Below are positions 1-64,000 of a stretch of 64,000 nucleotides of DNA, in pieces (the stretch's first letter is position 1; each line of letters opens with the position of its first letter). Source of the DNA: Pseudobdellovibrionaceae bacterium (GTDB taxonomy: Bacteria; Bdellovibrionota; Bdellovibrionia; Bdellovibrionales; Bdellovibrionaceae). A model generated the notes under the pieces. That model was not told where the DNA came from and searched no databases. It was given only the letters and a program-made list of their open reading frames with translations. The stretch lies in assembly GCA_019637875.1 (NCBI GenBank), contig JAHBUW010000017.1, positions 1 through 64,000 of the forward strand, in the 5' to 3' direction. The position numbers were made by a program, and so were the translations under genes.

Positions 1-717
1 GTAGGTCATCGCGCCGACCATGAGCGGCTCCAAATCCTCGAGCCGATCTTCGCGCAAAAGCAGATAGCCCACGCCATGTCCGGACATCATCCACTTGTGC
101 CCGCCGCCCGCCGCGGCATCAAGACCCGAAGCCTGAAAGTCGAACGGGATGACGCCGGCCCCTTGGATAATATCCGCGCAGGTGAAGATACCCCGCGACC
201 GGGCGAGCGTCGTGAGTTGTTGCAGGTCGATCCGCGCGCCGCTGCGGTACTGAACCCAGCTGGTCGCGATGATTTTGGTGCGCGGGGTGATCGCCCGTTC
301 GATCGACTCGACCGGGGTGGAGAGATCCTTGCCGGAAGACACGACGACAAGTTTCGCCCCCGCTCTTTTCGCGGCGAGCGCCCACGGATAGTGATTCGAA
401 GGATACTCCTGATCCCAAACGATGATCTCGTCGCCCGCCTTTAACCGGTAACCCAACGCCACTTGCGAAAGGGCCGCGGCGGTCGTTTGGAAGTAGGCGA
501 TCTCCGTCGTTTTCGCGCCCAGAAAACCCGCGAGCTCTTTCTTTGCGGCTTCGAGTTCAGGATGAAGCTTGAGCCAGGAAAAAGCGGCGTCAGTGAAATA
601 CGCCTCTTCGCAAAGACGCAGCTTCTCAAGCGCCGGACGGGACAACAGACTCTGTCCCGCATGGTTGAAGTGTAAAAGGTCCGCCGAGCGATGAAACTGG
701 GACTTGAAGCGCTCCAT
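1..717 (-). CDS. PLP-dependent class V aminotransferase (3' end beyond window)
   Basis: Reading leftwards from an ATG at 717, the frame stays open to base 1 (239 codons, C-terminus missing). The start reads MERFKSQFHRSADLLHFNHAG; F-N-H-A-G is the usual N-terminus of the isopenicillin-N-epimerase/cysteine-desulfurase-like class V group. Further in, there is a Trp-Asp-Gln-Glu-Tyr-Pro-Ser-Asn segment, then C-A-D-I-I-Q-G-A-G and a G-G-G-H-K-W segment whose Lys is the expected pyridoxal phosphate Schiff-base residue. The family handles transamination, racemisation or desulfuration of amino acids; the substrate cannot be told from the sequence. The ATG shares one base with the TAA of the upstream FMN reductase (TAATG), so the two are probably co-transcribed and translationally coupled. 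Confidence 0.85.
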   Translation of the reverse strand, partial: MERFKSQFHRSADLLHFNHAGQSLLSRPALEKLRLCEEAYFTDAAFSWLKLHPELEAAKKELAGFLGAKTTEIAYFQTTAAALSQVALGYRLKAGDEIIVWDQEYPSNHYPWALAAKRAGAKLVVVSSGKDLSTPVESIERAITPRTKIIATSWVQYRSGARIDLQQLTTLARSRGIFTCADIIQGAGVIPFDFQASGLDAAAGGGHKWMMSGHGVGYLLLREDRLEDLEPLMVGAMTY

Positions 718-1313
718 TAGCTTTGCACCGGCATGGGCGGAGTCCGGTTTTTCAAGACCGAGAGCGTATCCAGCTGCTCGCTTTCCAACGCGCGCACGAA
801 TTTCTGAAAGCCGGTCGCCTGCTGATCCAGAAGATCGGCGAGCACGGGTTGCGAGAAGGTCGTGCCGTCGAAGACGCGCCAGATGTTCTGCAGGAACACC
901 CGCTGCGGAAAGTTAAAGGTGTTTCGGTAGCCGAGGCTGGTTTGCAAATGCTCGACCGAACGCATTCCGCCGAAGAGTCCGCCGAGCCCGATATAACAAA
1001 TGGGCCGGTGCTCGAAAGTTTCGGGGTATTTCCAGTAATCGACGAACACTTTCAGAATGCCGGGGTACGAACCGTTATACTCGGGGATAACGATGATCAG
1101 CCCGGTGGACTGGTCGACCTTATCGATGGCCTCGCCCCACGCCCCGGTGATTTTGCCGCCATACTGAAATCCATCGAGGTCCGCTTTCTTCAGCTGCGCC
1201 AGATCGATGATCTCGACGGTTTCGCCTTTACGGGCGTAAAGAGCCTGCACGTACTTAGCCACTTGAAGCGTTTTGGAGCCGGGCCGATCGGTCCCCGCAA
1301 TGATGTATTTCAT
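717..1313 (-). CDS. NAD(P)H-dependent FMN reductase family protein
   Basis: 198 residues with a flavodoxin-like fold signature: an N-terminal strand followed by a phosphate-binding loop (T-D-R-P-G-S-K-T, residues 8-15) and the family motif P-E-Y-N-G-S-Y-P-G-I-L-K near residues 98-109, which contacts FMN in NADPH-dependent FMN reductases and azoreductase-like proteins. It probably reduces flavin or quinone with NAD(P)H in the cytoplasm. It is the first gene of a two-gene unit with the aminotransferase, overlapping it by one base. The start is ATG at 1313; a perfect 12-bp palindrome lies six bases upstream. Confidence 0.85.
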   Translation of the reverse strand: MKYIIAGTDRPGSKTLQVAKYVQALYARKGETVEIIDLAQLKKADLDGFQYGGKITGAWGEAIDKVDQSTGLIIVIPEYNGSYPGILKVFVDYWKYPETFEHRPICYIGLGGLFGGMRSVEHLQTSLGYRNTFNFPQRVFLQNIWRVFDGTTFSQPVLADLLDQQATGFQKFVRALESEQLDTLSVLKNRTPPMPVQS

Positions 1314-1318
1314 CGCCC

Positions 1319-1330
1319 GAAGGTACCTTC
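1319..1330. promoter_or_regulatory. 12-bp palindrome upstream of FMN reductase
   Basis: GAAGGTACCTTC is a perfect palindrome placed just before the FMN reductase start, in the divergent intergenic region shared with the GYF-PilZ gene. It could be an operator or part of the leader. Its core GGTACCTTC also occurs in the hairpin cluster at 20169-20264. Function unknown. Confidence 0.3.
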
Positions 1331-1455
1331 TTCCGTAGGGTTTCGCAAACGCGTCATGACGTTATTGCTCGCGCGAATGACGCAGATGCGACACCATGGG
1401 GAGGAAGGCCCCTTCAACAAAACAGAGAAGAAGGTCCCTTCGGGAGGGAGACAGC

Positions 1456-2193
1456 ATGAACGGACGGAAGTGGTTCATCCTGGCGAATGAGCAGGTGCGT
1501 GGTCCCTATGACCGGGAGGGGTTGGATACCGCGGTCGCCCAGGTCACGAATCCGCTCATCTGGGGTCGTGGTCAAAACGAGTGGCTGACGCCTGAGCAGT
1601 TCGAGAAAATGCTGATCGATCTGGAGTCCACCGTGAACCGTCAGCGCCTGCAGAACGAGCGCGAATGGCGCATCCGTTTAGGCGATCAAGAGCTGCGTCC
1701 CATGTTCTATTCGCAGATGATCGACTACCTGAAAAACCAAGCCGATCTTTCGCAGTTTTTGATTTGGACCGACGGTTACAACGAGTGGAAAGAGATTTAC
1801 CAAATCCACAAGATCATGGATGACCTCGGCGTCAGCCGACGCCGGCACCCCCGCGTGCCGATCATGGGCTCGATCGAGGCCGAAGGGACCAAAGGCCGCT
1901 TTTCCGCGCGCGCTCTTTCGATCTCGGAGGGCGGACTGGGGGCCACCGAAGCCCCGCAAACCCATATCGGCGATCAGTACAAAGTGATCTTGAAAAGCCC
2001 GAACCTGTTCGCCCCGCTGCACGCGACGATCGAAGTGGTCTTCGCGGGCCATGACGGCTACGTCGGGATGAAATTCACGGGACTTCCCAGCGAATCCCGC
2101 AGCGCCATCATCGAGTACGTGAAGAAATTCACGAATGCCGGGACCGGTACCGCCGGTCACACCAACACGGGCATCACGACCGGGGACCGCTAG
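1456..2193 (+). CDS. Tandem GYF-like plus PilZ domain protein
   Basis: 245 residues. I chose ATG 1456 because a purine-rich GGGAGGGAG precedes it by 5 bases; an in-frame ATG at 1396 has no such site. Residues about 3-50 (start K-W-F-I-L, then V-R-G-P-Y-D) and about 70-120 (W-R-I-R-L-G-D ... W-T-D-G-Y-N-E-W-K) look like two GYF_2-type modules, a fold that binds peptides. Residues about 125-235 form a PilZ domain: it opens with R-R-R-H-P-R (the RxxxR part of the c-di-GMP site) and follows with S-I-S-E-G-G-L-G, matching the D/NxSxxG part except for Ser at the first position. Such hybrids are typical of Bdellovibrio relatives and probably relay c-di-GMP to partner proteins. No membrane segment. 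Confidence 0.85.
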   Translation: MNGRKWFILANEQVRGPYDREGLDTAVAQVTNPLIWGRGQNEWLTPEQFEKMLIDLESTVNRQRLQNEREWRIRLGDQELRPMFYSQMIDYLKNQADLSQFLIWTDGYNEWKEIYQIHKIMDDLGVSRRRHPRVPIMGSIEAEGTKGRFSARALSISEGGLGATEAPQTHIGDQYKVILKSPNLFAPLHATIEVVFAGHDGYVGMKFTGLPSESRSAIIEYVKKFTNAGTGTAGHTNTGITTGDR

Positions 2194-2917
2194 CGCCGCT
2201 TCCCCGGTAAGCTCGCGTCGAACTTCTTTTGTTCGCGAAGCCCTTTTGATCGACGACCGTGAAGCCCGCGCGCGCCAGCGCCCGCTTCAGATTGCCGTTG
2301 CGCGCGTAGGTCGCAAGCTCGCAGAACTCAAGGTCCGCGCGACCGAAACATGCGACCAGGAAATCCTCGTCCCAAAGCTCCGGCGAGGTCTTCCGACTGA
2401 AGGCATCCCACAAAAAGCCCGTCACCCCTTGCGGCAGCTCTTCGGGCCGCGAAAGTCGCGCCTCGAAAATCAGATTCGCGCGGGAGCCCGCCCCCGTATA
2501 GATCTCGCGCACCTCGGCCGGACGAATCCCGAAGCCCACGCAGATTTTCGCGTAAAGCGGCGCGAGCGCCAGATCGTCGCGCCCTTGTAGCCAAAGCGCG
2601 AAGGATGCGCGCAAGAACTCGTCGGCCTCGAAAGTGTGAAGCGCGAAATGGTGCCCGGGATTGTCCCGCGCGAAAGTCGCCGCCAAGATTTCGTTGTAGG
2701 CCAAGCCCGTCCCCAGCGACACGAGAACCGATCCTTGAGGCCGCGCGAAGTTGGCGGCCAGGACCGGCGCGTAAACGTAGTTCGTCTCGGCGAGGGCGCC
2801 CCCCGCGTGGTGCATCGCTTCGGGACCCTCGGGGCCCTGGAAGCTCAATGTGGGACTGCCGTCACCGGTGGTGATTTCGTGAAAGTGCGAAGGCAGTCGC
2901 GATAAATCGAGGCTCAT
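2174..2917 (-). CDS. MnmC-like SAM-dependent methyltransferase
   Basis: 247 residues. The N-terminal half has E-T-N-Y-V-Y near residue 45 and a S-L-G-T-G-L-A-Y-N-E segment, the SAM-binding glycine loop. The stretch W-D-A-F-S-R-K-T-S-P-E-L-W follows the pattern seen in the methyltransferase half of MnmC (DUF752), which finishes the mnm5 modification of tRNA wobble uridine. The FAD oxidase half of bifunctional MnmC is absent. Its C-terminus ends with a short Ser/Arg/Gly-rich tail. The gene converges on the GYF-PilZ gene, and the two 3' ends overlap by 20 bp. The exact tRNA substrate is inferred from family only. Confidence 0.75.
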   Translation of the reverse strand: MSLDLSRLPSHFHEITTGDGSPTLSFQGPEGPEAMHHAGGALAETNYVYAPVLAANFARPQGSVLVSLGTGLAYNEILAATFARDNPGHHFALHTFEADEFLRASFALWLQGRDDLALAPLYAKICVGFGIRPAEVREIYTGAGSRANLIFEARLSRPEELPQGVTGFLWDAFSRKTSPELWDEDFLVACFGRADLEFCELATYARNGNLKRALARAGFTVVDQKGFANKRSSTRAYRGSGASGPRS

Positions 2918-3051
2918 GCGGAGGCCATCCTTTCCTGAGACGACTATCCCCTTTTTGCGCTCGAGTCATCAAGACCATCGTCCGATGAGATCTCTTTGAG
3001 ATGTCCACGACCAGGAACGGATCTTGGTTCAGGCTTTTTCAAGGAGGATTC

Positions 3052-3192
3052 GTGAGCCGTAAATTGCGTTCCGGGATCTCGGTGATACTGATGATGTCCG
3101 GACTTCTGATCTTCTTTCAAAACTGCAGTCCGCCGGCCTCTATTGTCGCCAAGGCCGGGAGCCCGGGGCCTTCTTTCGCGCTGACGGATTGA
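3052..3192 (+). CDS. Very small lipoprotein with FQNC motif
   Basis: 46 residues from GTG 3052, which has a strong AGGAGG seven bases upstream; a longer reading from ATG 3001 lacks a binding site. The protein is a basic start (V-S-R-K-L-R), a hydrophobic run, then I-F-F-Q-N-C-S-P-P and about 20 residues ending in a Phe-Ala-Leu-Thr-Asp tail. The Cys is the likely lipidation site, but Asn at -1 and Gln at -2 differ from a standard lipobox. Two larger proteins in this window carry the same F-Q-N-C-S. Function unknown; probably an envelope lipopeptide. Confidence 0.55.
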   Translation: MSRKLRSGISVILMMSGLLIFFQNCSPPASIVAKAGSPGPSFALTD

Positions 3193-3202
3193 CGCCCGCC
3201 CG

Positions 3203-3224
3203 GCCCCCGTGGGACGACGGGGGC
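3203..3224 (+). promoter_or_regulatory. 8-bp GC hairpin covering the purine stretch before the radical SAM start
   Basis: GCCCCCGT (3203-3210) and ACGGGGGC (3217-3224) form a perfect stem with a six-base loop. The right arm contains the only purine-rich stretch before ATG 3227, so folding would hide the ribosome site. It could instead end transcription of the small lipoprotein gene, but no T-run follows. Confidence 0.35.
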
Positions 3225-3226
3225 TC

Positions 3227-4264
3227 ATGATCCTGACGCCTTCCGACCTTCCCTACCGCCCGATCTCGCAAGCCTACCAGATGAGGTTCGGCGCCCGCGT
3301 CTACAAGGTGCCGGTCTCGGTCGCCGACGACTGCCCGAACCGCAAGGGCCTGCGGGGCATGGAGACCTGCTCGTTCTGCGACGTTTGGGGTTCGGCCGCG
3401 CACTCGGAGTCACTTTCGATGAAGCTCGCGGATCAGATCAAGCTCTACCGCGAAAACATCCGCCGTAAATTCAAGGCGGCGAAGTTTTTGATCTACTTTC
3501 AGGCCTACACGACGACGTTCACGAAAATCCAAGAGCTGCGTGAGGCTTTCGAGCTCGCGGTGAACGATGACGACGTCGTGGGTTTTGTCATCGGCACCCG
3601 CCCCGACTGCCTGTCGAAATCCGTGATCGATCTGTGGCAAGAGTTCCACGAACGCAAATTCGTCGCGGTGGAAGTCGGCGTGCAAAGCTTCAACGCGTTT
3701 CACTTGGAGTTCATGCGCCGCGGACACACGGCCGAGCAGTCGTTGAAAGCCATCGAACGGATCGCGCGCGAAACCGACGTCGACCTCGGCATCCATTTGA
3801 TCTTGGGCTGCCCGCGCGAACCGGACTCCGAAATCATCCGCATGGCCGAGATCTGCAATTCGCTTCCGATCACGAACGTGAAGCTGCACAACCTGCACGT
3901 GCTGAAACAAACAAAGCTCGAGACCTGGTACCGTGATGGACTCTTCGAGCCGGTCGAGCTCGAAGAGTACTCACGTCGCGTGGAAGTCCTTCTGCAGCAT
4001 TTGTCGCCGCGCATTTTTGTCCACCGATTGGCGGCTTACGCCTCACGTCGGGAGGAGCTCGTGGCCCCCGAGTGGGTTGCTCACAAAATGAAATCCCACC
4101 AAGCCATCGTTCAATATTTAAGGTCGCGCGGCTCCTATCAATCGCAGCGCTTCCAAGCTGAAAGCCCTCTCGATCAAGCCCTTCAGCGGGACCTCGCGAT
4201 GAAAACCGGCAGCGGAACTTCGGGCCTCACGGCTCCGTTACAGACTTTGTCACTTTCCCTTTGA
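3227..4264 (+). CDS. Radical SAM protein, YhcC/TIGR01212 type
   Basis: About 345 residues from ATG 3227; an upstream in-frame start at 3209 would lie inside the hairpin. The cluster motif is C-P-N-R-K-G-L-R-G-M-E-T-C-S-F-C near the N-terminus: the spaced first Cys and the CxxC are what the COG1242 family uses to hold its 4Fe-4S cluster and bind SAM. Downstream are a G-T-R-P-D-C segment and V-E-V-G-V-Q-S, both shared with the family, and H-L-I-L-G-C-P in place of the usual H-x-I-x-G-L-P. Members are radical enzymes of uncertain reaction. The last 40 residues are polar and probably unstructured. The gene is monocistronic by spacing. Confidence 0.85.
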   Translation: MILTPSDLPYRPISQAYQMRFGARVYKVPVSVADDCPNRKGLRGMETCSFCDVWGSAAHSESLSMKLADQIKLYRENIRRKFKAAKFLIYFQAYTTTFTKIQELREAFELAVNDDDVVGFVIGTRPDCLSKSVIDLWQEFHERKFVAVEVGVQSFNAFHLEFMRRGHTAEQSLKAIERIARETDVDLGIHLILGCPREPDSEIIRMAEICNSLPITNVKLHNLHVLKQTKLETWYRDGLFEPVELEEYSRRVEVLLQHLSPRIFVHRLAAYASRREELVAPEWVAHKMKSHQAIVQYLRSRGSYQSQRFQAESPLDQALQRDLAMKTGSGTSGLTAPLQTLSLSL

Positions 4265-4494
4265 TCATTTGCTGTGCGCTTGCGATTTCCGCTTTTGAAT
4301 GCTCGCGTTCACGCATTGACTTTGTTTTTTCCCTCGGAAAACCTTGAAAGCGCGGCCTTTCGGTTCGTCGCCGTTTCCTGTCAAGACCTTTATCGGGCGT
4401 GCTTCAGACCTCAGCATTGACACTGGACCTCTCAAAATATTTTGCGAAAAGTTTTTTGACTCAGCGGTGGAATTCAGACACCGTTAACTTGTTG
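4265..4494. other. Non-coding stretch between the radical SAM gene and the nrdA leader
   Basis: No gene-like frame is present. It is richer in A+T than its neighbours. It contains a TTGACA at 4417-4422 followed by the 12-bp palindrome CAAAATATTTTG at 4433-4444, and a TTGACT at 4456-4461. These could be parts of the nrdA promoter; no well-spaced -10 box is evident, so I do not call one. Confidence 0.4.
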
Positions 4495-4825
4495 ACCGAT
4501 CGGCCTTATTGATGAGGCCACTGAGGACAACCACTAGATCTAGGGTAAAGCCCACGGATCTAGGGGCTCTTCAGGATTCCAGGACGGAGCCCAACACGAG
4601 ACGCACGAAGTGCCACCCTCGGCCAAACAAATTAGGGGACTCGACAAACCGGCTCGCCGGAGGTCTAGTCACCTCCTTCGTTCTGGCAGAGGCCAACTCT
4701 TTGTCTGCGGACTCGCGAGTCTTAGGCCAATACAGAAGAGACATTATAGACCACGAACTGAACGGATTTTTGAAACCGTCTGAACGTGAGAGGGGAAAAG
4801 ACTTGGGACCAAATCCCAGGCCTTA
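4495..4825 (+). ncRNA. Candidate structured RNA or long 5' leader upstream of nrdA
   Basis: This non-coding block can fold into a series of clean local hairpins: GGCCT/AGGCC (4502-4506 with 4515-4519), GGGCTC/GAGCCC (4564-4569 with 4587-4592), CCGG/CCGG (4649-4652 with 4657-4660), GGAGGT/ACCTCC (4659-4664 with 4671-4676), GACT/AGTC closing CGCG (4710-4721), a bulged ACGG/CCGT stem (4762-4779), and CTTGGGA/TCCCAGG (4802-4808 with 4814-4820). The 4649 and 4659 stems share two bases and so compete. GATCTAGGG is repeated 20 bp apart (4537, 4557). I do not recognise a known family. It could be a regulatory leader for ribonucleotide reductase or an independent RNA. A 105-codon reading frame through it has no coding character. 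Confidence 0.4.
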
Positions 4826-4910
4826 AGGGGCTCCTTTCGCTTCAAACGTGCTTTGAAGAGCTTAAACCAGCGCCGGAGACATCACCGGTCTGGACAATGA
4901 GGGGGAACTC
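4826..4910 (+). promoter_or_regulatory. nrdA immediate leader with nested hairpin and ribosome site
   Basis: CCAG (4867-4870) pairs with CTGG (4890-4893) and, inside it, CCGG (4873-4876) with CCGG (4885-4888). The ribosome site GAGGGGGAACTC lies directly after, in front of ATG 4911. The hairpin could tune nrdA translation. Confidence 0.4.
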
Positions 4911-7499
4911 ATGAAGACGACCACGGAAGCCAACGGAAATGGCTACACCCAAGGATATCTCTCGAACGAATTCGAAGGCGGCGCTCATCAGCCGCACGTC
5001 ATGCGCGTCCGCAAGCGTGACGGCAGCCTCGAACCCGTCGACGTCACCAAGATCGTCGAACGCGTCACCAGCTGCTGCCAGGGCTTGGCCCATGTCGACC
5101 CGCTTCGCGTGGCCACCAAGGCCATCAGCGGCCTGTACGACGGCGCCACCACCAAGGAACTCGACAACCTTTGCATCCAAACCGCATCGCTTTTGATCGG
5201 TGAAGAACCCGAGTACTCGCGCCTGGCTTCGCGCCTTTTGACCATGTACATCGACGAAGAAGTCCGCTCGCAGAAGATCAAGTCGTTCGCCGACTCGATG
5301 CTATACGGATTCAACAACCAGCTCATCGCGGAAGCGACTTATAAATTCGTCGAGAAAAACAAAGCGGCCCTCTCCGCGGCGATCGAGCCTTTCCGTACGG
5401 ATCGTTTCGAGTACTTCGGTCTGCGCACGATCTATGATCGTTATCTTCTGAAAAACCCGAAGAGCCGTCAGGTCTTCGAGACGCCCCAATACTTCTTCAT
5501 GCGCGTCGCTTGCGGCCTGGCCGAAAACGTCGAAGAGGCGATCGAGTTCTACCGTTTGATCTCGAGCCACGACTACCTCGCGTCGACCCCGACCCTTTTC
5601 AACTCGGGAACCCTGCGTCCCCAGATGTCGTCGTGCTATCTCTTGGATTCGCCCGAAGACGATTTGAAATCGATCTACGACAAATACACCGACATCGCGA
5701 TGCTTTCGAAGTTCGCGGGCGGGATCGGCGTCGCTTACTCGCGCGTTCGTGCGCGCGGCTCGCTCATCAAAGGCACCAACGGTCACTCGAACGGGATCGT
5801 GCCTTGGCTGAAAACTTTGGATTCGTCGGTCGCGGCCGTGAACCAAGGCGGAAAGCGCAAGGGCGCCGCTTGTATTTACCTTGAAACTTGGCACGCCGAC
5901 ATCGAGGAGTTCCTTGAGCTTCGCGACAACACCGGTGACGAGGCGAAACGCACGCACAACCTGAACCTGGCGAACTGGACTCCGGATCTTTTCATGAAGC
6001 GCGTGAAGGGCGACGAGATGTGGTCTTTGTTCGACCCCCGTGTCGTTCCGCACTTCGTGGATCTTTACGGCCCCGCCTTCGAAGAGGCCTTCGTTGAAGC
6101 GGAAAAACAAAACCTTTTCGTGAAACAGATCAAAGCCCGCGACCTCTACTCGCGGATGATGAAGACCCTCGCCCAGACCGGAAACGGCTGGATGACCTTC
6201 AAAGATCCGTCGAACATGAAGGCGAACCAAACCGGCAAGCCCGAAAACGTGATCCACTTGTCGAATCTTTGCACCGAGATCCTGGAAGTGACCTCGAACA
6301 AAGAGACCGCGGTTTGCAACCTGGGTTCGGTGAACTTGGGCCGTCACGTGAACGGCAACCGTTTCGATTTCGAAAAACTCGCGCGCACCGTCCGGACCGC
6401 GGTGAAGTATCTCGACCGCGTGGTCGACATCAACTTCTACCCGATCGGCACCGCGGAAGATTCGAACTCGCGCTGGCGCCCGGTGGGTCTGGGACTCATG
6501 GGTCTGCAAGATGCTTTCTTCCAACTGCGTCTGCCGTTCGACTCCGCGGAAGCGCGCGAGCTTTCGGCCCGCGTCCAGGAAGAGATCTATTACAACGCGC
6601 TTCTGACCAGCTGCGAGCTCGCCGAAAAGCACGGCCCGCACAAGTCGTTCGAAGACACGCGCGCGGCGCAAGGCATGCTTCAGTTCGACCTGTGGGGCGT
6701 GACGCCTTCGCAGCCCGAGCGTTGGAATACCCTCCGTGAGCGCATCAAGAAATCGGGCGTCCGCAACTCGCTTTTGATCGCGATCGCGCCCACCGCGACC
6801 ATCGCGTCCATCGTGGGCTGCTACGAAGCGACCGAGCCGCAGATCTCGAACCTCTTCAAACGCGAGACCCTGTCGGGTGAATTCCTGCAGATCAACCGTT
6901 ACCTGGTTTCGGAATTGAAGGCCCTGGGCCTCTGGAACGAAGACCTCCGCAACGAGATCAAACTCGCCGAAGGTTCGATCCAGAACATCGATTCGATCCC
7001 GCAGGAGCTCAAAGAGATCTACCGCACGGTGTGGGAAGTCCCCATGCGTTCGTTGATCGACATGGGCGCCGAGCGCGGCGCGTACATCGATCAGAGCCAA
7101 AGCCTGAACTTGTTCATTGAATCGCCGACCATCGGAAAATTGTCGTCGATGTATATGTACGCTTGGGAAAAAGGCCTGAAGACGACTTATTACCTCCGCT
7201 CGCGTCCCGCGACCTCCATCGCGAAGACCACGACGAAGAAATCCTCGACGGGAGTGGCGGCCAACACCGCGGCGCCCGCGATGGATGCGGCTTCCGCATC
7301 AACCGCCCCCGGCACCCGCGAAGAGCTCGCGGCGGCGGTCGCGGCAAAAGCAGAGGCGAAAGCCGCGACCGGCAACGTCAACGGCGGTGAATCGGAAATT
7401 CCCGCGATGGCCGCTTCGACCGAGAAGAAAACCTACTCGGAGTCGGAAGTCATCGCCTGCTCGCTGGACAATCCCGAAGCCTGCGAAGCGTGTCAGTAA
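4911..7499 (+). CDS. nrdA: Ribonucleoside-diphosphate reductase alpha subunit, class Ia
   Basis: 862 residues; reduces ribonucleoside diphosphates to deoxy forms for DNA synthesis. The N-terminal ~110 residues look like an ATP cone (V-R-K-R-D-G-S near residue 33), the allosteric site. Catalytic residues are in place: Cys242 (S-S-C-Y-L-L-D) and Cys469 (V-C-N-L-G-S-V) for the reducible pair, and Asn452, Cys454 and Glu456 (N-L-C-T-E-I) at the radical site. Tyr760-Tyr761 (T-T-Y-Y-L-R-S) are the radical-transfer pair. After the core comes an Ala/Thr/Lys-rich linker of about 70 residues, then the shuttle cysteines Cys850, Cys858 and Cys861 in the extreme C-terminus. nrdB follows after 33 bp. A long structured leader precedes it. 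Confidence 0.97.
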   Translation: MKTTTEANGNGYTQGYLSNEFEGGAHQPHVMRVRKRDGSLEPVDVTKIVERVTSCCQGLAHVDPLRVATKAISGLYDGATTKELDNLCIQTASLLIGEEPEYSRLASRLLTMYIDEEVRSQKIKSFADSMLYGFNNQLIAEATYKFVEKNKAALSAAIEPFRTDRFEYFGLRTIYDRYLLKNPKSRQVFETPQYFFMRVACGLAENVEEAIEFYRLISSHDYLASTPTLFNSGTLRPQMSSCYLLDSPEDDLKSIYDKYTDIAMLSKFAGGIGVAYSRVRARGSLIKGTNGHSNGIVPWLKTLDSSVAAVNQGGKRKGAACIYLETWHADIEEFLELRDNTGDEAKRTHNLNLANWTPDLFMKRVKGDEMWSLFDPRVVPHFVDLYGPAFEEAFVEAEKQNLFVKQIKARDLYSRMMKTLAQTGNGWMTFKDPSNMKANQTGKPENVIHLSNLCTEILEVTSNKETAVCNLGSVNLGRHVNGNRFDFEKLARTVRTAVKYLDRVVDINFYPIGTAEDSNSRWRPVGLGLMGLQDAFFQLRLPFDSAEARELSARVQEEIYYNALLTSCELAEKHGPHKSFEDTRAAQGMLQFDLWGVTPSQPERWNTLRERIKKSGVRNSLLIAIAPTATIASIVGCYEATEPQISNLFKRETLSGEFLQINRYLVSELKALGLWNEDLRNEIKLAEGSIQNIDSIPQELKEIYRTVWEVPMRSLIDMGAERGAYIDQSQSLNLFIESPTIGKLSSMYMYAWEKGLKTTYYLRSRPATSIAKTTTKKSSTGVAANTAAPAMDAASASTAPGTREELAAAVAAKAEAKAATGNVNGGESEIPAMAASTEKKTYSESEVIACSLDNPEACEACQ

Positions 7500-7532
7500 A
7501 CCCGGGACTCTTTTAAAAGATTTGAGGAAAAT

Positions 7533-8531
7533 ATGATTTTAGATCCTGGCTTTAACCTGACCCTACGCCCGATGAAATATCCGGTTTTCTACGAGATGTA
7601 CAAAAACGGCATCAAGAACACCTGGACCGTGGACGAAATCGATTTCTCGACGGATCTGGCCGATCTGCAGGGAAAGATGAAACCCTCGGAAAAACACCTG
7701 ATCAACCGCTTGGTCGCGTTCTTCGCGACCGGCGACTCGATCGTGGGCAACAACTTGGTCCTGAACCTTTACAAGCACGTGAACTCGCCCGAGGCCCGTC
7801 TGTACCTGTCGCGCCAACTCTACGAGGAAGCGCTTCACGTTCAGTTCTACCTGACGCTTCTCGACAACTATATTCCCCACCCCGACGAGCGCGCGAAAGC
7901 CTTCGCGGCGGTGGACAATATTCCGTCGATCCAGAAAAAAGCGCAGTTCTGCTTCAAGTGGATGGATTCGATCAACGATCTGGAGACTCTCCGGAGTCCC
8001 GAAGACCGTCGTAAGTTCATCATGAACATGACCTGCTTCGCTTCGTGTATCGAAGGAATGTTCTTCTTCGCGGCGTTCGCCTACGTTTACTTCCTGCGTT
8101 CGAAAGGCCTTCTGCAGGGGCTCGCGAGCGGAACGAACTGGGTCTTCCGCGACGAAAGCATGCACATCGCCTTCGCGAACGAAGTCATCCAGACCGCCCG
8201 CCGCGAAGAGCCCACGCTTTTCAATGCGCAGATGTCGGATATGGTCGTCCAGATGATGGAAGACGCCATCGATTGCGAAATGGGTTTCGCGGCGGACATC
8301 CTCGAACACGGGATCGCGGGCCTGTCGATCAAAGACATGCGTCAGTACCTGGAGTTCGTGGCCGATCAACGCCTGGAAGCGCTGAATATCGCTCCCCGTT
8401 TCCACTCGAAGAATCCGTTCCCCTTCATGGAACTGCAAGACATGCAAGAGCTCGCGAATTTCTTCGAGCGTCGCGTGTCCGCTTACCAGATGGGTGTCTC
8501 GGGCGCCGTTTCGTTCGACGAAAGCTTCTAA
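7533..8531 (+). CDS. nrdB: Ribonucleoside-diphosphate reductase beta subunit, class Ia
   Basis: 332 residues with a clean ribosome site (TTGAGGAAAAT) before ATG 7533. It houses the diiron-tyrosyl radical that activates NrdA. All ligands can be placed: Asp68 (G-D-S), Glu99 and His102 (E-A-L-H), radical Tyr106 four residues on, Glu174 (I-E-G-M-F-F), Glu208 and His211 (D-E-S-M-H). The presence of Tyr106 argues for a classical tyrosyl-radical enzyme rather than the Tyr-less Mn/Fe type Ic. The C-terminus ends S-F-D-E-S-F, the tail that docks on the alpha subunit. Forms an operon with nrdA and probably with the next gene 15 bp downstream. Confidence 0.97.
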   Translation: MILDPGFNLTLRPMKYPVFYEMYKNGIKNTWTVDEIDFSTDLADLQGKMKPSEKHLINRLVAFFATGDSIVGNNLVLNLYKHVNSPEARLYLSRQLYEEALHVQFYLTLLDNYIPHPDERAKAFAAVDNIPSIQKKAQFCFKWMDSINDLETLRSPEDRRKFIMNMTCFASCIEGMFFFAAFAYVYFLRSKGLLQGLASGTNWVFRDESMHIAFANEVIQTARREEPTLFNAQMSDMVVQMMEDAIDCEMGFAADILEHGIAGLSIKDMRQYLEFVADQRLEALNIAPRFHSKNPFPFMELQDMQELANFFERRVSAYQMGVSGAVSFDESF

Positions 8532-8546
8532 GAAGGCAGAGGGTGT

Positions 8547-9164
8547 ATGCGCATTTGGCGTGATTTCACCCTGCTGGCCCTGGCCCTGATGTTCGCTTAC
8601 GGGGGTGGCTACTATTTCGGTCGCCACCCCGAATCCCTGCGCGAGCTCGTCAGCTCGAAGTCTCTGGTCATCGCGACCACCGAAGACCGCATCCTCAATC
8701 GTGAAGTGCAGAATTGGCTCGAAGACCGCTGGGGTCATTCGATCATCGTGCTTTTGATTTCCGAGACGGAAATTGAAAGTCGTCTGGCGGATTCGGATTT
8801 GATTCTGGCCCCCCTAACGACCCTCAAACCTTATGAAACACAGCTCAAACCCCGCCCCGAGAACCTTCCTCTAGAATGGGTGGATCCGGACTTCTTGATT
8901 CAAGGGGATCAAACCATCCCGCTTCTGTGGAAGCTTGTGAAGGTCGACGAGCGTCGGCAGAAACTCGTGAAGCTCGCGCTCGCCTGGACCCCGAAAAGCG
9001 AAGATCATCCCGAGCTCGTGCGCTGGTTGCTCAGCCGCAACGCCCAGTCTTTGATGTCCAAAGACTCAAGCTACTATCCCGTGCGCCTGGATCTGCTGCA
9101 GGACCCGCAAAGCGAATACCCGCGCCTGCGCGCGATCCCTCTTTCCGATTTGATCTGGGAGTGA
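8547..9164 (+). CDS. Membrane-anchored periplasmic protein, solute-binding-like
   Basis: 205 residues, not confidently recognised. An N-terminal hydrophobic segment (residues 7-24) serves as signal or anchor. The remainder begins with a short strand (S-L-V-I-A-T-T-E-D) and includes S-D-L-I-L-A-P-L-T-T-L and S-Y-Y-P-V-R, which resemble lobes of periplasmic substrate-binding proteins, but it is about half the usual length. It follows nrdB by 15 bp with AGAAGG ahead of the ATG, so it may be the third gene of the nrd operon, a strange partner for a cytoplasmic enzyme. Confidence 0.65.
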   Translation: MRIWRDFTLLALALMFAYGGGYYFGRHPESLRELVSSKSLVIATTEDRILNREVQNWLEDRWGHSIIVLLISETEIESRLADSDLILAPLTTLKPYETQLKPRPENLPLEWVDPDFLIQGDQTIPLLWKLVKVDERRQKLVKLALAWTPKSEDHPELVRWLLSRNAQSLMSKDSSYYPVRLDLLQDPQSEYPRLRAIPLSDLIWE

Positions 9165-9176
9165 TTCCGCCCCGAA

Positions 9177-9776
9177 TCAGGGGCAGAAGTTACCGCTTCC
9201 CGTTTTGACGACGAATTGGAACGTCATCGGGAAGATCGGCGCGACCGCGGCGACCTCGAACTGGGAGGTGTTCTTACGAAGCGCGAACAGCCGCGCGTTC
9301 AAACGGAACTCACCGAAGCACGAGGCTGAAGTACAAGACGGCGAACTCACGACGCCCTCGGTGGAGATACTTCCGTCTTTGATCGAAATCGGCGGCCGCG
9401 GAATGATGATCGTAAAGCGGCCGTTCTCACAGCGCGACTCGGTCAATTCACGCTTCGTCATCCCCTGGAAGAAGACGTCGTTCCCGGCCGCATCGGTGAT
9501 GTAGTACTCGATATAGTTGTCGCTGGAGTCGCCCGGCTCACAGATCCCGCCGATTTGGATATGGTCGTTCGTACACTCCATCACGGGACGCGTGGTCTGC
9601 GGGGTCATGTAGCCCGTGGAAGACTCCACCGAAAGCGTTTGCGCGCAGGTCGAGTTCTCTTCGCAGTTATTGCCGTAAAGGGATGAGCCGTTCGAGTATT
9701 CCGAACAGTTTTGGAACTGGGTCGCGATCAAACCCAGAACGAAGGCCGTCATTATGAATCGAATGATTGGACGCAT
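9177..9776 (-). CDS. FQNC-type lipoprotein, function unknown
   Basis: 199 residues from ATG 9776, which has GGGGGA eight bases upstream; an ATG at 9806 is less well placed. The signal region M-R-P-I-I-R-F runs through a hydrophobic stretch to A-T-Q-F-Q-N-C-S-E-Y, where the Cys is the likely lipid-attachment point. The mature part has about eight further cysteines (C-E-E-N-S-T-C-A and C-T-S-A-S-C-F-G pairs), suggesting disulfides in the periplasm or on the surface, and a predicted beta-rich fold. No known domain recognised. It converges on the nrd-operon membrane protein gene, with only 12 bp between the two stop codons. Confidence 0.7.
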   Translation of the reverse strand: MRPIIRFIMTAFVLGLIATQFQNCSEYSNGSSLYGNNCEENSTCAQTLSVESSTGYMTPQTTRPVMECTNDHIQIGGICEPGDSSDNYIEYYITDAAGNDVFFQGMTKRELTESRCENGRFTIIIPRPPISIKDGSISTEGVVSSPSCTSASCFGEFRLNARLFALRKNTSQFEVAAVAPIFPMTFQFVVKTGSGNFCP

Positions 9777-9881
9777 TCCGATTCCCCCAGAATCCCCAAA
9801 AGACATGAATCCATTGTGCCGGATTTCGGCGGTTTTCGCTAGATTCCGGTCGCATCCGCACCCCGACCCGTCTTGAAATGA

Positions 9882-9905
9882 GACGGGGACCCGAAGGTCC
9901 CCGTC
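9882..9905 (-). terminator. Hairpin with UUCG tetraloop after scpB
   Basis: A 10-bp stem (GACGGGGACC with GGTCCCCGTC) closes a four-base loop that reads UUCG on the minus strand, the very stable C(UUCG)G arrangement. It lies 31 bp beyond the scpB stop and before the lipoprotein gene. The following bases are only modestly T-rich, so termination efficiency is uncertain. Confidence 0.6.
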
Positions 9906-9935
9906 CGTAAAGCTTTGAATGCGATTAGAGGCGAA

Positions 9936-11543
9936 TTAGGCCTGGGCTTCGGGCTCGCCGTCAGCTTCTTCGTCGTCATGGTACGGGACATTCAGGTCCT
10001 GATCGAGGGAGATATCCTCCTCTTCGTCAAAGCGAACCGGCGCGTCCTCGTCCTCTTCGGAATCGATGGAAAGGGCACTCAGCTCGCCCGCGATCGAACG
10101 GGCCTCGGCGTCTTCTTCCAGAATTTCTTCCGCGTCTTGCACCTCGAGCGCGACCGAAGCCTCGGCATCGGCGCTGAGTTCCACCGCGACCGCACCGTCG
10201 GCGATGGCGTCCGCCTGCGCGTCGGACTCGGCCTCACCCATGGTCCCCGCCGTTTTTTTATTCTTCACGTTCGCGAGACGCGCTTTTTCTTTTTGCGTCG
10301 CGATCGCGGCGAGTGTGGTGCCCGAAGCGAGCGCTTCGTCGTAACGCTGCAGCCAGTTTTTATCGCGGGTCGGGATCTCTTCACCCAACATCACCGCTTC
10401 GCGCAGGTTCGTCGCCTTTTCGGCGTCGCGCGATTCACGCTGCTTGAGTTTTTCTTTTTCGAAAAATTCCGAGGACACGTCGATGTCTTCGAGCGTCGCC
10501 GAAATTTTCATCAGCTCTTCTTCGCCGTCCGAATACGTTCCGACCAACGCCTGGGACATTTCGTCCGTCACGTCGGCAAGCTTCGGTTTATTTTCGCCTT
10601 CATCTTCACCAATGCCTTCCGGCAGCAGCTCGTCGATCTGCGAAAGCGTCGGGAGTTCCTTCAGATTGCGCAGCCCGAAAATCTCCAGGAACTTTTTGCT
10701 TGTTCCGTAAAGCATAGGGCGCCCCGGGAAATCGGATTTGCCCTCGAACTGCACGAGGCCTTTTTCCATGAGCGCGCGCAGCAAGTGCCCGCTTTCGACG
10801 CCCCGAATGTCGTCGATCTCGGATTTGATGACGGGTTGTTTGTAGGCCACGATCGACAGCACTTCCAGCGCCGGTCCCGACACCTTGAAGGGACGAACTT
10901 TAAGGTTCCGGGTCAGGAACTTCATATTGTCGAGCTTCGTGCGCAGCTGATACCCACCCGGCACTTCATCCAGACTGATACCGCGGCGACCTCCGGCATA
11001 TTCGATCGACAAGTTCTCGAGCGTGCGACGGATCATCTCGCTTTTGATGTTCGTGCCCTTGAAGGTCATTTTGAACGTCGCAAACGAGATAGGACGATCC
11101 GAAGCGAACAGCATCGCTTCGATGATCGACTCCAAACGTTCGTCCTCGATGAATTCCAGTTCATCGATTGCCGCCGACTCGAAGCCCTCAAGTTCTGAGC
11201 CCTCGAGTTCTTCCGCATGGGCGGCAAGTTCTTCTTCGTTTTCTTCGGCGGTACCCGCCGCTTCGATCATTTCCTCGAAGACGTTCTTGTCGTCGAGCGC
11301 GGCGGTTTCGCCACCGTCGTCTTCGACGGCATCGGCCGCTTCGAGCTCATTCGCCGCTTCTTCTTCGGCGCTCAGTTCTTCGCTCTCGGGGGCTTCGGCC
11401 GCGAGCTCTTCGGCGTCCGCGGTCATTTCAGCCTCCGCCGTCACTTCAACATCCTCGACCGCGACTTCGGTTTCGGCGATGAGTTCGGCTTCTTGAGCTT
11501 TGGCCGACTTTTTCGGTTTCTTGGCTTTCTTAGACTTCGACAT
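9936..11543 (-). CDS. scpB: Segregation and condensation protein B with long acidic extensions
   Basis: 535 residues from ATG 11543, which has GAGGGG upstream; it overlaps scpA by 14 bp. The recognisable ScpB core, two winged helices that bind SMC-ScpA, covers about residues 135-310: L-E-S-I-I-E-A-M-L-F-A-S opens it, with the second module around A-L-E-V-L-S-I-V-A-Y-K-Q-P and R-G-V-E-S-G. Ordinary ScpB is about 180-200 residues. Here a Lys-rich start (K-K-A-K-K-P-K-K) is followed by ~110 Glu/Ala residues before the core, and ~225 residues, largely acidic, follow it. The protein acts in chromosome segregation. The tails are predicted disordered; their role is unknown. Confidence 0.92.
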   Translation of the reverse strand: MSKSKKAKKPKKSAKAQEAELIAETEVAVEDVEVTAEAEMTADAEELAAEAPESEELSAEEEAANELEAADAVEDDGGETAALDDKNVFEEMIEAAGTAEENEEELAAHAEELEGSELEGFESAAIDELEFIEDERLESIIEAMLFASDRPISFATFKMTFKGTNIKSEMIRRTLENLSIEYAGGRRGISLDEVPGGYQLRTKLDNMKFLTRNLKVRPFKVSGPALEVLSIVAYKQPVIKSEIDDIRGVESGHLLRALMEKGLVQFEGKSDFPGRPMLYGTSKKFLEIFGLRNLKELPTLSQIDELLPEGIGEDEGENKPKLADVTDEMSQALVGTYSDGEEELMKISATLEDIDVSSEFFEKEKLKQRESRDAEKATNLREAVMLGEEIPTRDKNWLQRYDEALASGTTLAAIATQKEKARLANVKNKKTAGTMGEAESDAQADAIADGAVAVELSADAEASVALEVQDAEEILEEDAEARSIAGELSALSIDSEEDEDAPVRFDEEEDISLDQDLNVPYHDDEEADGEPEAQA

Positions 11544-13113
11544 CGCGGTTCCCCTCATTTTCTTTTTCATTCAAAGTGTCGGGCGTGGTTTCACCCTCGA
11601 CCACCGGCGCGGCTTCCGTCGATGCCGTCAGCTCCGAATCGAAGACGCTGGCGCCGGCGAAACGCGACGCCTCGTGAACGGCCGCCCCTGCGGGCGCCGT
11701 TTCGGATGGCGCTTCAACTTCGACCTCGGCCTGGATCATTTCCGGAATGGCCTCGACCGCTTCAAGCGCGGTCTCTTCATTTGATTGCGTTGATTCCGTC
11801 GCGCTCATTTCGAGCGCGACGGGCTCTTCGATTTCGATCGGCGCAAGCTCTTCCACAACTTCAAGCGCAAGGTCATCCGCAACGTCATCCGCAACGTCGC
11901 CCGAAAGCTCTTCGCTCGCGGTCATCTCGCTCGACGCGAGGTTCATGACCTCAGCTGCCGATTCTTCCGCGACCATCACCGGGACCGCGGGCAGCTCGAT
12001 CGCGTCGAGATTCGGATTGATCATCTCGCCCACAGGAACCGCCGGCGGCGCCTCATCCAAGACCACGCCGTCAAGCGCAAGCTCTGCGGCGAGGATCTCG
12101 TCGTCGCTGGCGATCTCGTCCGGTGCGAGTTCCGCTTCCAGGTTCTCTTCGTCGCCCTCTTCGCGCAGGACGAAGTCGCCGTCGCCTTCAGTCGGCACAT
12201 TCGTGTCGGCGTTCGTGCCAGCGTTCGTATCAAACGCGAGCTGCTCCGGACCCGAAGCCTCTTCCGGCACCATGTCGACCCGCAAAGGCTCAAGGCTCGC
12301 GGCCGCATTGCCTTCTTCGTTGTGTAGACTTTCGTACTCTTCGACGCTCGAAACCGCGGCGGCTTCGATTTCTTTCGTCGCTTGAATGTGGATCTCTTGA
12401 TAGGTGTCGCTCTGGAACAGTCGAACGAAGCCCATCTTCGCGAGCTCCAGCGCCGACAGGAACGTGATCAGAACCGCGCGACGTTTTTCTTCGCCGGGTT
12501 TCGCGTTCGGGTCGACGAGCGTCGACATCGCCACCCGCAGGCCCACGATCAGGCGATCTTTGATCTCGAGAATCCGGCTCGCGATCGATTGCGCTTTCGC
12601 CGCGACTTTGTGCACGCGCTTCTGGGCGGCACGGTACATCCGACGGTAGGACGTGATCAAAGAGTAGAGCGCGTTCTCTTCGAGTTCGATCTCTTCCAGA
12701 ATACGTTCTTCGAATTTCTCGCGCGAGCCGCGCGCCCAGACGTCCCGCCCCAGGATCGGACGGTCGTAGAGCATTTTTCCGGCTTCTTGATATTTTTGAT
12801 ACTCGAGCAGGCGCTGCACGAGTTCTTTGCGGGGATCTTCGGATTCGACGATCTCGCCCTGCTCGTTGTACTGCGGAAGGAGCATGCGCGATTTGATCTG
12901 GATCAACGTCGACGCCATCGCGATGAACTCGCCGGCGACCTCAAGATCGAGCTCTTTCATCAGGCGGATGAACTCGAGGTACTGAGCCGTAATGCGGTGA
13001 ATCTCGATGTCGAAGATATCCATCTCTTCCTTGCGGATGAGATACAGAAGGAGCGCGAGCGGCCCCTCGAATTTAGGCAGTTGAATTGTGAGGCTCAGCG
13101 TCGAAGTGTTCAT
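11530..13113 (-). CDS. scpA: Segregation and condensation protein A with long acidic tail
   Basis: 527 residues. The kleisin part is residues 1-240: the N-terminus has F-E-G-P-L-A-L-L-L-Y-L-I-R-K-E, typical of ScpA, then I-D-I-F-D-I-type strands and the helical S-R-M-L-L-P segment; a winged-helix-like end appears near A-V-L-I-T-F-L-S-A-L-E-L-A-K. It bridges SMC heads and binds ScpB. From about residue 255 to the end, the sequence is Glu/Ala/Val-rich and repetitive with no fold visible, roughly doubling the usual ~250-residue length. scpB begins inside its 3' end, so the two subunits are made together. Confidence 0.93.
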   Translation of the reverse strand: MNTSTLSLTIQLPKFEGPLALLLYLIRKEEMDIFDIEIHRITAQYLEFIRLMKELDLEVAGEFIAMASTLIQIKSRMLLPQYNEQGEIVESEDPRKELVQRLLEYQKYQEAGKMLYDRPILGRDVWARGSREKFEERILEEIELEENALYSLITSYRRMYRAAQKRVHKVAAKAQSIASRILEIKDRLIVGLRVAMSTLVDPNAKPGEEKRRAVLITFLSALELAKMGFVRLFQSDTYQEIHIQATKEIEAAAVSSVEEYESLHNEEGNAAASLEPLRVDMVPEEASGPEQLAFDTNAGTNADTNVPTEGDGDFVLREEGDEENLEAELAPDEIASDDEILAAELALDGVVLDEAPPAVPVGEMINPNLDAIELPAVPVMVAEESAAEVMNLASSEMTASEELSGDVADDVADDLALEVVEELAPIEIEEPVALEMSATESTQSNEETALEAVEAIPEMIQAEVEVEAPSETAPAGAAVHEASRFAGASVFDSELTASTEAAPVVEGETTPDTLNEKENEGNRDVEV

Positions 13114-13339
13114 TCCGGCCTATCGCAAAAAGGAATTAAAGTTCACCCTCGGGGTGTTCCAATAGCTCTTTGATTTCACCGGGTTTATTTTGTTCTCCCG
13201 GGATGCGACATCCTGCGCCTTCAAATCGACTAGACCCTCGATTGAAGCAAGGGGACATCGTGATTTCAACTCGATTTTTTAGGAAATTCACTCGGGCTGC
13301 CGACTTGCGCGGAGCGACGCGGACGGTTATGTTGGCGGG
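13114..13339. promoter_or_regulatory. Divergent promoter region scpA / trpS
   Basis: 226 bp between the two divergent starts. It is T-rich in its middle (TTTATTTTGTT near 13180) and holds a GGGATGCGACATCC near-palindrome around 13200. No definite sigma-70 pair is assigned. trpS has only a weak GGCGGG ahead of its ATG. Confidence 0.35.
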
Positions 13340-14323
13340 ATGACCAAACCTGTAGTTTTAAGCGGTTCGACGACATCCGGTGTTCTGACGTTAGGCAATT
13401 ACATTGGCGCCCTGGGTCCGTGGACCGAGCTGATGAATGACTACGAATCCTACTTCATGGTCGCGAATCTGCACTCACTCACCTCGTTTCAAGATCCCAA
13501 AGAACTCAAAGAACGCACGGTGAGTTTCTTCGCGCAGTATTTGGCGCTAGGCTTGGATCCGAATCGCGCGACGATCTTTCTACAGTCGCAAGTGCCCGAG
13601 CACGCGGAGCTGACTTGGGTTTTGACCTGCCAGACGCCGCTCGGTCAGCTTGAGCGCATGACGCAGTTTAAAGACAAGTCCGCCAACCAAAAAGAAATCC
13701 GCGCGGGCCTTCTGATGTACCCGGTCCTGATGGCCGCGGACATTCTGCTTTATCAACCGAAGTACGTTCCGGTCGGTCAGGACCAAAAGCAGCACATCGA
13801 ACTGTGCCGTGATCTCGTCGACTACTTCAACAACAAGTTCGGCCCGACCTTCACGCACCCCGAGCCGATGATCCCGAAGGTCGGCGCGAAGATCATGTCG
13901 CTGCAGGACCCGACTAAAAAGATGTCGAAGTCGGACACGGATGCGCACGCGACCATCTCGATCCTCGATGATCCGAAGGTGCTCGAGAAGAAATTCAAAC
14001 GCGCCGTCACGGACTCGGGAACCGTCGTGAAGTACGCGACCGAAAACCCCGGCATCGCGAACTTGATGACGATCTACTCGGTCCTTTCCGGAAACTCCTA
14101 CGAAGCCATCGAGAAAGAGTTCGAAGGCAAGATGTACGGACACCTGAAGATGCGGGTCGCGGAAGTCGTCATCGAGAAACTCAAGCCCGTCCAAGAAAAG
14201 CACCGCGACCTCATGAACAACCGCGATCACCTCGAAGCCCTCATGAAAAAGGGCGCGGACCAGGCACGGGCCCGCGCCGCGAAGACCCTTAAGATGGTTT
14301 ACGAGCGCGTCGGACTCCCCTGA
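13340..14323 (+). CDS. trpS: Tryptophanyl-tRNA synthetase
   Basis: 327 residues, the standard bacterial TrpRS size. It charges tRNA-Trp with tryptophan using ATP. The class I signatures are present: T-L-G-N-Y-I-G-A (residues 17-24), standing for the HIGH box, and K-M-S-K-S (residues 194-198). G-Q-D-Q-K-Q-H near residue 154 and the A-D-I-L-L-Y segment match the tryptophan pocket region. Single-gene unit, followed by a 200-bp gap with a CCCGGG/CCCGGG hairpin near 14367-14386 that may terminate it. Confidence 0.97.
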   Translation: MTKPVVLSGSTTSGVLTLGNYIGALGPWTELMNDYESYFMVANLHSLTSFQDPKELKERTVSFFAQYLALGLDPNRATIFLQSQVPEHAELTWVLTCQTPLGQLERMTQFKDKSANQKEIRAGLLMYPVLMAADILLYQPKYVPVGQDQKQHIELCRDLVDYFNNKFGPTFTHPEPMIPKVGAKIMSLQDPTKKMSKSDTDAHATISILDDPKVLEKKFKRAVTDSGTVVKYATENPGIANLMTIYSVLSGNSYEAIEKEFEGKMYGHLKMRVAEVVIEKLKPVQEKHRDLMNNRDHLEALMKKGADQARARAAKTLKMVYERVGLP

Positions 14324-14524
14324 TTCAGAACGAACGTTTCTTTTTGCCTCGCGATCTTTTCAACACCCGGGTTCCACGGCCCCGGGCGGGGCTAAGCTCT
14401 TCTATTTTCGACATTTTCGCGCTCGCGGTCTCAACCTGGATCACCATATTTTAGACTCCGAGCCCCGCCTGCGCGAAGAAAACGCGTCCTCACGCGGGCA
14501 CGCCTTCTGCAATGTGATGCAGTT

Positions 14525-14986
14525 ATGAAAAGCACCATTGCCGCACTTCTCACTCTGAGCTTCCTTGCCTTCAATCCGACAACCCAAGCCTTCGCCGCCA
14601 GTAAGATCACCAAACCGATCACCACGCCCGTGGTTAAGACACCGATCGTCGTGCAACCTAAAGGCAGCGTGATCAAGACCTCTGCGGGACAATTCACGGC
14701 GCCTTGCACCCTCACCGCTCAACAGATCACGGAGCTCAAACGCCTTCCTTTCAATCTGGGACCGACCGTGGCGATCGCGATGTGCGCGGACCTCAAACGC
14801 CTGACGGCCGTGCCGACGAGAGCCTCCTGCCAAGCGGCTTACAATCAAGCGAAAAAAGACATCGAGCAGAGCCACCCGGGCCTCGTCAAAATCCTTGGCG
14901 CATCCCTCGCGGGAACCTTGCGTCTCAACGCGCTGAAAACCCAGCTCGCCCTTTACGAAGCTTGCCTGAAGAAGGCGAAAAACTAA
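14525..14986 (+). CDS. Small exported protein of unknown function
   Basis: 153 residues with a clear cleavable signal peptide (M-K-S-T-I, hydrophobic core, A-F-A-A before residue 26). A Thr/Pro/Val-rich linker (residues 26-60) leads to a helical domain with four cysteines (P-C-T, M-C-A, S-C-Q, A-C-L) that could form two disulfides. Not recognised. The next gene starts four bases after its stop, so the two are probably made together in the periplasm. Confidence 0.7.
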   Translation: MKSTIAALLTLSFLAFNPTTQAFAASKITKPITTPVVKTPIVVQPKGSVIKTSAGQFTAPCTLTAQQITELKRLPFNLGPTVAIAMCADLKRLTAVPTRASCQAAYNQAKKDIEQSHPGLVKILGASLAGTLRLNALKTQLALYEACLKKAKN

Positions 14987-14990
14987 AAGT

Positions 14991-15500
14991 ATGCGATCCG
15001 CTTTCGGCGCGCTCCTCGCTCTCATCTTGATCGGCCTTTTCCTGCGGAGCGAACACGCGCCTTTGGCCGTCACACCTTCGCCGAAGACACCGGTGAGCGT
15101 GCTTCCAACAACTACCGTGACGTCATCGCCTCCGCGCCCCGAAACAACGCGCGCGCGGCACGTCGACTCCGTAAAGAGCCTCGAGCACGCGAACACACCC
15201 CCTGCCGACGCAACCACACCCGAAGAGCACTTCGCGCAAGAGCGCGATTGGCTCGAACGGGAAGACGCGGAACACGAGAGCCTCCTTCGGCGCTCCGGCC
15301 ATTCACCGGAAGATCTCGACCGTCTTCGCCAGGGAGAGGAAAACTATCTCGTCCTTCTGCGCGACTGGGCAGAGACGCCCCGACACCAAGATGCGGAGCG
15401 CGACTCGCAAGAGCGGATCCAGCTTCTGCAGGAGTATCTGACGTGGTCGACCGCCATCCTCACGCGTCCCCACGCGGGAACAACCGAGCCCGGGGAATAA
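14991..15500 (+). CDS. Membrane-anchored protein with Pro/Thr linker and charged coil
   Basis: 169 residues, not recognised. One hydrophobic segment at residues 5-18, a Pro/Thr/Ser-rich region to about residue 70, then a strongly charged helix (F-A-Q-E-R-D-W-L-E-R-E-D-A and similar) that may coil. It lies 4 bp after the preceding exported protein. The design suggests a single-pass periplasmic protein, perhaps a partner of its neighbour. Confidence 0.6.
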   Translation: MRSAFGALLALILIGLFLRSEHAPLAVTPSPKTPVSVLPTTTVTSSPPRPETTRARHVDSVKSLEHANTPPADATTPEEHFAQERDWLEREDAEHESLLRRSGHSPEDLDRLRQGEENYLVLLRDWAETPRHQDAERDSQERIQLLQEYLTWSTAILTRPHAGTTEPGE

Positions 15501-15768
15501 AGCCCCTGCGTAACCCCCGCCCCGTCTCGGTTCGCGACGCGAACTTCTGGTCGCTTCCGTCGTCTTCGACGATCATCCCGGCACAGGCCCTGGATAAAAC
15601 CGCCGGGAGCTGGCCCAGATCATCAAGGATCTCAGCGCCGAGATCCATCTCGTCGCCCAGCAGGGGCAGACCCTCGGCCAGCCCGCTTTGCAAACCAGCG
15701 CCGAGCGGATGCGCCAACAGCTCCGCCTTTTCGTGGAAGCGCTGACCCTCACGGGACCGAAAACTTAA
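15443..15768 (+). pseudogene. Possible frameshifted small gene
   Basis: After 15500 no intact frame exists, yet coding-type codon use continues. One frame can start at GTG 15443 (AGGAG eight bases upstream, inside the previous gene) and reads V-S-V-R-D-A-N-F-W to about 15590. A second frame, open from about 15590 to TAA 15766-15768, reads R-E-L-A-Q-I-I-K-D-L and M-R-Q-Q-L-R-L-F-V-E-A-L, plainly helical protein-like sequence with G/C-rich third positions. A one-base shift near ACCGCCGGGAG would join them. It may be a decayed gene, a sequence error or an unusual start. Function unknown. Confidence 0.3.
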
Positions 15769-16439
15769 AGGAGACTCTGTGCGATCTGCATCAGCAGGTT
15801 GAAGGCCCCGAACACCGGGATCGCCAGATATTTCAACGCGCCCATGATGATGAGAGCGAGAAGCAGCATTCCCGTCACCTGCTCGTACTGCTCCAGCGTG
15901 CTGTTCCACGAGGCCGGCAGGAAGCGCGCCAGGATTTTTCCTCCATCCAAAGGATGAAGCGGAAGCGCGTTGAAGATCGCCAGAAACAGATTCGTCAGAA
16001 TGAACTGCTGTAGCAGGGTGCGCGCCGCCGGAAAATAAGGCGTCGTGACCAGACTCATCGCCGCGAAAACCAGCACGGCCGTGCCGACGAGGGCCAGCAG
16101 CACGTTCGACATCGGTCCCGCCAGCGCGATCCAAAACATGTCGGCGCGCGGGCTTTTCAGGTTCCGGGGATTCACCGGGACCGGCTTCGCCCAGCCGAAG
16201 AACGGCATGTTGTAACCCATCGTATTGAGCACCACGATCATCAGCGGCAGCGCGACGGTTCCGACCATGTCCATGTGCGGAAAAGGACTCAGGGTCAGCC
16301 GCCCCATCATCTCGGCCGTGTTGTCGCCCCGGAGCTTCGCGACGAAAGCGTGCGCGAATTCATGAAAGCACAAACTGAACAGCAGGATGACGAAAAAGCT
16401 GATCAGGTTCCGGGCAAGTTCGAGCAAATCGATGGACAT
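15765..16439 (-). CDS. Site-2 protease family (M50) membrane metallopeptidase
   Basis: About 224 residues from ATG 16439; a TTG start at 16499 would add 20 residues. The zinc motif H-E-F-A-H (HExxH) sits in the first membrane segment and N-A-L-P-L-H-P-L-D-G-G-K supplies the third ligand in the later one, both within hydrophobic helices as in short rhomboid-independent S2P (YwhC-like) proteases. At least five membrane segments. The substrate is unknown; relatives cut membrane-bound proteins. No PDZ domain is seen. It converges on the broken ORF at 15768. Confidence 0.88.
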   Translation of the reverse strand: MSIDLLELARNLISFFVILLFSLCFHEFAHAFVAKLRGDNTAEMMGRLTLSPFPHMDMVGTVALPLMIVVLNTMGYNMPFFGWAKPVPVNPRNLKSPRADMFWIALAGPMSNVLLALVGTAVLVFAAMSLVTTPYFPAARTLLQQFILTNLFLAIFNALPLHPLDGGKILARFLPASWNSTLEQYEQVTGMLLLALIIMGALKYLAIPVFGAFNLLMQIAQSLL

Positions 16440-16573
16440 ACTCCGAGAGTAAAGAATGGAGCTTCCCCCGTCAAAGCCGGGCGTGGGCGCTCGTTTCAAT
16501 AGCTGCGTCTTGTCAATTGCGGGTCGCGAACAATTGTGGCACGTTCAGGCCTCTTCAAAAATCAGAGGTAACC

Positions 16574-17734
16574 ATGACTGAAAATGCTCGCCCCGCTTTG
16601 ACCACTTTTTCCTCGGACGAACAGGCCTTCCGTGAAGCCGTTCGTGATTTCGCGGAAAGCGAAATCAAACCCCTGGTCCTGAAAATGGACGAAGAACAGC
16701 AGATGGACAAAAATCTCATCGGCAAACTCTTCGAGATGGGCCTGATGGGCGTCGAGAACCCTGAAAAATACGGCGGCACCGGATCGAGTTTCACCATGGC
16801 TTGCGTCGCCGTCGAGGAACTCGCGCGCGTCGATGGCTCGGTCAGCGTGATGATGGACGTGCAAAACACGCTCTGCACGAACGCGTTTCTGAAGTGGGGA
16901 AACGAAGCGATCAAAGACAAGTACCTGCCCAAACTCGCGAAAGACTGGGTCGGCGCCTACGCGCTGTCGGAGTCTTCGTCGGGCTCGGACGCTTTCGCGC
17001 TGAAGCTGCGCGCGGAGCAAAAAGGCGACAAATACGTTTTGAACGGCTCGAAGCTCTGGATCACGAACGGCAATGAAGCTTCGCTCTTCATCGTGTTCGC
17101 GAATATCGATCCTTCGAAAGGTTACAAAGGCATCACGGCTTTCGTCGTCGAGAAAGGCTTCCCCGGCTTCAAGGTCGGCAAAAAAGAGGACAAACTCGGC
17201 ATCCGCGCGTCGTCGACCTGCGAACTTCTGTTCGAGAACTGCGAAGTCCCCGCGGCGAACGTCCTCGGCGAAGTCGGCAAAGGCTACAAGATCGCCATCG
17301 AAACCCTGAACGAAGGCCGCATCGGCATCGGCGCGCAAATGCTCGGCATCGCGCAGGGCGCGTACGAAGCGGCGCTCGGCTACGTGAAGACCCGCGAGCA
17401 GTTCGGTAAACCGATCGCGCAATTCCAAGCCGTGCAATTCCAACTCGCCGAAATGCGCGTCTCGCTCGAAGCGGCGCGCCTTCTGGTTTACAACGCTGCC
17501 CGTTTGAAAGATGCGGGCGAGGATTTCATCGAGCCCGCGGCCATGGCGAAACTCTACGCCTCGCGCGCGGCCGAAAAGATCACCTCGACCGCGATCGACC
17601 TGTTCGGTGGCAACGGTTTCACCCGCGAATACCCGGTCGAAAAATTCTGGCGTGACGCGAAGATCGGTCAGATCTACGAAGGCACGACCAACATGCAGCT
17701 CAACACCATCGCCAAGATGGAACTCGATCGTTGA
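16574..17734 (+). CDS. Acyl-CoA dehydrogenase
   Basis: 386 residues from ATG 16574, preceded by CAGAGGTAACC. FAD flavoprotein that oxidises an acyl-CoA to the trans-2-enoyl-CoA. Family landmarks: Y-A-L-S-E-S-S-S-G-S-D-A (FAD/substrate loop), W-I-T-N-G, L-G-I-R-A-S-S-T, Q-F-G-K-P-I-A-Q-F-Q, and near the C-terminus I-Y-E-G-T-T-N-M-Q, whose Glu is the catalytic base in short/medium-chain enzymes. The pattern is closest to short-chain or branched-chain types. Its TGA overlaps the TTG start of the next gene by three bases. Confidence 0.95.
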   Translation: MTENARPALTTFSSDEQAFREAVRDFAESEIKPLVLKMDEEQQMDKNLIGKLFEMGLMGVENPEKYGGTGSSFTMACVAVEELARVDGSVSVMMDVQNTLCTNAFLKWGNEAIKDKYLPKLAKDWVGAYALSESSSGSDAFALKLRAEQKGDKYVLNGSKLWITNGNEASLFIVFANIDPSKGYKGITAFVVEKGFPGFKVGKKEDKLGIRASSTCELLFENCEVPAANVLGEVGKGYKIAIETLNEGRIGIGAQMLGIAQGAYEAALGYVKTREQFGKPIAQFQAVQFQLAEMRVSLEAARLLVYNAARLKDAGEDFIEPAAMAKLYASRAAEKITSTAIDLFGGNGFTREYPVEKFWRDAKIGQIYEGTTNMQLNTIAKMELDR

Positions 17735-19254
17735 GTCGACGGACGCGGCTCGCGCTTTTACTGATCGGCGGCGCTCTCTGGGGCGCCGTCGCGGCTCACG
17801 CCCAGACGCCGCCCCCCGCCCCCACGGTTTTTCGCTTCCATCTCTTTAAAGAACCCGATTCCATTTCTCCGTTCGAGCAGCGGAACTCCAATGCGGGTTA
17901 CCTGCACGCGCAGCTTCAGGCCCCGCTCCTGCGTTGGCAGAAGGGCGCGCTGCAACCCGGGACCTCGACCGGCTGCCGATTCACGAAAAGCACCGAGGTT
18001 CGCTGCGGACTGCGCCGTGAGCTGAAGTTCAGCGACGGCTCCGCGGTGACGCCGGCCGATTGGCGCGCGCACTTCGAGAAGATCTTCGACTCGAGGACGA
18101 AAGTGCGCTGGGCCGCGGATCTTTTCGACGTGAAAGGCGCGGAGGAGCGTTTTCGCGGCGAAAACGTTCCCCTTGGCGTGCGCGCCGGCAAAGACGAGAT
18201 CATTTTCGAACTCAAACGCCCCAACCGTGAATTCCTGTACCGGCTGACGTCGCCGAACCTCGTGCCGTTTCGCTCCACCGAAACCGGTAAGTCGCCGCAC
18301 GCGCAGTTCGTCGGGACCGGCGCTTATCGTTTGAAGGCCTGGCGCCCCGGCGTGAAGTTCGAGCTCGAGAAGAACCCCTTCAGTTTCGAAGGTCATGCTG
18401 AGCGCCCCTCTTTGGAGATCTTGTTCGTCGCCGAGGACAGCGTCGCGCTCAAGATGTACCAAAGCGGCGAACTGCAATTTCTGCGGCGGCTGCCGACGGC
18501 CTTCATCGAGCAGGCCCGCGGCAAGCCCGACTACTTTGAAATCGACCAAATCCGCTTCGACTACTTCGGCTTCACCAAAAGTTTCCGCGAGAAAAGCGAG
18601 AACCGCGTTTTGCAAGAGGCGATGGCGCTCGCTTTTCCGTACGAGGAAATGCGCGCGCTTTACAACGCCAAGCCCCGCCCGGGTTGCTTCGGCCTGCCCT
18701 CGGTTTTGACCGCGGGACCGGTGTGTTTCGACGAAAATCCCGCGCGCGCCCGCGAGCTTTTGCGGGATCGCAAGGTCGCCCCCATCCCGGCGCTCTTTTC
18801 GCAATCCGTGGACGATCATCGCCGCGCGCTGGAGTGGCTGCAGCTTCAACTGGAAAAGCGCGCGGGGTTGAAGATTCGCTTGGACGGTCGCGAAACGAAG
18901 GTTTTCCTGGACCGCCTGGACGCGCGCGACGCGAGTTTTTTCCGCCGTGGCGTCGCTCCGGACCGCCCGACCTGCGCGGCCGTGCTCGAGAACTTCCTTC
19001 CCGGCGCCGCCGAGAACTACCTCGACCTCGATGCGAAATACCTGATCGAAGGCGTCGATCGTCTTCTGCAAGAGAAGTCCGAAACAAAAAAGGCGAAGCT
19101 TTGCCGGGAGATCCTCGAAAAACTTCGCGCGGATTACGTCATGATCCCCACGGGCCCGATTTTCTTTTCGATTCTGGCGCGCCCCGAATTCACGGGTTGG
19201 GACCTGAACGAGCTCAATCAATTGGATTTAAAGGACCTGCACGTTTCGAAGTGA
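17731..19254 (+). CDS. Periplasmic oligopeptide-binding protein (SBP family 5)
   Basis: 507 residues starting at TTG 17731, overlapping the acyl-CoA dehydrogenase stop (TTGA). A signal peptide ends at A-H-A-Q (around residue 25). The mature protein shows the OppA/DppA layout: K-E-P-D-S-I-S-P-F at the start, L-K-F-S-D-G-S-A-V-T-P-A-D-W about residue 98 (the family signature region), and G-T-G-A-Y-R-L-K-A-W about residue 196. It would bind peptides for an ABC importer, but no permease or ATPase gene is next to it, so it is an orphan here, or it serves as a receptor. Confidence 0.85.
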   Translation: MSRRTRLALLLIGGALWGAVAAHAQTPPPAPTVFRFHLFKEPDSISPFEQRNSNAGYLHAQLQAPLLRWQKGALQPGTSTGCRFTKSTEVRCGLRRELKFSDGSAVTPADWRAHFEKIFDSRTKVRWAADLFDVKGAEERFRGENVPLGVRAGKDEIIFELKRPNREFLYRLTSPNLVPFRSTETGKSPHAQFVGTGAYRLKAWRPGVKFELEKNPFSFEGHAERPSLEILFVAEDSVALKMYQSGELQFLRRLPTAFIEQARGKPDYFEIDQIRFDYFGFTKSFREKSENRVLQEAMALAFPYEEMRALYNAKPRPGCFGLPSVLTAGPVCFDENPARARELLRDRKVAPIPALFSQSVDDHRRALEWLQLQLEKRAGLKIRLDGRETKVFLDRLDARDASFFRRGVAPDRPTCAAVLENFLPGAAENYLDLDAKYLIEGVDRLLQEKSETKKAKLCREILEKLRADYVMIPTGPIFFSILARPEFTGWDLNELNQLDLKDLHVSK

Positions 19255-19348
19255 AACGCCGTTTGACCAAGACCTCGACGTTTCCCGAAACATTTCAGAC
19301 CGAAGTCGAGTCTCCGATAAGAAGACAACTCTTTTGGAGGTCTCTCAC

Positions 19349-19558
19349 ATGTCTAAGACTCAAAATCCCAATGCCGGCGGTCCCGGTAACGAACATCAGT
19401 GTCGCTGCGAAGACTGCAAGAAAAAGCCTGAAGTTGCTGGATTCTGCCAAGAGCACTTCGCTTGGTTCAAGTGGGGTCTGATCACGATGGAAGGTCAAAA
19501 AGCCCGCGACTTCGACAAGAAGTACCACGGCTTCCTGCAGGCGAAGAAGACCGCGTAA
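19349..19558 (+). CDS. Small Cys/His-rich protein, possible zinc binder
   Basis: 69 residues from ATG 19349, with GGAGG nine bases before it. The core has C-R-C-E-D-C-K then F-C-Q-E-H-F, giving four cysteines and a histidine in a spacing suited to one zinc ion. The rest is basic and aromatic (W-F-K-W-G-L). Not recognised; probably cytoplasmic since there is no signal. Possible nucleic-acid or protein binder. Confidence 0.65.
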   Translation: MSKTQNPNAGGPGNEHQCRCEDCKKKPEVAGFCQEHFAWFKWGLITMEGQKARDFDKKYHGFLQAKKTA

Positions 19559-19602
19559 GCGGTCGCCCGGGATCGGAGGACCGTGAACGCGGCCCTCCCT
19601 CG

Positions 19603-19707
19603 CTAGATGACGCCTCCGAGAACGAGGCCGAACGCGAGACCGATCAAAAATGAACGCACGTAAAAAGCCGTCATGGGTTCCATGTCGGCTTTTTTTCGTT
19701 GGGGCAT
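19603..19707 (-). CDS. Putative 34-residue single-pass membrane protein
   Basis: A frame from ATG 19707 to TAG 19603 encodes a basic start (M-P-Q-R-K-K-A-D) followed by F-L-I-G-L-A-F-G-L-V-L-G-G-V-I, a glycine-patterned membrane helix. Codon use matches the neighbours (GTC, CTC, GGC, ATC). No good ribosome site is visible, and the frame runs through an inverted repeat that could be a terminator, so it could be chance. Similar tiny membrane proteins act as subunits of larger complexes. Confidence 0.35.
   Translation of the reverse strand: MPQRKKADMEPMTAFYVRSFLIGLAFGLVLGGVI
19662..19697 (+). terminator. Bidirectional terminator-like hairpin
   Basis: AAAAAGCCG and CGGCTTTTTTT flank a 15-base centre that itself contains CATGG...CCATG. 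A stem ending in a T7 run on the plus strand, with an A-run on the other side, fits a Rho-independent terminator for the small Cys-rich gene. It overlaps the putative micro-gene at 19603-19707. Confidence 0.65.
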
Positions 19708-19760
19708 CAGGGCCGAACGTCGGGCTGGACGAAGCGGAGCTCATCTCCTAGGCTGGGGCC

Positions 19761-20168
19761 ATGCCGCGTTTTTTCCATCGCGAAGAGATTCGTTTCACCG
19801 CCGCCCACCGCTACGAGCAAGCCCGCTTCAGCGATGAAGAGAACGCGCTGACCTTCGGTCCTTGCTACAATCCCGATGGCCACGGTCACGACTACCGGTT
19901 AGTTGCAGAGGTCGAACTGCGGGACGCGGGAGATCGCGCCAGCATCCACGCGCTTCAAGAAGCCCTCTGGCAAATCCACGAGCTGGTCGATCATCGCCAT
20001 CTCAATCACCACCTCCCACGCTTCCAAAGCGCAAAGGTCGTCCCGACGACAGAAAACCTAAGCCAGTTCCTTTTCGATGAATTAAAAACCCGCGCGCCCC
20101 AAACCCAACTCACCTGGCTCCGCCTCTACGAACGCCCGGACCTCTACTCCGAACTCCGGACACCGTAA
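19761..20168 (+). CDS. 6-pyruvoyl-tetrahydropterin synthase / QueD family
   Basis: 135 residues. The zinc histidines are His16 (A-A-H), His41 and His43 (G-H-G-H-D-Y); Cys35 lies six residues before His41 in G-P-C-Y-N-P-D-G-H-G-H. H-R-H-L-N-H, T-T-E-N-L and L-Y-E-R-P complete the family motifs, including the Glu that binds the pterin. The C-x-N-P-x-G-H-G-H spacing resembles the animal PTPS type more than short QueD; either it makes 6-carboxytetrahydropterin for queuosine or a tetrahydropterin. No queuosine genes lie nearby to decide. Confidence 0.85.
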   Translation: MPRFFHREEIRFTAAHRYEQARFSDEENALTFGPCYNPDGHGHDYRLVAEVELRDAGDRASIHALQEALWQIHELVDHRHLNHHLPRFQSAKVVPTTENLSQFLFDELKTRAPQTQLTWLRLYERPDLYSELRTP

Positions 20169-20264
20169 GGTACCACGTACCGCGTGCGGTAGATGGTACC
20201 TTTCGGAGGGTACCATCTACCTCTCGGAAAGTAGCAGGTACCTTCCGGAAGGTAGATGCTACTT
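20169..20264. repeat. Three consecutive GGTACC-rich hairpins
   Basis: Between the convergent pterin synthase and mltD genes nearly every base belongs to an inverted repeat. First: GGTACC 20169-20174 with 20195-20200, enclosing TACCGC/GCGGTA (20178-20191). Second: GTAGATGGTACC 20189-20200 with its exact complement at 20209-20220 around an 8-base loop. Third: AAGTAGCA/TGCTACTT (20229-20236, 20257-20264) enclosing ACCTTCC/GGAAGGT (20240-20253). The first and second share a GGTACC arm and so compete. It may be a terminator complex or a mobile palindromic repeat. Confidence 0.75.
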
Positions 20265-20265
20265 C

Positions 20266-21786
20266 CTACTGGACGCGGAGGAGTTGGCCGACGTGGAGGA
20301 CGTCGCGGCGGAGGCGGTTTTTGGTTTTGATGTCGGCGATGGAGACGCCGTATTTGCGGGAGATGAGGTTGAGGTTTTCGCCGCGTTTTACGCGGTGGGT
20401 GACCGAGCGGCCGGCGGGAGACGCGAGTTTGCGGTTCGCGACGGTGCCGGGGATGTTTTTGGAGCGCGCGAGGATCTCGCGGGCGCGGCCGACATCCGAG
20501 CCCTCTTCGCGCACGGGGCCGCGAGCGACCGCATCGCCGGTCACGCGCAGGCGCTGACCTTTATGGATCTTGCCTGAGCGCGGAAGGCCATTGGACTTGA
20601 TCAACTGCGCGACCGACATATTGTACTTGCGGGCGATGAGGCTCAAGTTCTCGCCGCGTTTCACGACGTGAATCGAAGGTGACGCATCTTCGGTCGCCGC
20701 CATCGCCACGCGCACGTTCGCGCGGAAAACGTGGCGCGCGATATTCGCGCGACGCGACTGCACCAGCGCGACTTGATTCGTGGGGACCCACACTTCGTAG
20801 GAGCGGTGATTGATCGGCGTGTGACCCTTCAGCAAGTGCGGATTCGCCGCTTGCAGAAGATCCAGGCTAAGCCCCGTCTCTTGCGCGATCGAAGCCAGAC
20901 GCACCGGCGAGGAGACTTCCGCCGCATCGAGGTCCGGCATGGTTTCGCCCTGGGGCGTGCGGAAGCCGTAACGTTTGTAGTCGCGGGCGATGATCATCGC
21001 GGCGAGCATTTTGGGAACGTAGTTGGCGGTCTCGGTGGGCAGCACGCGCTTTTTACCGAGCTCCCAGAAATCGCGGCTTTTCCCGCGGAAGACGGCGTTC
21101 ATGATGCGGGTTTCACCGGCGTTGTACGCGGCCATCGCCAAGTGCCACGAGCCGAAGACGTTGTGCAGATCCTTCAGATAGCGCGCGGCCGCCTCGGTTG
21201 CGCGAATCGGATCGCGGCGCTCGTCGACTTGCACGCCGACCTCCAGCCCGTAACGTTTGCCGGTCGCGGGCATGAACTGCCACACGCCTTTGGCCTTCGC
21301 GGTCGAGTTCGCGTGGGTATTGAAACCGCTTTCGATCATCGCCAGGTAGTACAGCTCGGCGGGAAGTTCGTTGTCTTCCAGGGTCGACTCGATGAGTTCG
21401 CGGTACTTCTCGCCGCGATCCATGAACCGCTGGAAGCGCTCTTTGTCGCGAACGGCGAAGTATTGAATCCACTTCTGCACGAGCTCGTTGTTTTCAGGCT
21501 TGATGCTCATGATGGAGGAGCGGACCTGCTCTTTGGATTCGCCGCCTTCGTGGCCGCCGATGTTTTCGATGGGCGTCGATTCTTCGGCGACGTTTTCGGC
21601 CGCGGCGTGACTGAGCGCTTCGGCGTTGAACGCCAGATTGTCGCTTTCGACGGTGGCGGCAGGCTGGACCAGCAGTTGCGGCGCCTTGCGCACCCGGCGA
21701 CCCGACCGTTGTTGCGAGTCGAGTTGAGTCGACGCGCAACCCGAAACCAAAAGGCAAACCAGAGCGAAGAGCAGCTGTTTTTTCAT
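20266..21786 (-). CDS. mltD: Membrane-bound lytic transglycosylase D with two LysM domains
   Basis: 506 residues. Lipoprotein signal with canonical L-V-S-G-C (Cys17). The SLT (lysozyme-like) domain spans about residues 130-260: catalytic Glu152 in M-I-E-S-G-F, then G-V-W-Q-F-M-P-A-T-G and A-A-Y-N-A-G-E. Two C-terminal LysM modules (about 373-415 and 463-506), each opening H-V/R-V-K-R-G-E-N-L, bind glycan. A further LysM-like stretch (about 290-335, L-A-S-I-A-Q-E-T-G-L) is more degenerate. The enzyme cleaves peptidoglycan, leaving 1,6-anhydro-MurNAc. In predators such enzymes may also act on prey walls, though nothing here shows that. Confidence 0.95.
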   Translation of the reverse strand: MKKQLLFALVCLLVSGCASTQLDSQQRSGRRVRKAPQLLVQPAATVESDNLAFNAEALSHAAAENVAEESTPIENIGGHEGGESKEQVRSSIMSIKPENNELVQKWIQYFAVRDKERFQRFMDRGEKYRELIESTLEDNELPAELYYLAMIESGFNTHANSTAKAKGVWQFMPATGKRYGLEVGVQVDERRDPIRATEAAARYLKDLHNVFGSWHLAMAAYNAGETRIMNAVFRGKSRDFWELGKKRVLPTETANYVPKMLAAMIIARDYKRYGFRTPQGETMPDLDAAEVSSPVRLASIAQETGLSLDLLQAANPHLLKGHTPINHRSYEVWVPTNQVALVQSRRANIARHVFRANVRVAMAATEDASPSIHVVKRGENLSLIARKYNMSVAQLIKSNGLPRSGKIHKGQRLRVTGDAVARGPVREEGSDVGRAREILARSKNIPGTVANRKLASPAGRSVTHRVKRGENLNLISRKYGVSIADIKTKNRLRRDVLHVGQLLRVQ

Positions 21787-21867
21787 AGTGGATCCAGTCT
21801 AGCGGTCCCCGACCCGAGCATGAAATTGATTCCCCAACTCGACCGCGAAAGTCCACTTTGGTCGAGG

Positions 21868-22161
21868 CTAGTAACGACGCCGGTAGTAGAGTTTTGCCCC
21901 GATTTCTCCCAGCATGTGCGCGACCACGGTCATCAAAAGAGGATAGACCGCCGGCACCGCCGGAAAATAAAAGACACCAAACGCCGCCAGCGTGAGCGCG
22001 GCCAACGTCAATTTGTGCACGAGCGTCTGTGCCCGCAGCTGGATCATCTCTTCGCGCTCATCCTGCACGCGCTTCGAATCGAAAAAACCGAAAGCGAAAT
22101 ACAGAAGAACGATCAACAGAACGACCGACGCGAGCGGAGACTGCAGTACGGATTCAAGCAT
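21868..22161 (-). CDS. Small integral membrane protein coupled to XRE regulator
   Basis: 97 residues with three hydrophobic segments (about 10-27, 50-65 and 68-85). Between them is a charged loop ([12 protein letters not shown]). It ends L-Y-Y-R-R-R-Y. Its ATG overlaps the last 8 bases of the XRE regulator gene, so they are translated together; regulator plus small membrane protein pairs of this shape are common in bacteria and usually unstudied. Function unknown. Confidence 0.75.
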
Positions 22162-22390
22162 GGCCCTGTCCTTTGCGCGGAAAACTCAGCGGCACGTCTT
22201 CAAGTTGAAAGAGGTCATCGACACGCACGCCGAGCGCGCGGGCGAGCTTCAGCGCAAGCTCCACGCTCGGCACGAACTTCCCCGCTTCGATCGAATGAAT
22301 CGTCTGCCGGGAGCACCCGACCTTGTCCGCAAGATCCTGCTGGGTCAGATCCCCATTCATCACGCGGTAGCCTTTCAATCGATTCGTCAT
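22154..22390 (-). CDS. XRE-family helix-turn-helix regulator
   Basis: 78 residues, almost wholly a Cro/CI-type [28 protein letters not shown]-type sequence at residues 15-40, then [12 protein letters not shown] and V-D-D-L-F. This resembles YgzD-like short XRE proteins. It likely binds its own promoter and that of signal peptidase I, whose start lies 103 bp away divergently; three identical ATGTC elements lie in that gap. Confidence 0.9.
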
Positions 22391-22399
22391 ATCCCCTCG

Positions 22400-22446
22400 A
22401 TGTCCGTTTCTCTTGACTGAATGTCTTCTATACTTTACAAAATGTC
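22400..22446. promoter_or_regulatory. Three ATGTC elements at 21-bp spacing, probable operator
   Basis: ATGTC occurs at 22400, 22421 and 22442, exactly 21 bp (two helical turns) apart, in the divergent gap between the XRE gene and lepB. The third copy is part of TGTC-N10-GACA (22443-22460), and GACAT also occurs at 22487. A TTGACT lies between the first and second copies at 22413-22418, with TACTTTACAA downstream as a possible -10 region. Regular phasing suggests dimers bound side by side, most likely the adjacent XRE protein. Confidence 0.5.
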
Positions 22447-22493
22447 TAGAGGGAACGACAATACTTATGTTTCAATATAAAGCGAGGACATCG

Positions 22494-23060
22494 ATGAAAA
22501 CGTGGATTCTCGAGAACAAGGGCTTTCTACTTGGACTGGTGCTTCTGTTCGTCACGCGGATGAGTTTCGCCGACCATTACCGCGTGCCCTCGGGGTCCAT
22601 GGAACCCACCATCCAAATCGGCGACCATCTTTTCGTGAATAAACTCGCTTACGATCTGAAACTCCCCCTGCTGGACACGCCGCTGCTCGCAATGAACGCG
22701 CCCACTCGCGGCGATGTCGTGGTCTTCGCCTTCCCGCAAGATCCCTCACAGACCTACGTGAAACGCCTTGTGGGACTTCCCGGAGACGTCATTCAGGTGC
22801 GCCGCGGACAAGTTCGCATCAACGGCCAAGAGCTGCCCGAAGTCCGCTCCCCGCTTCCCAGTTGGGATCCCCGTCTGGATGGAGATTGGATCGTTCCCGA
22901 GGGGGAGTACTTCATGATGGGCGATCATCGCGACAACTCTTCGGATAGCCGCGATTGGGGTTTCGTGAAACGCGCCCAACTGAAAGGGCGCGCCGAATTT
23001 CTGCTGTGGAACGCGCAGTGGAGCGGAGTTTCCCTCGCGCGTTTCGGCGACGGTCTTTAG
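22494..23060 (+). CDS. lepB: Signal peptidase I
   Basis: 188 residues from ATG 22494, preceded by GCGAGGA; an upstream in-frame start at 22413 would lie over the operator array. One N-terminal membrane helix (residues 10-22) anchors it in the inner membrane. Catalytic Ser35 is in S-G-S-M-E-P-T and the general-base Lys90 in Y-V-K-R-L-V-G-L-P-G-D; M-G-D-H-R-D-N-S-S-D-S-R-D-W-G is box E. It removes signal peptides from exported proteins. Small size is like type I enzymes of Gram-positives and deltaproteobacteria. Likely co-regulated with the divergent XRE gene. Confidence 0.95.
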   Translation: MKTWILENKGFLLGLVLLFVTRMSFADHYRVPSGSMEPTIQIGDHLFVNKLAYDLKLPLLDTPLLAMNAPTRGDVVVFAFPQDPSQTYVKRLVGLPGDVIQVRRGQVRINGQELPEVRSPLPSWDPRLDGDWIVPEGEYFMMGDHRDNSSDSRDWGFVKRAQLKGRAEFLLWNAQWSGVSLARFGDGL

Positions 23061-23072
23061 ACCTCTTGCCCT

Positions 23073-23840
23073 TTAGTACTTATAGACGACGACGCCGTCT
23101 TGATCTTTGAACTTCGACCCGTCCTTCGCTTTCACTTGGATGCGACCTTTCATTTCAAGCAGGCGCGAACCGTCCTCGTTGAAACGGAATTCGATCGGAT
23201 TCACGAGCGCCGCGATGATGAAACTCGACGGTTTCATTTTCAAGAGCGTCGTCTTCGCCCCGTCCTTGTCCTCGTCTTTCATTTTGCTGACCTGAAAACC
23301 GACGGTTTCCATCCGTTCCCAGACGCCGTAACGGAAGGAGACGGTTTTACCGGCCTGCAAATCCGCCCACTTCGAATGAACGTAACGCTGAAAATTCCCC
23401 GAGACGACGAAATCGCCCTTCACGTTTTCATCCGAGGTCTTGGTTTTGCCATCTTCGGTTTTCGAGAAGGTCGCCTTTTTACCGTCGAAGGTGATGACGC
23501 CTTTACCGCCCGTTTGGTTTTGGTCGATCTCGACTTTCACGACTTGGCCGTTCTCGGATTTCAGCGTCGCGCGCTCTTCCACCAGAACTTTGCCCGTGCC
23601 CGCCTCGGTGAAGCGCGCGACGTATTGATTTTGCCCGTCCGTATCGGTGCCTTCCACTTTGAAGTCCGCCAGCTTCGCCTTTTTGTCGAGGTCGAAGACC
23701 TCGGCACCATAATTCAGGGCCGGCTGAGCCCACGCCCCCAGCGGCAGCGCGATCAGAAGGAGGGCCGCCAAGCCCCGCGCGGTCGAGGTGAAAAGGCCGG
23801 TCAAGACGGGGGACTTTTGTGTCATTTTCATAGCTTTCAT
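23073..23840 (-). CDS. Exported protein of unknown function, beta-rich
   Basis: 255 residues from ATG 23840, where GAAAGGATT lies 6-8 bases upstream; an earlier ATG at 23897 is poorly placed. Signal peptide (basic start M-K-A-M-K-M-T-Q-K, hydrophobic L-A-A-L-L-L-I-A-L-P-L-G, cleavage after A-W-A). The mature protein alternates short strands with Lys/Asp/Gly turns (F-D-G-K-K-A-T-F, E-M-K-G-R-I-Q-V-K), suggesting a periplasmic beta sandwich or barrel. It ends V-V-V-Y-K-Y. It converges on lepB. Not recognised. Confidence 0.75.
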   Translation of the reverse strand: MKAMKMTQKSPVLTGLFTSTARGLAALLLIALPLGAWAQPALNYGAEVFDLDKKAKLADFKVEGTDTDGQNQYVARFTEAGTGKVLVEERATLKSENGQVVKVEIDQNQTGGKGVITFDGKKATFSKTEDGKTKTSDENVKGDFVVSGNFQRYVHSKWADLQAGKTVSFRYGVWERMETVGFQVSKMKDEDKDGAKTTLLKMKPSSFIIAALVNPIEFRFNEDGSRLLEMKGRIQVKAKDGSKFKDQDGVVVYKY

Positions 23841-23917
23841 CGATCGAATCCTTTCGTCTGAAGTCGTTGAAGCCTCTCTATTGACATCCCGACCCATTCA
23901 CGGTGTCAAGGAAGGGT

Positions 23918-24649
23918 ATGGATAAAGTGCGCCTCTCGAAAATCATGTCGGAACGCGGCCTTTGCTCGCGCCGCGAAGCCGATGCCTGGATCGAAAAAGG
24001 TTGGGTCTTCGTCAACGGAGAACAGATCAAGGAACTGGGCACGCGCATCGATCCCGACGCCCGCATCGAGATCTCGGAACACGCCCGTCGCGAACAACAG
24101 CGCCTGATCACGGTGATCCTGAATAAACCCGTGGGCTGGGTCTCGGCGCAACCCGAGGGCCACTACCGTCCCGCCATCGAACTTCTGGAAGTGCAGAACT
24201 ACGGCGGAGAAGGCGTCCCCCGCGTCCCGAACCCCCGCGGCCTTAAAAACCTCGCGGTCGCGGGCCGACTCGACATCGACTCGCAGGGCCTTTTGATTTT
24301 CACTCAAGACGGACGCATCGCCAAACAGCTCATCGAAAAAGACTCCGGCACCGAGAAGGAATACCTCGTGCGCGTGAGTGGGGAAAAACACCCCGATCAA
24401 ATTCGCATGCTGACGAACGGCTCGCTGGAGCTTGACGGTCAGCGCCTGAAACGCGCCCGCGCGGAGTGGATCAACGAAGATCAGCTGAAGATCGTGCTGA
24501 CCGAAGGGAAGAAACGTCAGGTGCGCCGCATGTGCGAACTCGTCGGACTTCAGGTGCGCGCGCTCAAACGCGTGCGGATCGGCCAACTCCGTTTGGGAAA
24601 ACTTCCCGAAGGCCAGTGGCGTTTTCTGGACGACGGCGAAGAGTTTTAA
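23918..24649 (+). CDS. rRNA pseudouridine synthase, RsuA/RluB/E/F family
   Basis: 243 residues from ATG 23918, with AAGGAAGGG just ahead. An S4 RNA-binding domain covers residues 5-50 (L-S-K-I-M-S-E-R-G-L-C-S-R-R-E-A-D). The synthase domain follows: L-N-K-P-V-G-W-V-S, then G-R-L-D-I-D-S-Q-G-L-L where Asp119 is the catalytic nucleophile, and E-G-K-K-R-Q-V-R-R-M. It isomerises a uridine in rRNA; which subunit and position cannot be read from sequence, though the order resembles RluF/RluB. Monocistronic; it converges on the ferritin-like gene. Confidence 0.92.
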   Translation: MDKVRLSKIMSERGLCSRREADAWIEKGWVFVNGEQIKELGTRIDPDARIEISEHARREQQRLITVILNKPVGWVSAQPEGHYRPAIELLEVQNYGGEGVPRVPNPRGLKNLAVAGRLDIDSQGLLIFTQDGRIAKQLIEKDSGTEKEYLVRVSGEKHPDQIRMLTNGSLELDGQRLKRARAEWINEDQLKIVLTEGKKRQVRRMCELVGLQVRALKRVRIGQLRLGKLPEGQWRFLDDGEEF

Positions 24650-24656
24650 CCAGCGC

Positions 24657-25424
24657 CTACTTCTCGGGCTTGAAACGAACCCAAGAGTCCCGCTGCTCCA
24701 CCAAAAAATCGATCTCGTCTTCCGAGAATCCCGCCTGACGGCGCAGATCGCGCTGGATATGTTCGATCCGGCGAGGCATCTGCGGCAGAAGCTTCGCGAA
24801 ACGCGTTTTAAAATCGTGAGTCGGATCCAGCTTCCGCTCCACGCAGAAGCGCTGGTACCAGCGGCTACCGAAAGCGACGTGATCGAGCTCTTCGCGCGCG
24901 ATGCGCTCGAGCGTCGCGTGCGCGGAGGAGCGCGGCACCGCCGACATCCGTCGGATCAAGGTTTCACCCGCATCCAGCCCGTTCCCCTCCAGATACCGGT
25001 GCACGATCAAGATCCGATCCAAAATCGAATCCTCCGCGCGCACCGCCGCCCACAGTCCGATGTGCACCGGATACTCGCCCCATTCGCCGCCCAGCTCTTG
25101 GAGGGAATTAAGACACATCTCGAAATGTTGGCTTTCGCTTTCCAGAAGCCCCATCAGCTCATCGCGAAAGGCTTTGTCCGCGTCGGGATATTCGATGAGG
25201 CTGCGGTAGCAGAGCTCCATGGCCTGAAGTTCGATATTGGCGAGATCATGCAGCATCCGGCGCTGCCCGGCATTCGTCGAAAGGCCCGCCCGCTCCGGCA
25301 TCTCTTTGGCGTTAACGATGCGGACGTCCCGCGCGGGAAGCTCTGGAACGGCGCCCCCTTCCGGGATTTGTTTTAAGCCTCGCACGAAGGCGAGTTTGTC
25401 GCGGGCTGCCGCAAGATGAAGCAT
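24657..25424 (-). CDS. DUF455 ferritin-like protein
   Basis: 255 residues, all-helical, matching the COG2833/DUF455 family of ferritin-like proteins. Putative metal ligands: Glu in D-L-A-N-I-E-L-Q-A-M-E, the E-S-E-S-Q-H-F-E segment (ExxH), a Glu in R-A-E-D-S and E-E-L-D-H-V-A-F-G. The pattern suggests a dinuclear iron centre, often tied to oxidation or hydroxylation of small substrates or tRNA-like roles; the reaction is unknown. No partner gene is seen next to it. Confidence 0.8.
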   Translation of the reverse strand: MLHLAAARDKLAFVRGLKQIPEGGAVPELPARDVRIVNAKEMPERAGLSTNAGQRRMLHDLANIELQAMELCYRSLIEYPDADKAFRDELMGLLESESQHFEMCLNSLQELGGEWGEYPVHIGLWAAVRAEDSILDRILIVHRYLEGNGLDAGETLIRRMSAVPRSSAHATLERIAREELDHVAFGSRWYQRFCVERKLDPTHDFKTRFAKLLPQMPRRIEHIQRDLRRQAGFSEDEIDFLVEQRDSWVRFKPEK

Positions 25425-25537
25425 ACGGGGTGAAACTTAACCCCCTTTGCCCTCTGTGGCAAACTCCGGGAGCCGGGCGTTGCCAGAGGTGCGCACACGG
25501 GTCTAAACTGACTCCCTCAAAATCAGCAGGAGAGTCT

Positions 25538-26233
25538 ATGGGTAAGTCCTGGAAAAACGCCGGTAAAACCGCGAATGCGGCTAAAAAGGGAGCCATCTTC
25601 ACCAAACTTGCGCGGGAGATCCAAGTCTCCGCAAAAGCCGGCGGTCCTGACCCATCCATGAACGCCCGCCTGCGGATGGCCATCGACGCCGCCCGCAAAG
25701 CCTCTTGCCCCAACGACACCATTGAACGCGCGATCAAAAAAGGCTCGGGACAACTTGAGGGCCAAGTCATCGAAGAGATCGTCTACGAAGGCTACGGCCC
25801 CCACGGCGTCGGCATCTTGGTGGAAACCCAAACCGACAACCGCAACCGCACCGCGCCCGATATGCGCTCGCTCTTCAAAAAAGGCGGCGGCGCACTGGGT
25901 GAGATGAACTCGGTCGCGTGGATGTTCGAACGCGTCTCTTTGATCGAAGGCACCAAAGAAGGCAGCTTCGATCCCGAAGAGGAGGCCATCGAGGCCGGCG
26001 CGAACGAGGTCGAAAAAACCGACGAAGGTTATTCCTTCTACGGCGACATGGAAAACATGGACGCGATCAAGCAGGCATTGACCGCGCGCGGATGGAAAGT
26101 GGAAACCGCCGAGCTCTCGTTCAAAGCGAAGAACAAAACGACACTGACCCCCGAACAAATGGAAGAGGTCGCGGATCTGTTGTCGGAAATCGACGACCAC
26201 GACGACACTCACCGCGTTCACGCGACGCTGTAA
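25538..26233 (+). CDS. YebC/PmpR family protein
   Basis: 231 residues from ATG 25538, after CAGGAGAG; the frame is open further upstream but that stretch lacks coding character. Family landmarks: G-K-S-W-K-N-A-G-K-T at the start, N-A-R-L-R-M-A-I-D-A-A-R-K-A, A-I-K-K-G-S-G, I-V-Y-E-G-Y-G-P-H-G-V, and R-T-A-P-D-M-R-S. YebC-like proteins were long called transcription regulators; work on the family now also indicates a role in translation of difficult sequences. SufE follows 10 bp downstream. Confidence 0.93.
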   Translation: MGKSWKNAGKTANAAKKGAIFTKLAREIQVSAKAGGPDPSMNARLRMAIDAARKASCPNDTIERAIKKGSGQLEGQVIEEIVYEGYGPHGVGILVETQTDNRNRTAPDMRSLFKKGGGALGEMNSVAWMFERVSLIEGTKEGSFDPEEEAIEAGANEVEKTDEGYSFYGDMENMDAIKQALTARGWKVETAELSFKAKNKTTLTPEQMEEVADLLSEIDDHDDTHRVHATL

Positions 26234-26243
26234 CGTTCAAATC

Positions 26244-26690
26244 ATGATCACGGATTTCGAAACCCGCAAATTGAAGCTGATCGAAGACTTCAAGGCTCTC
26301 CCGGACTGGGAGAGCCGCTACAAAAAGATCATCGCCTTAGGAAAGGCGTGGCCCGATCTTCCCGAAAATATGAAAACCGAAGAGGCCAAGGTGAAGGGCT
26401 GCCAGAGCCAGGTGTGGCTTCACGCCCGACGCGCAGCCGATGGCGGCGTCGAATTCCAGGGCGATAGCGACGCTTTTCTGGTGAAGGGCCTGGTCGCTTT
26501 GCTGCTGGGTCTTTATTCGGGACTTGCGCCGGAAGTGATTCTTAAAAATCCGCCGGAGTTTTTGAAAGAGCTCGGTTTTGAATCCAACCTCAGCCCCTCG
26601 CGGGCGAACGGTCTGAACTCCATGATCAAACAGATGAAGACCTTCGCCATGGCCTTCTGGATGATGGACCAAGCGTCCGGCAAGAAGTGA
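26244..26690 (+). CDS. sufE: SufE cysteine-desulfuration protein
   Basis: 148 residues; the SufE fold with its active Cys53 in V-K-G-C-Q-S-Q-V-W-L. It takes the persulfide sulfur from a SufS-type desulfurase for Fe-S cluster assembly. Later G-L-V-A-L-L-L-G-L-Y-S-G and L-S-P-S-R-A-N-G-L are also conserved. The gene begins 10 bp after yebC, but other suf genes are not in this window. Confidence 0.93.
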   Translation: MITDFETRKLKLIEDFKALPDWESRYKKIIALGKAWPDLPENMKTEEAKVKGCQSQVWLHARRAADGGVEFQGDSDAFLVKGLVALLLGLYSGLAPEVILKNPPEFLKELGFESNLSPSRANGLNSMIKQMKTFAMAFWMMDQASGKK

Positions 26691-27033
26691 TTTTGCTTCA
26701 TTCAAATTTCTGCCGGACCGAGGTCCCTCTTCCGGATCGGAAGTGAGGGGAAACCTCACCCCGAGAAGGAGAGGTTTCAAAGCTGCGACATGACGAAATC
26801 GTTTTCCTTGACGGGGTTTCGCGCCTCTTTCGAGAGCGCATGGGATGAGAGATTTCCGGATACAAGGCCGGACACACCTTCGCAAAATCGAGCGCACACG
26901 GAGCCGTGATGGGAGCTTCACGGGGGACTTTTCACCTTGTTCGGTCACAGAGACGTTTCGCAAAAAGCCTCGAAATCGTGTTTTAAAAACCCGTGATACA
27001 CAGATCCTGTCTTGTCGCAGAAAGGATCTGTTT
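26691..27033. other. Non-coding stretch between sufE and the HNH gene
   Basis: No gene-like frame. A GTGAGG-GGAAA-CCTCAC hairpin (26743-26759) and a CCGGA/TCCGG stem (about 26713-26735) lie within 70 bp of the sufE stop and may end its transcript. The rest is A/T-richer than the neighbours near 26990 (GTTTTAAAAAC), where the promoter of the HNH gene could sit; I cannot assign boxes. Confidence 0.4.
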
Positions 27034-27910
27034 ATGAATCTCGCGAATCTCACCGACGTCAATCTTCTGGCTCGTTTCGTAAAACTCGTGCGCACCGAAC
27101 GCAAGATCACGCACTTAGTGCTTGAATGCATTCTCGAGATCGACCGTCGCAAGCTCTATCTCGACCAAGCCTACCCGAATCTTTTTGAGTACCTCACCCA
27201 AGCCCACGGCTATTCGGCGGGATCGGCCCAGCGACGGATCTCGGCCGCGCGGCTTCTGGGGGAAATCCCTGAAGTCGCTTTGAAGATCGAAGAGGGACGG
27301 ATCAATCTGTCCCAGATCGCGCTCGCCGCACAGACCATCAAAGCAGCCGAAAAGCGGTTCGCGGCGAAGATGGAGGGCGAAGCGAAACTTGAGCTTCTCG
27401 AAAAGTTGGAAAGCAAAAATTTCTCCGAAACTCAACGGATCCTAAGCCAAGAGCTCAAGGTGGACATTCCCTTTTCTGACCGCCCCCAGCATCACGGCGA
27501 CGGCTCGGTGACGATCACGATGACGCTGTCCCGCGAGCAGTATGCGGACTGGTTGCGGGTCGCGGAACTCACATCGCATATCACATCCGGAGGCAAGGCT
27601 TCGGAGCTCGCGGCTTACCTCGCGAAAAAGGAGATCGCTCGTCGCACGAAGATTCGGGGTGAGACTCTCACGAAACTCAAAACGGAACCCGCGGCAAATC
27701 CTGCCTCGAACTCGCAAAACACTTCTCCAAGCTGCGGGATGCTGCTTCCGCGATCCCCGAACCGGGAAAATCTGTGGGTCACGTCGCTATATACAGATCG
27801 ATCACACTCACCCCGTCAGTGACGGTGGGACCCGCGCGCCGGAAAATCTGCGCGTGCTTTGTGGTCCCCACAACCGGCATGTGTTCGCGCGGCCACTTCA
27901 GAATCACTGA
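27034..27910 (+). pseudogene. DUF222-like HNH endonuclease gene interrupted by a frameshift
   Basis: From ATG 27034 the frame gives 262 residues of helical repeat protein (A-H-G-Y-S-A-G-S-A-Q-R-R-I-S-A-A-R-L-L type segments) and stops at 27822 after meaningless sequence. In the overlapping frame, the expected C-terminal HNH domain runs to TGA 27910: C-C-F-R-D-P-R-T-G-K-I-C-G-S, I-D-H-T-H-P-V-S-D-G-G, N-L-R-V-L-C-G-P-H-N-R-H, i.e. intact zinc cysteines and the H-N-H residues. A one-base shift near 27660-27720 separates the halves. Such genes are multicopy in Bdellovibrio relatives. It may be a decayed copy or a sequence error. Confidence 0.75.
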
Positions 27911-27969
27911 CCCCGGAGGAACCGGGGATCGAGAAGTCGGAACTCATATCCCGTCAGGGAAGAGCTCCC

Positions 27970-28482
27970 CTACAGAATATGCATAGGATTGCCGACGGCG
28001 GTTTTGCCGGGCGGGACGTCTTTGGTGACGACCGCGTTCGCGCCCACGCGGCAATCGTCGCCGAGGACTACCGGGCCCAAGACCTTCGCCCCCGCGCCGA
28101 TCAAGACGCGGTGACCGACCGTCGGGTGGCGTTTCACGGGATCGAACTTGAGCCCCCCCAAAGTGACTCCGTGAAAAAGGATGCAGTCGTCGCCGACCTC
28201 GGCGGTTTCGCCGATGACGAGTCCCATACCGTGGTCGATCACGACGCGGCGACCGAGCTTCGCGCCCGGATGGATTTCGATGCCCGTCAACCAGCGGCTG
28301 AGCTCACCGAAAAAACGCGCGGGAAAGTACCAATGATGGCGGTAGAAAAAATTGGCGATCCGGTGAAAGAAGATGGCTTTCGGCCCGGGATACAGAAGCA
28401 AAATCTCGAAGTCCGACTTCGCCGCCGGATCGTAGCTACGGTAGGCGCGCACGAGCTCGCGGATGTTGGCGAAAAAACTCAT
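27970..28482 (-). CDS. cysE: Serine O-acetyltransferase
   Basis: 170 residues from ATG 28482, sharing ATGA with the upstream gene stop. It acetylates serine for cysteine synthesis. The C-terminal two thirds is a left-handed parallel beta helix: I-E-I-H-P-G-A, V-I-D-H-G-M-G-L-V-I-G-E-T-A-E-V-G, L-F-H-G-V-T-L-G-G, V-L-I-G-A-G-A-K-V-L-G-P. It is the short form, with a brief N-terminal helical part. Last gene of the ten-gene string. Confidence 0.93.
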   Translation of the reverse strand: MSFFANIRELVRAYRSYDPAAKSDFEILLLYPGPKAIFFHRIANFFYRHHWYFPARFFGELSRWLTGIEIHPGAKLGRRVVIDHGMGLVIGETAEVGDDCILFHGVTLGGLKFDPVKRHPTVGHRVLIGAGAKVLGPVVLGDDCRVGANAVVTKDVPPGKTAVGNPMHIL

Positions 28483-29207
28483 TCGGTGGCCCCGCTCGCG
28501 GACTGGCAAGAGTACTGGGGTTTGGTCGAATCGAAGAACTTCACTTGGGTCACCGTGGTCGCATCTCCGTCGCTCCAGCTGAACAGAAAGTGACCGCCGA
28601 GCGCGCTGACGTGCAGGTCACGGGTCGTATTAAAAGGCAGGCCCGTGCCCTGTCCACCCGACTTCACCAGCTTCGTGATTTTGGTGAAGCTTTTGCAGCC
28701 CCCGCCGAAGATGCGATCATCGACTTTGCGTTTACGCGCCTTGGACAAATGAAATCCTTCGAAAGTGGGATTGTCCGTCCCTCCCGTTTCGAACTTCACG
28801 AAGAAGGTGCCGGGATTTCCGGTCGTCACTTCGCTCAAGTCGATCTGGCCCCCGCCTTTGGGGAATTGGTATTCGATGACGGGTTGTTTCAAAACGCCGG
28901 GATTTTTTTCGGAAAGGCGCACGGTCAGCTCATGGAACAAAACCGAAGAGCCTTGCACTTCGTCTTCTTGCCCTTCGACACTGGCCTTCACTTCTTTGAT
29001 TTGGCTATGGCTTAAAAGCTGATCCCATAGCGAGGGCGGCAGTTGAAAATCCGAAGGGACCTCTTTGACGACGACGACTTTCGCCGCCGGTCCCGCCGGT
29101 GCCGCAGTGGTCGCGGGCGTTTCGGCGTGAGGCGCCGCCGCGGGGTCCGAGGCCCAAGCGAGGCACGCGAAACTCAAAATGCCGACGATGAGTTTAGTAC
29201 TTCTCAT
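28479..29207 (-). CDS. Exported protein of unknown function
   Basis: 242 residues with a signal peptide (M-R-S-T-K-L-I-V-G-I-L-S-F-A-C-L-A-W-A) and an Ala/Pro/Thr linker to about residue 43. The rest looks beta-rich with one Cys pair (G-G-G-C-K-S and Y-S-C-Q-S) and several Gly/Ser turns. Not recognised. It overlaps the GYF-TPR gene by 14 bp upstream and cysE by 4 bp downstream, so it is made as part of that operon. Confidence 0.75.
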   Translation of the reverse strand: MRSTKLIVGILSFACLAWASDPAAAPHAETPATTAAPAGPAAKVVVVKEVPSDFQLPPSLWDQLLSHSQIKEVKASVEGQEDEVQGSSVLFHELTVRLSEKNPGVLKQPVIEYQFPKGGGQIDLSEVTTGNPGTFFVKFETGGTDNPTFEGFHLSKARKRKVDDRIFGGGCKSFTKITKLVKSGGQGTGLPFNTTRDLHVSALGGHFLFSWSDGDATTVTQVKFFDSTKPQYSCQSASGATE

Positions 29208-31113
29208 CCATCTCCCGGAATTCCATCAGCGGCGCGTAGTTCGAAGCGAAACGGTAGCCTTGATTGACCGCCTTCTCTTGCAGCGCGAGTTTCGAAAGGC
29301 CGTTCGCCGCCAACGCGAGCCCGTAATAGGCGCGGGGCTCGCCGCGGTCGATCGCGATGTAGTCCTGCCACGTCCGCTCGGCGCCGGGCCAATCGTTCCG
29401 CTGCTCTTGCACCATCGCCTTCACCCACAGGATCGAAAGTTCGTCCTGGAAGGTGTATTTCAAAGCGGCGTCGCCGACTTCGTTCAGACGTTTGTTTTCG
29501 AGGTAGATCATGAAACGCGCGCCGGTCACGAGGTTCACGCCCGGAGATTTCGCCATGGCCGCGTTGATTTCGGTCAACGCGCCCACGCCGTCGGTCGGCG
29601 CGATGCAAAGCGCGTAAGCCGCCTGCACCAGCGAATCCGAGCGGTTCCCCAGCTGATTGCACAAAGGACGAATCGCCGTGCGCCACTCGAAGGCGCCCCA
29701 GAAGAGCAGCGGGTTTTTCATGTAGCGTGCCGACTCGAAGGGGCTGGTTTGCACGAGCTCTTTCAAGTGATTCATGTACTCGTCGGTTTTTCCCAAACGG
29801 CGCGCCAGCAGGGAACGCACGAGCATGCGTTCAAAACGCAGCTCGCGACCGCAGTCGACGTTCGCTTCGCCATTCAAGGACTTCAAACACGAGCTGTCCG
29901 CGCCCCGCGAAATCCCGGTGTCGCCGCTTCCGGCATCCCGCGCGTATTCGTCGAGCGTCTTATTGCTGCGAAGCGAGCGCGACAGGGGTTGCATCCCGCG
30001 CGTGAAGTTTTCCAGCTCGGTGTACGCGCTTTGCTGGACAAGCTCGCCGCCCTTTTCCGCGCCGAAACCCAATGCGACCAGGCCGCGCAGCAGTTGGAAG
30101 TAAGCGATATTTTGCTGAATCAGTCCCGAGCTGCGCTCGCGGTTGGAAACATCGTTGGGTTTCGACTTTTCCGAGTCATGATCCGACATCAGTTTGGACG
30201 CTTTCGCCAGCATCCGTCCCTTCCATGCCGCCGCGGCCAAGTTCAAAAGGCCCTTCTCGTCGTGGGGGTTTTTCGCGACGACCGCCTCGAAATGACGAAC
30301 GGCTTCGGGGAAGTTGTCCAGTTTGGTTTGCACCAAACCTTGCAGCATCTCGACCGAGACGTCGGCGCCGCCGACGCCTTCTTGCGCGAGCTCATCCACG
30401 GTTTTCTTCAGCTCGATGGGATTGCCGGGCTCTTGCGACAGCAGAAGCTTCGCTTTCAGGAGTTTCTCTTCGGGAGATAAACCCTTGGCGACCTCGATCT
30501 CTTGCACGGTACGGATCGCGAGCGCGAAATCGCCGCGTTTCGCCCGGTCGGTCGCGAACTTCACCTTTTCGGCCGCGACCACGTTCGACATTCCGCTGCC
30601 CGCTTGCATCTTGTAATAGACGCCGGCACCGACGAGGGCCAACGCCCCCAGGCCATAAAGGACGTTGCGCCACTGGCTGGTTTGCTTTTGCAGTTGCTGC
30701 TGAACTTTTTGATCGCTGAGGACGCCGAAGGACTTCGCGCCGCTGGCCGAAGGCGTGACGTTTTTCTCGACCGCCGCGATGGACTTCATCTGGGGCTGGG
30801 CGGTCGCGGTCGGATTCGGCGTCAGTTCGGCCTCTTCCATGATGCGTTCGGTGACGGAAGAGGTCACGGTACGGCCGCTGGTGACGAAGGTCGACTGGGT
30901 GTTTTCCATCCCGCTGGACTGTTCGTCGCGGATCTGGCGGACCACCGGCATCAAAAGGGGATGTTCGCGCAGGAAGGTCCACCGCGTTTGCGGCTCACGA
31001 ACCTCATCGAGGACCGAAAAGGTCTTCGCGCGCATCGCCTCCACGATATTTTCGATCGTCATGGGGCCGATGATCCGGCCCGAACTTTTTACGATCCACT
31101 TCGCTTCTGACAT
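29194..31113 (-). CDS. GYF-domain and TPR-like membrane protein
   Basis: 639 residues. Residues 1-60 form a GYF-like module (K-W-I-V-K-S-S-G-R-I-I-G-P-M-T-I, close in pattern to the start of the GYF-PilZ protein at 1456). A Ser/Thr/Pro-rich linker leads to one membrane helix at about residues 149-168 (W-R-N-V-L-Y-G-L-G-A-L-A-L-V-G-A-G-V-Y-Y). The part after it is helical, with tetratricopeptide-like repeats (A-V-R-H-F-E-A-V-V-A-K-N-P, N-D-W-P-G-A-E-R-T-W-Q-D-Y). Likely N-in with a periplasmic TPR scaffold. Role unknown. Confidence 0.8.
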   Translation of the reverse strand: MSEAKWIVKSSGRIIGPMTIENIVEAMRAKTFSVLDEVREPQTRWTFLREHPLLMPVVRQIRDEQSSGMENTQSTFVTSGRTVTSSVTERIMEEAELTPNPTATAQPQMKSIAAVEKNVTPSASGAKSFGVLSDQKVQQQLQKQTSQWRNVLYGLGALALVGAGVYYKMQAGSGMSNVVAAEKVKFATDRAKRGDFALAIRTVQEIEVAKGLSPEEKLLKAKLLLSQEPGNPIELKKTVDELAQEGVGGADVSVEMLQGLVQTKLDNFPEAVRHFEAVVAKNPHDEKGLLNLAAAAWKGRMLAKASKLMSDHDSEKSKPNDVSNRERSSGLIQQNIAYFQLLRGLVALGFGAEKGGELVQQSAYTELENFTRGMQPLSRSLRSNKTLDEYARDAGSGDTGISRGADSSCLKSLNGEANVDCGRELRFERMLVRSLLARRLGKTDEYMNHLKELVQTSPFESARYMKNPLLFWGAFEWRTAIRPLCNQLGNRSDSLVQAAYALCIAPTDGVGALTEINAAMAKSPGVNLVTGARFMIYLENKRLNEVGDAALKYTFQDELSILWVKAMVQEQRNDWPGAERTWQDYIAIDRGEPRAYYGLALAANGLSKLALQEKAVNQGYRFASNYAPLMEFREMDEKY

Positions 31114-31149
31114 AACATCCCTGTCCGATCAGCGCGTACGTCATCCCCG

Positions 31150-32673
31150 TCAGTGACGGAAATGCCGCCGTCCCGTGATCACCAAATTCACTTTTAAGTC
31201 GCGGGCCGCTTGAAAGACGTCCTGGTCTTTCACGGAGCCCCCGGGTTGAATCACCCAGCGGATTCCCGCCTGGGCCAGTTTTTCAATCGAGTCCGGAAAC
31301 GGGAAGAACGCGTCGCTCGCCAGCACCGGCGTTCCTTTGCCCGCGTGATGCGTCCGCATGCGCTCGATCGCTTGCGCGACGGCGTCCACCCGGTTCACTT
31401 GTCCCATGCCGAGGCCCAGCGTCTGCCCTTGCGAGACGATCGCGATCGCGTTCGACTTCAAAGACGCGCAGACCTTTTCGGCGAAGATCAGATCCCGCAA
31501 AATCTCGGGCGAGGGCTGCTCGCCCAGGAACTGCCAACCGTCGGTGCCCATCTGCAAGTTGTCCGCGCTCTGCACCAGAAAACCGCCCGCCACCGACTTC
31601 AGCTCGAAGAAACGTTTCGCCTTGAAGATCTGGGGCCACGACAGCAGACGCAGGTTCTTTTTGGTTTTGAAGATCTCGAGCGCTTCGGGCGCGAACGACG
31701 GCGCGACGATGCACTCCAGGAACAGGTTTTTCAGCAGATCCGCTTCGAGCGCGGTCACCTGACCGCCCAAAGCGACGATGCCGCCAAAGGCGCTGACGGG
31801 ATCGGCGTCGAGCGCGCGCTTCAACCCCTCGGTCAAAGTGTCGCCGGTCCCCGCGCCGCAGGGATTGTTGTGTTTCACGACGACGGCGGATTTCTCGTCC
31901 AAGTTCTGGAGCAGGAAGCTCGCGGCGTCCAGATCGAGGATGTTGTTATACGAAAGGGTCTTGCCTTGCAGGATTTCGGCGGTGTGCAGGCCTTCGATAT
32001 CGCCCGAGAACTGATACCAAGTCGCGCGCTGTTGCGGATTTTCACCGTAACGTAGATCCTGAACCTTCGTTCCGCCGAACGAGGTTTCGTCACCCCAGAA
32101 CGCCCCCATATAATGGGAAATCAACGAGTCGTAGCGCGCGCAGTGGGCGAAAGCCTTGGCCGCAAGGATACGACGATCTTCGTCAGTCACTTTTTCTTTC
32201 GCCGCAAGCCACTGGTAATCGCGGGGATCACTGACGACCGAGATGCGCTGAAAGCTCTTCGCGGCGGCGCGGATCATCGAAGGGCCGCCGACGTCGATCT
32301 TTTCGATCATGTCGGCGTCGGACAAATTCGCGCCCTTCCATTTTTCGATGAGGGTCTTTTCGAACGGATACAGATTCACGATCACGAGGTCGAAGGCGTC
32401 GATGCCGTTTTGCTTCAGCACCGCCAGGTCTTCCGGAATGTCGCGGGCCAAGAGCCCCATGTGGACTTTCGGATGGAGCGTCTTCACGCGACCGTTCATG
32501 ACCTCGGGGAAACCCGTTTGTTCGGAGACGTCGACGACCTTCAGTCCCGCTTGTTTCAGGTGCTGGGCGGTCCCGCCCGTCGAAACGATGCGCAGACCTT
32601 GTTCGGCCAAAGGCTTCAGGAATTCGACCAGGCCCGTTTTATCCGAGACACTGACGAGGGCGTTTTTGAACAT
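31150..32673 (-). CDS. purH: Bifunctional AICAR transformylase / IMP cyclohydrolase
   Basis: 507 residues from ATG 32673 (GAGGACCACC upstream); a TTG four codons earlier is less likely. It performs the last two steps of IMP synthesis. The N-terminal cyclohydrolase part has S-D-K-T-G-L, S-T-G-G-T-A, N-G-R-V-K-T-L-H-P-K, and D-V-G-G-P-S-M-I-R-A-A-A-K. The transformylase part has L-R-Y-G-E-N-P-Q-Q, V-K-H-N-N-P-C-G-A and, near the end, P-D-S-I. Standard length. It starts 26 bp after mlaD. Confidence 0.97.
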   Translation of the reverse strand: MFKNALVSVSDKTGLVEFLKPLAEQGLRIVSTGGTAQHLKQAGLKVVDVSEQTGFPEVMNGRVKTLHPKVHMGLLARDIPEDLAVLKQNGIDAFDLVIVNLYPFEKTLIEKWKGANLSDADMIEKIDVGGPSMIRAAAKSFQRISVVSDPRDYQWLAAKEKVTDEDRRILAAKAFAHCARYDSLISHYMGAFWGDETSFGGTKVQDLRYGENPQQRATWYQFSGDIEGLHTAEILQGKTLSYNNILDLDAASFLLQNLDEKSAVVVKHNNPCGAGTGDTLTEGLKRALDADPVSAFGGIVALGGQVTALEADLLKNLFLECIVAPSFAPEALEIFKTKKNLRLLSWPQIFKAKRFFELKSVAGGFLVQSADNLQMGTDGWQFLGEQPSPEILRDLIFAEKVCASLKSNAIAIVSQGQTLGLGMGQVNRVDAVAQAIERMRTHHAGKGTPVLASDAFFPFPDSIEKLAQAGIRWVIQPGGSVKDQDVFQAARDLKVNLVITGRRHFRH

Positions 32674-32699
32674 GGTGGTCCTCAACTCGCAGATTCAGC

Positions 32700-34073
32700 T
32701 CAAAGTAGGCTTCCGGCGAGCAACTTCAGGTCGTCGTTGGTCAGGAACAGTCCCGCCCCCAAGTATCCCGAACGTTTGCCCGCGTTGCCGAGCATATCAT
32801 TGCCGCCGCCAACGAGGTAGATGCCTTTATACAGATTGTACTGCAGCTGGGCGCGAATGTTCAGCTGGCTGAACTGGAAGGCCTCGAGACTGAGCTTCGC
32901 GCGATTGCGGAAGAGCATATAGTCGAAGCCCACGCCGCCCGCGTTCTCGATGATCCCGCCGCGCACCGTAAAATTGTAGAAATTCTTAGCAAATTGCGCG
33001 TTGAATTTGAACTCGTTCCGGCGGGTCTTGCGCTCGGAAACTTCGGTCGTGGTTCCGTTGGTCGTCGTGGTGGTGTCGATCCCCTCGACCACGCCGAACG
33101 GGTCGTCGACGACGCCAATCAGGTAGTACCGATCCAACCCGGGTTGGACCTTCACGTTCACGCTCGTGCGGGCCGCGGCGGCCTCGCCCAGGTAGTAGGA
33201 CTGAAATTCGATGCCCGTCTGAAGTTTACCGGCGGTATCGAGCATGTTGTTCACGCCCTGGATCGCGGTGTTGAGCTCTTCGGCGGTCTCGTCGTCGTTG
33301 ACGAGTTTCCCGATGGTGCCTTCCCCGCGATTGATCTTGCCGGTGATCTCGTCGATGTTTTTGAGCGAGTTGTCCAAACGCGCCATCGAATCCTTGAACT
33401 TCGCCTTGAAGCCCTCGGCCGATTCGTCGTTCAAAAGTTCGTCCAGCGTCTGGGTCACGTTGCGGACGTTGTCGACGATGTCGTTCACCTTTTCGCGGTT
33501 CGCGGTCGTCATATCCGCCACGTCGGCGGTCAGCTTTTCGATGTTCAAGACGATGCGGCCAAGCACGTGCTGACGGCTGCCGTCCGCCGCGATGGACTCT
33601 TGCAGGATGCGCGCGGTGTCCTTCAGCGAAGCCCCGATGTCGGTGATCTGCGTGACCACCCCTTCCAACGAGCCACGGTCTTTGATGTTCAAAATCTGCG
33701 CGCCCTTCGGCAACGGCGGATCGGTCGGCGAACCGGACAGAACGTTGATGTACTTGTCGCCCAGGATCCCTTGCGTGCGGATTTCCACCGAAGCGCTTTG
33801 GTACAGTTGCACGTCGGGCTTCAAGCCCAGATCCACCCGCGCCATCCCGTCCTGCAGACGGATGTCCTTGATCGTGCCGATGGGGATGCCCGCGGTCTTG
33901 ATCGCCGACCCCTTCACGAGCCCGCCGGCGTCGGGAATCAGAAACCAGGCTTCGTTGTTACGGCCGAAGAAAGTGGGGTCTTCACTCACTTGCATGGACA
34001 TATAGGCGATCAACGCGGACACGCCGAGCACCAAGATTCCGACTTTGAATTCACCCGCTCGCAGCAGATTCAT
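32700..34073 (-). CDS. mlaD: MlaD-like MCE domain protein with C-terminal barrel-like region
   Basis: 457 residues. An N-terminal membrane helix (residues 8-27) is followed by one MCE domain (about 40-125: L-V-K-G-S-A-I-K-T-A-G-I-P-I-G-T-I-K-D-I and I-L-G-D-K-Y-I-N-V). A helical middle (about 140-280) may form the coil seen in larger MCE proteins. The last ~160 residues (G-V-G-F-D-Y-M-L-F-R-N-R-A type) are strand-rich. E. coli MlaD is about 180 residues, so this is much longer. It shuttles phospholipids with MlaE and MlaF. Overlaps mlaF by 4 bp. Confidence 0.92.
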   Translation of the reverse strand: MNLLRAGEFKVGILVLGVSALIAYMSMQVSEDPTFFGRNNEAWFLIPDAGGLVKGSAIKTAGIPIGTIKDIRLQDGMARVDLGLKPDVQLYQSASVEIRTQGILGDKYINVLSGSPTDPPLPKGAQILNIKDRGSLEGVVTQITDIGASLKDTARILQESIAADGSRQHVLGRIVLNIEKLTADVADMTTANREKVNDIVDNVRNVTQTLDELLNDESAEGFKAKFKDSMARLDNSLKNIDEITGKINRGEGTIGKLVNDDETAEELNTAIQGVNNMLDTAGKLQTGIEFQSYYLGEAAAARTSVNVKVQPGLDRYYLIGVVDDPFGVVEGIDTTTTTNGTTTEVSERKTRRNEFKFNAQFAKNFYNFTVRGGIIENAGGVGFDYMLFRNRAKLSLEAFQFSQLNIRAQLQYNLYKGIYLVGGGNDMLGNAGKRSGYLGAGLFLTNDDLKLLAGSLL

Positions 34074-34861
34074 TCCTTACGCATTCCTTTCGACACGAAC
34101 TTGCGCACAAGCTCGATGTCGGTTTCGAAAAACACTTCCGGTTTTCCGAAGAGCAACACCTGGCCCGCGTTCAACATCGCGACGTAGTCGGCGATACGGA
34201 AAGCCGCGGCCAAGTCATGGGACACCATCACGGACGTCCTTCCGGGATGCGCACGATGGGTGTCGAGAATTAGATTATCTACCATTTCGGTTAAAATTGG
34301 GTCCAATCCAGTAGTTGGCTCATCATAAAATAAAATTTCTGGATCTAGGGCTATGGCCCGCGCCAGCCCCGTTCTTTTCTGCATTCCGCCCGAAATTTGC
34401 GAGGGCAATTTCTCAAAATGCTTCGGGTCGAGGCCCACCTGACGCAACTTTTCGCTCGCGATCTGTAACACTTTTTCGATGGAAAGATCGCGTCGGTGCT
34501 CGACCAAAGGGAAACAGACGTTTTCGATGACCGTCATATCGTCGAAAAGCGCCGAGCCTTGAAAAAGCACGCCGAAGTTGCGGCGAAACTCGATCAGCTG
34601 ATCGTCGCTCATCGAATTCAGATCGCGACCCAAAACTTCGATGGACCCCGACGTCGGACGGAACAATCCAAGAATATGTTTCAGAATGACGGACTTCCCC
34701 GTCCCCGAAAAGCCGATGACCGCGGTCAGCGAGCCCTTCGGGATCTCGAGGTTCATCCCGTTCACGACGAACTCTTTCCCGTCGAAGGTCTTGCGGACGT
34801 CGACCAGACGGATCGCCGTCTCGGGTTTTGGGTTCGTCTGCGGGTCGGTCGTCGTCGTCAT
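34070..34861 (-). CDS. mlaF: Phospholipid transporter ATPase MlaF
   Basis: 263 residues. ABC ATPase with Walker A G-F-S-G-T-G-K-S, signature I-S-G-G-M-Q-K-R, Walker B I-L-F-Y-D-E-P-T-T-G-L-D-P and the switch His in M-V-S-H-D-L. It powers the MlaE permease and MlaD. It overlaps mlaD at its end and mlaE at its start, each by 4 bp, giving the usual mlaEFD order in transcription. Gene context makes MlaF far more likely than a general ABC role. Confidence 0.95.
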   Translation of the reverse strand: MTTTTDPQTNPKPETAIRLVDVRKTFDGKEFVVNGMNLEIPKGSLTAVIGFSGTGKSVILKHILGLFRPTSGSIEVLGRDLNSMSDDQLIEFRRNFGVLFQGSALFDDMTVIENVCFPLVEHRRDLSIEKVLQIASEKLRQVGLDPKHFEKLPSQISGGMQKRTGLARAIALDPEILFYDEPTTGLDPILTEMVDNLILDTHRAHPGRTSVMVSHDLAAAFRIADYVAMLNAGQVLLFGKPEVFFETDIELVRKFVSKGMRKE

Positions 34862-35718
34862 AATTTACCGACCCCCGTGAGCGCGTAGAAGATCCGGATG
34901 ATGTTGGTCGCGAAGTAATCCAGGATGATGATCATGACCATGCTCTGCACGACGCCTTGGTTCGTGGCATCGCCCACGCCCTTCGCGCCGCCTTTGGTAT
35001 GATAACCGCGATAGGTGCAGATCGTCGAAAACACGAGTCCGAACAGCGCGGCTTTGAAAAGGCCCTCGTTGATGTGACGGACCTCGAGCATCCCGCGAAT
35101 TTTGTCCCAGAAGACGGCCTCGTCAAGACCGACCAAATGCACGCAAAGGATCCAGCTGCCGAGCATGGCGACAAAGTCAAAAACCGCCGTCAGAAGCGGC
35201 ATGCAGATCACCGCCGCGATGATCCGGGGGGCGATCAAATACTGTTTCGCATTCACGCCCATCACGTCGAGCGCGTCGATCTGTTCATTGACCCGCATCG
35301 TTCCCAAACGCGCGGCCATGGCGCCGCCCGCCCGCGCGGCGACGATCAAACCCGTCAAGACGGGGCCGAGCTCACGCGCGATCCCGAGCGCGACCACGGG
35401 GCCGACCATGTTGGTCGCGTTGAACATTTTGAAGCCGAGATAGATCTGCATCGACAGCGCCAAACCCGTGAACACCCCGGTCAACGAGATGATGATCAGC
35501 GATTGGTTCCCGACGAACTCCATATGGCGCACGATTTCCAGATACCGGAACGGCGGCTGCAGGCTAAGCCGCAGCGAGCTCAGCATGAACTTCATGATGC
35601 CGCCGGTTTCGGAAACGAAACTCACGAGCGACGCCTGCGCGCGATCGGGCCAGGTGTTGATCCGGTCGCGCAGCGAGGGCTTCCCTTTCGGCACGTAGGT
35701 TTGAGTGGTTTGACTCAT
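34858..35718 (-). CDS. mlaE: Phospholipid transporter permease MlaE
   Basis: 286 residues from ATG 35718, whose ATGA overlaps the alr stop. The family motif M-A-A-R-L-G-T-M-R-V-N-E-Q-I-D-A-L-D-V-M-G-V-N is present in the middle, with hydrophobic helices before and after (about five segments). E-L-G-P-V-L-T-G-L-I-V-A-A-R is also typical. It is the membrane channel part of the lipid transporter. The gene order alr-mlaE-mlaF-mlaD is tight. Confidence 0.95.
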   Translation of the reverse strand: MSQTTQTYVPKGKPSLRDRINTWPDRAQASLVSFVSETGGIMKFMLSSLRLSLQPPFRYLEIVRHMEFVGNQSLIIISLTGVFTGLALSMQIYLGFKMFNATNMVGPVVALGIARELGPVLTGLIVAARAGGAMAARLGTMRVNEQIDALDVMGVNAKQYLIAPRIIAAVICMPLLTAVFDFVAMLGSWILCVHLVGLDEAVFWDKIRGMLEVRHINEGLFKAALFGLVFSTICTYRGYHTKGGAKGVGDATNQGVVQSMVMIIILDYFATNIIRIFYALTGVGKL

Positions 35719-36863
35719 CCGAGGTACTCCCGGGGCACGCGCCGGGACACGCTGGTCAACATCTCCCACGGGATGATGTTCGCGAGATCGCCGACTTCGC
35801 GGACGTCCAGACGCGGGCCGAAGCTCGACTCGCCGAACAGGACGACCTCGGCGCCGATCTCGACCGGCGCGGGGGCGTTAACGTAAAGATGGGTCAATTC
35901 CACGAGAAGAAAATCCATGCTGACGCGACCGACGACGTGGCAACGCTCGCCGTTCACGAGCACGATGCCCGCGTTCGAAAGCGCGCGGTGATAGCCGTCG
36001 GCGTAGCCGACGGGCACGACGCCCAGAACGCACTCCCCGCGCGCCGTGAAGGCCGCGCCGTAACCCGCGGTCTCGCCGGGTTTCAGGTGGTTGATCTTCG
36101 CGATCTGCGATTTGACAGTCATCACGGGATCGAGCTCAAAATCCGTTTCGAAAGGGGTCGCCCCGTAGAGGCAAAGCCCGGGACGCGCGCCCATCTTTTC
36201 CCAAGCCGCGGGCCAGGCCGCGCCCATCCGGTTTTTCATGCCCGTGCGCTTCAAAAGCGCGCTCGTGCTCCAGATGTGCCAGCGCGCGCTGTCGGGTTGG
36301 AACTCTTCGGCCCGCTTCTGGAACTCCAGAAACTGCGCCTGCGTGTGGGAGTTGCCGGTGTCCGCGTCCTCGCCGCTGTGCAAGTGGGTCAGGACCGCGT
36401 CGATCTTCAGCTGCGGCGTTAAGCGCAGCAGTTTCTTGAGCTCTTCGAATTCTTCCTTCATGAAGCCCAGTCGGTTCATGCCGGTATTGATTTTCAGATG
36501 CGCGCGGAAGTCGTTTTGCAGATGGGGATGCAGGGCTTCGACCTGCTTGAGCGTACTGAGCACGGGCGTGAGTTTATGCGCCACGAGTTTCTCGCCGTGG
36601 GTTTCGAACATGCCGAAAACCAGGACCTGCCCTTCGTCGCCGGCCTCGCGCAATTCGATCGCCTCTTCCACGAGGCTGACGCCCAAGGCCGTCGCGCCTT
36701 CTTCACGCAGCACGCGCGCGCACTCGACCGCGCCGTGACCGTAAGCATCCGCTTTGATCATCGGATACCAAGGCACGCCGCCGGGAAGCAGTCCCTTCAG
36801 TTTACGAAAATTGTTGCGCAGATGATTCAAGTTGATCTCTGCGACGGTGGGCCGGATGCGCAC
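35715..36863 (-). CDS. alr: Alanine racemase
   Basis: 382 residues. PLP enzyme that makes D-alanine for peptidoglycan. Lys37 in I-K-A-D-A-Y-G-H-G holds PLP; Tyr268 in A-G-Y-G-A-A-F is the other catalytic base. V-G-R-V-S-M-D near residue 310 is also typical. Standard length. It begins 21 bp after the pseudo-GGDEF gene and its stop overlaps mlaE, so wall-precursor supply is tied to lipid transport at the transcript level. Confidence 0.96.
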   Translation of the reverse strand: MRIRPTVAEINLNHLRNNFRKLKGLLPGGVPWYPMIKADAYGHGAVECARVLREEGATALGVSLVEEAIELREAGDEGQVLVFGMFETHGEKLVAHKLTPVLSTLKQVEALHPHLQNDFRAHLKINTGMNRLGFMKEEFEELKKLLRLTPQLKIDAVLTHLHSGEDADTGNSHTQAQFLEFQKRAEEFQPDSARWHIWSTSALLKRTGMKNRMGAAWPAAWEKMGARPGLCLYGATPFETDFELDPVMTVKSQIAKINHLKPGETAGYGAAFTARGECVLGVVPVGYADGYHRALSNAGIVLVNGERCHVVGRVSMDFLLVELTHLYVNAPAPVEIGAEVVLFGESSFGPRLDVREVGDLANIIPWEMLTSVSRRVPREYLG

Positions 36864-36884
36864 GGGAAACCTCTCGCAAAAGAC

Positions 36885-38411
36885 TCAGATCGGCGGAACG
36901 TCGAAGTCGGGTTTAAAGCTTTGCGTCGGGCGGAACAAGCAAACTTTGTTGCCGCCGCGAGTGCGAATATAGCTGAGGGCTTGCCCCGCCGAGTGATCCA
37001 GCTCGGCCGCGCTCGCGCAGAAGGTCGGATACTCGCTGATTCCGCAGCTAATGCTTAATGGGCGTTCCGCGTACTGAAAAACGTGGGTTTCGATCATCCG
37101 GCGCAGGCGTTCGGCCCGGATCGCCGCCCCTTTGCGGGCGGAATGGGGCAAAATGAGTGCGAATTCGTTATCCAAAGTGCGGCAAACGACATCATTTACC
37201 CGTGACGATTTTTTGATCAAAATCGCGAGCGTCCGGAGCGCCGTATCGCGCACCACGCTGCCCTCCCGCAGGATCCGCTCCCAGTCGTCGAAGGCGACCT
37301 TCACGACCGACACGGCCTTTTGCAGACGGCGCGAACGCGCGACCTCTTCTTCGAGCTTCATGAAATAGAATTCGCGGTTCGGCACTTCCGTCGTGGGATC
37401 GTCGAAGTTGATCGCGTCGAATTTTTTCGCGATGTCGAACTGCGCGTAGGCCTGCGCGAAAACCAAAAACTCGTTGTCGAGCAGATCCGGATCGAAACCC
37501 GATTTGCTCCAGAACAGGAAGAGTCCATCGCATCCGCGGTGCACGAGCAGCCCGCGGGCCAGGTAATCCTGCACGTGGAAACCTTGGCGCATCAGCTCCT
37601 GCACGCTTTGCGGCGCTTCGTTGCGCGCCAGGCTCAGATGCAGATTCTGGATTTCGTCGGTCGTCAGTTTCGCCCCGACGCCTTTGAGTTTTTCGATCTC
37701 CAGACCCATCGCCTGGGTCGCGACCAGATTGTGCACGGTCGGCAGATACTTCAGATAAAGCGCGTGCAGATCGCCTTCCGGGAACGCGCGCCCCAAACGC
37801 TGGAAGAACGTACCGACGATGTCTTCTTTCGAGCTCATCCCGATGTAGGACTGCTGCGCCTCGCGCACGAAGAAGGTCTGCACGGATTTTTGCGAATCCC
37901 AGCGTTCTTGAACTTCGTTGAGATTCGCCTGCAGTTCGTCCGCGCGTTGGTTTGCGGCCGAAATCTCTTCGTCTTTCAAGGTCTCTGCCGCCGCGAACTG
38001 TTCGTTCTGGTAGGTCAGAAAAAGCTCGGACGCGACCTGATCCACGGTCCACTTCAGACGCGTTTCAAGCTCCGGTCCGGACGGAATCAAGTCGACGAAA
38101 TTGTACTCGCGGTAGGGCTCGAGCGCCTTGGCCTGAGCCGCATCGACGACCGGCACGAACATGACCTCGGGATTGATTTCCAGAACCGTTTCAACGAAGC
38201 CGCTGAGGTTCCCCATGATCGCTTCCAAATTGAAGACGACCATATGGGGTGAACTTTGGCGGATGCGCTCGATGCAGGTGTCGTAGTCCATGAACGCGAA
38301 GGACTCGTAGCCCTCCATGGCGAGCGCCGTGCGCATCTGACTTCCCACCTCGATGTCGTGGAAGAAGCAGAAGATCGTGAACTGTGCGCGCACTTCGTTC
38401 GTCAGGATCAC
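36885..38411 (-). CDS. Pseudoreceiver plus degenerate GGDEF domain protein
   Basis: 508 residues. Residues ~10-125 look like a response-regulator receiver, but the phosphoacceptor position reads V-V-F-N-L-E (Asn61 in place of Asp). A coiled coil (~140-175) leads to a GAF-like middle (~190-330). The C-terminal ~165 residues match a GGDEF domain: D-P-T-T-E-V-P-N-R-E-F for the usual D-x-L-T-x-L-x-N-R, and R-T-L-D-N-E-F (411-417) where R-x-G-G-D-E-F is expected. Both glycines and the catalytic Asp are changed, so cyclase activity is unlikely. No membrane segment. It overlaps the histidine kinase gene by 4 bp. Confidence 0.85.
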   Translation of the reverse strand: MILTNEVRAQFTIFCFFHDIEVGSQMRTALAMEGYESFAFMDYDTCIERIRQSSPHMVVFNLEAIMGNLSGFVETVLEINPEVMFVPVVDAAQAKALEPYREYNFVDLIPSGPELETRLKWTVDQVASELFLTYQNEQFAAAETLKDEEISAANQRADELQANLNEVQERWDSQKSVQTFFVREAQQSYIGMSSKEDIVGTFFQRLGRAFPEGDLHALYLKYLPTVHNLVATQAMGLEIEKLKGVGAKLTTDEIQNLHLSLARNEAPQSVQELMRQGFHVQDYLARGLLVHRGCDGLFLFWSKSGFDPDLLDNEFLVFAQAYAQFDIAKKFDAINFDDPTTEVPNREFYFMKLEEEVARSRRLQKAVSVVKVAFDDWERILREGSVVRDTALRTLAILIKKSSRVNDVVCRTLDNEFALILPHSARKGAAIRAERLRRMIETHVFQYAERPLSISCGISEYPTFCASAAELDHSAGQALSYIRTRGGNKVCLFRPTQSFKPDFDVPPI

Positions 38412-41002
38412 TTGCGCTCCCCGGGCTTACGGATGGCGACGCTCGCCCCGGCGACTTTCGCGGTCGGCTTTTTCGCGGCGAAAGTGGGTTTGTCGATTTT
38501 GCCGAAGCCCGTGTTTTCGGGACTCACCGACGGCACCTCCGCCGAAGGGGCGGGGCTGTCGCCCGGAGCGCCCCCGATGGGCGTCAGCGGTCCATTCTCG
38601 ACTTGATCGATCAGCGCCAGCGTTTCGTTGATCGCCCGCTCTTGAATGACGGACGACGAGCCCGCCTCTTCCGGCGGAGTTCCGGCGAGCTCTCCGGAAA
38701 GCTCGAGGCCCACGCCGAGCGGAACCGAAGGCGTCACCGTCAGCGGAGCCTGCGGCGTCGCGCCCGTTTGCCGCGGCGGAAGCGGCGCCGCCGTCGGCGG
38801 CTTTTGCGCGACCGCGGTCCCCGCCGGCGGAGGCTGCCCTCCCGGGCCCGCGGGCATCGGCACGGAACGCAGCGGCGCCGAGGTCGCGGGAGCGGCGGGA
38901 GCCCGGCCCGTGGGATTCGGCGGCAAGTTCGCGCCGATTCCCGATAGCGGAGCCGCGTGCTCGACCGCTTTTTTCGGCGCGACGGGCGGCGGAGCGGAGG
39001 GCGCTTCGGCTTTGCTTGGCGAAAGACCCAATTCGAAATTCAAATCGAGCTCCGGCAACTCACCCAAAGTCGGCGACGAAGTTTCACGCGCGGGTGGAGG
39101 CGCGGCCGGCTGAGGCGTCGACTCAGGCTTCATGAAGGAGCTGAGAGCGGAGGGCGCGGGCGGTGCCATCGGCGGAGGCGCGGCCGGCTTCGATGGCGCG
39201 GGCGGCAGATCGTCGAGATTCGGCAGACTGCGACCCAATCCCGCGGACGGCGCGCCCAATCCACTCGGTGCCGCAGAGCTCGGCGCGACCGGTGACGGCG
39301 CGGTGGCGATCGGTGCGCTCGCCGCGACGCCCACGGGGAACTTCAAGGTCACGGTCGTCCCTTGACCCGCGACACTCGAGAACAGCAGATCCCCGCCGAA
39401 CTCCCGCGCCAGACCAAACGCGGTGGACAATCCCAAGCCCGAATGCTGCGAAGCATTTTTCGTCGTGAAGAAGGGATCGAAGACTTGCCCCGCGCGATCG
39501 GGCGCGATGCCTTCGCCGGTATCCTTAATACGCAAAAGAACATCGGTGCCTTCACTCTCAAGGCTGACCGTCAGTTCTTTTTTCGGCATACGTTCCATGG
39601 CTTCGATCGCGTTATTGAACAAAGCCTCGACGATCTTCATCAGCGCGAGCGGATGCGCGCTGACTTCGGGCATCCGCTTCAGATTTTTTTCAAGCTTGAT
39701 GCCTTTGATCTGCAGTTTGCTTTCGAAGGCGCCCAAGGCGCGGTTCAAAACTTCATTCACCGAGGTCGGCTCGGCGCGGAACTCTTCTTCACCCGCGAAC
39801 GAAAGAAGTTTCAAGACGATGCCGCGACCTTCGCGCGCGAGCTCTTCGATGCGCGTCACTTCCTCTTCGTTCACGGACTTCGCTTTCAGCAGCTGAGCCT
39901 GCGACAGGATCCGGGTCAAAGGACCGTGCATTTCCCGCGCGAGCGCCGACGCGCTCGTCGTATAGGCTTTCATTTTCTCGCGCGCGAGATCCGCGGCCGG
40001 TGTCGCGACCGCCGCGGCCGGAGCCGGCATCGCGGGCGAAGAGGGCGACATCGGCGACGCGGGCGCGGTCGGCGAATAGCCGCCACCGGTCGAGAGCCCC
40101 GTGGCCGCACCCGCACGCGGGGGCACGCTCTTGAGCGCCAACATCATGACCGCCACACCCAAAAGGGCGAAGCCGCCACCGAACAAAAGAATTTGCAGGC
40201 GCAGGCTCGAGACACGTTCGTTCAAAGCGGTCAGGGGACGTGCGAGCACAACGTAGGAGTTCGAACCGGGAACTTGCTCGTAAAGACCTTGCAGCTCGAC
40301 GCCCGCGTTCGTGCGGAAGGTGCCAACGCCCTGAGCTTTTCCGGCGCGGGTGATTTCGGTGACGATGGGATCGTCCTTCAGCGTGGTGCCGACGTAGTCC
40401 GCGGTCGTGTGACCGAGGGCCTGACCTTGTTTGTTCACCAAGATCACCGAAACATTTTGTCCACGCTGACGGTCGATAATGGCTTGGAAGACGTCGGTCT
40501 TCGTGATGACCGCCGACCAGTCGCCGTTCGCGTTCCCGCGCATGATCCACAAAAAGAACGGACGACGTTGCGGATCCAGCAGCGCGGTCAGCGCGGTGCC
40601 GCCCAAAGGAATGTCCCGGGGCTTCAGTCCCTTCAGCGCGATCTGCGTATAGTTTTCGGCCCAGGACTTCACGCGCGTTTTGTCGTGGAAGGCCCGCTGC
40701 TGGATACTCCAGACGCCGTTCGCGCCCAGCTGCAGTCGCGCGACCATTTCGAAACGATTGGAGATGCTGTCGTTGAAATCCGTGGGTTGACCGAGCACGC
40801 GGGGCGCGACGATGTCGAACTGCTCGTTGATGATTTTGAACTCGGACAAAAACGCGGGAATCAGGGCCGCGATCTGCGAACGTGCGGCGGCCTCGCCGAG
40901 AGCTTTGGCGTCGCTCGAGACACCGGCGCCGACTTGGTAATAGGAAACCCCCACCAAGGCGACAACGACGGTCAAAAATATGGCAATCGCTTGTGCGCGC
41001 AT
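38408..41002 (-). CDS. Sensor histidine kinase with long Pro/Ala-rich tail
   Basis: 864 residues. Membrane helices at 5-22 and 268-290 frame a periplasmic sensor of ~240 residues (S-V-I-L-V-N-K-Q-G-Q-A-L-G-H resembles a Cache-type fold). A Pro/Ala/Ser linker leads to the kinase: His359 (A-R-E-M-H-G-P-L-T-R-I), N-box E-A-L-F-N-N-A-I-E-A-M, G1 D-T-G-E-G-I, F-box F-D-P-F-F-T-T-K, G2 G-L-G-L-S. The last ~308 residues are Pro/Ala/Ser-rich and apparently disordered, an unusual addition. First gene of the ten-gene string; its ATG has AGG-rich sequence upstream and a good promoter at 41025-41054. Confidence 0.93.
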   Translation of the reverse strand: MRAQAIAIFLTVVVALVGVSYYQVGAGVSSDAKALGEAAARSQIAALIPAFLSEFKIINEQFDIVAPRVLGQPTDFNDSISNRFEMVARLQLGANGVWSIQQRAFHDKTRVKSWAENYTQIALKGLKPRDIPLGGTALTALLDPQRRPFFLWIMRGNANGDWSAVITKTDVFQAIIDRQRGQNVSVILVNKQGQALGHTTADYVGTTLKDDPIVTEITRAGKAQGVGTFRTNAGVELQGLYEQVPGSNSYVVLARPLTALNERVSSLRLQILLFGGGFALLGVAVMMLALKSVPPRAGAATGLSTGGGYSPTAPASPMSPSSPAMPAPAAAVATPAADLAREKMKAYTTSASALAREMHGPLTRILSQAQLLKAKSVNEEEVTRIEELAREGRGIVLKLLSFAGEEEFRAEPTSVNEVLNRALGAFESKLQIKGIKLEKNLKRMPEVSAHPLALMKIVEALFNNAIEAMERMPKKELTVSLESEGTDVLLRIKDTGEGIAPDRAGQVFDPFFTTKNASQHSGLGLSTAFGLAREFGGDLLFSSVAGQGTTVTLKFPVGVAASAPIATAPSPVAPSSAAPSGLGAPSAGLGRSLPNLDDLPPAPSKPAAPPPMAPPAPSALSSFMKPESTPQPAAPPPARETSSPTLGELPELDLNFELGLSPSKAEAPSAPPPVAPKKAVEHAAPLSGIGANLPPNPTGRAPAAPATSAPLRSVPMPAGPGGQPPPAGTAVAQKPPTAAPLPPRQTGATPQAPLTVTPSVPLGVGLELSGELAGTPPEEAGSSSVIQERAINETLALIDQVENGPLTPIGGAPGDSPAPSAEVPSVSPENTGFGKIDKPTFAAKKPTAKVAGASVAIRKPGERK

Positions 41003-41024
41003 CCTGCGTTACCTGCTGGATAAT

Positions 41025-41054
41025 ATTGTAGTTTTACGCGCGTCTAAGAATCAA
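41025..41054 (-). promoter_or_regulatory. Sigma-70-like promoter of the kinase operon
   Basis: On the minus strand TTGATT (41054-41049), 18 bp, then TACAAT (41030-41025): five of six matches at -10. Its start point would fall near 41018, giving a leader of about 15 bases before the kinase ATG at 41002. Confidence 0.5.
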
Positions 41055-41100
41055 GCGAGACTCCTTTACGTTTTCTGAAAAATGCGACAAACCCTAGGCC

Positions 41101-42690
41101 ATGAATTCCACGCGCTGCGATTTTTTGGTGATCGGTTCGGGACTTGCGGGTCTGGCGTTCGCCCTGAAAGTCGCTCACAGAGGGACTGTCACGATCCTCA
41201 GCAAAGACAAAGTCACCGGCGCGAACACGCCGTGGGCGCAAGGTGGAATCGCCGCGGTCATCTCGAAGGACGACAGTTTCGAATCCCATATTCATGACAC
41301 TCTGCGAGCAGGAGCGGGCCTCTGCCGCGTCGACGCCGTGCGAAACATTGTGGAACAAGCCCCTGATCGCATTCGGGATTTGATGAATTGGGGCGTGAAA
41401 TTCGATCGCCTGGGAAATGACGAAGTCGACCTCACGCTCGAGGGTGGCCACAGTCACCGCCGCATTCTGCACTTCGAAGATCATACGGGTTCAGAGATTC
41501 ACCGCGCGCTGCTCGCGCAAGTGCTGGCCCATCCGAACATCACGGTTCTGGAAAATCACTTCGCGGTGGACCTTTTGCAAGCGCGACATATGGAGACCTC
41601 GGTCCCCGATGACGGCCGCGTTTACGGCGCCTACGTGCTCGACCGCGACAGCGGCGAAGTGAAAAGCCTGACCGCGGGCTGCACGATTCTTTCCACCGGC
41701 GGCGCGGGCAAAGTGTATTTGTACACATCGAACTGGAGCGGCGCCTCGGGCGACGGCATCGCCATGGCTTGGCGTGCGGGCGCGAAGGTCGCGAACATGG
41801 AGTTCATGCAGTTCCACCCCACCGCGCTTTACCACCAAGACACGCGCAACTTCCTAATCAGCGAAGCCCTGCGCGGCGAAGGCGGCGAGCTCATCAACTC
41901 GGCGGGCGAAGCCTTCATGAAAAAGTACGACGAGCGCGGCTCGCTCGCGCCCCGGGACATCGTCGCGCGCTCGATCGATGCCGAGATGAAACGCACGGGC
42001 GCGCCTTGCGTGTACTTGGACATGACCGCGAAACCGCGCGAATTTTTGGCCGCGCGTTTCCCCGTCATCTATAAAAACTGCGAACGCCTGGGTATCGACA
42101 TCGCGACCCAACCCATCCCCGTCGTTCCGGCCGCGCACTATCTGTGCGGCGGCGTCGTGACAGATGTCGACGGACGCACGGAGCTGCCGGGCCTTTTCGC
42201 TTTGGGCGAAACCGCCTGCACGGGACTGCACGGCGCGAACCGACTGGCCTCCAATTCCTTACTCGAGTGCCTGGCCATGGCCCATAACTGCGCGGAAACC
42301 ACGGCACGCGAAATCGCGCCGCCCGCCGCGACTTCGGCCCGCGACTGGACCTATCCCCCGCCCACCGACGCCGATGAGATGATCGTCGTGACCCATATGT
42401 GGGAAGAGATCCGCCGTTTGATGTGGAACTATGTGGGGATCGTGCGCTCGAACAAACGTTTGATGCGCGCTTCGCACCGGCTGGAAAACATCCTGGCCGA
42501 AGTGAAAGAGTATTACTCGGAGTCGCGCGTACACGGCGATCTGCTGGAACTTCGCAACATCGCCATCGTCGCGGATCTCACGATCAAATGCGCGCTCGAG
42601 CGTCGCGAGTCCCGCGGCATCCACTACAGTCTGGACTATCCGTGGGCTTCCTCTGAAAGCGTCGCGAAAGACACCGTTCTCAAGCCATAA
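41101..42690 (+). CDS. nadB: L-aspartate oxidase
   Basis: 529 residues. FAD enzyme that makes iminoaspartate, first step of NAD synthesis. The FAD site is I-G-S-G-L-A-G-L (residues 11-18); then T-P-W-A-Q-G-G-I-A, G-H-S-H-R-R-I-L-H, and A-H-Y-L-C-G-G-V with G-L-F-A-L-G-E-T-A-C-T-G-L-H-G-A-N-R-L-A-S-N-S-L-L-E-C-type end motifs. Standard length. It diverges from the kinase operon with a 98-bp gap. nadA and nadC are not in the window. Confidence 0.96.
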   Translation: MNSTRCDFLVIGSGLAGLAFALKVAHRGTVTILSKDKVTGANTPWAQGGIAAVISKDDSFESHIHDTLRAGAGLCRVDAVRNIVEQAPDRIRDLMNWGVKFDRLGNDEVDLTLEGGHSHRRILHFEDHTGSEIHRALLAQVLAHPNITVLENHFAVDLLQARHMETSVPDDGRVYGAYVLDRDSGEVKSLTAGCTILSTGGAGKVYLYTSNWSGASGDGIAMAWRAGAKVANMEFMQFHPTALYHQDTRNFLISEALRGEGGELINSAGEAFMKKYDERGSLAPRDIVARSIDAEMKRTGAPCVYLDMTAKPREFLAARFPVIYKNCERLGIDIATQPIPVVPAAHYLCGGVVTDVDGRTELPGLFALGETACTGLHGANRLASNSLLECLAMAHNCAETTAREIAPPAATSARDWTYPPPTDADEMIVVTHMWEEIRRLMWNYVGIVRSNKRLMRASHRLENILAEVKEYYSESRVHGDLLELRNIAIVADLTIKCALERRESRGIHYSLDYPWASSESVAKDTVLKP

Positions 42691-42770
42691 ATTTCGTTTA
42701 TCACGAAGATGGATCACCTTGATTTTACGAATCAATCCCTCTCGGCTAGCTTCGCGAGCCAGGAGGATTT

Positions 42771-43025
42771 ATGTCGAAAACCGAAAACCTGTTCCGAGTT
42801 CTGGTCCTGGGCGGCGCGCTGATCGCGGGCCCCGCGCGGGCGCAATCCGAAGTCCGCAGCGAAGCGAAAAACCCCACCTCCGCAGTGGAGGCGATGCTCG
42901 CCCTGCCCGAGGATCAACTCGCTTTCTGCAGCCGCGACGACGAACGCTCTTGCGAGGTCGACGAAAACGGCGAAGCCCGTCCGCAAGCCGGCATCGAGTG
43001 CTGCTGGGGCACGAGCTGTGGTTGA
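42771..43025 (+). CDS. Small exported Cys-rich protein
   Basis: 84 residues with AGGAGG ahead of the ATG. A signal peptide (L-F-R-V-L-V-L-G-G-A-L-I-A-G-P-A-R-A) is followed by a short acidic domain with five cysteines (F-C-S, S-C-E, E-C-C-W, S-C-G). Not recognised. Its last bases overlap the start of the ferritin-like gene by 8 bp, so the two are probably co-translated although one is exported and the other looks cytoplasmic. Confidence 0.6.
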   Translation: MSKTENLFRVLVLGGALIAGPARAQSEVRSEAKNPTSAVEAMLALPEDQLAFCSRDDERSCEVDENGEARPQAGIECCWGTSCG

Positions 43026-43716
43026 GCGGCAAGAAAGTCTGCTTACGGCGCCGGACGCGGTCTTTCGCGTCTGGCGCCACCGCCTGAAGATCGAATTCGA
43101 CGCGGCCGCCGCGTTTCGCGCCCTCGCGCGGGATCTGCAAAGTCTGTACGGCGAAAACGATCCCGTCGCGCAGCTTTCCCTTGAAGCCGCCGCGGACGAA
43201 ATTCGCCACGCCGATCTGTGCCGCCGGATCTTGAGTCACGATCCCGACCACGAGTTTCAAGGCGATGCCCTCGCGGAATTACGTCTGGGGCCTGAGCGCA
43301 AACTCCTCGTCCGCCAAGCGCTGTACAATGCCGTCGCGATGGGCTGCGTGACCGAAAGCCTCTCGACCGCGCTGTTGATCGAGATGAAAAAACGCGCGGC
43401 CCGCGGCGTGATCCACGACACCGTCCACGAAATCGCGGTCGACGAAGTGAATCACAGCCGGATCGGCTGGGCGCAGCTCGCACGCGCCGCCGGTGAAGAC
43501 GATATTCAGTGGCTTGCCCCGCACGTCACAAAAATGATCCAGGTCGCGCTCAATGAAGAGATCGATCCCCTCGTCGTGGACCGTGGCTATACACCGGACC
43601 TGAGCGAGTGGGGGATCTTGCCCCGCACCGAGGCGCTCGGCATCATGCGTGAAGTGGTCGAAGAGGTCGTCCGCCCAGGGCTCCGGCATTTCGGGTTGAA
43701 ATTCGCCTCTGCCTAG
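43018..43716 (+). CDS. Ferritin-like helical protein
   Basis: 232 residues from GTG 43018. Predicted all-helical, with putative metal-ligand patterns E-F-D-A-A-A-A-F, D-E-I-R-H-A-D (ExxH), E-S-L-S-T-A and D-E-V-N-H-S-R (ExxH), the order expected of a diiron four-helix bundle. No signal peptide. The specific activity is unknown. It is unrelated in detail to the DUF455 protein at 24657. Confidence 0.65.
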   Translation: MVERQESLLTAPDAVFRVWRHRLKIEFDAAAAFRALARDLQSLYGENDPVAQLSLEAAADEIRHADLCRRILSHDPDHEFQGDALAELRLGPERKLLVRQALYNAVAMGCVTESLSTALLIEMKKRAARGVIHDTVHEIAVDEVNHSRIGWAQLARAAGEDDIQWLAPHVTKMIQVALNEEIDPLVVDRGYTPDLSEWGILPRTEALGIMREVVEEVVRPGLRHFGLKFASA

Positions 43717-43758
43717 CGCCTATTTGACAGCTGCCACGGCCCGGCACACACTGGGCCC

Positions 43759-44460
43759 ATGCGCCGTGAAAACATCCCGCAATGGCAGCTCGACCTTCGT
43801 CTTATCTTGCTCGCGACTTTCGCGGCGTTTGCAAGCGCATGCGCTTCGACTCCCGAGAACCCGCACTTTCAAACGATGAGCGAAAGCCAGATCATCGACG
43901 CCGTCGAAAGCCAGACGCAGAATCGTAAGCTCTACGACGGCTTCATGAACAATCTGGACGTCAGCGCGACCCTCACCACCGAAGCGGTGGGTCGCGCCCT
44001 TCTGGATCAAGGCGCGCGCATCTACCAATGGGACCCAAGCGCCTACGCGAACGAAAAGTCCAAGGCCGAATCCCAGCGCGCGACCGAAACCGAAGTGTTC
44101 TTGAGTTTCTTCGTGCCCGAACGCAAATGGGACGACCTGGCCAAATCGCAATCGAAGTGGAAGATCTTTCTGGACGCGAACGGACGCCGCTACGAGGGCA
44201 AAGCGAAGCTCTGGAAATCGCAGCTCGTCGAAGTGAAGAGCTTCTACGCACACCACACGCGTTGGGGCACTCCTTATAAAGTGACGTTCCCCGTGCCCAC
44301 CCGCGAAGTCGAAAACACCGTATCGAAGCTGACGCTGACCGGCCCCATCGGGACCGTCAATATGGAGTTCAAACCTTCGGGAATGCCCGCGCCCGCGTTG
44401 CCCGTGACCGAGCCCGGCCCCATCGGCAGCGATCCCGCGCCCAGCGAAGGCGAACCCTAA
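43759..44460 (+). CDS. Lipoprotein of unknown function
   Basis: 233 residues. Signal with F-A-S-A-C-A-S lipobox, then N-P-H-F-Q-T-M-S-E-S-Q-I and a mostly beta-rich body with charged loops; the last 25 residues are Pro/Gly-rich. No known domain seen. Probably attached to the outer membrane on its periplasmic side. It converges on the DUF1552 gene with 15 bp between stops. Confidence 0.75.
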   Translation: MRRENIPQWQLDLRLILLATFAAFASACASTPENPHFQTMSESQIIDAVESQTQNRKLYDGFMNNLDVSATLTTEAVGRALLDQGARIYQWDPSAYANEKSKAESQRATETEVFLSFFVPERKWDDLAKSQSKWKIFLDANGRRYEGKAKLWKSQLVEVKSFYAHHTRWGTPYKVTFPVPTREVENTVSKLTLTGPIGTVNMEFKPSGMPAPALPVTEPGPIGSDPAPSEGEP

Positions 44461-44475
44461 AGCCGAGCCTTCGTT

Positions 44476-45741
44476 TTAAATATCGATGGTTTGATTGCCG
44501 TCGGTCCCGAACTTGGAGATCGTCAGGCCCATCTTGCGGGCGATCGTGTACATCAAATTGTTCAGTGACGAGTCTTGGGCCGTGATCACGCGGCCCGGAC
44601 GCAGTTTTCCCGCGCCCCCGCCCGCCACGATCATCGGCAAATTGTCGGTGGAGTGATCCCGACCGTCGCCGATGCCGCAGCCGTAAACCACGATCGACTT
44701 CGAAAGGACCGAAGCGCCGCCTTCGTTCTGCGCCTTCAACCGCGCGAGGAACTTCTGCAGACGCGTCACGTACTTCTGATTGATGTCGAGGAACTTCGCC
44801 TTGTCCGCCGCTGACTCCTGATGCGAATAGCCGTGGTGCCCCTCGGCGCCGAACGAGACTTCGCAGTCGAGCAGATAGCTGGTGACCTGGTTCTTCCCGC
44901 AGATCATGGCCTGCGCCAAAAGCTCCAACATCAGATCGGTGTAGGCGTAGAAATCCGTGGGATTCGAAGGCTGACCGGCCCCGGTCGTACAAGCGACGAC
45001 GGGTTCACTGTTCACGCGCTTTTCGGCTTCGCGGACGGATTCCAGATACTCGTTCAGCTTCGCCTGATCGCTTTTGCCGAGCTTACTCATCAAAGCCGAC
45101 GTGGAATCCTGCGCGTAATCCAGAATGCTGTTCTTGTACTTTTTCTGCCGGGCCGCGAGCTGCGCGCTTTCGGGCGCCGAGCCGCTGCCGTAGATTTCGT
45201 TGAACAACGCGCGCGGACCGCGAATCCGCGGCGCCGGTGACGGCCCCGTCCACGAAAGGTTACTGAAATAAGCACCGTTGAATTTGTTGTCCGTGGGGTG
45301 ATCGTTCGGGCCGACGAGATACATGACCTGCCCGCCCAGATGATCCGCCACGCGGTGATCGAGCGTGCGGCCGACGTTGATCGTGGTTTCCCAACGATCG
45401 GTCGCCGGCAAGGGACCGCCCGAAAGCCAGCAGCTCAGGCGCGGCGCGTGCCCGTCGGCGTAGATCTCGGAGGCGCGGTTGCGCAGACCGTGGATGAGCG
45501 TGAAATCGGATTTCAAATTTTGCAACGGACTCAGGACGCTGGGCAAGCTGCCCGATCCTGAATAATTCCAGGTGCCGCGCGCTTCGCCGTTCGGTTTATA
45601 CAAAAACACGAGCCGCGGCGACGCGACCACCCCTTGCGCCAGGGCGCTCGAAAGCGGAATCATCGCATCCAGCAGCGGCAGGGACAGCGCGGTCCCCAGA
45701 CCGCGGATCACCGTGCGCCGAGACATATGGCGTCCACTCAT
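44476..45741 (-). CDS. DUF1552 protein with twin-arginine-like signal
   Basis: 421 residues from ATG 45741 (ATGA overlap with the upstream gene). The N-terminus M-S-R-R-T-V-I-R-G-L-G-T-A-L-S-L-P-L-L-D-A-M is the typical DUF1552 start, fitting a Tat-like or ordinary signal. Later segments R-L-S-C-W-L-S-G, S-F-G-A-E-G-H-H-G-Y-S-H and Y-G-C-G-I-G-D-G-R-D-H match conserved parts. In planctomycetes and myxobacteria this family is always beside a DUF1592-type cytochrome; function is unknown. Probably exported and folded before export. Confidence 0.85.
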   Translation of the reverse strand: MSGRHMSRRTVIRGLGTALSLPLLDAMIPLSSALAQGVVASPRLVFLYKPNGEARGTWNYSGSGSLPSVLSPLQNLKSDFTLIHGLRNRASEIYADGHAPRLSCWLSGGPLPATDRWETTINVGRTLDHRVADHLGGQVMYLVGPNDHPTDNKFNGAYFSNLSWTGPSPAPRIRGPRALFNEIYGSGSAPESAQLAARQKKYKNSILDYAQDSTSALMSKLGKSDQAKLNEYLESVREAEKRVNSEPVVACTTGAGQPSNPTDFYAYTDLMLELLAQAMICGKNQVTSYLLDCEVSFGAEGHHGYSHQESAADKAKFLDINQKYVTRLQKFLARLKAQNEGGASVLSKSIVVYGCGIGDGRDHSTDNLPMIVAGGGAGKLRPGRVITAQDSSLNNLMYTIARKMGLTISKFGTDGNQTIDI

Positions 45742-47585
45742 GGCGCCTCCCCTCTTTGATGGCGGAACTCGTCGCTGAGCGCGATCGCCTCGATCAGTTT
45801 CGAAACCGGTTGCCCGAAGGCGTCCTCTTTGATCGCGATGCGGTTGACCACGCAGTCGTCCGCGCTTTGCAGCGAACGGCCGAGCGCCAAATTCATGATT
45901 TTGCGGGTCGCGCAGACCTTGGCCCGATCGTCGTTCGCGATCATCCCGGCCAGCTGAATCGCGCCGCTGAACGTCTGCCCGCCCGGCAGCGTGCCGGACG
46001 CGTTGATCGAAGCGCCGTACTCGTCCGTCGTGCGGTAACCGCCGATGGCGTCGTAGTTCTGCAGTCCGATACCGATCGGATCGATGCGCGAATGGCAGGC
46101 CACGCAGGTCGGGTTCGTCATGCGCAAATTGGACCGATCCTGCTCGGAACCCGGGGGATTGATGACCCCGGCGGGCGGCGGCGGCGGCATATCGCACAGG
46201 ATGTTTTTCAGGACGTACTTTCCGCGTCCCACGATCGAAGTCTCGGTCGAATGCGAGGTCAACGTCAGGACCGAGGCGTGACTCAGAATCCCTTGGCGCA
46301 GCGGCCCCAGGTTCGTCTCGCGGAAGGTGGAATTAGTTCCCGAGAAACCGGACACGCCGTAGTGGGCCGCCAGACGCGCGTTCACGAAGCTCGTATTCGC
46401 GGTCAGCAAGGTGCTGAGCGGAAGGTCCTGCGCGAAAATTTTCTGCACGGCCATACGGGTTTCGTTCCCCATGTCCGTGCGCAACGCCTCGGAAAACCCG
46501 GCGTAGGAAATACTTTTCGTCTTCAGCTTTTTCATCTCGAGCCATTGATCGGCCAAAGCCTGTACGACGTGAACCGCGCGTTCGTCCGCCATCATCCGCT
46601 TCACCTGCGCCGCGATCTGTTCGCCGCTGCGAAGCTGATCGCCCTGCGCCGCCGTCAAGAGCGCGCCGTCCGGCAATGAACCCCAGATGAAGTAGGCCAA
46701 ACGCGACGCCATGTCATGACCGTTCAAAGCCACGGTCAAACCCGGATCGCGGTGATTCGGATGTTCGACCACGCGGAACATGAACTGCGGCGAAACGATG
46801 ATCGCGACCAACCCTTGCCGAAGACCTTCATCGTAGCTGTCGCCTTCGTCGCGGGCTTGTTTATAAATGTTGAAAACTCGGTTGTCGTCCGCGGCCGTCA
46901 CGGGCCGACGGTAAGCGCGGTAAGAGTAGCCGCGCAGAATCTGGCGCGCGCAGTTGTCGGTCGTGGCGGTGCAGGCGCTCACGACCGAAGAACGACGCGT
47001 GCTGAGCGCTTGATCGACGACGTAATAGGCCGTCTGCAGGAGTTTGTCGGCATACGAGACGTCCGAAAACAAAGACATCGCGTCGTTGTCGAAAGTTTCA
47101 CCCGAATTGTCGTCCGGCATGTCCTTCGCGAATTCGGTCGCGAAGGGGAAACCGAAAAGGTCCCGCAACGAATTGCTCAATTCACGTTTGTTCAGACGGT
47201 GCGCGACCACGCGGCCGACGTCCGTGGGGTTCGCGCACATCGCCGGTCCCGAAAAGTTCGAGCGCAGCGCGAGCGCGATGGAGCTGACCTCGTCGTCGGT
47301 CAGACGCAGACTCAGCATATTGGCAACCGAACCCATCGCGGTTTTGATTTGCGAAGCCGAACGTCCCCGCTTCTCCGACGTATTCACGTCGCCGTGGCAA
47401 AGCGCGCAGTTTTGCGCGTAAAGTTTCTGGCCTTCGAAAAGTTTTTGCGGATCGACGCTGGCGAACTCGCCCGAGTTGAGTTGTCCGTCCGCGAACATGC
47501 GGCCCGAGCAGTTCTGGAAGAACAGCACGGTCACGACCAAAAGGCCGAGGCTCGGAATTTGGAAAAGAAGCTTCGTCCGATTCAT
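45738..47585 (-). CDS. DUF1592/DUF1588-type c-haem lipoprotein
   Basis: 615 residues. It begins with an FQNC-type signal (V-L-F-F-Q-N-C-S-G, Cys26), then a cytochrome c domain with C-A-L-C-H (Cys60-His64). The body contains segments typical of DUF1587 (H-R-L-N-K-R-E-L-S-N-S-L-R-D-L-F-G), DUF1595 (Y-R-A-Y-R-R-P-V-T), DUF1592 (F-R-V-V-E... S-R-L-A-Y-F-I-W-G-S-L-P-D), DUF1588 (I-L-S-H-A-S-V-L-T) with a second C-V-A-C-H (494-498), and DUF1585 near the end. Likely an outer-membrane or periplasmic redox protein; substrate unknown. Transcribed first, with DUF1552 after it. Confidence 0.88.
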   Translation of the reverse strand: MNRTKLLFQIPSLGLLVVTVLFFQNCSGRMFADGQLNSGEFASVDPQKLFEGQKLYAQNCALCHGDVNTSEKRGRSASQIKTAMGSVANMLSLRLTDDEVSSIALALRSNFSGPAMCANPTDVGRVVAHRLNKRELSNSLRDLFGFPFATEFAKDMPDDNSGETFDNDAMSLFSDVSYADKLLQTAYYVVDQALSTRRSSVVSACTATTDNCARQILRGYSYRAYRRPVTAADDNRVFNIYKQARDEGDSYDEGLRQGLVAIIVSPQFMFRVVEHPNHRDPGLTVALNGHDMASRLAYFIWGSLPDGALLTAAQGDQLRSGEQIAAQVKRMMADERAVHVVQALADQWLEMKKLKTKSISYAGFSEALRTDMGNETRMAVQKIFAQDLPLSTLLTANTSFVNARLAAHYGVSGFSGTNSTFRETNLGPLRQGILSHASVLTLTSHSTETSIVGRGKYVLKNILCDMPPPPPAGVINPPGSEQDRSNLRMTNPTCVACHSRIDPIGIGLQNYDAIGGYRTTDEYGASINASGTLPGGQTFSGAIQLAGMIANDDRAKVCATRKIMNLALGRSLQSADDCVVNRIAIKEDAFGQPVSKLIEAIALSDEFRHQRGEAP

Positions 47586-47701
47586 GATGTTCCTTCAGCG
47601 ATGCAAATCCGTTTGCCGAACGATTCCAATGACTTTCAGGATATCGCGAAGGGGCCGCCACGTCGAAAAACGCGTGGACACTTGGTCATTTCTAAGACGG
47701 T

Positions 47702-47748
47702 TAAAAGAAAGAAATACGCCCGTGCGGGCGCGCCGCGCCCGGGGCGTA
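47702..47748 (-). terminator. Terminator after the SDR gene
   Basis: On the minus strand TACGCCC (47748-47742) pairs with GGGCGTA (47721-47715), enclosing further GC pairing, and is followed by TTTCTTTCTTTT. It lies 22 bp beyond the SDR stop. Confidence 0.7.
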
Positions 47749-47769
47749 CGAGAGTGAGACGGCGACGAC

Positions 47770-48564
47770 CTACTTCGAGGCGCCTTCCCGCTTGAAGCGG
47801 AACGAGATGAGCTTTTCGAAGGTCGAGGGCAAGTGTTGTGCGAGATTGAGCCCCAGCCCCTCGAACCCCTGTGGACGCAGCTCTTTCAGGTCTTCAAGGA
47901 TCGCCTCGCGGACGATCTTCGCGTACTTCGCCGGCGGCATGCCGCGCAGGAAACTCAGGTCGAAATTTTTGCCGTACTTTTTGCTGATGTCGTCGAACAT
48001 CTTCGTTTCGACCCCGGGGGTGAAAAGCGTGAGCGTCGTCACTTTCGTGTCTTTGAGTTCGGCATGCAACGAACGCGTGAAGCCCACAACCCCCGCCTTG
48101 GTCGCGGAGTAGGTGCTCGCGCACGGAAAGTTCATGAACGCCGAAACGCTCGCGTTGTTCACGATCTTGCCGCCGTTTTCCTGACGCAACATTCGCGGCA
48201 AAATCGCCCGGGTCAGATGCATCATCGCGGTCAAATTCACCGCCACGACCTGGTAGATCTCGTCGACGCTTTGGGTTTCGAGCTGCCCCCCGGTCAGCTG
48301 ACCGGCGTTGTTGATGAGGCAATCGACGACCTCGCCGTCCGTTTCGGCGAGCAGCTTTTCGATGTCCTCGCGTTTTCCGAGATCGGTCGCGATCGTGCGG
48401 ACCGAGCCCGCGCCGCGTTTTTTCAGCTCATCCATCAGCTCGGGTTCGAAGCTGCGGTTGATCAGCGTGAGGTGCGCTCCGTTGTCCGCGAGCATCTCGC
48501 AGAGGGCCTTGCCGATCCCGCGGCTGCCGCCCGTGACCCAAAAATTACGTTCGCGGATTTCCAT
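47770..48564 (-). CDS. Short-chain dehydrogenase/reductase
   Basis: 264 residues. Rossmann fold with T-G-G-S-R-G-I-G (NAD(P) loop), N-N-A-G near residue 89, N-A-S-V-S-A-F (catalytic Ser) and Y-S-A-T-K (catalytic Tyr and Lys). An Arg after the first strand favours NADPH. The C-terminal part (S-F-L-R-G-M-P-P-A-K-Y-A-K-I-V-R-E-A-I) resembles 3-ketosphinganine reductase-like and general lipid SDRs, but the substrate is uncertain. Single gene with its own terminator. Confidence 0.9.
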   Translation of the reverse strand: MEIRERNFWVTGGSRGIGKALCEMLADNGAHLTLINRSFEPELMDELKKRGAGSVRTIATDLGKREDIEKLLAETDGEVVDCLINNAGQLTGGQLETQSVDEIYQVVAVNLTAMMHLTRAILPRMLRQENGGKIVNNASVSAFMNFPCASTYSATKAGVVGFTRSLHAELKDTKVTTLTLFTPGVETKMFDDISKKYGKNFDLSFLRGMPPAKYAKIVREAILEDLKELRPQGFEGLGLNLAQHLPSTFEKLISFRFKREGASK

Positions 48565-48603
48565 CTTTATACTCCGTCTCTGATTTCTTGGGCTAGCCTT
48601 TGG

Positions 48604-49359
48604 CTAGTCTTCGTGAATGGAGGTCGTCGCGGAGAGCCCCCATCCTTTCAAGATTTCCGTTTCGTCGTCCGCGGCCATCGCCTTTTTGAACTTCGCGCCC
48701 GCACGCCCCTTCACGCGACGCTCGCAAGAGGACCAATCACGGTGACGCAAGACTTTGCCATCCAACAAACTCAAATATGAATGCGCGGCTTTTTTCGGCT
48801 CATTTGGGCGCATTTCCGGAAGCGCCTCGTAGGGCGGCAGATCGTGGATCGCGTGCGGATAGCGGGTCAGCGGACCATCGTACAAATCCACGCGCTGGCG
48901 GGCCGACATCTTCACCGCGATGACGTCGCAACGTTCGTTGCCGGGCGTCCCGCGGTGACCGCGACAGTACTGCCAATTGATCGAGTCTTTCGCGCGCCCG
49001 CGCACCAGCAGATCCAGCTCTTCCCAGTGTTCGCGATTCAACACGGCCTGCCCCTCGGCGTTTTTCCAACCACGACGGCGCCAACCGAAAATCCACTGGG
49101 TGATCCCCCGGATGACGTAAGTGCTATCCGTGTACAACAAGACCGGGCGGGGATCGTCTTTGATGAATTTCAAGGCATGAATGACGCCCGCCAGCTCCAT
49201 GCGGTTGTTCGTCGTATCGAAGCCTTGGTCCCCCAACTCGCGGACGTGCCCCTCGGGCGTGGCCACGATGGCGCCCCAGCCCCCGGGACCGGGGTTTCCC
49301 GAGCAGGCGCCGTCCGTATAGATCAAAATGTGATCACGTAGAAGGTTCGTCAAATCCAT
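48604..49359 (-). CDS. rnhA: Ribonuclease HI with C-terminal extension
   Basis: 251 residues from ATG 49359. The RNase H part (residues ~10-150) has all acidic catalytic residues: Y-T-D-G-A-C-S-G-N-P-G-P-G-G-W-G, N-N-R-M-E-L, L-Y-T-D-S-T-Y-V and G-N-E-R-C-D. It cuts RNA in RNA-DNA hybrids. About 95 residues follow, including S-L-L-D-G-K-V-L-R-H-R-D-W-S-S-C-E and V-K-G-R-A-G-A-K-F-K-K-A, which look like the small hybrid-binding (viroplasmin-type) module, here at the C-terminus. It diverges from the methyltransferase gene. Confidence 0.93.
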   Translation of the reverse strand: MDLTNLLRDHILIYTDGACSGNPGPGGWGAIVATPEGHVRELGDQGFDTTNNRMELAGVIHALKFIKDDPRPVLLYTDSTYVIRGITQWIFGWRRRGWKNAEGQAVLNREHWEELDLLVRGRAKDSINWQYCRGHRGTPGNERCDVIAVKMSARQRVDLYDGPLTRYPHAIHDLPPYEALPEMRPNEPKKAAHSYLSLLDGKVLRHRDWSSCERRVKGRAGAKFKKAMAADDETEILKGWGLSATTSIHED

Positions 49360-49406
49360 GCACGGGAATTCTTGCCTTAGCGCACGGGATAGGGGAAGTC
49401 CTTTGC

Positions 49407-50132
49407 ATGACGACAGTCGAAATTCCCAAAGGAAACACTGCATTGCAGGTCAATGAGACCGCTTACGAAATGCTCCGGCCTTCGCTCGGCGAGGGTCAGC
49501 GCGTTTTGGATCTGCCTTGCGGCGAGGGCGAGTGGCTCGGCTTCTTGAAATCCGCGCACCCCCGTTCGAAGTACATCGGCGCGGACTTGCGCGCGGATCT
49601 TCCGAATTTCGACTTCGAATTCTTGTCGCTCGACGTGACCCGCGAAGATCTGCCGTGGAAAGAACTCGATCTCGTCACCAGCATCAGCGGCATCGTCTGC
49701 TTCGGCAACCATTTGCGGTTTTTCCGCGAAGCGCACCGCGCGCTCAAACCCGGCGGAAAATTTCTGGTCACGAACGACAACCACTGGACGCTCCGTGACC
49801 GTATGCACTTTCTGCTTTTCGGCACCTACAAACGTTTCCCGCTCGTTTACCGACCGTCCGAGGGGAACACCCAAGCGACCACCATCATGACGACCGTCGA
49901 CGCGCTCGAAAAGGCCGGCTTCAAAGTCGAAGACGTGCGTTACACCTCGGCGCGTTTCGAAGACTATCTGTGGGTGCCTTTCGCGATCGTTCTTTGGACC
50001 TTGCAGGGTCTGGCGGTCGCGGCGGCGGCCGGCGGGAAAAACCCGCGCTTCAGTTCGGACTTCATCCGTCGACTTTACCCGCTGCGCGCTTTGTGGTGCC
50101 GGCACTACCTGATCCTCGCGCGTAAAATTTGA
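49407..50132 (+). CDS. Class I SAM-dependent methyltransferase
   Basis: 241 residues. Motif I is V-L-D-L-P-C-G-E-G-E-W-L (residues ~33-44); the acidic residue of motif II is in Y-I-G-A-D-L-R; the L-K-P-G-G-K-F-L-V segment near residue 116 is the late-strand motif. A C-terminal hydrophobic stretch (V-P-F-A-I-V-L-W-T-L-Q-G-L-A-V-A) could be a membrane contact. Substrate unknown; small-molecule or lipid methylation is likely. Confidence 0.85.
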   Translation: MTTVEIPKGNTALQVNETAYEMLRPSLGEGQRVLDLPCGEGEWLGFLKSAHPRSKYIGADLRADLPNFDFEFLSLDVTREDLPWKELDLVTSISGIVCFGNHLRFFREAHRALKPGGKFLVTNDNHWTLRDRMHFLLFGTYKRFPLVYRPSEGNTQATTIMTTVDALEKAGFKVEDVRYTSARFEDYLWVPFAIVLWTLQGLAVAAAAGGKNPRFSSDFIRRLYPLRALWCRHYLILARKI

Positions 50133-50291
50133 TCGTTTTGAGACGATGGAAATCGTCTTGAAACTTGACGCTTCGACAGTCGCGAAACCGTGAAAAGAAA
50201 TAGAACGCGCGCCCGCGCTGGTTTCGTGTTTGCAAATGAGATCGTGCATCGGACCGGGGGAAGCTGTGACTCCTTAACTCAGGGGGTCTCG

Positions 50292-51638
50292 GTGAAAGGT
50301 CTTTCAAAAGTTCTCGTTTTGAGCTCACTCTTTTTGGCCGGCTGCGGCCCGGGCCTCGTGGTTTCGGATGTGGCCGCGGGTCGTATGGCAATACGCGCCG
50401 ACGGTCTTCAAATCGAGGAAGATCGAGCATCTGCGCTGCTCACCGATCAAAGCGGCGAAGAAAACGACTCTTCCAACGGCATAAACAACGCCGTTCAAAA
50501 CGACGACGACATTCGCGCCGCGATGCTGTCCGTGCTTTCGCGCTTCCCCACGCGCGGCGAACTTGAATATCTGCGCACACGCCGGGATCAGCTCGGCTCG
50601 GCGGAAGCCTTGCATGTCGAATTGACGACTTCGACCGAGGCGCTGCGCAACTACCGCGCACTGAGCTGCCGCTTCTTCAACTCCTGCAACCAGCAAAGCC
50701 TGACGGAAGACTTCGCGAGCCGCCTCGCGAATGGTGCGAGCCTCGTGAAACTTCATCAACAGGTCGAGGTCGAAATGGTGAAAGCCATCGAAGCGCTTTA
50801 CCGCCAACATCTGGGACGTCGCGCGGACTTCGAAGGTCTGAGCTACTACCTGAATCAAGGTCGCAACGGTCGCACGCTTTCGGACATCGGACGCTCGATG
50901 AGCCAATCGGACGAAGCCCAGCTGCGTGGGTTCTATCTGCAAATTTTGCGACGCGAACCCGACGCGGGTGGCTTTCGCTACTGGTTGGATCGCCGGGCGG
51001 CGGGCGTCAGCCTCAGCGATATTCGCTCCAGCATCCAGGCTTCAGCCGAAGCGCGCGGTCAGGCACCGGCTTCGGCCTCGGTGGTGGCGGCGCAAAATAT
51101 CGTGCGCGACGAATTCCTCGGCGTGACCGGGCGTTTTCCCACCGTCAGCGAAGTCACGCAATACACGGGATTGTCCGCATCGACCTTGCGCACACGTTTG
51201 CTCTCGACGATCGACGGCCAAGCTCAGATGAAAGCCATTCTCGCGCGCCATTTCGGCGGTGACCTCACGGCGGATCGTAACGCGGTCACGAATCGCATCC
51301 TGCTCGGCATGAGCCGCGCCGAAGTCGAATTGGAGTTGCGCCGTGAACGTCAAGAGATCATCGGAGCCTCCTACGCACTCCATCTGAACCGGGCGGCGGA
51401 CCTGGCGGGACTTGAGTACTACCTGAAGCTCGCCGAGGGCGGAATGTCGCGCGCGCAAATCGATTCGAGTATCCAAAACTCCGTCGAGGCCCGGCTGCGG
51501 GGCCTCTATCGGGAACTGCTCCTGCGCGAACCCGACCTCATGGGCCTGCTTTACTATTTGGAGAAGATCGAGGAAGGGGCCAGCATCGAGTCGATCCGGC
51601 AGAGCATCCGCTCGAGCGACGAGTTCCGCTCGCTTTGA
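50292..51638 (+). CDS. Lipoprotein with four DUF4214 repeats
   Basis: 448 residues from GTG 50292, which has AGGGGG six bases upstream; an earlier in-frame ATG would put a long tail before the signal. Lipobox L-F-L-A-G-C-G. After an acidic, low-complexity stretch (residues ~45-85), four DUF4214-like repeats appear in two groups: L-Y-R-Q-H-L-G-R-R-A-D-F-E-G-L-S-Y-Y-L, F-Y-L-Q-I-L-R-R-E-P-D-A-G-G-F-R-Y-W-L, then Y-A-L-H-L-N-R-A-A-D-L-A-G-L-E-Y-Y-L and L-Y-R-E-L-L-L-R-E-P-D-L-M-G-L-L-Y-Y-L. The family is surface-associated in many bacteria; function unknown. Confidence 0.85.
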   Translation: MKGLSKVLVLSSLFLAGCGPGLVVSDVAAGRMAIRADGLQIEEDRASALLTDQSGEENDSSNGINNAVQNDDDIRAAMLSVLSRFPTRGELEYLRTRRDQLGSAEALHVELTTSTEALRNYRALSCRFFNSCNQQSLTEDFASRLANGASLVKLHQQVEVEMVKAIEALYRQHLGRRADFEGLSYYLNQGRNGRTLSDIGRSMSQSDEAQLRGFYLQILRREPDAGGFRYWLDRRAAGVSLSDIRSSIQASAEARGQAPASASVVAAQNIVRDEFLGVTGRFPTVSEVTQYTGLSASTLRTRLLSTIDGQAQMKAILARHFGGDLTADRNAVTNRILLGMSRAEVELELRRERQEIIGASYALHLNRAADLAGLEYYLKLAEGGMSRAQIDSSIQNSVEARLRGLYRELLLREPDLMGLLYYLEKIEEGASIESIRQSIRSSDEFRSL

Positions 51639-51646
51639 TCCATCCC

Positions 51647-51674
51647 CCGCCCGTCCCAATTCCGGGACGGGCGG
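51647..51674 (+). terminator. 11-bp GC hairpin after the DUF4214 gene
   Basis: CCGCCCGTCCC (51647-51657) and GGGACGGGCGG (51664-51674) pair perfectly around a six-base loop, eight bases after the stop. No T-run follows, so it may act as a transcript-stabilising or Rho-assisted end rather than a classic terminator. Confidence 0.55.
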
Positions 51675-51736
51675 ATTCATCGGGACTGAATAATTCGCTT
51701 TGACCCCGCCCTTCCCCACGGCGTTAGAATGGCGGC

Positions 51737-52678
51737 GTGGATATCATCAAAGTCGAAAACCTCAATAAAACGTACTCGGCCAAGGGTTCCGGTCAGCCGT
51801 TCGAGGCCCTGAAAAACGTGAACCTGAATATCCGGCGCGGCGAAATCTTCGCCCTGCTCGGTCCCAACGGCGCGGGTAAAACCACGCTCATCAACATCAT
51901 CTGCGGGATCGTCAATCCGACATCGGGTCGCGTGGAAGCCGACGGCCACGACATCCTTCGCGAGGCGCGCCAGGCGCGCACGAAGATCGGCCTCGTGCCG
52001 CAAGAGATCGTGACGGATATGTTCGAAAAGGTGTGGAACACGGTTTCTTACAGCCGCGGTCTTTTCGGCAAAACCCGCAACGACGCCTATCTCGAAAAAG
52101 TCCTGAAGGACCTGGCGCTCTTGGACAAACGCCAGAACAAGATCATGACGCTTTCGGGCGGCATGAAGCGCCGGGTGATGATCGCAAAGGCCCTGTCGCA
52201 CGAGCCCGAGGTGCTGTTCCTGGACGAGCCCACGGCGGGCGTCGACGTTTCGCTTCGTCGCGAGATGTGGGACATGGTGAAGGTCCTGCGCGAAAGCGGC
52301 GTCACGATCATTCTGACCACGCACTACATCCAAGAGGCCGAAGAGATGGCCGACCGGATCGGCATCATCAACAAGGGCGAAATCTCCCTCGTCGAGGACA
52401 AAAAAGTCCTGATGAAAAAGCTGGGCAAAAAGCAGCTCACGCTGGAGCTGACCAAACCCCTCGGCGAAATCCCGGCGGGTTTCGGCGAATATGCCTTGTC
52501 GCTGGGAGGCGACGGCCATCAATTGATCTACACCTTCGATAGCCACGCCAGAGAAACCGGCATCGCGCCGCTCTTGAAGCGCCTGGGCGACCACGGCGTG
52601 GACTTCAACGATCTGAAAACCAGCCAGAGTTCGCTCGAAGACATCTTCGTGGAACTCGTCAAAGGGGGACGGCGATGA
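51737..52678 (+). CDS. ABC-2 exporter ATPase
   Basis: 313 residues from GTG 51737. Walker [10 protein letters not shown], signature L-S-G-G-M-K-R-R, Walker [12 protein letters not shown], and H-Y-I-Q-E-A-E as the switch region. The long C-terminal part (~80 residues beyond the ATPase) is typical of DrrA/YadG-type exporters. It pairs with the permease, overlapping it by 4 bp. Export substrate unknown; neighbours are envelope proteins. Confidence 0.93.
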
Positions 52679-53436
52679 ATTTCCAAGCGGTGAAAGCCAT
52701 CTACCGTTACGAGCTCGCGCGGTTCTTCCGCACCATCGGTCAAAGCATCGCCTCGCCGGTGATTTCGACTTCGCTTTACTTTATCGTCTTCGGTTCCGCG
52801 ATCGGGAACCGCATGCAGGACATCGACGGTCTGTCCTACGGCGCGTTCATCGTGCCGGGTCTGGCCTTGATGACGATCCTGACCGAAAGCGTGTCGAATT
52901 CGTCGTTCGGGATCTACATGCCGAAGTTCTCGGGCACGATTTACGAACTGCTCTCCGCGCCGATTTCGGCCTTCGAGATCATCCTGGGTTTCGTGGGCGC
53001 GGCGGCGACGAAGTCGATGATCATCGGCGCGATCATCCTGATCACCGCGCGGTTCTTCGTGGCCTACGAAATTCAGCACCCGCTGTGGATGCTGGGCTTT
53101 CTGCTTTTGACCTCGGTCACGTTTTCGCTCTTCGGCTTCATCATCGGTCTGTGGGCGGACGGTTTCGAAAAGTTGCAGATCATCCCCATGATGATCATCA
53201 TGCCGCTGACCTTCCTGGGCGGAAGCTTCTATTCGATTCATATGCTCCCCGGAATCTGGAAGGACATCGCGCTTCTGAACCCCATCGTGTACCTGGTCAG
53301 CGGATTCCGCTGGAGTTTCTACGGCGTCTCGGACGTCGGCGTGGGCTTGTCCCTCTCCATGGTCGCGCTGTTCATGCTGATCTGCCTGGTCGCGATCTGG
53401 GTCATCTTCCGCACGGGCTACAAACTCAAAAACTGA
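52675..53436 (+). CDS. ABC-2 type permease
   Basis: 253 residues, about six membrane helices, with the ABC-2 family pattern [12 protein letters not shown] at the start and a signature near the C-terminus ([11 protein letters not shown], then [11 protein letters not shown]). Homologous in layout to YadH. The TGA stop overlaps the next gene's ATG by one base (TGATG), so the lipoprotein gene is part of the same unit. Confidence 0.93.
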
Positions 53437-54134
53437 TGCCACGCCCGGGGTCGGCCGTCCTGACGGCCCTCATCCTCGCGCTTTTGGGGTGCTCGCGACC
53501 TTCGGTCGCGGAAGTGGGACGTCGACCATCGGTCGCGGGCATTGGCGGACCATCGGTTTTTCACGAGCCGCGGTCCGAGTTCACCCGCGACGAGCTCATC
53601 AACGACTTCGCTTTGATGTACGGCTTTCAGTGGGTGGGCTATCTCGTCACCCAGGCGGACATCATCCGCCGGACCGGACGCTTCGAAAACATGGGGACCT
53701 ACCCTTTTCGTCCCCACCTCGACAATGACACTTACGACTACAACGTCTTCCGCCACGCGGTGACCGGGAACTACTACTTTTTGTACTATCGGTCGCGAGG
53801 TCACGACGTGAAGGCGGCCTTTCTGTGGAGCTTCGCCTCGTCCATGGCCTTTGAATTCGCCATCGAAACTTTGACCGAACGCCCCAGCTTTCAGGACATG
53901 TACCACACCCCCGTGCTGGGTACGATCCTGGGCCTGGGCAGCGAGCATCTCTCGCGGGAGCTTCTGCGCACCGATTCGGGTTTTCTGCGTTTTCTGGGCT
54001 ACGTCTTCAACCCCTTCGCGGCGTGGCCGGGCGGCAGCGCCTACCGCGTGAGCGTGATCCCGGTCATCTCCTTCGGCGAAAGCGCGAAGGTCAGCGACAG
54101 CGTGACGGGACTCACCTTGCGGGCGGAGTACTAA
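53436..54134 (+). CDS. DUF3943 lipoprotein
   Basis: 232 residues. Lipobox A-L-L-G-C-S-R-P. Just after it P-S-V-A occurs twice and P-S-V once (53494-53560 in DNA), a small internal repeat. The body matches DUF3943: Y-D-Y-N-V-F-R-H-A-V-T-G-N-Y-Y (the H-P-x-x-G-region), then S-R-G-H, S-S-M-A-F-E-F-A-I-E, E-R-P-S-F-Q-D and T-P-V-L-G-T-I-L-G-L-G. The family is membrane-related and uncharacterised. Fully coupled to the ABC exporter upstream and the barrel-like gene downstream. Confidence 0.82.
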   Translation: MPRPGSAVLTALILALLGCSRPSVAEVGRRPSVAGIGGPSVFHEPRSEFTRDELINDFALMYGFQWVGYLVTQADIIRRTGRFENMGTYPFRPHLDNDTYDYNVFRHAVTGNYYFLYYRSRGHDVKAAFLWSFASSMAFEFAIETLTERPSFQDMYHTPVLGTILGLGSEHLSRELLRTDSGFLRFLGYVFNPFAAWPGGSAYRVSVIPVISFGESAKVSDSVTGLTLRAEY

Positions 54135-54135
54135 G

Positions 54136-54831
54136 ATGGCCTCCCTCTTCGCACTCTTTCTGAGCCTCGCCTTGGGACCGATGGTCGCCCACGCCCAACG
54201 CGCGATTGAAATCATCGAAACCCCGGCCCCCGCCGCTGACGGCGCGACTCAGACCGACGGGCCGACATGGACCGATGGTCTGCATCTGCTCGCGGGTGGC
54301 GGGGTGAACTTCAGTAGCTACTCGTCACGGTTCTTGGGCGGAGAGATCGGCACGGGCTTCAATCTGAAAACCGACCTCGGCTTCGAGTTCGGTGAGCGCT
54401 GGGCCTTCGACCTGGGCTCATCGCTGAAATTCAATGCCGTCCAAGAGCTGATCCTGTGGGATACGCTGCTGACCGCGGGCCTGCGCCATCACTTCGCGGA
54501 CGATCACGCGGGACCTTTCGTGCGCGTCTTCGCGGGCGTCGCCCCCTCAGTGCTCGAAGTCCGCGACCGCGCGAAAATGACGACCTCCCTCGGCACGGAC
54601 GTGGATCGCCTCGTTTTCGACGGGGAAGTGCTGGGCGCCTCGGTCGGCTGGTCCCCCGGTGCGCTGGCGGAGACCTCTTTCATCGAAGCCTCTTTGAGCG
54701 TCCAAACTCTTCGCCGCGAAAAAAGCATCGCCGACGACAACCAGATCCCCGTGGTGATGCGCACGCGTCTTTTGAACGGCGACGCGCGCATCTGGAGCCT
54801 GGGCGTCATCTGGGGCGCCCGGATTTTCTAA
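54136..54831 (+). CDS. Outer-membrane beta-barrel-like protein
   Basis: 231 residues. Signal peptide (L-F-A-L-F-L-S-L-A-L-G-P-M-V-A-H-A), then alternating strands: L-H-L-L-A-G-G-G-V-N-F-S-S-Y, G-E-I-G-T-G-F-N-L-K-T-D-L-G-F-E-F, and ending I-W-S-L-G-V-I-W-G-A-R-I-F, with a terminal Phe as in outer-membrane barrels. It begins one base after the DUF3943 stop. Probably the outer-membrane member of the ABC/DUF3943 unit. Not assigned to a named family. Confidence 0.78.
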   Translation: MASLFALFLSLALGPMVAHAQRAIEIIETPAPAADGATQTDGPTWTDGLHLLAGGGVNFSSYSSRFLGGEIGTGFNLKTDLGFEFGERWAFDLGSSLKFNAVQELILWDTLLTAGLRHHFADDHAGPFVRVFAGVAPSVLEVRDRAKMTTSLGTDVDRLVFDGEVLGASVGWSPGALAETSFIEASLSVQTLRREKSIADDNQIPVVMRTRLLNGDARIWSLGVIWGARIF

Positions 54832-55050
54832 CCGGCCTTGCGTGGTCACATTGACCCCGCAGTCCCGCTTATACCTCGCCCCAAGCAAAGAACTCTCGTG
54901 AGTCACCCATAAGCGCGACCCGCACCCACGGCCCAAAACCGCCCTCCGTCCTGCTTTCCGGTCGCGCAACGACACCGGCAAGGCGTGACGAAAGTTGGCC
55001 CCCTTTTCGCTTTAACCGGAACTCGTCCGGCCCTGATCAGGGGTGCGGAC

Positions 55051-55944
55051 ATGGGGTTGAAGGGGGAATGTGTGGGAGCCAAGGCCGTTAGCCAAGCTGA
55101 AAAAAAACCGGGTGTGTTGAGCCCGGCCGCAGCGGCCTTGGCTCTTGCCGTTGTCCTGATGATCGCCGATCTCGCCCGTGCGCAGTCCGTGAAGCCCGAG
55201 GATCAAGTTCCGGTGGCGAAGCGCTGGTCGGTGATCGCGGGCCTGGGACAGAGTCAGAACTTGTACATCACGAACTCCGGCCGCGAGCAGGCGGCGACCG
55301 ATTTTTCGGGCAGCCTGCGCTTTCGCCTGGCACCGAAGACTTTGCTCAGCGCGAGCGTGGCCGCGAGTTACGACAATAAATATGAAGAGTCGGATTTCAC
55401 GCAGGCGGCGCTGAGTTTGTCGCAGTCGCAGATCCCGATTCTGAACGAGTCTCTGCTGTGGACGCCGTCGATTTCGGGACAGCTGCCCGCCTCGCGCGTG
55501 AACCATGCGGCTTCGATGCGCGGGGTTCTGGGCTTCTCGAACCGCTTCGACGTCAACTCGGAGAAGATGGGTTGGACGCGGGCCTCGGTGGCCTACCTGG
55601 CTTCGGTCTCGCACGCGATCTACGAGTACGAGACCGCGACCAGCGGCGCGATCAACCAACCCTGGCGGGTGTCGCAAGGACTGGAGTTCACCTGGGCGCT
55701 CAGCGACCGCGTGTATCTGGTTCTGTTCGGGAGCCACGGCCTGCGCCGCTCGATGCAAGGGAACTGGAGCGAATCGCTCACCCACGCCGAGGAAGTTTAC
55801 GCGCAGGTCACGGCCAAATGGGGATTGAGTCTGGGACACCAGCTCGGTTCCTCGATCCGGACCGCCAACGGACAAGACTTGAATTTAAGAATGAACAGCG
55901 ATCAGGACTCGATCGTTTACTTACAAAGCACCCTCATTTTTTAG
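55051..55944 (+). CDS. Outer-membrane beta-barrel-like protein
   Basis: 297 residues from ATG 55051, where AGGGG lies upstream; the frame is open 22 codons further. The signal peptide is long (start M-G-L-K-G-E-C, hydrophobic A-A-A-L-A-L-A-V-V-L-M-I-A-D-L, then A-R-A-Q). The mature part has repeated amphipathic strands (L-L-S-A-S-V-A-A-S-Y, V-Y-A-Q-V-T-A-K-W-G-L-S-L) and ends L-Q-S-T-L-I-F with terminal Phe. The large metalloprotease gene follows 9 bp later, so they are likely one unit. Confidence 0.75.
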   Translation: MGLKGECVGAKAVSQAEKKPGVLSPAAAALALAVVLMIADLARAQSVKPEDQVPVAKRWSVIAGLGQSQNLYITNSGREQAATDFSGSLRFRLAPKTLLSASVAASYDNKYEESDFTQAALSLSQSQIPILNESLLWTPSISGQLPASRVNHAASMRGVLGFSNRFDVNSEKMGWTRASVAYLASVSHAIYEYETATSGAINQPWRVSQGLEFTWALSDRVYLVLFGSHGLRRSMQGNWSESLTHAEEVYAQVTAKWGLSLGHQLGSSIRTANGQDLNLRMNSDQDSIVYLQSTLIF

Positions 55945-55953
55945 GAGCACGCC

Positions 55954-58900
55954 ATGAAAACAAACAGCCTCATCCAGAAGATCGCCCTCAGCGCGCTGAT
56001 CCTGACCATGGCAATAACATCGGCGTGCACGAAACCCCGCGACAACCAGATCGCCGACGAAGAACTCGATCACGAGTTGATGGCGATCAGCGAACTGCAA
56101 GGCGAGGGTTTCCAAATGCAACTCGCTTCGGCCACGGCCGAAGAAAAAGCCAGAGGAGAAGGTTCGGGCATCCGTGCCCTGGCCATCGCCGGATCGAAGT
56201 TGCCTTCGAAGCTGAATCCCCTCTTGCAGGGACAAATCGTTCAAGGCAAACCCGGCGCGACGCTGAACGTCCGTTTTCAGATCGAGCCGAAGACCCTGTT
56301 CGTTCATCGCCTCGTTCAAGCGAACGACGAACTCACCGCTCTTGAGAAAGACCTGATCCAGGTCGATAAAGGTCAAAAACTTCTGCCCGTCCTCGCGATC
56401 CCGGTGAAATCCGTGGGCGTTTTGGTGCCGATCAAAAACGACCTCGGCGAGCGCACGCACAAATTCGAACTGCGCACGACGGATCTGGCACAAGCGACCC
56501 ACGTCCGCGTCGATCTTAAAACTGAAAATGTCACCCGCATCGAGCTGCCCAAGGACCGCCCGGAGCTCGCCCGCGAAATCGTCGACGCCGGTTCCCTGCG
56601 CCAAAAAGTGCTGAGCGACGCCGATCTCGCGCGCCTGATCCCGAGCGACCTTCAGCTCGGTGCGGGACAATACGCCACCGAACTCGTCACCGACGAGGAC
56701 ATGGCCGGAACGCAGACGAAAATCCTCGTCTACTCGATCCTGAAAAAGTCCGCGATCAAAGACGCGAAACTTCTGTCGCAATTGGCGGGCGGAGTTCAGC
56801 GTCTGGACGTGCGGATGTGCCCGGCGACGATCGCGTCCCAAGCGGGTATCGAGGGTGCGGACTGCGTGATGCTGCTGGAACGTTCGCTGATCGCCTTCCA
56901 AGTGAAAGCGGAACTCGTGACTGATAGCCAAGGCCGTCTGACCGACTCGGTCAGCCTGCGCCCGGTGGCGGGAAAGAACCAAGGGGGCTTGCTCCAAATC
57001 GGCGAAGGCTCGGTCGTTCGCGTGGAAAACAGCGCGGACCGCTTGAACCTGTCGGACGACAACCTCATCAGCCTCGAGTTGCTGAAGGATAAAGAGTTCC
57101 TGTTCCGTCGGACTTTCCAAGACGCGGCGTCGACGCTGATGGCCTTCGGCCCGGGCGCGAGCGGCGGCCTCGACATCGTGAAGTTCGTCTTCGAGAAAGA
57201 CCGTCTGGTCGTCAAACGCGTGACCTCCATCAACGGCGACAAAAATCCGAACGAGATCGACCACGAAGAGATGTTCTCGGTTCCGGCTGTCTACCTGCAA
57301 ACCAAGACCGCACAGGGTCTGACCCTGTCCCCGGCCCGCGTGACCACGCCGGACAAAGCCGACGCGGTTCAACTCGACTGGTTGAAAAACACGATCCCGG
57401 TGGCGAACTCGCCCTTGTCGTTCCTTTCGGCGGGTCAATGCTTCCTGTCGGTCGGTCACCAGGCGATCCGCGATCTGGATCAGCGCCTCTCGCAAGGGGT
57501 TTTGAACTTCTCGATCCAGGGTTCCTACACCTTCCGTCCGGAGTGCATGTCGGTCTTCGGTCTGAACGACTACTGGTACGAGGCGAATGCGCAATCGACT
57601 TACACTTTGAGCGAGCGCGTGTCCTTCAAACTGCACGACACCAAACAAGACGCGGTGAAGACCCAGGACCTGCCGTTCCGCGCGCAGCAGCTGCTCGGTT
57701 TCGGTTCGTTCACCGTCGGTCAAAAATCCCAAGACGGTTTCGGTAACTCGAACCGTCTGACGGATGAAGCCGCACGCCCGGTCATCCAAAACTTCCGCGA
57801 CGGTCGCGTCCTCACTTACGTCCTCGGTGGTGCGAGCCACGGCACCCGCCAGTCCGAGCTCGTCATCAAGTCGACCCGCCAGGTCGTCAAAGACTGGAAC
57901 GAGGCCCTGCACAAGGCCTTCCGCGGAACCGCGCTGGAGCGAACCGGCGATTACGTCGCGCTCAAAGTCGAAGGCCAGGACATCGCGAAAGGTCAGCTGG
58001 GAGACCTCGACCGCAATTACATCTACAACTTCGAAAAGAACATGGACTCGGGACTGCTGGGTCTGTCGCAAGCCGGCCCGAATCCGCGCACCGGTTTCGT
58101 CGAAAGCGCGAACGTTCTGATGTACGGCGGAAACCTGATGGCTTACATCGGTTACGAAAAAGAACTGCAACGGATTCAAGGTGAATACGAAGCCCTGAAG
58201 AAGAGCGTTCTGGCCGCCGACGCCAAAGCGAACGAGCAGATGAGCGTTCCACAAGGAAACTTGGCCCAAGACACGGTTTCGTTGGATGAGGTCATCGCGA
58301 AAGCCCAAGAGCGCATCCGTCCGATGACGCCGGTTTCGCTGGCGCAGTTCAAGGCGCAGGCTCCGGCCCGCCGTTCGAACGTGAACGCTTATGTTTCGAA
58401 AGTCCGCCAGACGCAGATCGACAACTCGGGTCTGAAAAACCAAGCGCTGAGCCAAGTTCTGTCGAAGCGCGATTACATCCAGAAGATCATCCAAAAGGCG
58501 ATCCAGATGGGTGAGATGCGCAATCCCGAGTTCATGGAGGCTTTGACCGCGGCCGAGATCCTGAAGTCCTACGGCGGCGACATCAACGCTCAGGAAAAAC
58601 GTCTGCTGGCCCTCGAGGCGCAACGTTTGGCCCTGAAGTCGGAGTTCGCGAAGAACTTCCGTCGCGGTCCGAACTGCATGATGTCCGCGCCGCAAGCGTT
58701 CCTGTCGGGGGACGTCTCAAAAGTTTCCGTGGACGACGTTTTCGTGAACTGGTTCTCGGATACTTTGGCGCACGAGATCGGTCACTCGCTGGGTCTGACC
58801 CACAACTTCAAAGGGTCCTTCGACCGCGCCAACTTCGAGTTCGCGGGCGAAAAAACCGGTCGTGAGTACTCGTCGGTCATGGATTACAAACCGGCTAGCC

Positions 58901-60696
58901 ATACGGACTACCGCAAACCGGGTCCCTACGATGTCCACGCCCTGCGCGCCGCTTACGCCGGATTGGTCGAAGTCGGTGAGGCCGTGAAGAAAGCGGCACG
59001 GGACGAAAAAGGTCAGAAAGTGATCGTCGTCCAGACTCCGGAAAATCAGAACGTCAAAATCGTTTTGAACCAGGGTCAGTTCATCGCTCTCGAAGATCTG
59101 AAGAACATCTTGGTGCCGGCCCGCCTCGACGCCAATGGCAAGTCGGTGAAGAGCTTCTGGGATCTGAACGCCTCGATGCTCGCGCGCTTCCCGCTGAAGG
59201 CGCACGGCTTCTGCACCGACATCGACGTCGGTGGCGATCCGACCTGCGCCCGTTGGGATGCGGGAACGACTCCGCAAGAGGTCGCGCAGTTCTACATCGA
59301 CGACTACAAAGCGATGTACCCGGTCCTGAACGCTCGTAACAGCCGCATCAACGGTGTGGGTTTTGGATCCTACTTCTACCGCACGCTGATGGCGCAGATG
59401 AATATGCGCAGCTTCTTGGACGAGGCCCTGTACCAACTGATCCAGGGTCAGCCGCAAGAAGTCTGGGTTCCCTACGCGATCGGCGCTTGGGCGGGAATGA
59501 ATCAACTGCTCGAGACCGTGACGACCCCGAACGTGAACTTGGGCGTCTTCGACCCGGCCCGTTTCTCGGTGCAAGAGATCCAGGTCCAAGACGAACAAGG
59601 TAAAGTGTCGACGCGGAAACTGCTGGTGGAACGTAAAGCGCTGCAGGATCTGCGCGTCCCGGGCTTCGAGACTTCGGTTGAGACCCGCGGGATCGAGATC
59701 GACAAGATGCTGGCGCTCCAGTTCCTGACTCTGCAATCGCTGGGAAATCCGCGCTACTCGTCGGTGTCGCTGCAGTTCTCGTTCGTCGATTTCGAGCGGA
59801 TGCTGTTGGGCCTGACCGATGAGCAGTCGCTGGTCGTCCGCACCCTGGAAGGCGCGCTGTCGGGAAGTCTGCAAGGCATGACCTTCCTGGGACAACAGCC
59901 GATCCAACTGGATCGCGGCATGAAAGTCGATGTGACCGAAGCCATGCGCTACTACTCGATCCTGGGTGCGACCGTCCTTCTGGACAACAGCGCCACGGTG
60001 GACTCGGCGAATCCGTCGCGTCTGTTCCTGGTCGGAAGCTCGATGCATTCGGCCCCGGCGGATCGCCCGGTCGTGACCCGCATGGGATCGAAAGTGACTT
60101 CGCCGACCGCGCTGAAACTTTACGCCCATGATCCGGCGACCTCCATCGGTCGTATGGTTCGCCGCGCAGCCCGTGACCGTGCGGTAATTGAAGGTTCGAA
60201 CGCATTGGTGAAGGATTTGGCCGCGGTTGCCCAAGCGGCGGCCGGTGCGGATGAAGCGGCGAAGGCAACGGCGCGGGCCGCCCTGGTGGCCTCACTGAAC
60301 GCGATGAACGCTTCGGGTCTTCTGGCCAATGCGGCGGAAGAGGCCGCGGGCGCAGGCATCGCGGCGCAAGCCGAACTGCTGGAGCAGTATCTGGGTTCGC
60401 GTCTGAACTTGGTCCAACAGATCGAAGGTCTGTTGAAACAAGGCGCGACGCTCGAGATGCTCGCCGAGCAGATCGCCCAGATCCGCTCGAACGACGAGAC
60501 GCTCATGCGTGACGTCCCGGTCCTGATGGTGGCGCAGACCTTGATCAACGCCGGAATGCAGACCGACGAGCAAAAGGCCATCGCCGGCGCGCTCTTCAAC
60601 CCGGGCGCACTCGAGATCGAGCACGGCTCCATCGTCGGCTCGCTCGAGCAGATGAACCGCATCATCGCATTGGTGAATCCGGAACTGAATCGCTAA
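55954..60696 (+). CDS. Very large metzincin-like zinc metalloprotease lipoprotein
   Basis: 1580 residues. Lipobox A-I-T-S-A-C (Cys25). The zinc motif is H-E-I-G-H-S-L-G-L-T-H (His940, Glu941, His944, His950), the extended HExxHxxGxxH of metzincins, and S-S-V-M-D-Y with Met976 fits the Met-turn. The ~900 residues before it are large, partly beta-rich and hold no other domain I can name; ~600 residues follow, with an Ala-rich helical segment around 1420-1480. Resembles DUF5117-type zinc-dependent metalloproteases in layout but is larger than usual. Likely on the outer membrane surface, possibly acting on prey or envelope proteins; that is inference. Confidence 0.82.
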   Translation: MKTNSLIQKIALSALILTMAITSACTKPRDNQIADEELDHELMAISELQGEGFQMQLASATAEEKARGEGSGIRALAIAGSKLPSKLNPLLQGQIVQGKPGATLNVRFQIEPKTLFVHRLVQANDELTALEKDLIQVDKGQKLLPVLAIPVKSVGVLVPIKNDLGERTHKFELRTTDLAQATHVRVDLKTENVTRIELPKDRPELAREIVDAGSLRQKVLSDADLARLIPSDLQLGAGQYATELVTDEDMAGTQTKILVYSILKKSAIKDAKLLSQLAGGVQRLDVRMCPATIASQAGIEGADCVMLLERSLIAFQVKAELVTDSQGRLTDSVSLRPVAGKNQGGLLQIGEGSVVRVENSADRLNLSDDNLISLELLKDKEFLFRRTFQDAASTLMAFGPGASGGLDIVKFVFEKDRLVVKRVTSINGDKNPNEIDHEEMFSVPAVYLQTKTAQGLTLSPARVTTPDKADAVQLDWLKNTIPVANSPLSFLSAGQCFLSVGHQAIRDLDQRLSQGVLNFSIQGSYTFRPECMSVFGLNDYWYEANAQSTYTLSERVSFKLHDTKQDAVKTQDLPFRAQQLLGFGSFTVGQKSQDGFGNSNRLTDEAARPVIQNFRDGRVLTYVLGGASHGTRQSELVIKSTRQVVKDWNEALHKAFRGTALERTGDYVALKVEGQDIAKGQLGDLDRNYIYNFEKNMDSGLLGLSQAGPNPRTGFVESANVLMYGGNLMAYIGYEKELQRIQGEYEALKKSVLAADAKANEQMSVPQGNLAQDTVSLDEVIAKAQERIRPMTPVSLAQFKAQAPARRSNVNAYVSKVRQTQIDNSGLKNQALSQVLSKRDYIQKIIQKAIQMGEMRNPEFMEALTAAEILKSYGGDINAQEKRLLALEAQRLALKSEFAKNFRRGPNCMMSAPQAFLSGDVSKVSVDDVFVNWFSDTLAHEIGHSLGLTHNFKGSFDRANFEFAGEKTGREYSSVMDYKPASHTDYRKPGPYDVHALRAAYAGLVEVGEAVKKAARDEKGQKVIVVQTPENQNVKIVLNQGQFIALEDLKNILVPARLDANGKSVKSFWDLNASMLARFPLKAHGFCTDIDVGGDPTCARWDAGTTPQEVAQFYIDDYKAMYPVLNARNSRINGVGFGSYFYRTLMAQMNMRSFLDEALYQLIQGQPQEVWVPYAIGAWAGMNQLLETVTTPNVNLGVFDPARFSVQEIQVQDEQGKVSTRKLLVERKALQDLRVPGFETSVETRGIEIDKMLALQFLTLQSLGNPRYSSVSLQFSFVDFERMLLGLTDEQSLVVRTLEGALSGSLQGMTFLGQQPIQLDRGMKVDVTEAMRYYSILGATVLLDNSATVDSANPSRLFLVGSSMHSAPADRPVVTRMGSKVTSPTALKLYAHDPATSIGRMVRRAARDRAVIEGSNALVKDLAAVAQAAAGADEAAKATARAALVASLNAMNASGLLANAAEEAAGAGIAAQAELLEQYLGSRLNLVQQIEGLLKQGATLEMLAEQIAQIRSNDETLMRDVPVLMVAQTLINAGMQTDEQKAIAGALFNPGALEIEHGSIVGSLEQMNRIIALVNPELNR

Positions 60697-60698
60697 CA

Positions 60699-60728
60699 AG
60701 AGCGCCGGAACACCGGCGTTCCCGCTCT
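60699..60728. terminator. Hairpin between the convergent metalloprotease and GNAT genes
   Basis: CGCCGG (60703-60708) pairs with CCGGCG (60713-60718) around AACA, and AGAG with CTCT extends it. It sits between two converging stops and could end both transcripts; it overlaps the GNAT stop codon. Confidence 0.45.
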
Positions 60729-61365
60729 AAAACTCAAAGTCCATCCGGTGGGATTCGGCCTCTTCGCGATAAGCGGGGTCGAGTCCCACTTCCATACTGA
60801 GCTCACGACCATTGCGGTGGCTCGACAAAATTTCGGTAAATCCCAACTGACTGTACGAACGATAGGCCGGTGTCTGGCGCAGGGCCTCGCGGTGACTGAG
60901 TCCGTCCGCGCGCGCCCGATCGTAGACCTCGCGATTCACGTCGATCAAATTTTCCGTCACGATGCGCTCGACGCCGGGCGTGCGGGCCAGCAAAGCCGCG
61001 AGCAGCAAAGTCGAAACCCCCGTGCCGCGCGCCTCCGGAGCAACGCCCACGTACTCGACTAAAAGATCCGGACCGCGCTGTTCGTGATTTCGAATCACGT
61101 ATGCCAAGCTTCCCAAAGTTTCGCCCTTTTCGTTGACCCGCGCGACCGATGGAATGACCGAGTCAAAGCGCAGGCTTCCGGGGATTTCGCGGGACAGCCG
61201 CACCTCTTCATAGCGGGCCTTTTCCGGAGCCCCCAGAAAAGGTCCCGCATGCACATCGCCGCAACGGGGAGCCGCCCCCGCGAAGGACGCGAATTGGGCG
61301 ATCATCGTCAAAAAGATGCACAGCCCACGCGCTTTCACGGTGAGCTGAAACGGAATCCGCAACAT
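60727..61365 (-). CDS. GNAT acetyltransferase with apparent signal peptide
   Basis: 212 residues from ATG 61365 (an earlier ATG at 61416 would be inside the next gene). Residues 1-30 look like a signal peptide: basic V-K-A-R, hydrophobic L-C-I-F-L-T-M-I-A-Q-F, then A-G-A-A. The rest is a GNAT fold with V-E-Y-V-G-V-A-P-E-A-R-G-T-G-V-S-T-L-L-L as the acetyl-CoA loop (RxxGxG/A type). Acetyl-CoA is not usual outside the cytoplasm, so either the start is wrong and the hydrophobic part is not exported, or the protein is unusual. Substrate unknown. Confidence 0.7.
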   Translation of the reverse strand: MLRIPFQLTVKARGLCIFLTMIAQFASFAGAAPRCGDVHAGPFLGAPEKARYEEVRLSREIPGSLRFDSVIPSVARVNEKGETLGSLAYVIRNHEQRGPDLLVEYVGVAPEARGTGVSTLLLAALLARTPGVERIVTENLIDVNREVYDRARADGLSHREALRQTPAYRSYSQLGFTEILSSHRNGRELSMEVGLDPAYREEAESHRMDFEF

Positions 61366-61397
61366 GAATGAAGTGAAATCCAAAATCCGCGCCGCGA

Positions 61398-62156
61398 TCA
61401 GCGCGGGGCGAACCAACAGAGCGGGCGCTCGGCTTCGGGATCACCGCAGGCCCCGTGACGGGGATCCAGCGGATCGCCGCGTTTTCCGAGCGGCATGCGG
61501 CAAAGCGCCCCCGCCAGAATCGTATCCAAGCGGCACTGCCGCGACGGATAAGTGTCGGCATTGGTGACCTTCACCCGCTCCGGACTGGGCGTCAGAAACG
61601 AAATCGGAAATTCTTTAACGAGCGTCAAAAGTCCCAAGCCCGCGCGGGCGTTCCGGCGGCACAGAACAAGATCGCGGGCGTTCACGCAGCGACGATCAAG
61701 CTCGGACTCTTCCGCTGGCGACAGAAAACCCGTTTCGGTTTCATTCGCGTGCGCCAGCAGGTGAAAGCAAGCCGAAGCGGCGTAGTAATCGCTTTGCCCT
61801 TCACCGCTTAAGAGACTTAGACCATCCGGAGCGCGGTCCCCGGTCCACTCCGGAGGAAGCTGCCGCCGGGGAGCCCCGCCGTACAAATGGCCCAGCTCGT
61901 GGCAGATCACGAAACGCAAGATGTCCGCGTTCAGTCGTGGACTCCGCAGCAGTCCCCCATCCAAACGCACGAACTTCCGTCCCCCACGCACGTCCGCACT
62001 TGCCACCACCAGGGGACTCTCGAGATGCAATTCGAATTCGACCTCGGGATACTCGGCGCGCGCGTCGACCAGCACCTGCTCCAGGTACGCGGGCGTCTCG
62101 GCGACTGGAATCGGTGAGGTTTGAAAGAAGGCGAGCGCCAGCAGCAGAAAGTCCAT
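61398..62156 (-). CDS. Exported HExxH metallopeptidase-like protein
   Basis: 252 residues. Short signal peptide (L-L-L-A-L-A-F-F-Q-T-S). I-C-H-E-L-G-H-L-Y-G-G holds a HExxH zinc motif at about residue 90; E-G-Q-S-D-Y-Y-A-A-S, some 40 residues on, could give the third ligand. Eight cysteines in the C-terminal half (R-R-C, L-C-R, Q-C-R, L-C-R, A-C-G, L-C-W) suggest disulfides. Resembles M48-type small peptidases in motif order, but family is not certain. It precedes the GNAT gene by 32 bp in the same direction. Confidence 0.72.
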   Translation of the reverse strand: MDFLLLALAFFQTSPIPVAETPAYLEQVLVDARAEYPEVEFELHLESPLVVASADVRGGRKFVRLDGGLLRSPRLNADILRFVICHELGHLYGGAPRRQLPPEWTGDRAPDGLSLLSGEGQSDYYAASACFHLLAHANETETGFLSPAEESELDRRCVNARDLVLCRRNARAGLGLLTLVKEFPISFLTPSPERVKVTNADTYPSRQCRLDTILAGALCRMPLGKRGDPLDPRHGACGDPEAERPLCWFAPR

Positions 62157-62174
62157 GGAAGCGTAACTTAACAC

Positions 62175-62356
62175 GGCTCCCGACGAGCGTCCCCACGCAA
62201 AGCCCGTAGTCGGTAGAAATGACCCTTTGAGGTCGACGCCGGGAAGGGGCTTTTGACCAGATCTTTGACAGCTCCCGAGGCTCGCCCTTTTCGGATTGCG
62301 GGCGCTGGGTTTGCAATAGCTTGCGAGGATTCCCTAACTTCGTCGGTGAGGCTTAG
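62175..62356. promoter_or_regulatory. Divergent promoter gap
   Basis: 182 bp between the HExxH gene and the SLT-like gene. It includes TTTTGACCAGATCTTTGACAG near 62250 and TTTGCAATAGC near 62310, possible promoter parts, but no confident -35/-10 pair is assigned. Confidence 0.3.
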
Positions 62357-63472
62357 ATGCAAAGATTCCGTTGGGCTTCTTTGAGTATCGGACTGCTGCT
62401 CTCTTTCAATGCGGGCGCCACCGGCGCAGGCCCTTTTGAAAAAGCACCCGCCCACGGCCCCGTCTGCCCGGAAGGGATGGAGTGGGTTCCACTTCCCATC
62501 CCCCGCCCTGCCGATGCGCCCACCGGAGTCACCGCGCCCACGGGGCCCGCGACGGATCCCACACCGACCCCGACTCCGAAACCCACGCGGCCCGTGCCGC
62601 CGCCGCCGAAAGTTCCGGACTTCGCGCCCGAACCCGCCGATCCCACAAGCCTTGGTATCCCCCAGCTCGATCAGGCGTTGGAGGGCAAAGCTTCGCCCCA
62701 TCTGCTGCCTTACTGGCACAACTATCCCTGGCGGAAAATCGAACGTCCCAACACGTGGACGAAGTATATGTACGAGCTTCTCGCGACCGAAGGCGCCGAC
62801 ATGACCTCGGTCGTCCCGAAGGACGCGGCGCTGTTCTGCCCGAACTACAAAAACATCTCGGATGACGAACGCCGCTTCTTCTGGATGCGTTTGATCTCGG
62901 CCGTCATGGAGCAGGAAAGCACCTACCGCCAGTTCCGCGCCTACCACAGCGTGCGCGTGCAGTGGGGACTTTACTCGGTGGGACTGATGATGTTGTCGCT
63001 GGATTCCTCGAAGCAAAAACGTTTCGGCTGCGACTTCGTCGAGGGTTACGACGACCTGTATGACTGGCGCAAAAACATCCGCTGCAGTTTCCGCATCATG
63101 CGCCACTACTATATGGAAGATCGCTCGATCACCGGACGCACGGCCCACCAAGACGGCCGCTGGATGGGGATCGCCCGCTACTACGAACCTTTCCGCGATC
63201 AACGCTACCGCGACGCGAACGGCGCCGCAGACGTGCTCAAGCGCACGAAACAGATGCGCCAACGCTGGATCGAAGACGCGAAAGAAAAAGCGCATCCCAG
63301 CAACCGCGACTCCAAGTACCAAGCTTGGGGCGAGAATTACCTCGAGCGCATCACCCGCCTCGTGAACACGATGCCGTTCTGTCTGACCGGCGCCGACGAC
63401 GAGTTCCTGCCCGAGGATCCCGCGCCCCCGCGCGGCCGCCCGAAGGGACCTTATATTTGTGTCGCTCGCTAA
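62357..63472 (+). CDS. Exported SLT-like protein with Pro-rich linker
   Basis: 371 residues. Signal peptide to about A-G-A-T-G-A; then a Pro/Thr-rich linker (residues ~55-90). From about 165 on, the pattern S-A-V-M-E-Q-E-S-T-Y-R-Q-F, V-Q-W-G-L-Y-S-V-G-L-M-M-L-S and R-K-N-I-R-C-S-F-R-I-M-R-H-Y resembles the catalytic-Glu, G-L-x-Q-L and A-x-x-Y-L parts of transglycosylase SLT domains. The similarity is weak and the protein may be inactive or differ. Its C-terminal codons are repeated once after the stop (30 bp apart). Confidence 0.72.
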   Translation: MQRFRWASLSIGLLLSFNAGATGAGPFEKAPAHGPVCPEGMEWVPLPIPRPADAPTGVTAPTGPATDPTPTPTPKPTRPVPPPPKVPDFAPEPADPTSLGIPQLDQALEGKASPHLLPYWHNYPWRKIERPNTWTKYMYELLATEGADMTSVVPKDAALFCPNYKNISDDERRFFWMRLISAVMEQESTYRQFRAYHSVRVQWGLYSVGLMMLSLDSSKQKRFGCDFVEGYDDLYDWRKNIRCSFRIMRHYYMEDRSITGRTAHQDGRWMGIARYYEPFRDQRYRDANGAADVLKRTKQMRQRWIEDAKEKAHPSNRDSKYQAWGENYLERITRLVNTMPFCLTGADDEFLPEDPAPPRGRPKGPYICVAR

Positions 63473-63500
63473 GGCGAGCTCGGTATTTGCGTGGCTCGCT
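63454..63500 (+). repeat. 30-bp tandem duplication over a stop codon
   Basis: TATTTG(T/C)GT(C/G)GCTCGCT occurs at 63454 and again at 63484, 15 of 17 bases alike. The first copy encodes the C-terminal I-C-V-A-R followed by TAA; in the same frame the second copy reads I-C-V-A-R followed by TAG. GCTCGC-TAAG-GCGAGC also makes a hairpin over the stop. Confidence 0.6.
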
Positions 63501-63506
63501 AGCTAG

Positions 63507-64000
63507 CTATTTCCGGGAGGCGAGGATCTCGAGCAGGTTCTCGTCGAGGTCCGCGAAGGACGGCGCGTCCTCGCTGCGGGTGGCTTGGGGCTCGTTCAGA
63601 TAAAGCGGCAGCAGTTTCACCCGCGCGCCTTCAGGAATCCGGTTCATGCGATAAAGGGTCCACGCGTAGGAGCGCAGCTGCGCGATGGCGGAATCCCGTG
63701 AACGCGAGGTTCCGGTCTTGTAGTCCACGATCCAAACTTCATCCCGGCCATCGGCGCCTTTGATCAGGCCCCATAGATCGATACGTCCCGACATCCAGAA
63801 CTCCGGTTGCGCGCGCTTCGCGCCGTCCACCTTCACCAGAAACGCCCACTCGACGAAACCCTCTTCGATCAGCTGGCGCATCGAAACGCCTTCGACCTTT
63901 TCGAGTTTTTCCTTGAGCGTGACCATCTCGGCCGCATCGTCATATTCCCAGTCGCCTTGAAGCAGTTCCAGCGCGCGGTGAACATCCACCCCGTTCTGGA
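63507..64000 (-). CDS. PD-(D/E)XK nuclease domain, C-terminal part of an AddA/RecB-like protein (5' end beyond window)
   Basis: The frame is open from base 64000 down to the stop at 63507, so only the C-terminal ~164 residues are seen. S-G-R-I-D-L-W-G-L, V-W-I-V-D-Y-K-T-G-T and A-I-A-Q-L-R-S-Y-A-W-T-L-Y form the RecB-family nuclease core: Asp in G-R-I-D, Asp-x-Lys in D-Y-K and the Gln/Tyr of QLxxY. That is the usual end of a UvrD-type AddA/RecB helicase-nuclease in DNA repair. Confidence 0.8.
   Translation of the reverse strand, partial: QNGVDVHRALELLQGDWEYDDAAEMVTLKEKLEKVEGVSMRQLIEEGFVEWAFLVKVDGAKRAQPEFWMSGRIDLWGLIKGADGRDEVWIVDYKTGTSRSRDSAIAQLRSYAWTLYRMNRIPEGARVKLLPLYLNEPQATRSEDAPSFADLDENLLEILASRK

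Follow-up and report, generated by a model that had tools for sequence, protein, structure and literature searches.

We report that the gap before nrdA contains a conserved core that is likely the promoter-proximal control region of the nrdAB genes, with NrdR binding and the transcription start site predicted from sequence. The gap is 646 bp long (radical-SAM gene end, 4264; nrdA start, 4911) and lies in the window, meaning the whole 64,000-nucleotide stretch analysed. It contains about 50 strongly conserved bases (4499 to 4551), a conserved hairpin (4577 to 4589), and about 300 non-conserved bases. Its main "stem" is best read as a DNA operator palindrome, predicted for NrdR. The initial annotation, which had proposed a structured RNA of about 400 nt, is partly supported: it was right about a constrained non-coding element tied to nrdA and wrong about the extent and main nature of that element, as conservation is limited to about 70 bases. 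Bdellovibrio-type predators copy their DNA only during growth in prey, which makes on/off switching of ribonucleotide reductase central to the predator life cycle; the analysis names a concrete, testable switch, composed of a predicted NrdR operator and two conserved leader hairpins. The features of the region (window coordinates) are as follows.

4456 to 4484, plus strand: putative sigma-70-type promoter, TTGACT-N17-CACCGT, with a weak -10 match.
4499 to 4514, no strand assigned: degenerate candidate NrdR box 1, ATCGGCCTTATTGATG, the best other position, at offset -32 from box 2.
4502 to 4519, plus strand: hairpin P1, GGCCUUA-UUGA-UGAGGCC, with covariation; its 5' arm overlaps box 1.
4531 to 4546, no strand assigned: predicted NrdR box 2 (P2), CCACTAGATCTAGGGT, with the invariant core C-T-A-x-A-T-x-T-A-G and a score of 10.2.
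4537 to 4565, plus strand: window-specific duplication of GATCTAGGG, 9 bp at 20-bp spacing (copies at 4537 to 4545 and 4557 to 4565).
4577 to 4589, plus strand: hairpin P3, UUCC-AGGAC-GGAG, pentaloop AGRAY, in 33 of 54 leaders with compensatory changes.
4590 to 4898, plus strand: remaining leader sequence of nrdA, specific to the lineage; it contains hairpins at 4802 to 4820, 4840 to 4858, and 4867 to 4893, and its local folding is ordinary.
4899 to 4905, plus strand: nrdA Shine-Dalgarno sequence GAGGGGG, read from the sequence, predicted to be more accessible than in shuffled leaders.
4911 to 7499, plus strand: nrdA, encoding the large subunit of a class I ribonucleotide reductase, which includes an ATP-cone (Pfam PF02867, PF00317, and PF03477).
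7533 to 8531, plus strand: nrdB, small subunit (Pfam PF00268).

Folding of 4495 to 4893 was stronger than that of dinucleotide shuffles (z = -3.4; repeat run, z = -3.6), as the initial annotation of a hairpin-dense region would have it; 40 other 399-nt pieces of the window had a mean z of -0.4, with one piece as low (-3.6). The reverse strand also gave z = -3.4, consistent with palindromes. Piece by piece, z against shuffles was -3.5 (4499 to 4570), +0.4 (4570 to 4660), +1.3 (4690 to 4800), and -1.8 (4790 to 4893). The folding signal is real and is concentrated in the first 70 to 100 bases. Since the excess is local to 4499 to 4570 and folding is ordinary in the other pieces, the "eight clean local stems" described earlier were an overstatement. 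The best explanation of much of the apparent hairpin density is a palindromic operator seen on a single strand; inspected by eye on that strand alone, such an operator is easily mistaken for structured RNA.

The fixed bases of the palindrome (C-x-C-T-A-x-A-T-x-T-A-G) are the same as the NrdR box core, and box 2 of the window matches at every invariant NrdR column, scoring 10.2 of a possible 12.6 (shuffled 99% quantile, 7.7) against the consensus acaCwAtATaTwGtgt. Averaged over 13 genera, the best position for a second box, self-overlaps aside, was at offset -32, equivalent to a 16-bp spacer; in the window, box 2 and the degenerate candidate box 1 likewise lie 32 bp apart centre to centre with a 16-bp spacer. 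Sister lineages carry a plainer second box, such as ACGCAACTGGTAGTGT at -31 in genus g6, and box pairs 31 to 32 bp apart were found in L131, L142, L141, and L144. The window's genome encodes an NrdR protein (G000; TIGR00244 match, E value of 3.7e-56), as do 35 of the 40 relatives' genomes searched. The 16-bp NrdR palindrome, its conserved G-C pairs, and its paired arrangement are documented (PMC9110341, PMC12176259, PMC12051234); NrdR binds box pairs with an optimum spacer of 15 to 17 bp (PMC12051234), and the documented architecture comprises pairs at 15 to 16 bp overlapping the start site (PMC12051234, PMC9110341, PMC12176259). Two observations count against an operator. Box 1 of the window scores only 5.1; the C conserved at position 4 is missing from it, as is one of two G-C pairs important for binding (PMC9110341). 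The right flank of box 2 has been altered by the local duplication. This duplication is what had been described as a 20-bp direct repeat; the repeated unit is 9 bp (GATCTAGGG), and its second copy lacks a counterpart in the aligned boxes of relatives. The left arm of box 2 can pair with that copy in competition with the box-2 palindrome (stems at 4534 to 4563), so the two competing stems noticed earlier are real.

A DNA search with the whole gap against 60 relatives returned short pieces only, four of them at window positions 4499 to 4552, all between the same two genes. We located nrdA in 62 of 66 family genomes and retrieved the upstream regions; the box-2 palindrome precedes nrdA in 54 of the 61 readable ones, most of which carry the complete module, in which an imperfect hairpin around CTTATTGATGAG is followed after 10 to 11 bases by ACCACTAGATCTAGTGGT or ACCCCTAGATATAGGGGT. 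A covariance model of both boxes and P1 (R1), which scores the window at 58.5 bits, matched 45 of 144 class genomes. All of these belong to the window's family, and in each the strong match falls at nrdA; the few additional matches were either marginal or faint echoes of the palindrome on the reverse strand. By this comparison, the leader region is under constraint and tied to nrdA. The gap might instead produce a stand-alone small RNA, as had also been suggested, given its dense predicted hairpins and terminator-like sites at 4659 to 4676 and 4819 to 4832, but such sites are near shuffle expectation (3 versus 1.3), the downstream part is not conserved, and conservation is seen only as an element preceding nrdA. 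Because the strong R1 match always lies just before nrdA, a stand-alone RNA is unsupported, and we regard it as highly improbable.

Within the preferred reading, a promoter-proximal control region, P1 and P3 covary across relatives and therefore probably matter as RNA. Three of six P1 pairs have changed on both sides with pairing kept (34 gapless relatives, with relatedness remaining in the controls). P1 and P2 together are 88.7% paired, compared with at most 49% when the partner columns are shifted by one to three positions. Longer P1 loops (the 17-mers, and L060 with its six additional bases) leave the stem intact, and the distance from its 5' arm to box 2 stays constant, which is what would be expected of a hairpin tied to a spaced operator. 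P1 is not centred on box 1, and the operator therefore cannot account for its 3' arm. In the window, P1 folded best among 200 shuffles; across 47 distinct sequences, the energy-only test was modest (P ≤ 0.05 in 17, versus 13% of control pieces), and it is covariation that carries the argument for P1. Genera g6 and g10 have a weak P1 or none. Close to the transcript's predicted 5' end, P1 could serve as a stability hairpin.

An open frame of 104 codons without a stop (ATG at 4512 to 4826) starts inside the P1 loop, and the gap could in principle code for a small protein of 104 amino acids. It has no Pfam match, and relatives sharing the ATG hit an early stop while others have ACG. This frame was rejected as lacking a family match and conservation, and coding is hardly credible here.

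P3 was first spotted as (C/T)AG(G/A)A(C/T)GG, with 13 copies in 10 kb of leader sequence versus 2 in 60 kb of upstream sequence. In the alignment, 98% of cells are paired, and two of four pairs show compensatory changes (A-U/U-A exchanges). Generalised to any stem of at least 4 pairs with loop AGRAY, P3 occurs in 33 of 54 leaders across six genera, starting 23 to 131 bases downstream of box 2; none of the other 63 loop classes compared was seen in more than 2 leaders. AGRAY hairpins number three per 64 kb in the window, both strands counted. P3 looks like a protein-binding loop. In L142, a more distant Bdellovibrionota genome, a hairpin of 8 bp whose loop is AGGAC sits some 250 bases ahead of nrdA, downstream of tandem NrdR boxes; going by this hairpin, P3 may reach beyond the window's family.

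One candidate partner is CsrA, which would bind P1 and P3 and control nrdA translation. The csrA gene is present in 40 of 40 genomes, and GGA occurs in the P3 loop and in some P1 and P5 loops (P5 is described below), but the leaders show no GGA enrichment (253 observed versus 275 expected), and P3 with AGAAY or P1 with UUGA, neither containing GGA, is found in many relatives. A CsrA-regulated leader was rejected on the enrichment count, and we consider CsrA control very unlikely. In a speculative reading that is more likely wrong than right, P1 and P3 together might be a new motif in the leaders of Bdellovibrio-type predators, recognised by the transcription machinery or by an RNA-binding protein; a single stretch of 90 bases would then exert two controls on nrdAB, one through NrdR at the DNA and the other through a second factor at the nascent RNA. 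If true, the bases common to box 1 and P1 would leave the two controls unable to evolve independently.

A TTG..N17..xAxxxT arrangement lies 71 to 77 bp before box 2 in most relatives; the corresponding window promoter (4456 to 4484) was not called by a consensus scanner. From this promoter, RNA polymerase would start nrdA transcription at about 4491, just upstream of box 1 and box 2, and with plentiful dATP, an ATP/dATP-loaded NrdR tetramer would grip both boxes and block nrdAB transcription. The mechanism of NrdR repression is established in other bacteria. When transcribed, the leader would retain two short hairpins, P3 with its AGRAY loop and P1, part of which coincides with box 1; these hairpins perhaps protect the 5' end or bind protein. 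The suggestion of a leader sensing nucleotide status thus survives in altered form: the leader carries RNA elements and plausibly responds to nucleotide status, through the protein NrdR on DNA and not through RNA sensing.

Downstream of P3, no conserved counterpart of 4590 to 4898 was found in relatives. The nested hairpin annotated beside the ribosome site (4867 to 4893) does fold; a counterpart in relatives was not detected. Positions 4678 to 4703 match L006:756-781 at 25 of 26 bases; this G026 sequence precedes a small gene that is unrelated; the 19-mer GGCAGAGGCCAACTCTTTG from this match is absent from all other genomes among the 66 of the family, and the match is possibly chance.

At the end of the leader, the genus Bdellovibrio (g7) has a GAGGG-loop hairpin P4, in which 9 of 10 pairs covary, and, after a near-invariant U7 tract facing the Shine-Dalgarno sequence, a hairpin P5 (L024:2221-2309, minus strand, and 22 other g7 nrdA leaders). 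A covariance model of this 3' module (R2) also matched leaders of g10, g3, g13, and g2. Predicted Shine-Dalgarno accessibility was below that of shuffled leaders in seven of seven Bdellovibrio leaders tested; sequestration as a family trait was rejected, since it is confined to that genus with no trend across genera. The P4/P5 module is a possible attenuator or translational switch and arguably a better RNA candidate than the window. One Bdellovibrio-genus genome has a second, divergent NrdA (54% identity) on a different contig (G076:C2:136173-136871). The module matched no Rfam family, and both it and the AGRAY hairpin, being outside Rfam families, would be new small motifs. We found no publication on the Bdellovibrio nrdA leader; a Bdellovibrio RNA-seq paper, with start sites mapped in attack phase only, does not mention nrd (PMC3627812).

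These Bdellovibrio hairpins bear on whether a cis-acting leader RNA (attenuator, translational switch, or riboswitch-like element) over most of 4495 to 4893 controls nrdA by refolding. P4 and the U7 tract make leader-level control plausible in the family, P1 and P3 covary, and alternative stems exist at 4534 to 4563. Set against this, R2 gave no match to the window, where the covarying 3' hairpins (GAGGG loop, U tract, and P5) are absent; folding of 4570 to 4800 is no better than that of shuffles; and no leader k-mer common to the whole family rises above shuffles. Sequestration of the ribosome site was not seen in the window, its Shine-Dalgarno sequence being free by predicted accessibility (0.62 versus 0.36 in shuffled leaders). 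At the gathering threshold, Rfam matched nothing in the window (best sub-threshold hit, rydB; E value of 0.94), in line with the earlier remark that no known riboswitch or RNA family was recognised, and Rfam 15 matched none of the relatives' leaders. Refolding control over this span is, on balance, unlikely, and the promoter-proximal control region remains the preferred reading.

RNA leaders are known for ribonucleotide reductase genes, namely, cobalamin and 2'-deoxyguanosine riboswitches and the nrdJ motif. These likewise lie upstream of such genes, whereas the window has no aptamer-sized conserved fold and no Rfam 15 match. Compared with 5' stabilising hairpins of bacterial mRNAs such as ompA, P1 is likewise a short stem near the predicted 5' end and differs in overlapping an operator box as well. 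Many P3 members share a short stem and GGA loop with CsrA/RsmA hairpin sites; P3 differs from such sites in its frequent AGAAY variants and in the lack of GGA enrichment. The predicted box pair of the window comes closest to the tandem NrdR boxes of E. coli, Streptomyces coelicolor, and Listeria (PMC12051234, PMC12176259, PMC9110341), two 16-bp palindromes with a 15- to 16-bp spacer, adjoining the start of a ribonucleotide reductase operon in a genome that encodes NrdR. Unlike in those systems, the window has a degenerate box 1 that overlaps a covarying hairpin and a box 2 of which part has been duplicated, and both boxes apparently lie inside the transcript.
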